20,914 nucleotides of DNA. It comes from Saccoglossus kowalevskii. Its lineage: Eukaryota > Hemichordata > Enteropneusta > Harrimaniidae. Below the pieces are notes generated by a model, which made no database searches, was not told where the DNA came from, and saw nothing but the letters and a program-made list of their open reading frames with translations. Below, piece after piece: positions 1-20,914 of this stretch. The translations under genes were made by a program, and so were the position numbers. Numbering within the stretch: position 1 is the first letter of the stretch; every line of letters starts with the position of its first letter. The stretch is from assembly GCF_000003605.2 (NCBI RefSeq), contig NW_003132864.1, positions 33,785 through 54,698 on the forward strand, given 5' to 3'.

Positions 1-509
1 CATCAGTCGCGAACAAAACTGTCAAAAAAATAACACCCAAAATTAGAAAAAGAAAAAAAGAGAAACCAAATTATGGTTTGATAGAGAGTGCTGGGAAATT
101 CGAAATGAACTAAAAACTGCTAGTAAATTGTTTCAGCAATATCCCCTTGATCCGTTCACCGTTCATATCACCCATTAAGCGCAATGGATCAATCCAAAAA
201 TGACGTCATTTTCAGGGGTCGCGTGCTGTGAAATGAACAGCAAAAGCAGCAAAAAATAATAAATCAGTGAAACAAACACTGTGGTCTACGCGTACTGTTT
301 ACTGAATATTCTGGTTTTATTTTCGACAAAACATTTACCCTTGTAGTAATTACAAGCAATCACATACACATCAATACACAGTCACCGTTGATGTTATCCA
401 GGTACATACGTATGCATGTGTAATCTAGTTAAAATGCACACATCGGCAATCACAATGTCACGTGTTATTAATGAGCACCACATGATCAATCTCGATTTAT
501 ATTGGTTAC
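1..509. other. Upstream non-coding DNA
   Basis: No credible reading frame was seen. The start is purine-rich. The only marked element is a TGACGTCA palindrome near position 200, listed separately. The stretch is probably the distal upstream region of the glycosyltransferase gene. Confidence 0.6.
200..209. promoter_or_regulatory. CRE/ATF-type palindrome, copy 1
   Basis: The 10-bp perfect palindrome ATGACGTCAT contains the full consensus cAMP-response element TGACGTCA, the site bound by CREB/ATF bZIP dimers. The same 10-mer recurs at 944-953 and 4941-4950. It lies about 690 bp before the glycosyltransferase start. Function is inferred from the motif only. Confidence 0.4.
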
Positions 510-551
510 ATTGAGCCACAGTCCCTTGACATGGAGGGACTGTGATTGAGC
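510..551. mobile_element. Tiny palindromic insertion A (28 bp) with 7-bp target duplication
   Basis: A 28-bp unit at 517-544 has 10-bp perfect inverted ends, CACAGTCCCT and AGGGACTGTG, around an 8-bp centre. It sits between two exact copies of ATTGAGC (510-516 and 545-551). A unit with the same ends and same length lies at 7129-7156 between copies of a different 7-mer. This is the expected look of a target-site duplication made by a transposon end or its excision scar. No transposase is present. It lies 340 bp before the glycosyltransferase start. Confidence 0.75.
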
Positions 552-639
552 GAGATGTATACATGGGAGGCAATGACATTAGGAAACCCAACTCTTGAAC
601 ACTTTCAAATACAGAAAGACGTTATGCGTCAGAGTAACA

Positions 640-678
640 GGTCAGATCATGGAGGGAGAAAACCTCCGTGGTCAGACC
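640..678. mobile_element. Tiny palindromic insertion D (23 bp), different ends
   Basis: The unit at 648-670 has inverted ends CATGGAGG and CCTCCGTG (one mismatch, pairing as G-U in RNA) around a 7-base centre. It is flanked by GTCAGAT (641-647) and GTCAGAC (671-677). Because GTCAGAC is itself almost self-complementary, the whole of 640-678 can also fold as one hairpin of 15 pairs, one mismatch and two wobbles. So the flanks may be a 7-bp target duplication or simply the lower stem. It shares the CA...TG ends and 7-bp flank of insertions A to C but not their sequence. Confidence 0.5.
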
Positions 679-817
679 AAGAGCTGTCTTCTCATTTGTT
701 AGCGGCTTACGATCATGCTACTCATTAGCATAATTACCACCACAAAAATTTGGGAGAAATATAGAGGTGCAACAGAATAGATCAGTCATGAAATTTTATC
801 AGTTCTACGATTTGTAT

Positions 818-838
818 GTTTTTTTTATAACTCTGTAG
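818..838 (+). promoter_or_regulatory. Possible 3' splice acceptor before the glycosyltransferase exon
   Basis: A run of T residues (about 818-826) is followed by a short mixed stretch and ends in TGTAG at 834-838, a good acceptor profile. An exon starting at 839 would carry 48 nt of leader and then the ATG at 887, the common layout of a single coding exon behind an untranslated first exon. TATAA at 826-830 could instead be a weak TATA box. No matching donor was identified. Confidence 0.3.
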
Positions 839-886
839 GTGTTCCTCATTTGTATCTGAATAGTAACAATGAAGTGATCGAAGTAG

Positions 887-2167
887 ATGACCAGAGGTAG
901 ATGGATTTCCGTAAACTCACTAACAGCTGCAATTGGTCTTAGGATGACGTCATCGTCGGTATGTATGCCGAAATTAATTGTTACTGGGAAATTCAAAAGA
1001 AAAGTTCTAGGCGTTATTTTCTTCGTTATGGTGATGTTGGCTGCGTCAAATATGCACAATGAGACTGGCTCATTTGGTGGGTCCGTTCGAAGAATACATG
1101 GGCATCAAATCACCGAGACCAATGGGAGGTATAACAAGACAGATGGCATATTTAGCGAAGGAAGTCACGAAGGTGCCCGAGCACACACGACAACGCCCAG
1201 AACGGGTCCATTCACAGCGATCAGTACGTCCCAAAGTAACGATATCAAGTTGAAAAACTTACGCTGGAACTTTACCGGGGAGATAGACTTAGATTCCAGA
1301 GATTGGTACACGGGAAAATTGAAACCACACTCATATCCTGTTGTGCCGAATATAGTTCATTTCACTTGGGTTAATTGCCCAGATATAGACATCTCATTCT
1401 TCCACTTGATTGGTTTAATCGGTGTTTATAGAAGTATGAAACCTGACAGAATGTTATTTCACACAGACTGTGACCCGGAACCAACAGGGTCTTGGTGGAG
1501 AGAAGCAAAACTTATACCCATCTTAGAAATCGTACATCATCCGACGCCAGATACCGTATTTGGAAAGACGATTGTCATAAATAACCACCGATCTGATGTC
1601 CTGCGTTTACAGGTTTTGTTGCAATATGGCGGTATATACGTTGATTTAGATATATGGATGTTCAGATCGCCAGACCGCATGCGTTACTATGACTACGTAG
1701 CGAATAGAGCTGGAGAGGGCAGACTTGGTAACAATGTTATATTTGCCAGGAGGAATTCCAGATTTCTCCGCATGTATTACGAAAGTTTCAGGAATTTCAA
1801 TGTCAGTTGCTATGGTTGTACCACTATTATCGGACACAATGACTTGGGATATGAACACAGAGAATTGTTGCATGTTGAGTTTTTTACCTTCAATAGATTG
1901 TTAGGAAAAGAACCATTTTACGAAGAGACTTATATAGACCAAATGGACTGGGACATTTACCGCTACGCCATTCATTTCAATCACAATGCCCCGACGCGCC
2001 GACATCAAAAGTATTTAATGCCCACTCGTAAAAATATCAAGATGGCTGACAATACCGCAGGATCTATTGCAAGGTATATATATTATGGCAGAATATCTAA
2101 GATTCTACCACGAGAAGACCCTATACCTTGGTATAACCAAACACAAGATTTTCCATATTTGGTGTGA
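887..2167 (+). CDS. Type II membrane glycosyltransferase, DXD / Gly_transf_sug family (A4GALT-like)
   Basis: The 426-residue product is predicted to move a sugar from a nucleotide donor onto a glycan or glycolipid in the Golgi lumen. After a basic stretch (KFKRK, 35-39), a short hydrophobic segment at about 40-54 should act as signal anchor. A stem rich in Ser, Thr and Gly runs to about 125. The catalytic fold begins at VPNIVHFTW (153-161). RSDVLRLQVLLQYGGIYVDL then D-I-W carries the family hallmark, with D253-x-D255 as the metal/donor-binding DXD. N-glycosylation sequons occur at N58, N83, N128, N305 and N417. The coding region is one exon, as in many expanded invertebrate copies. Translation could instead begin at Met20 (944), which has A at -3 and keeps the anchor; the 887 ATG has T at -3. 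The family call is firm, but acceptor and linkage cannot be read from sequence. Confidence 0.9.
   Translation: MTRGRWISVNSLTAAIGLRMTSSSVCMPKLIVTGKFKRKVLGVIFFVMVMLAASNMHNETGSFGGSVRRIHGHQITETNGRYNKTDGIFSEGSHEGARAHTTTPRTGPFTAISTSQSNDIKLKNLRWNFTGEIDLDSRDWYTGKLKPHSYPVVPNIVHFTWVNCPDIDISFFHLIGLIGVYRSMKPDRMLFHTDCDPEPTGSWWREAKLIPILEIVHHPTPDTVFGKTIVINNHRSDVLRLQVLLQYGGIYVDLDIWMFRSPDRMRYYDYVANRAGEGRLGNNVIFARRNSRFLRMYYESFRNFNVSCYGCTTIIGHNDLGYEHRELLHVEFFTFNRLLGKEPFYEETYIDQMDWDIYRYAIHFNHNAPTRRHQKYLMPTRKNIKMADNTAGSIARYIYYGRISKILPREDPIPWYNQTQDFPYLV
944..953. promoter_or_regulatory. CRE/ATF-type palindrome, copy 2 (at Met20 of the glycosyltransferase)
   Basis: ATGACGTCAT lies inside the coding region and overlaps the alternative start codon Met20. 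It may be a regulatory site only if transcription starts nearby; otherwise it is coincidental coding sequence. Confidence 0.2.
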
Positions 2168-2916
2168 CATGACCATGTGCCTTTCTGAAAACAATGAACT
2201 TATATTCGATTTTTTGTTATTTCTTCTAATTTCTTAACGATGTTAACGTCACATAGACGTCATGAACTCGAAATTTCTTGAAAATATTCATTCACAATTA
2301 AAATGTGATAAACAACAAGATACAATACAGATTATTGAATAGTGTTTTAATTGTCAATAGTAGCCATGATATCATCGAAACTTCACGGGAACTAAAAACG
2401 TCCAAGCAGGAGCTGACAGCCTGAGTTCAATGACAATAATGAACTGTTGATAGATTTTCAAACAATAATAATTTCGGCTATTTTTGGTCATGGGTAAATG
2501 TCCTCTACGCTACATATATATCATGATATTTTGTAAAAATCAGATCTTGTGTTACAGCCACGACCTGCGCGGCAATTTATGCCGCTTTAGCCTTGCAACT
2601 GGCAAAGAAAATTTGCATTCATTAAAATATATAATTTTTTTTTTTAAAAACATGGTAAAACTCTCTTCGAAAAGTGCACTGTACCTGTCTCTCGCCTACT
2701 ACGCGAAGTTTTTTAATGGATGCCTTTGGTTGACTCGGAGATATTGTACAGGATTACTTACTTTTCTATTATTATAGCGTAAATCTGCAAAATTATAATG
2801 TACTATGTACGGCATGCATCAATGAATAGACGGATAAAATAATGTAATGCATGATCCATCGAATTTGAAAGCAGCATATGCTTTACAGTGGAATATACAG
2901 AGGACAGATGGGACAG
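2168..2916. other. Intergenic DNA after the glycosyltransferase
   Basis: AT-rich sequence with an 11-base T run near 2635 and a small GCGGCA/TGCCGC hairpin at 2569-2585. A 97-codon open frame here begins only at a TTG and has low-complexity hydrophobic content, so it is not treated as a gene. The first part is presumably the 3' UTR of the glycosyltransferase. Confidence 0.6.
2297..2302 (+). terminator. Possible polyadenylation signal (ATTAAA) for the glycosyltransferase
   Basis: ATTAAA, the commonest variant of AATAAA, lies 130 nt after the stop codon. A T/GT-rich stretch follows near 2340-2355. No AATAAA occurs in the first 200 nt after the stop, which makes this the best local candidate. 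Confidence 0.3.
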
Positions 2917-2951
2917 GTTGCCATGGAAGCAAATCTAGTCGCCATAGAAAC
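2917..2951. promoter_or_regulatory. Tandem RFX X-box-like pair
   Basis: GTTGCCATGGAAGC (2917-2930) and GTCGCCATAGAAAC (2938-2951) resemble the RFX X-box, GTNRCC-N-RGYAAC. The second fits the looser RYYNYY-N2-RRNRAC form completely and the first with one mismatch. Against the strict form they have one and two mismatches. Their starts are 21 bp apart, two helical turns, so both face the same side of the DNA. RFX proteins switch on ciliary genes in animals. No gene is seen immediately downstream, because the LINE insertion starts 60 bp later. Confidence 0.4.
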
Positions 2952-3000
2952 GCTCTGCATGTATCAGCAGAATAAATATGGTTGTTTGTTATGTTGTTTT

Positions 3001-3942
3001 ATTCGTTTTAGCAATAAATTTTGCAAATTTTTACTAAGTGTTAGCTAGGTTGCCACTAATTCCGCTGTTAGGGGAGAGTTGGGTCGGCATTATCTTAGAG
3101 TGTCTGTAAATGTTGAAATTATTCGTTTTTGGTTAAAACTAATACGTGATGTTTCTCCACATATTTTAAAAGAATCGTATAAATTTCAACTTAATATGGC
3201 AGGAGCAGGTGCTTTTTGCTGGGCTTTGACAGTTAAAAATCTTCTCTATAAATATGGTTTTGGACATATTTGGATTGACCAATATGTAAGTAACTCTATT
3301 GCATTCCTGGAACTATTTAAACAGAGGTGCTTTGATATTTCCAGACAAGATTGGAGCTCTGAAATTAATAGAAGTCTCAAACTAGTAACTTATTGTAAGG
3401 TGAAACATGAATTAACATGTGAGAAATATCTTACAAATATTGGTCAGTCTTATGCAATATACAGAAATGCTTTATGTAGATTAAGGATCTCGTCCCATGT
3501 ACTACAAATTGAAAAGGGTAGGGCCAGTGGTACTCCACGTAACCAGAGGTTGTGTCCTTTTGGCTGTAATGTAATTGAGGACGAATACCACTTTACATTA
3601 GTTTGTCCCAAATATAGCTCCCTAAGGTTGAAGTTTATTGCACAGTATTACTACTCCCCACCTACAGAGATAAAGTTTATTTCATTATTTCAGAATCAAA
3701 CCCCATATATACAATTAAACCTTGGTAAATTTATATTTTATAGTTTTCAAGTACGTCAGCTTATGCTTGAAGAGAACACTTAATTATGCAAATGTTATGT
3801 ATTATGATTTTATATTTGTTTTTCTTTACTTGTTTCTGCGACCATTCCAATCTAATTTATTATGTATTTATTTGTATCTGTACATAAGGCCAATGGCCAC
3901 AGTACGAAATAAAGATATATATATATATATATTCGTTTTAGC
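3001..3942 (+). mobile_element. 5'-truncated non-LTR retrotransposon (LINE) with target-site duplication
   Basis: ATTCGTTTTAGC occurs exactly at 3001-3012 and 3931-3942; a shared preceding T would make it 13 bp. Between them is a 918-bp insertion that opens directly in coding sequence, ends the reading frame at 3783, and continues through a 3' UTR. A GGCC-AAT-GGCC mini-hairpin lies at 3888-3898, then GTACGAAATAAA, and the element ends in an (AT)n tail at about 3914-3930 rather than poly(A). This is a classic target-primed reverse transcription product, severely 5'-truncated. The perfect duplication implies a fairly recent event. The exact LINE clade is not assigned. Confidence 0.93.
3013..3783 (+). 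pseudogene. LINE reverse-transcriptase ORF, C-terminal end (broken)
   Basis: The frame is open from the insertion edge (starting N-K-F-C-K-F) except for a TAG at 3046-3048, and ends at TAA 3781-3783, about 256 codons in all. It lacks the whole endonuclease and catalytic RT domains and keeps only the region after the polymerase. Recognisable marks are a W-x3-I-x4-KL-x2-Y block, the SSHVLQIEKGR block, and a terminal CCHC-type finger, C-x3-C-x7-H-x4-C, around IEDEYHFTLVCP at about 3553-3606. This set is typical of pol proteins of invertebrate LINEs. No plausible start exists because the 5' end is missing, so it is a dead fragment. Confidence 0.92.
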
Positions 3943-4938
3943 GAATAGGGCTAGGGAAACAAGTTCCTGGATGTCATTCGGTTAACTAATGATCAAAGTA
4001 TAAGCAACACAGTTTTACAAACTCAAATATACGAACAAATGAGCGTGGCATACCGTTTTTTTTAATTCAACATTGAGGGCGCCACCATTCTCCATTTTTA
4101 AACGGATTTACGAAAATAAGCCTCGACGAAGCCTCCTTTGTTTTTTTATATTTTGTATTGAAATCTTTAAACCTTCATGTGCGTATAGTAGTCCTACGTA
4201 CCTGGTTGGTATTTGTCTATCGGCATTACCAAGTTGTAGAGGCTCGGAGATTACAAGCATAATATATGCAAATTTAGATAGCGACGAACAGACTGGACAA
4301 CTGCAACAGAAGATCGTGTTTGATCTGATAACAGTATATGAAAATAACTGATTCAAATTCTATCAGGGCTCAGCACTAACATGAAGTCGATCCCTTCCAG
4401 GGTGAATATACCTACTGCGCACCATGTGTTGCGAAAATATGCCATACAGAAAAAAAAATATAGAATACTGTCAGAAAAAAAGACAGTTTCACAGCTCTTT
4501 TTTCGTAAAATTTTAGGTAACGTGATTAGCCACAGATTCAGTTAAAGCTCTGTTAAAACCACTATAAGGAATCTGGTTAATGTACTAGAGTCTTGTTGAC
4601 AACGGATTAGTGCGTTAAATTACAGTAACCGTGACAATGACACTATTATGATACGAGTAGGTCACATATCCCGTTCTCGGTCGCCTGGCACACACAAAGA
4701 AAATATAAAAACTGACCTTGTACACTAAAGATATTTTGTTATATTACATTGTTTTTCGTGGGATGTGAAAATAAATCGAGGATTGTAGGTGAACTGTTGA
4801 ATATGTTATCAGAGCACTGTGTAAGCCAAGGGTCGTTTATTCCGCTTATTCAGCCACCGCCTTTGCCACCATCTTCGTGATGGAGAATGTTCACATCTGA
4901 GTTCATAATCACACTTGTTGGTCAGGAACACACCTTTA

Positions 4939-4952
4939 CAATGACGTCATTG
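4939..4952. promoter_or_regulatory. CRE/ATF-type palindrome, copy 3 (14 bp)
   Basis: CAATGACGTCATTG is a perfect 14-bp palindrome around the consensus CRE. It is the longest of the three copies in the window. No adjacent gene was recognised, so a target cannot be named. Confidence 0.4.
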
Positions 4953-5937
4953 TCGAATCGCATTGTGGGATCCATGAGTATGAATAACGAAAGATACAAT
5001 GGCCGCGTTAGAAATAATTTTACGCCAAAGAAAATTCGCAAATATATATAACCCGGAATTGCCAGCCTCTCTTCGAGAATCAGAGGGGCCTGGATCTGTA
5101 ATTAATGTATACTTGTACATGTATAATGTTGAACATGTAATTGGCAATGTTGATATTCGCTGTACGTTTTAAATTATTGAGATTAATTCAACAAATGACA
5201 GAGAGTACGTGATATTTAATGCCGACAAAATTCGTGTGTCAGACTAACCACGACTTTGAAACTAAAGAAAAAAAATAGTTTCATGCTACGATAGAGGAAA
5301 CAGTCAGAACGCCCTACCCCTTCAGCGCTTGTGTTGCATTGTTTAATTTCGCTCACATCAGTATACTGTTTATCGGCAATGACTGTAAACACTTCGTATA
5401 AAATACTAGTAGTTATAATGAAATTAGGATGTGGGCGTGGCACCGGAAACTGTAAAAGCGAAATATTGATTTTCACAAAAAATTACATAAAGTCGAACGA
5501 TGTTCAAAGATGCCCCAGCCGATAAAGCAGTGCCAGTCATTTGTAGCCGTGATAATTTCTAGTTTCAGCCTTTGGTATACCAGTACGCTCCAATGCAAAA
5601 ATCAACGATTAGTCATACTGCTTTTATTTGGATATAAGACTTCGTAATAGAGGCGTGTGTGAATAGTGTGTGTTTGTGGGAAACGAGTTAATTCATGATA
5701 TACTGTGAGGTGCTCATGTTCCCTGCGCAGACCTGAAATGTCTAGCCGTACTAGAGCGTGGTGGTACAGTTTATGCGAATGCACGTTCGGCACAAACAAG
5801 TCACTGTGAATAAAATAAATCATTATCTAGATGTATTATTGTAATTTAAAAGACTCGCATGAATTTGAATATCATTAACTTGTGGAACCAAATATCAATT
5901 CTACCAAAAAAAAAAATATTATCAACTACTGTTTATT

Positions 5938-5950
5938 GCGCCCCCTAGAG
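5938..5950 (-). promoter_or_regulatory. CTCF-like core motif
   Basis: GCGCCCCCTAGAG resembles the reverse complement of the CTCF core CCASYAGRKGGCRC. Most of the G/C-rich core positions agree; the CCA end does not. Motif-only evidence. Confidence 0.2.
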
Positions 5951-6138
5951 CTTACTCAAAACCCACATCCAGCGCGTTCGGTGAGGGCGCAGCTTATAGT
6001 GAATTGCTGAGTTGTCTAAAAATAGTTCCATTAGCATGTTATACCTATATTGGACATATGATCCATTATTTAGATCGTTTATTGTCAGTAAAGCTCATAC
6101 ATGTTTTTGTCTGTATGTAGATTGTAAACCGGCATGGT

Positions 6139-6360
6139 AATAATCATATGCATAAATAATCATATGCAAAATGGGAGGGTCGTCACTGCGCACGCGCGAG
6201 AATTGCGCCTGCAAGCGACGATAACAACACACGCTAAAAACACAAAGGTTCATGGTAGACGCTTGTTGGTAAACAATGACACGCTATGACCATCTGACGC
6301 ATGCGCAGGTGATGACTCCCCTGCTTTAATCTGTGAACCTATAATGTTTTTATAAAGGTT
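6139..6360 (+). promoter_or_regulatory. Promoter-like patch: duplicated POU-like sites, CpG-rich NRF-1-like sites, TATA
   Basis: AATAATCATATGCA is repeated exactly at 6139-6152 and 6155-6168 with a 16-bp period, each ending in an ATGCA octamer-like core. A CpG-rich stretch follows, with TGCGCACGCGC (6186-6196, a full match to the NRF-1 palindrome) and GCATGCGC (near 6299-6306). TATAAAG lies at 6351-6357. The CpG density contrasts sharply with the flanks. A start site near 6380 would transcribe a short leader; G-GTTAGT at about 6528 is a weak donor candidate. No coding exon was found, so the target gene is unknown or outside the window. Confidence 0.35.
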
Positions 6361-6599
6361 GCAAATTTACCACTCTTTGTAACTTGGTTACAGACTGAAC
6401 AACTTAATCCAAAGAACACGTCTGGAATTGAGATAGAGTCGGGACTTCATCAGCCATTAACTTGAAAGCAGTTGGTTAATGGGGTTTCGAAGCCACGACT
6501 TTGGCAGCAGATTTGCAGCAGAAAATTTGGTTAGTTCATCAATGTAAACTAAATTAATTGATATTGAATTATGTGCCAATAAACCATTTTGTGTTTGTG

Positions 6600-7121
6600 T
6601 AAATTAAGACCGACAGAACATCTGGGTAGACACGATGGGGTGGTTCTTTTCTCGTTAAGCTCGATAGAGGGCGTGTGTGGTGAAACAAGTGGTTGTGTAT
6701 AAGATAGAATACGTTTTCGCTTTTTTTGGTTTTGAAAAAAAAAATTCCCGGAGCTTTTTTTCCTTCATTGTTATTTATTCATAATGTTAAAAAAAATCTT
6801 AAAAAGAAAAAAAGCAATAACTTTCGACAGACCGTTAGACTTGGTTCCAGTCTCTTGCCGCTGTGTTGTTCTGATTCTGCTTCGGGGCCCAAGGGTCAAT
6901 ACGATATGCCGTTGAGGGCAGTATAGCATTAACGGTATCTATGACAGAAACAGAAACTGGAATAAACCATAAAAACAGAGCCTACTAGCGATATCAGTAC
7001 TAGAGAAAATAGCTAAAAATGACAGTGCCAAATCTGATTTTAAGAAATATGGCGCACATATATAGCATTGGAAATATGTGCCCTCTATCGGCGAAAGGCT
7101 ATAGTAGCACGTGTTTCCTTT
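6600..7121. other. Intergenic DNA
   Basis: A/T homopolymer-rich sequence around 6720-6820 without a credible gene. CGATAGAGGGC at 6662-6672 and its reverse complement at 7080-7090 form a spaced inverted pair of CTCF-like cores. Confidence 0.6.
7078..7091 (-). promoter_or_regulatory. CTCF-like core motif
   Basis: GTGCCCTCTATCGG agrees with the reverse complement of CCASYAGRKGGCRC at 12 of 14 positions. A mirrored, weaker copy is at 6662-6672, in the opposite orientation. Motif-only evidence. Confidence 0.25.
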
Positions 7122-7163
7122 ATTGGATCACAGTCCTTTATGATAGAGGGACTGTGATTGGAT
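7122..7163. mobile_element. Tiny palindromic insertion B (28 bp) with 7-bp target duplication
   Basis: A 28-bp unit at 7129-7156 begins CACAGTCC and ends GGGACTGTG. It is bracketed by exact copies of ATTGGAT (7122-7128 and 7157-7163). Length and ends match insertion A at 517-544, while the inner bases and flanking 7-mer differ. That argues for separate insertion or excision events of one family rather than a duplication of the locus. Confidence 0.75.
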
Positions 7164-8749
7164 GGAGTTCGAGTGTCGGGTGCGCATTGCAAATAACTCT
7201 GACAGAGCAATCATCGGAAACAATCACATCCGGAGTCCCCAAAACATTGTATTGTCGTCGTGTTCGATGGAGAAAACATAACTAAACCAGGATGCTGACT
7301 ATGTTAAATATACATACCATTTTGTGCGATTGATATTTTTTATTTAATTTTTTTCAACATATTGTGAACATACCACCCAAATCGGTCAGTTAAAATTTCA
7401 TTTTATTGGCACCAACCTGACAATGACACCTACTTATCACTTACAATGTACATTCCATATCAACAACCTATGCATTTTTATGTACCGTATAAATACAACA
7501 TAAATCCAACAATGATCAAACGAAAGTTTCCGAAAAGTGACAAAAACTCAACAATTTTTGACGGCACTCATTACAAGTTGTTGATTGGACAATCGATATT
7601 TCGTTTATTACTCACAAGTCAATATCACATTTCACGCTCTATGGTCACTGTATTTTACGACTCTGCCCAAGTATGATCATCACAAATTCCGACCATACAT
7701 GATGGGGAAATGGAATCGCAAGTTATTTGCATAAAAGAGGGTGGGTACTGCAGTCACGACAATTGAAACTTATACCGCAGCATTCTAAAAAAAATACCCA
7801 CCGAATATTTACTTTCAATTTTCATACTACATGTATATTTCTGGTGTATTGTATCATTGTATGGGTTTTAGAACCTTGACTTTACACTTGGCAATAAATA
7901 TATTATTCAGGGCGGAATCGCTGACCAAGCGTACAACCGGCAATCTAAAATCAAAATGACCAGTTTATTGGTGACTTTATCGCATCGTTAACCTGGGGAG
8001 GACTTGGCTTTCATTTTCAAGTGGCAAAGGTGGCGCAATAAATTTAACTGTATTCCATTGTCGTGTGACCCATGGATGAATCAGGTCTATTGATTCTAAA
8101 TATGGGTGTGATCGATAGAGAGGTAGCTCATGTGAATGCGTCGGTATGTGTGGTTTTGTGCACTGACCTCAAGTTTCTTTATTTGATGAGACTTCTAAAT
8201 AATACACTCGTGGTATGCTCGAGTGTACGTTCACACAGCGCATTTCGATAGCTCTGTGACAACATTTATCTATTGCGTGGGAATTTCTATGAACAATCAA
8301 AGGCGATTTAGTCACCCGGCTCACTGCGGCAAGATTAGGGCTCAACCTCATGTGCGCTCACAGTGTATCTGCGTTGTTTTGAAATCAATCACTTCTAAAT
8401 ATTCCTATCAGTGTAGCCAACGGAATATCGAAGGGAGATACTGCTGTAATTCATAACAGTGACGCCACGATACAGCGCCGCTCCACTTCAGCCAACGTGC
8501 TCACCTGTCCTAAATACCAAATATGCAAATAATTCCCCCCAAGCTCCGGGCGAATGGTGGGTGCATGATATGAAATACAAATAGACATGGTTTCCCGGTA
8601 GCGCATTTCCTCACGAGCCGCGGGCTCAATTGTTGTCATTATTTTCGATTGATATAATCACCCGCATCTCAATATCGTTTTGTTTTGTTTTTGTTATCAT
8701 CATTGGGATAATTTAAAATAATCGATCACGCTGGAAAATCGTTACAAAA
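7164..8749. other. Intergenic DNA
   Basis: No recognisable gene or repeat. Open frames up to 76 codons lack domains and have shadows on the other strand. A short GAGCC/GGCTC hairpin lies at 8615-8627. Confidence 0.6.
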
Positions 8750-8784
8750 ACATATTACTATAGTTTTACCATAATGTAATATGT
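8750..8784. repeat. Inverted repeat, 9-bp arms
   Basis: ACATATTAC (8750-8758) and GTAATATGT (8776-8784) are perfect reverse complements separated by 17 bp. No flanking direct repeat is present, so it is not a fifth tiny insertion. Role unknown. Confidence 0.5.
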
Positions 8785-8898
8785 GGTTGACACGTCAAGA
8801 TTTTCAGGTTGATTAAACGGTAGCAGTCCTTATGCCGCAGTCAACGTGTTTTATTTATTTAGCCTAGTCTTTAGTTCGCCATGTCGAAAAACAATACC

Positions 8899-8928
8899 CC
8901 AATCAGCTGATGCAAGTTGATATAAATA
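8899..8928 (+). promoter_or_regulatory. Candidate core promoter: CCAAT, E-box, TATA
   Basis: CCAAT (8899-8903) overlaps the perfect palindrome ATCAGCTGAT holding an E-box CAGCTG (8904-8909). TATAAATA lies at 8921-8928. Transcription would begin near 8950, about 570 nt before the Ig-protein ATG. That leader would contain several upstream ATGs, so either a leader intron is removed or this promoter is not used. It is the best-organised promoter-like arrangement upstream of the Ig gene. Confidence 0.35.
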
Positions 8929-9519
8929 CGGGTCATGTGTAAGGAGAAATAAACAAAGCACTAGTCTAAGAAAAGGATGTCTGAAAAACGAGAAGGTCTC
9001 CAACTTATGACAAGTGAAGTGAGGATATAATATGCGGGGCATGTCCAAACAGGAAAATCCTTTGCTCCGTACACGGACGATGGACTAATTCTCGACGTGC
9101 CCAATCTTGATCGGCGAATATTTTTATCAAAATTTCGTAAACTTTCGCTATATTTTTGGAATGGTGACGCAATTAATCGTACATTACCAATTCATTGTCT
9201 TGTTGACCGTGTGGGATTTTAATAAAACAATGGGTTTTATTGGCTAAAGACTTTATCACATCGTCCGTGGTATTCGAAGGGCGGTACAACTGGTGACAAT
9301 TGATATTTGCATATGAATACCACAGGCTCGGGAAGGTCATGCCGTGGCAACTGTGTTAACAAATGAAAACGAGGCATTTTAGTAATGAGTTGCTGAAAGA
9401 GTACAGTGGGGTGCACAGTCAGCAGTGTGAAACGAGCTCCGTATAAGTGAACAAGACATACATTGATCGTGTCCACGATTTTTTGTCCTCGTATGCTCTG
9501 CAAAGGGCCAACCGACAAA

Positions 9520-10926
9520 ATGGAGACGGCCCTGCTCCTGGCAGCATTTATACAAGGACTGGTCATAGCTTCAGCCCGTTTGCCGACATTTACCACAAGA
9601 CCGAGCGACACGCAAACGGTGGAGGGTCGGACAGCATTGCTGGAATGCGTAATAGAAGACACCTCTCGGCGACACTACGCGCAGTGGATTAAAGGTGGAA
9701 ACAGTGGAAAGGCGATCAGCTCGAACTACACCATCAATACCGCAAGACTCGTCAATGAGCTTGACATTATGGAGCCTCTCCGTTATCAAATAGTAGGGGA
9801 TTTCAGCCTCGGCGAGTTCAATTTGCAGATTGTGAATACCGTAAACGCACAGGACGATGACACCTACCGGTGTATAATCGCCGATATGTACGGCCCGGTA
9901 TTGTTTTCTAATGAAATACACTTGTCCGTCGCTAGTCCGTCGGCCGAGCAATATCCACTCTGTCTTCCGTCGACGATACAGTCTCGATACATAGAAGACG
10001 ATGTACTATCAACGGAGTGTATATTTCGACACGGGGATCCGTCGGTACATTTGAAATGGACGTACGGTGGGGCAACCTTTCTCGGAGATAGAAAATATTC
10101 AACTTTACCGGATATTCGCCGTGACTGGGGACTGACTGCCGACGACGATGGCGCTGTGTTTACCTGTGAGGCTATTAGTAGCACTTTTTCTGAGCCACAG
10201 AAATGCCAGATCGGACCGATAACGGTGATGTACGCACCCAAAGTCTACGTTGAACCCGCCTCAATAACGTTGGCAACAGGTGAATCGGTGATGTTCACTT
10301 GTTCCGCGGCCTCCAATCCGACCCCCTCCGCGTACGTATGGGAAATCAACGGGAACGTTGTTATCCAAGCGTCGAATAAATATTCCTTCTCCGAAAATGG
10401 GAAATATTTTACAATTGATCACGTCAGCTCCGATGAAAATGGCATCTCTGTCACATGTGTGGCCGCCAACACCATCGGACTCGGAACATCATCTGTGCCG
10501 GCTATTTTACTGGTTGAAAATGAAGATGACACAAAAGACGAAACACAGACGGACATACTCACGACTGATTCAAGCCACATAACAGGGAGCACTGGAAACG
10601 ATAGGACGTTGACGATAATAATAGTTGCATCAGCAACAGGAATAGCTTTGATATTTCTCGTAGTTGTACTCATATTTTTCAGAAAAACAGTTCTTAATTG
10701 CTGTAGGACAGACTCGAAGGGAATATGTTGGAAAGCGACGAAAGTCGAGAAAAAAACACCTGCAAACAACGAGATGCGATTTTCTAATCTCGCCGAACTC
10801 AGCAGCATGATCTCGTCCAGTTTGAAACAGAAACAGTTGGACGACGAATGTACGACGGACTGTCAAAAAACCGATGACGGATCGCCGGTTCCCAGTCCGT
10901 ACACAACGGATGTCACAATAGTCTGA
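9520..10926 (+). CDS. Immunoglobulin-superfamily single-pass cell-surface protein, three Ig domains, PDZ-ligand tail
   Basis: The 468-residue product has a signal peptide (1-19, ending A-S-A). Three Ig domains follow: Ig1 C43-W56-C118 with DDDTYRC; Ig2 C167-W180-C216 with DDGAVFTC; Ig3 C261-W274-C313. Ig2 is flanked by C148 and C229, a possible extra disulfide. The linker YAPKVYVEP (238-246) is typical of nephrin/Kirre-type Ig chains. A sequon lies at N69. A Thr/Asp-rich stalk leads to the membrane helix (363-387), then C394-C395 and an 80-residue Ser/Thr-rich tail. The last residues, T-I-V, fit a class I PDZ ligand. The layout resembles nectin/CADM adhesion molecules and is shorter than five-Ig Kirrel. 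The ATG at 9520 has A at -3 and G at +4; the in-frame ATG at 9493 has a poor context and would bury the signal peptide. It is likely an adhesion or recognition receptor in one exon; its partner is unknown. Confidence 0.93.
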   Translation: METALLLAAFIQGLVIASARLPTFTTRPSDTQTVEGRTALLECVIEDTSRRHYAQWIKGGNSGKAISSNYTINTARLVNELDIMEPLRYQIVGDFSLGEFNLQIVNTVNAQDDDTYRCIIADMYGPVLFSNEIHLSVASPSAEQYPLCLPSTIQSRYIEDDVLSTECIFRHGDPSVHLKWTYGGATFLGDRKYSTLPDIRRDWGLTADDDGAVFTCEAISSTFSEPQKCQIGPITVMYAPKVYVEPASITLATGESVMFTCSAASNPTPSAYVWEINGNVVIQASNKYSFSENGKYFTIDHVSSDENGISVTCVAANTIGLGTSSVPAILLVENEDDTKDETQTDILTTDSSHITGSTGNDRTLTIIIVASATGIALIFLVVVLIFFRKTVLNCCRTDSKGICWKATKVEKKTPANNEMRFSNLAELSSMISSSLKQKQLDDECTTDCQKTDDGSPVPSPYTTDVTIV

Positions 10927-11004
10927 TCTTTGACAATAACAATCTATTTATTATGCAGGTGATCAAGTTTTTCTACAGATGAGTGATTTTTAATTGACAC
11001 AAAG

Positions 11005-11283
11005 AGACAATCGGCGTGTTGTTAAAATGAAAGTGAACTTTGTTTTTTGCCTGTAAAACTATGCTGAATAATTTTACATTTACCAAGTTTGTTAAGACAA
11101 TCGAATCCAAAAATCCGGCCAAGTTTGTGGTTGGACCACTGCCAATTTTATTGGCTTTATTTTATATATTTATAAATATATTTTTTTTGACAATTAATTT
11201 ACGTATTTGATACTAAGTGACGACATTTTTTAATATGTACTGGGGTAAGTTTGTATGTTTTTGTTTTTTTGATAAGACAATCG
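11005..11283 (+). repeat. Three AGACAATCG 9-mers at 90- and 180-bp spacing
   Basis: Exact copies begin at 11005, 11095 and 11275. The surrounding 90-bp segments do not align overall, so this is not a plain tandem array. AAGTTTGT also recurs at about 11085, 11124 and 11247. Shared sites for an RNA-binding protein or small RNA are possible if this is the Ig-gene 3' UTR. Confidence 0.5.
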
Positions 11284-11511
11284 TGTTATACTGTATTACT
11301 TTTAATGCATAGTCAGATAACCACCAGTCTGATAGCTAGATTCAACATTGAAGATTACAGTGAATGGTCGTTTGTGTGAGTTTTGATAGCTATCCAGACA
11401 TAATTCATGACTTAAATTTTAAATGGCGTCCATTCGTATGTTTGTCAACTGATAGAGTACACGGTTGCGATGCCCATTCCATGTACATATGCGACTTTAC
11501 CAGTGTTGAAA

Positions 11512-11517
11512 AATAAA
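11512..11517 (+). terminator. Possible polyadenylation signal (AATAAA) for the Ig gene
   Basis: The canonical hexamer lies 585 nt after the stop codon, followed by a T/GT-containing stretch near 11550-11565. It is the first perfect AATAAA downstream of the coding region. Confidence 0.4.
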
Positions 11518-11520
11518 TCC

Positions 11521-12872
11521 TCACCGTGGGAAATTCCAAGGTATTCCTGTCCCTGAGTCTTTGTTAGCGCTGGTTTGGATTTTAAAACTCTTTTATATCC
11601 ATTGTTTGTTCCACAATATCGCGGGTCAAATGACGCAGCGGGGTCACATGGGTGGGTAAAACACTGAAACAGGTACCTTGTCAATGAGAAATTGGACATT
11701 CCTAATGCAACTCGATGAGTCGGAAGCATTGGAAGAATGCTGACAATCTTTGCATGCGGCCTGTTCGTTATTCGCTAAGAATTCGTTGCTTGGCACAGAG
11801 TGTGTAAATGGATCATGAAAACCGCATAACTTTGTATTTTCTGTAGTAGTTATGTTTTACGTTCGTTATCGTATGATTCTCTTTGAATGCTGGTATGCCA
11901 TTACTAGTATTTTGTCCTTTTCCGAAATATATTCCCAGATCGACAGACTGAAAACAAACTCTGTTCAATTAAAAAAAATATTCGATCTGTTCGGAACATG
12001 TTCATCGTGTAGTTTCCGTACACGCCGCGGATAGACAAAAACAAAAATGTTTCTGCAAAACACTCCGTTCAAAGTAAGGTTAGGAGATTTAGGATAAAGA
12101 AATCTACTTGAGTGTGTTGGTGCACACACTGTCGAGGTTGTGTGTCCGTTACCAGGCATCAAGTATCCATTCATGCATTATTAATAAGTTCGGAACTGAT
12201 TGTTTACATCGTACCACGTTCATCTTGGTTTCATGTTATTCACACTGAGCCCTGGATACGCATGAAAACATTCCCGCCATATTTTAATTTGTATAATTTC
12301 TTCAAAATTGACTCGGCCACACGTACATTATATATAACAGTAATTGTTATATATTAACTAAAGGTAAGAAGGTAATATTATCCAGCTTGCCGCGGATGTG
12401 AATTTCACACCGAAATCAGAGTGCATCGTGGGGTAATATTATAATACAGCCTGGGTAGAAACTAAACCACCTCACATTGTTTGCAGTTCCGTTCCATTGA
12501 CTGTAACCCCACATGGTATATCACAGCCAAAAAAGACTTGTTAAAGTAAGCTGAATTGGCGTCCGGGGGACATCGTTCACAGCTTCAGTCTTCTGTATAC
12601 GCTTTGAAGCTGGTAATTGGATGCGTTTTATTGCTTCCGATTTTTGGACGATCGATTACTAGATGTTCACACTTGTTGCAAGAGTACACAGAAAGGTGAA
12701 TTACTTCCTGGCATCGAGTCGGCTGCGAAATAGCGTTCCTTGGTTTAAAAAAAATGCTAATTTACTATGGAGAGGAAAAAAACACACAATTTTTGCTGAT
12801 CTGTAAAACGATGTTTTCGTAACCCGTAGACTTACACCCATTATATTGTACTCCATTATATATCAGAGTACA
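11521..12872. other. Intergenic DNA
   Basis: No recognisable gene. Contains the odd-length palindrome TGTGAATTTCACA at 12397-12409, and GTAATATTAT at two nearby positions (12372 and 12433). Open frames of 60-94 codons are unconvincing. Confidence 0.6.
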
Positions 12873-12913
12873 CACTGCTGACCTGTCTCACACGCGTGAG
12901 ATGGGTCACAGTG
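12873..12913. repeat. Near-perfect hairpin, 18-pair stem
   Basis: Arms CACTG-C-TGACCTGTCTCAC (12873-12891) and GTGAGATGGGTCACAGTG (12896-12913) pair along their whole length, with one bulged C at 12878, two G-U wobbles and an ACGC loop. The stem is too short and the loop too small for a normal animal pre-miRNA. The wobbles suggest, weakly, selection on an RNA fold. It has CA...TG ends but no direct-repeat flank. Confidence 0.6.
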
Positions 12914-13224
12914 CACTGGGAGCGTCACACTTCACACGATTGCAGAGAGCAAAACTTTATTCGCTGTATTACGAACGTCTGAAGAAACACCTAACTTTAG
13001 ACAAAGGATCGAGTATTAAAACACATCCACCAAATTGTGTTGACTATAATTGAACCCTACGACACTCAGGCTAGATTTGGTGCCTGGAACTCCATTCTTG
13101 TTTCCAATTTAAGTGACCTTGTATAAATCTAGGTACCTGACTGATAAGTACGCTTACACAGATTGTTTCGCAACGTCTTTCACACTAGTTACTATTTAGC
13201 TTCAGTAGGCTGGGTTTGTCCCGA

Positions 13225-13240
13225 GGCCATCATGATGGCC
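13225..13240. repeat. 16-bp perfect palindrome with opposed YY1-like cores
   Basis: GGCCATCATGATGGCC reads identically on both strands and holds two head-to-head GCCATC/GATGGC cores, similar to YY1 sites. About 0.3 such palindromes are expected by chance in a window this size, so significance is modest. Confidence 0.35.
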
Positions 13241-14022
13241 GACTTGGGAGGTTGACTAAGGCGAGGATGTTGCAAGCACTGCATATAAATAGGCATGCTG
13301 TCGCTTTGCAGGTGCATGACGGCTTATCGTCACTCAAAACCACAAGAGTGTCGCTAAACATGATTTTTCCTGTTTTATTTTGCCTTGATGCTAATGAATG
13401 AGCTCCGACAAGCAAATGAAATAGTGTGACAAGTCTGTGAAATTTACTTTGGGCATGCTGAATCGGTTTAGTTTTTCAGAGGCAGGCAAGCCTAAAAGCT
13501 AACCAAGGGTGAAAGTTGGTAAACATCGGAGAATTCGACTGAATAAGAGCGGTAGCGATTGGGAGAATGAAAGGAGACTATGAAAGGAGAAATTGACATA
13601 GCGGGAACGAGTGGTACGTTTTTAGATGGAAATGGACACCATTGAATGGAAAGCCCACTTATCCGCTACATATCTCACTATAAGTGTTATACGGAACAAC
13701 TGCCGTCTGTCCATGGATAATACATGACGTAAAGTCGGGATTATTCCCCACAAATTATAATACATTTACAAAATGAATGTGATTAAAATTAAAACAAGAT
13801 CGTACAAAGAAAACAATGAAATTTAAGTTGGCAATATAATTCGAACAAAGATGGAAATGCAGGAAATGTGATTATAGAGTACACCCTAGGGACATGATTT
13901 ATTCAGAAAGATGGCAACAACACATTGTTTTGAAAGTTTTGAAAAAGGAAATCATTCAGTTTCACTTCGTTTCAGTGTGTTTTAATGAAAATATTGGGAC
14001 GGGCGTGAAACAAAGAAAAAAA

Positions 14023-14361
14023 ATGGAGACTCCGGTTAAAGGATTTGTCGCCATAAGAAGACGGTGGTCGTTTTACAACATCCGCATACATATGTATGTC
14101 CTGGTAGAATTAAATAAATATATGACTTATATGACCCCTGTTCGCTTGGTTGGTTGGATAAGACACGCGAAACAGTGTGATTTGGCCGATGAAGATATAA
14201 CAGTTGCGTTGACTGATTGTCCGCCACGGGGTAGCTATCGTGACAACCTGTTAGATCAACACGTGATGAGTGCCACATTGTCCGCTCCAGTCAACAACAG
14301 AATTATCATCGGCTACGATTTTGCAGTACTTCACCCACCCACCCAACTAGTGAATGAGTAA
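14023..14361 (+). other. Unassigned open frame, 112 codons (155 from an upstream ATG at 13894)
   Basis: The ATG at 14023 has a strong start context (A at -3, G at +4), and the frame runs to TGA-free sequence ending at 14361. The product has no signal peptide, membrane helix or domain that I recognise. Its C-terminal part has mixed, non-repetitive composition. By rough reckoning, a 155-codon open frame is uncommon but not surprising in this much AT-rich sequence. Treat it as a possible exon or a chance frame. Confidence 0.15.
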
Positions 14362-16303
14362 TCCAAACTGGCTGTGATATCGATATTATGGGAAGAAAAT
14401 GGTGCGCTTTATACACTTTTTTTCTGAGTTAAAATTAAAAAAGAAATACATAGAATGAAAATAAATTTTATAAAATGTCGGAAATAAATTATATTATCAC
14501 CCAATGTTCGACAGAGCGTACAGAATGAACGACGTAATCCAGAAAATCTATCCCAAAAATTACGGGCTTCTAAAAGCTAACCCAAAGTTGATAATGAATG
14601 GTCAACCTCTAAATTATTAGCAATAGGAACTGAAAATACATTGTTTATATAACTCTCCCCGTCGGCCATACTGACAATACAGGAAAGTGGGTGACACGCC
14701 TATTATGTGTACACTAAATTGCGGACTTGAAATTAAAAATCCAGCAAAGTGTATTTACCTAGATACTTGCTGATAAAACAACGACTGTTCAAACTTTAGA
14801 TAGAACAACAAAGCGATTCTTGTTCGCTATTGTTAGAAATCGACCTTGGTCGGATTGTTGTATTTGGACTTGGTGCAGAAAAAAATTGATGGAAGCAAGT
14901 CCAATCCTGCTTCCCTTGATCTGCCAAGGTGGCCCATCTAGTCGGCGTGTACACAAAAGAGCGAGCACGAACCAAGAAGAAAACTAAACAAATATTCGAA
15001 AGAAAGAAAAGTCACACAGTAATAAAGATCCTGTTAAAATATGCAGGAACTTGTGTAGTTACCGAAACTTCGCTGTGTATGTGGACACTCGTCACGGTGG
15101 CAAACGGGGGCGAGACGAAAATGATATGGTTGAATAACGGTAAATGACATCACACACACCACTACACTGCATTCAGGACTTAGGATCAAAACGTTTAAGA
15201 AAGCCAAATCAGTGCTTAACTTGGCAAGTAGGCGGATAAACTTACTAGGATGAATCAGACGGCAAGCCTGATCGACTCACTGGAATGCCGCTTAGTCTAA
15301 TAATATTACAAAACGATAAGTGCGTCAAAAATCGGTTTTAAGTAGTGGTCATTGCGTGTTTAGAAACGCTTTGATATGGAACAGCTACAGTGGTTTTCGA
15401 CCGCCCGTGTCCAGCAATACACGTATCACGACGGGCCATTCACAGTTGAACGCCCACGTCAGTCTTTCAAAACTCGTAGAATCCGGAACCGAGGGGCGGA
15501 TGTCGTAAAGGTGTGGCTTAAATTCTACCAATGAGTTGTAAGAACCTCGATCATAGAAACCAAAACTAGATTGATCACGATTACTTTCTTTAGGCGTGAT
15601 TACGCAGTGGAAAAACCAAATCATAACTTATTTTCGAAATTGCTCATACTATTTAGTACCCAGTAATTACAAACATTTTGAGAAATAGCTGCATGCCATT
15701 TCAGGAAATAAGAACGTAACTGACTAGAATTACTAATTACAGAGTGTCTAAATGTGATACCATGGTGTTTTTATCTCTGTTGTGGTACATGAAAAGGAAA
15801 CGCCTTACTGTATATTTTACTTTTAAAAGCATTCAAATTAGTCCGTATTATTATTCAATCTTATTTCAGATATGGTTTCTGAATACAACGAACCATCTCT
15901 CTTTTTAGTTCCATGCTAGCACGACCTCCATCCCCGCAATCCCTGAAATACTGAATAAGTTTGGTTTCGTGCGTATAATCACTAATGGGGAGTATTTATT
16001 TCTGAAAAAGATCGAACATATTAATAAAAAAATAACACAGTCATTTCCCCAAATGTATTCTTATCATATTCTTCGCAACGGTGAGTCACTGACATCCGAG
16101 TACGCATTTTACTAGTACCCGACAATGACTATGATACTTGCTAAAATATTCTAGATGATGTTGGTGTAGTATACAATTCATCCCGTGCACTTGCTATCTC
16201 AACCCTTCTCGTTGCCTGACACTTCTCATAAATACTAATAAATAGTAATATCCACGCTACACGTAAGCACGGGCTGTGTTAGCAATATCGGATAGACCAA
16301 ACT
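14362..16303. other. Intergenic DNA
   Basis: No gene or known element recognised. Short frames of 62-79 codons overlap on opposite strands at 15320-15624 and are probably chance. Confidence 0.6.
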
Positions 16304-16315
16304 GCGTTCATGCAC

Positions 16316-16328
16316 GGGGGGGGGGGGG
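16316..16328 (+). repeat. Poly-G run, 13 bases
   Basis: Thirteen consecutive G residues interrupt otherwise AT-rich DNA and overlap the end of the first GCGTTCATGCACGG motif. It is the longest G homopolymer in the window and may vary in length between individuals or be miscounted in assembly. Confidence 0.9.
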
Positions 16329-16686
16329 ACAACGGTAAACCCGGACTAAGGAACGCCAAAACTTGTTAAAAATATACAAAACCTTCAGTCATTTTAACTA
16401 TGATTACTAAGTACAGTAACTAGGAAGATATACTTGTTAGTTTTAGGGTATAAAACAATACCAAGTTCAAGCGCAGATTGCAGAAGTAACACAGTGTGTC
16501 TCATCGTTATTTTTCTTCTTAAGAACAATATATGTAGATGTGTTCGCGTTGACTGTCATATCGGAAATGACATGCCGGAATAAATAGTTATGAATATACA
16601 TTTAATTATAGTAAATCATTCAAATGAACATTGAACACAATGGCGTTTTTGGTGTTTAGTCCGCGCTAAGCGTGCACGCACACTCC

Positions 16687-16713
16687 GTTAGCCCACAGTC
16701 CCTGTGGTTAGCC
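16687..16713. mobile_element. Tiny palindromic insertion C (13 bp) with 7-bp target duplication
   Basis: CACAGTCCCTGTG (16694-16706) is bracketed by exact copies of GTTAGCC (16687-16693 and 16707-16713). The repeat may be read as 8 bp by sliding one C. It keeps nine bases of the left end and four of the right end of the CACAGTCCC family seen at 517 and 7129, as a trimmed excision scar would. Confidence 0.65.
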
Positions 16714-16844
16714 CGAGATAAAGGTCTGGACCGGGTTTTAAAAAACAGACCACATTTAATCCGAACTTAGCATTTCTTTTGATAGTTAAGCGTTCACGCA
16801 CGTTTTCTTAGCAGGAGCTACGGTATTTGCCCGTGCGTGAACAC

Positions 16845-19290
16845 TTCTAATGTTAATTCACGATCCCATGTTGTCTTTTTTTATCTATCTCCAGATTAAG
16901 TGGCATATGAAAAGCTTTGCCAAATATTTCCCATAGAATACGGTATTCAAATTGTTAAAATGAATATTAAATTACTTGTTCAATTCTGCCTTAGGTGGGC
17001 GACAGCATGTGAGTGTGTTATGTTACTTTCGATAACGTAAATTCTAAAATTGGGAAATTCTTTGTTATTGGTGGCGAAGAAAATTGCGTTATACATGTAT
17101 TACTGTTAACGTTTTACCTCTGGGTGTATATTTTGTTATGATGTTTGGTTACTCCTTGATTAATTCCCTTGTCCACTATAAAACACATTGAAGTATTTAG
17201 TTATTGGGTACTGAAACGTGCGTAAATTGTCATGAATTGAGAGCACTTCAGAAATACCAAACCTCTGACGAACGTTTAAAGGATCAACCATTCATGAATG
17301 GGCAGAGGGGAACTGTCACTTTCAACTTGCATAGACCATACAATGTTTTGTAATATGCAACAGAAGACACTGTATTTCAACCCAATTACATTTATACTCC
17401 TTATTGTTATTGCCTGCATGTTTGATTCCACAATACAATAGATATTTTAGAAATTGTTAACTTGATTGTCGAACATAAAACAGTGCACATGTATGGGTTA
17501 ATTAATTACAACTTTTAATTATTGTTTTGGATTTCCCATAAAGATAATTACCATAATAAAGTTAGCAAAATGTAATATCATCTGACCGTGCTTTAAACAA
17601 CAAATATGCCCAAAGCGGCATAACGTCTCCTGTTCGCATCTTAGTGATCGCATAAGTAACAGTATATTAAACAAACATAGCGGTCTCGTATTTCAGACGC
17701 GTGTATTTTTAATCTATTCTTTAAATTGAATTTGATCGATAATTTTGTAGGTTCTCGTGGTACAGTATTGTATTCAACGATTTTGAAATGGAGTACGCAA
17801 ATATTATCCCATTTAGAAGAAATAGTGTTGAGTTACAGAGTTCAATCTGGTCGGCCATTTCATCTACTAAGTAACACGTAAACTACAGATCAAACACCCT
17901 GGAGCAGAAAACTAGAAATTTGTAGTACTCTGTTCAGCACGAGTGAAACTATGCCTTATTTACGCTGATTTATTTCCTTTAAAGCCAGTTTTGTGAGTCG
18001 ATTGAACGTGACACTACCGTGCCGCCCTGGTAACGTTTTTGTCCATAATTAGCCCGGCTCTTACAGAGGTGGACAAGATGATAAAAAGTAAAAAGGTTAA
18101 AATAATGCACAGAAGCATAGATAGATATGTAATAATTTATATCCAAAGTTGACAGTGTTAAGAGTGGGTCATATGTTCACGTGATAACTATGTATACAAT
18201 GCTGAGTAAAACCACGGATCGCGACCTCGGATATCCACTGAGTCCGTAATGCACCGGCGTACAGTACAAGGCCATGTATTTTCAATTAAAAATGGAATCC
18301 CTTTTATCTGGTACCTATAAACACAAACAGTTGCTTTCCGGGACATGACTGGCATACCTTAAGGTATTATCTGCATGTGCTACCACGTTCTATAAAGCCA
18401 ATAATTCAAGAGCAAACAAAAATAACAACTATTTAAATTAATCCCACATTTGTGGTTGTCAGCTGTCAATCCAATTAATGTGTTAAAAGAACGTAGTTGA
18501 TACGCTACGGTGTTGACCGATATTGAAATGCGTTGACTCTGTGTTAATAAAGCCGTTTGGTACTCGCAGCTGCAGTCAGGTCTATTGTCATTATTGTAAT
18601 AATTTATTACGTAAGACGGTGCACTCTTGGTAATGATGTCACGCAACCATTGTTCATTTCATTGGCAGTGAATAACTCGTTATGGAAATAAGTGACACCA
18701 GGCTGTATCTACTTGATTAAAAAACAATGAGATTACGCTAAGAACTTGTTATATTTGTAGTCATGATACAAAATATAGAATTCAATTTTAATAACGTAAA
18801 TCGAGCGAAAACTTGAAACATGTTAGTAGAGTGCAGGTTGATAACGGTGATATAATTAATTAATGTCGTCTTTTTAATACATGGAAGCAAGTAGACAGTA
18901 AATGTTAAATTGGTGTTTTCTTAACTGGTATATTTATGATAAATATGAATGCTATCATTCGGGTTTCGAAAAACAGAAACGATTTATTTTACGTTTTCAG
19001 CATTATTGTAAGCCATAAATGGTTTCGACCACCGTTTTTGTTATCGATAGTACAACTTTTTCTTCTTCTTCAAGTTCCACCTTCTTTTTTTGTCAAACCG
19101 TCTGAGAAATTTAACTGTTGAACGTAATGGTCTGAACTATTTTACACTGATAGTCCCTAATGTGAACTGGTACACTGACAAAAATGGCATTAAATGATTT
19201 TAAATCTTCTCTTCAGAACCAAACTTTGGGTGATTGGTCATGTGGTTTGGGGACAATCTCTGATTGAGGAAAGAGCCGGGAACTATTCTA
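16845..19290. other. Intergenic DNA
   Basis: No gene, RNA gene or repeat recognised. AT-rich, with open frames up to 88 codons that lack domains. Confidence 0.6.
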
Positions 19291-19520
19291 TTCACCATAC
19301 ATAGGGAGGGGTACGCTCAGGGATGTGAAACTGATCTAGAAGCTGTCACTAAATTACATTTTGATAAATAAATATTTAATTAATTTTGCAAGCCAAGGTG
19401 TGAAATTTACCATACATAGGGAGGGGTAGGCCCAGGGATGTGAAATTGATTAGAAGCTGTCACTAAATTACATTTTTATAAATAAATATTTAATTAATTT
19501 CACAAGCCATGGTGTGAAAT
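19291..19520. repeat. Tandem duplication, about 115 bp x 2
   Basis: Unit 1 is 19291-19405 and unit 2 is 19406-19520, roughly 92% identical by eye with one single-base deletion. Each unit contains CCATACATAGGGAGGGGTA, an AGAAGCTGTCACTAAATTAC block, an AT-rich stretch with AATATTTAATTAATTT, and GGTGTGAAAT at the end. Two copies only. The differences show it is not recent. Confidence 0.9.
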
Positions 19521-19740
19521 GTATTAGAGAAAGGTGTGCTGGCAATTAACTGGATATGTGTGCTGATCTAATTAATATACTGTATTTACATGTGAATAGT
19601 TGGGTAGGAGTGCGAGAAGTCACTAACTCTGTTCTGCAACGCCCAGGTGTAGTGGTTGGAGGACATGTATTGTTTATCAGTTGCCATGATGTTTACTGTT
19701 ACTGTTTTGATATTTGATTGCGTTGGCCTTTGGGATAAAG

Positions 19741-19848
19741 GGAGGAAAAACTACCAGAACCAACTATGCTACGTGAGAAATTCCAACACGCCTTCAATTC
19801 GAAACACAAGCATGCTAGCCCCTAGACCACACAGACTGCCGCACAATG
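19741..19848 (-). mobile_element. Decayed tRNA-derived SINE or tRNA pseudogene
   Basis: Read on the minus strand, TGGTCTAGGGG (19829-19819) matches a Pol III A box. An anticodon-arm-like segment, GCTTGTGTTTCGAATTGAAG, follows. CGTGTTGGAATTTCTCACG (19790-19772) sits where a T-arm/B box should be, about 58 bp from the A box, with several substitutions. The tail contains TTTTTCCTCC, a phrase common in marine-invertebrate SINE bodies. No target duplication was located. A separate B-box-like GGTTCGAATC lies on the plus strand at about 19893-19902. Confidence 0.4.
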
Positions 19849-20061
19849 AAGCAAAAATTGATGATATTGATTGGTTCATCATGATTCTCATGGGTTCGAA
19901 TCTTGAAGGAGCCTATTTTTTACTTTTCAGTAAAAGACAGTACAGCTGGAGTACCGACCAACGCGCAGAGAAGAACGATGCGCGGCGTACTGTCTGAGTG
20001 CATACTTTGGGGTATCCTCGTAATAACCTTATTATTATACACCTTTTAGTTCCATTAATAC

Positions 20062-20222
20062 ACCATGGGAATGCCGAAATCCAAAATGTTTAGAACAAAA
20101 TAATTGAACTTTTCTGTGTGGAGTCCGGTCAAAATCTGGTGGCAGCCATGTTTGTTTTATTATTAGAGGACGCTTACGCGCGTAATCATTCCATATTTGG
20201 ATTTCGCATTTCCTAGTATGGT
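20062..20222. mobile_element. MITE-like inverted repeat, about 25-bp arms
   Basis: Left arm 20062-20087 (ACCAT then GGGAATGCCGAAATCCAAAA) and the reverse complement of the right arm, 20195-20222 (ACCAT, three extra bases, then AGGAAATGCGAAATCCAAAT), match with a few indels and an 11-bp perfect core CGAAATCCAAA. The arms enclose about 107 bp without coding sequence. Flanking target duplications are not evident, so it may be an old miniature element or a simple cruciform-forming repeat. Confidence 0.5.
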
Positions 20223-20296
20223 AGGATGAAAATACCCGTAAAATATCACAAAATTACGGCACGCTGTAACTTATGGCGTTACGGTGACAGATGTAT

Positions 20297-20325
20297 AATA
20301 ACACCTATTACTAATAAGTGTTATT
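20297..20325. repeat. 29-bp near-perfect palindrome
   Basis: AATAACAC-C-TATTA-C-TAATA-A-GTGTTATT is symmetrical around the central C at 20311, with a single mismatched pair (C305/A317 in the window's last three digits). Thirteen of fourteen pairs match, which by rough reckoning is well below chance expectation here. It may be a dimeric factor site or a cruciform. No direct repeat flanks it. Confidence 0.6.
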
Positions 20326-20914
20326 GCTCGAGTGAAAATGTATGCAAAGACAGAAATATAACAACAGCAATTGAGTCTCGGAGAAAGCTTCTTGACTCTA
20401 TTTTTATCCAATTCTTATATTCCTCTTACATTATATTTAAAGTTAATATTCATGCATCATCACGCACATTTTTTTCTTTTTTTTCGTTTTGCGTTTTGCA
20501 TATGTGTTTACTTCTCTATTGTACAAATGCAATGTACGGAATATTATTTTACCCCTCGGCGCCTTCACTTTTTAAACAACATTTACAACTCTGATAATGT
20601 AGATATTTTGAGTAGTTTACCATTTTATAAGAGTTGTATTTTAACTCTCGGCGTTAACGCTCAGACATTTGACAAAAATTATAGTTATTTTATTCATTTA
20701 ATATTGCATTTTTTGTTTTAATTTGTACACATTGCATTTTTTGCGAGTGTCATAATTGGGTAAACCTGCAGGCGTATCTTGAACATGTAAATGACGCGAC
20801 GTAACCTTTTGGGTGAGAACACGGTTCGTGACAATGTGCTAACACTAAAACTATTTCACTACTGTATTATCACTGTGATGTGAAAAGTTAACACTTTAAT
20901 CTCTGCTTATGAAA
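20326..20914. other. Intergenic DNA to window end
   Basis: T-rich stretches around 20465-20490 and 20690-20720. Two overlapping open frames (116 and 122 codons) in different frames are Phe/Ser/Leu-rich products of T-rich DNA without domains, so they are not called as genes. Confidence 0.55.

Follow-up and report, generated by a model that had tools for sequence, protein, structure and literature searches.

What leaves a short sequence between two perfect copies of a 7-bp direct repeat, at three separate places in one stretch of a hemichordate genome? The window analyzed here, a stretch of 20,914 nt from Saccoglossus kowalevskii (GCF_000003605.2, NW_003132864.1:33,785-54,698, forward strand), contains three sites, A, B and C, that are alike in build: each has a core that starts with CACAGTCC and finishes with TGTG, set between the two copies of an exact 7-bp direct repeat. 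On the evidence of this one assembly, we consider it highly probable that all three are scars at former donor sites of a transposon of the P superfamily with ends beginning CAC(A/C)GTCCCTC; site A itself is very probably an end-joined P-superfamily excision footprint. In the following list the repeat copies are named as target-site duplications (TSDs) and the retained pieces of transposon end as stubs.

510..516, unstranded: left TSD copy of site A, ATTGAGC (read in the sequence and in the scan for ends and flanks)
517..544, unstranded: excision scar core of site A, 28 bp (from the stub assignment)
517-526, unstranded: left stub of site A, 10 nt of the CACAGTCCCT end
after 526 and before 532: 5 nt between the stubs of site A
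532-544, unstranded: right stub of site A, 13 nt, CACAGTCCCTCCA end type
545..551, unstranded: right TSD copy of site A, ATTGAGC
7122..7128, unstranded: left TSD copy of site B, ATTGGAT
7129..7156, unstranded: excision scar core of site B, 28 bp; its left stub is CACAGTCC, 8 nt exact, followed by 4 nt before the right stub
7141-7156, unstranded: right stub of site B, 16 nt, CACAGTCCCTCTATCA end type
7157..7163, unstranded: right TSD copy of site B, ATTGGAT
16687..16693, unstranded: left TSD copy of site C, GTTAGCC
16694..16706, unstranded: short 13-bp scar of site C, CACAGTCCCTGTG; a 10-nt left stub and a 5-nt right stub overlap at a common CT
16707..16713, unstranded: right TSD copy of site C, GTTAGCC

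The initial annotation had placed a 28-bp unit exactly between two copies of ATTGAGC and two more units between 7-mers of their own. Both descriptions are borne out, at 510-551 and at sites B and C, and all the repeats are exact; on direct reading, the repeat extends to 8 bp at none of the three sites. It had also judged such flank matching to be unlikely by chance, an assessment that holds in the window and, as described below, in mismatched flank pairings across the genome. When the window is scanned for ends of this kind flanked by exact 7-mers, A, B and C are the only matches; none of 20 single-base shuffles gives a match, nor does the reversed window. Exact 7-mer repeats in general are found at a spacing of 28 at 3 of 20872 window positions, two of which are A and B, and at a spacing of 13 at 4 of 20887 positions, one of which is C; the word CACAGTCC is present five times, against 0.40 expected from 100 shuffles. 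The window also holds a glycosyltransferase-like frame at 887-2167 (Gly_transf_sug, E 1e-8), with site A lying about 340 bp upstream, and a frame with an immunoglobulin domain at 9463-10926 (Ig_3, E 8.2e-19).

The search was extended to the assembly that contains the window, which comprises 572 Mb in 4830 contigs. A genome-wide search with comparison of the flanks had been proposed with the initial annotation, and it bears the pattern out: CACAGTCCCT-N4-16-AGGGACTGTG is found at 357 places, and the reversed-pattern control at none. Flank and stub statistics refer to 50 listed sites of the 357 (loci L001-L015 and L088-L122). The 7-bp flanks of these sites show no mismatch at 35, one at 9, two at 2, three at 2, five at 1 and six at 1, that is, at most one mismatch in 44/50 and more than one in 6/50. 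When left and right flanks were paired between different sites, 0 of 2450 pairings were exact and 1.1% had one mismatch. Exact matches of length 5, 6, 7, 8 and 9 were found at 1, 0, 35, 0 and 1 of the 50 sites, respectively. One of the sites with three mismatches, L103, has two tandem left stubs, and its 7-bp repeat is exact when the outer stub is used. In the 44 sites whose flanks differ by no more than one base, the 7-mers show a bias to T at position 2 and to A at positions 5 and 6.

The length of the duplication bears on the possibility that the scars are footprints of another cut-and-paste superfamily with a CAC start, for example a RAG/Transib-like or hAT element. The first bases of the ends, CACAGT, resemble the RAG signal heptamer, which speaks for such an origin. 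The target duplication is 5 bp in RAG/Transib elements and 8 bp in hAT elements, whereas it is 7 bp here, with a match of exactly 5 bp in only 1/50 listed sites and of 8 bp in none; both are rejected because of this duplication length. The scars also retain up to 17 nt per end, which to our knowledge is a property of neither group, and an element with homologous ends encodes P-type transposase domains. We therefore regard footprints of another superfamily as extremely improbable.

Cores vary in both length and composition. They measure 13 bp at site C, 24-36 bp in the 50 listed sites (the range allowed by the pattern) and at least 37 bp elsewhere. Their ends belong to three related types, CACAGTCCCTCTATCAC, CACAGTCCCTCAACACC and CACAGTCCCTCCACAAG; the two ends of a core were assigned to different types in 7/50 listed sites, several of these stubs being too short for a secure type call, and at some loci one side of the core is nearly absent. 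The exact repeats at A, B and C and the many genomic places would also be expected if a palindromic unit of about 28 bp were a mini-element in its own right, inserting with 7-bp TSDs, but this spread of core lengths, the three end types and the one-sided cores speak against it. The 17-nt limit and the end-like inserts described below are, moreover, properties of joined overhangs and not of a copied unit, and we consider a mini-element very unlikely.

The length of end sequence retained on each side gives insight into how the scars may have formed. Measured from the outer end, stubs range from 10 nt (the pattern minimum) to 17 nt over the 100 sides of the 50 listed sites; 16/100 sides stop exactly at 17 nt and 0/100 are longer. 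Fourteen of these 16 sides belong to the first two end types, for which the intact continuation is known: it can be read at both termini of the long element described below and at one terminus of the small elements. The third end type is known to 17 nt only, and its 9/100 sides here and 5/60 sides in the longer cores cannot exceed 17 nt by construction. The opposite end of the small elements diverges from the CCGGT end type after 14-17 nt, so that longer stubs of that end would escape recognition; support for the 17-nt limit comes from the CCGGT-type ends and from core length. With regard to core length, 357 places are spread over the 13 lengths from 24 to 36 bp, against 52 places over the 30 lengths from 37 to 66 bp (spacers of 17-46), and some of the latter, such as C310, enclose a shorter core that belongs to the 357. 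In the 30 of these 52 longer cores whose sequence was read, 59/60 sides retain at most 17 nt. The exception, at C1346, has 30 end-derived nucleotides on one side; an internally deleted element is the better reading. The initial annotation had assumed 14 bases retained per end; the retained length in fact varies, up to 17 nt per side.

These measurements also bear on whether the cores are extreme internal-deletion derivatives, produced by gap repair or inserted as tiny elements, and not excision products. Internally deleted elements do exist in this genome, and the 30-nt side at C1346 fits such an origin; deletion breakpoints, however, would be expected anywhere, yet 159/160 sides stop by 17 nt (14 of them capped by construction), and the number of places falls beyond a core of 36 bp. 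We consider this origin very unlikely. The 17-nt stagger of the P transposase is known from Drosophila biochemistry, and the scars, as distinct from the enzyme itself, indicate from sequence alone a probable 17-nt staggered cut in another P lineage, one with 7-bp TSDs.

We propose that the scars arise as excision products in the following way. The transposase would cleave one strand where the element begins and the opposite strand 17 nt inside it, so that each side of the break would carry a 3' overhang made of 17 nt of transposon end. These would then be joined by the host through an alternative, polymerase-theta-like form of end joining, where we infer the role of theta. The overhangs may anneal at microhomologies of 1-2 nt, or be extended by copying of end sequence, and trimming and ligation would then fix a short imperfect palindrome between the two TSD copies.

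Judged by their letters, the junctions look like the products of end joining. In 24 of the 50 listed sites the two stubs account for the whole core, without overlap in 16 and with an overlap of 1-2 nt in 8; the remaining 26 need 1-11 further bases. The inserts in the 30 longer cores match end sequence over a mean of 6.8 nt, against 3.9 nt for shuffled inserts, and several are near-complete second copies of an end. Particular products recur in the genome. A 17-nt stub joined at a common AC to ACTGTG is found at 40 places (control 0), of which 9 lie in or touch a dispersed repeat and one is an end of the L042 element. The exact 13-mer of site C, in which 10 nt are joined at a common CT to CTGTG, is found 91 times (control 4), in some cases inside longer scars such as L124.

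Ends of the scar type are also found on small elements flanked by 7-bp TSDs, four of which are as follows.

L042: element of 318 bp, TSD ATTTCAC
L071: element of 330 bp, TSD GTTTGAG
L072: element of 259 bp, TSD ACTATAC
L066 and L082: element of 616 bp, TSD GATACAT

Beyond nucleotide 17, the sequence at one end of the small elements is typically CGGTCTGGAAACG, of which variants are seen. One terminus of the 318-bp element (L042:52-114) leads into a unit of about 60 bp that forms tandem arrays elsewhere in the genome. A 2.4-kb end pair at L041 was considered as a full element and dropped, as it reads as two separate scars, of which one has an exact repeat and the other an imperfect one. A possible second P-type family is seen at L038:3120-7452, where 4333 bp are bounded by identical 16-bp inverted ends CAAAGACACTAGAAAA with flanks GTTTGCC and GTTTGCA.

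A long relative lies at C1630:10113-18054 (L029, L085). It measures 7942 bp and has perfect 30-bp inverted ends CACCGTCCCTCAACACCCGGTTAAGAAACG, which are similar to the CACAGTCCCTCTATCACCGGTCTGGAAACG of the small elements; a CACAG version of the C1630-type end is present at C1346. Its plus strand encodes the RNase H N-terminal domain PF21787 (E 1.1e-27), the GTP-binding insertion PF21788 (E 3.7e-6 and 6.7e-5, the latter just under the cut-off) and the RNase H C-terminal domain PF21789 (E 1.2e-6), with weak similarity to 6p5a, a P transposase of known structure (E 0.0048). P-superfamily ends start with CA, as do these inverted repeats, and an RNase H domain with a GTP-binding insertion is likewise a feature of the superfamily. 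The TSD of 7 or 8 bp that characterizes it is exact at 7 bp in 35/50 listed scars and in the four deleted elements; the C1630 copy is without one, and its flanks AGTGGGT and GCAATAC do not match. This copy may be rearranged. Because its flanks mismatch and its ends read CACCG, we treat C1630 as a relative and not as a proven parent. The N-terminal THAP DNA-binding domain of the superfamily was found neither in the open reading frames scanned nor by a C2CH signature scan of 12 loci, where introns or decayed frames could hide one. Just outside the 7.9-kb element, L085:507-1073 contains a PHD-finger-like frame (PF00628, E 0.00022, slightly under the cut-off).

The other strand of C1630 carries a second gene, with the start MSWKFNEDFVGFDDEDIDWD and a C2H2 finger, followed by a 323-aa frame for which neither Pfam (to E 1) nor PDB (to E 10) gives a match. 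A similar second-gene start adjoins the CACAGTCC end at L062, L066, L071 and L077, and in two of the small elements (L071, and that of L066 and L082) the beginning of the second gene of the long element is present; the CACAGTCC ends are therefore tied to a C1630-type element. The P-transposase loci were taken as 12 stretches of about 9.9 kb, covering 13 PF21787 matches, and homologues of the 323-aa frame lie tail-to-tail beside the transposase at 5/12 of them (C1630, C3768, C4066, C2039 and C3427). A search for the parent that started from these loci found, close to a transposase, a single exact GGGACTGTG-type end (L039), about the number expected by chance on a rough estimate, and we give it no weight; the search missed the C1630 ends because they read CACCG.

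Taken together, these data bear on what had been suggested from the window alone. Of the two origins offered there, a self-contained mini-element or the scar of a larger transposon, the scar is favored by the 7-bp TSDs, the 17-nt limit, the junctions and the P-encoding homologue, and the variety of cores tells against the mini-element. The proposed P-superfamily origin is supported by the transposase domains of the homologous-ended C1630 element. The transposon, suggested to have been lost, is not wholly gone, as deleted copies and one long relative persist. A look for full-length elements with a P/THAP9-like transposase had also been proposed; small elements with such ends and a long element with P transposase domains were found, the ends of the latter read CACCG, and no THAP domain was found in the scans described above.

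The number of scars is large relative to the number of recognizable ends. The CACAGTCCCT word is present 4001 times in the genome, against 684 for a control that is itself uneven between strands (525 / 159). Double-ended cores number at most 409 (357 + 52, partly overlapping), compared with 137 ends matching CACMGTCCCTCWAYMMCCGGT (68 + 69, control 0), a count of a single end type; scars thus outnumber the recognizable ends of this one type, for patterns of similar length and with some scars multiplied by repeats. A one-end search for CACAGTCCCTCTATCAC followed by A, C or T gave 138 places, of which 22 loci were picked for reading: 12 carry a scar whose 7-bp repeats differ at no more than one base, 6 mark the termini of longer elements, and the other 4 have no repeat within 60 bases. 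One dispersed repeat holds two of the 12 scars and two of the 4 loci without a repeat. Scar counts do not all represent independent events, because some scars have been copied inside another repeat.

A dispersed repeat with a 21-bp scar is seen at L045, L051, L059 and L060, with only the left flank in common at L051, and one scar has therefore been multiplied by another element. The exact 25-base empty-site pattern for this scar-bearing repeat has no match in the genome. A relaxed search with the joined flanks gave, among the 40 matches listed, 10 that span the whole 158-base query; 5 are longer than the query by 26-28 bases, 4 by 11-22, and one measures 159 bases. The 159-base copy suggests an empty paralogue and is not counted as demonstrated; length alone proves nothing, because the scar-bearing copy at the place of L059 is only 13 bases longer. 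The P-type scar at L079:279-307, which has exact 7-bp repeats, is inside a stretch that runs inward from another P-type element end.

Consideration of these results as a whole leads us to a joint reading that we put forward tentatively, as possible but not as the probable outcome. A two-gene P lineage, with a transposase and a tail-to-tail C2H2-finger gene that perhaps supplies a separate DNA-binding subunit, would have its donor breaks closed mainly by theta-type end joining and not by sister copying; excision would outpace the restoration of copies, and the genome would be an archive of hundreds to thousands of datable repair outcomes on one 17-nt overhang. The scars also make this genome a natural experiment, with one overhang and many germline breaks and rejoinings, whose spectrum of repair (use of microhomology, templated insertion and trimming of ends) can be dated and set against that of other species. 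Past transposition stays on record in the scars even after loss of an element, and short palindromes of this kind are easily mistaken for regulatory sites or mini-elements.

A natural genome-wide set of P-type scars was not found under any title in a limited search of the open-licence literature, which is weak evidence of absence, and the word footprint is absent from the main text of the papers on Galileo (PMC4168063) and on Anopheles P elements (PMC1562414). Galileo, a P-superfamily element of Drosophila, has mostly 7-bp TSDs, as here, but differs in its target preference for GTANTAC (PMC4168063), and its ends are long and internally repetitive (PMC3573991). Zebrafish Pdre2 and THAP9 are alike in having a P-type transposase and internally deleted derivatives, and Pdre2 differs in its 13-bp inverted ends CATACCTGTCAAC and 8-bp TSDs (PMC10983969). 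The P elements and P-MITEs of Anopheles share inverted ends, of 27-31 bp, and MITE derivatives, but have 8-bp TSDs (PMC1562414), as does the P element (PMC7776569). The layout of a C1630-type transposase with its tail-to-tail second gene recalls the convergent RAG1L/RAG2L genes (PMC7204232). A close likeness is to excision of the Drosophila P element, which leaves 17-nt non-complementary 3' overhangs between the TSDs; its repair junctions show microhomology and templated insertion, and end joining was reduced by 30-50% without polymerase theta in one assay (PMC2895639). Those junctions share with the S. kowalevskii scars the 17-nt end stubs between TSDs and the same build, but they were induced in the laboratory at one locus with an 8-bp TSD, whereas the scars described here are natural, genome-wide, flanked by 7-bp TSDs and derived from another end sequence. 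We rate the mechanism of the present case as known, being that of the P excision footprints of Drosophila experiments, and its setting and scale as new.
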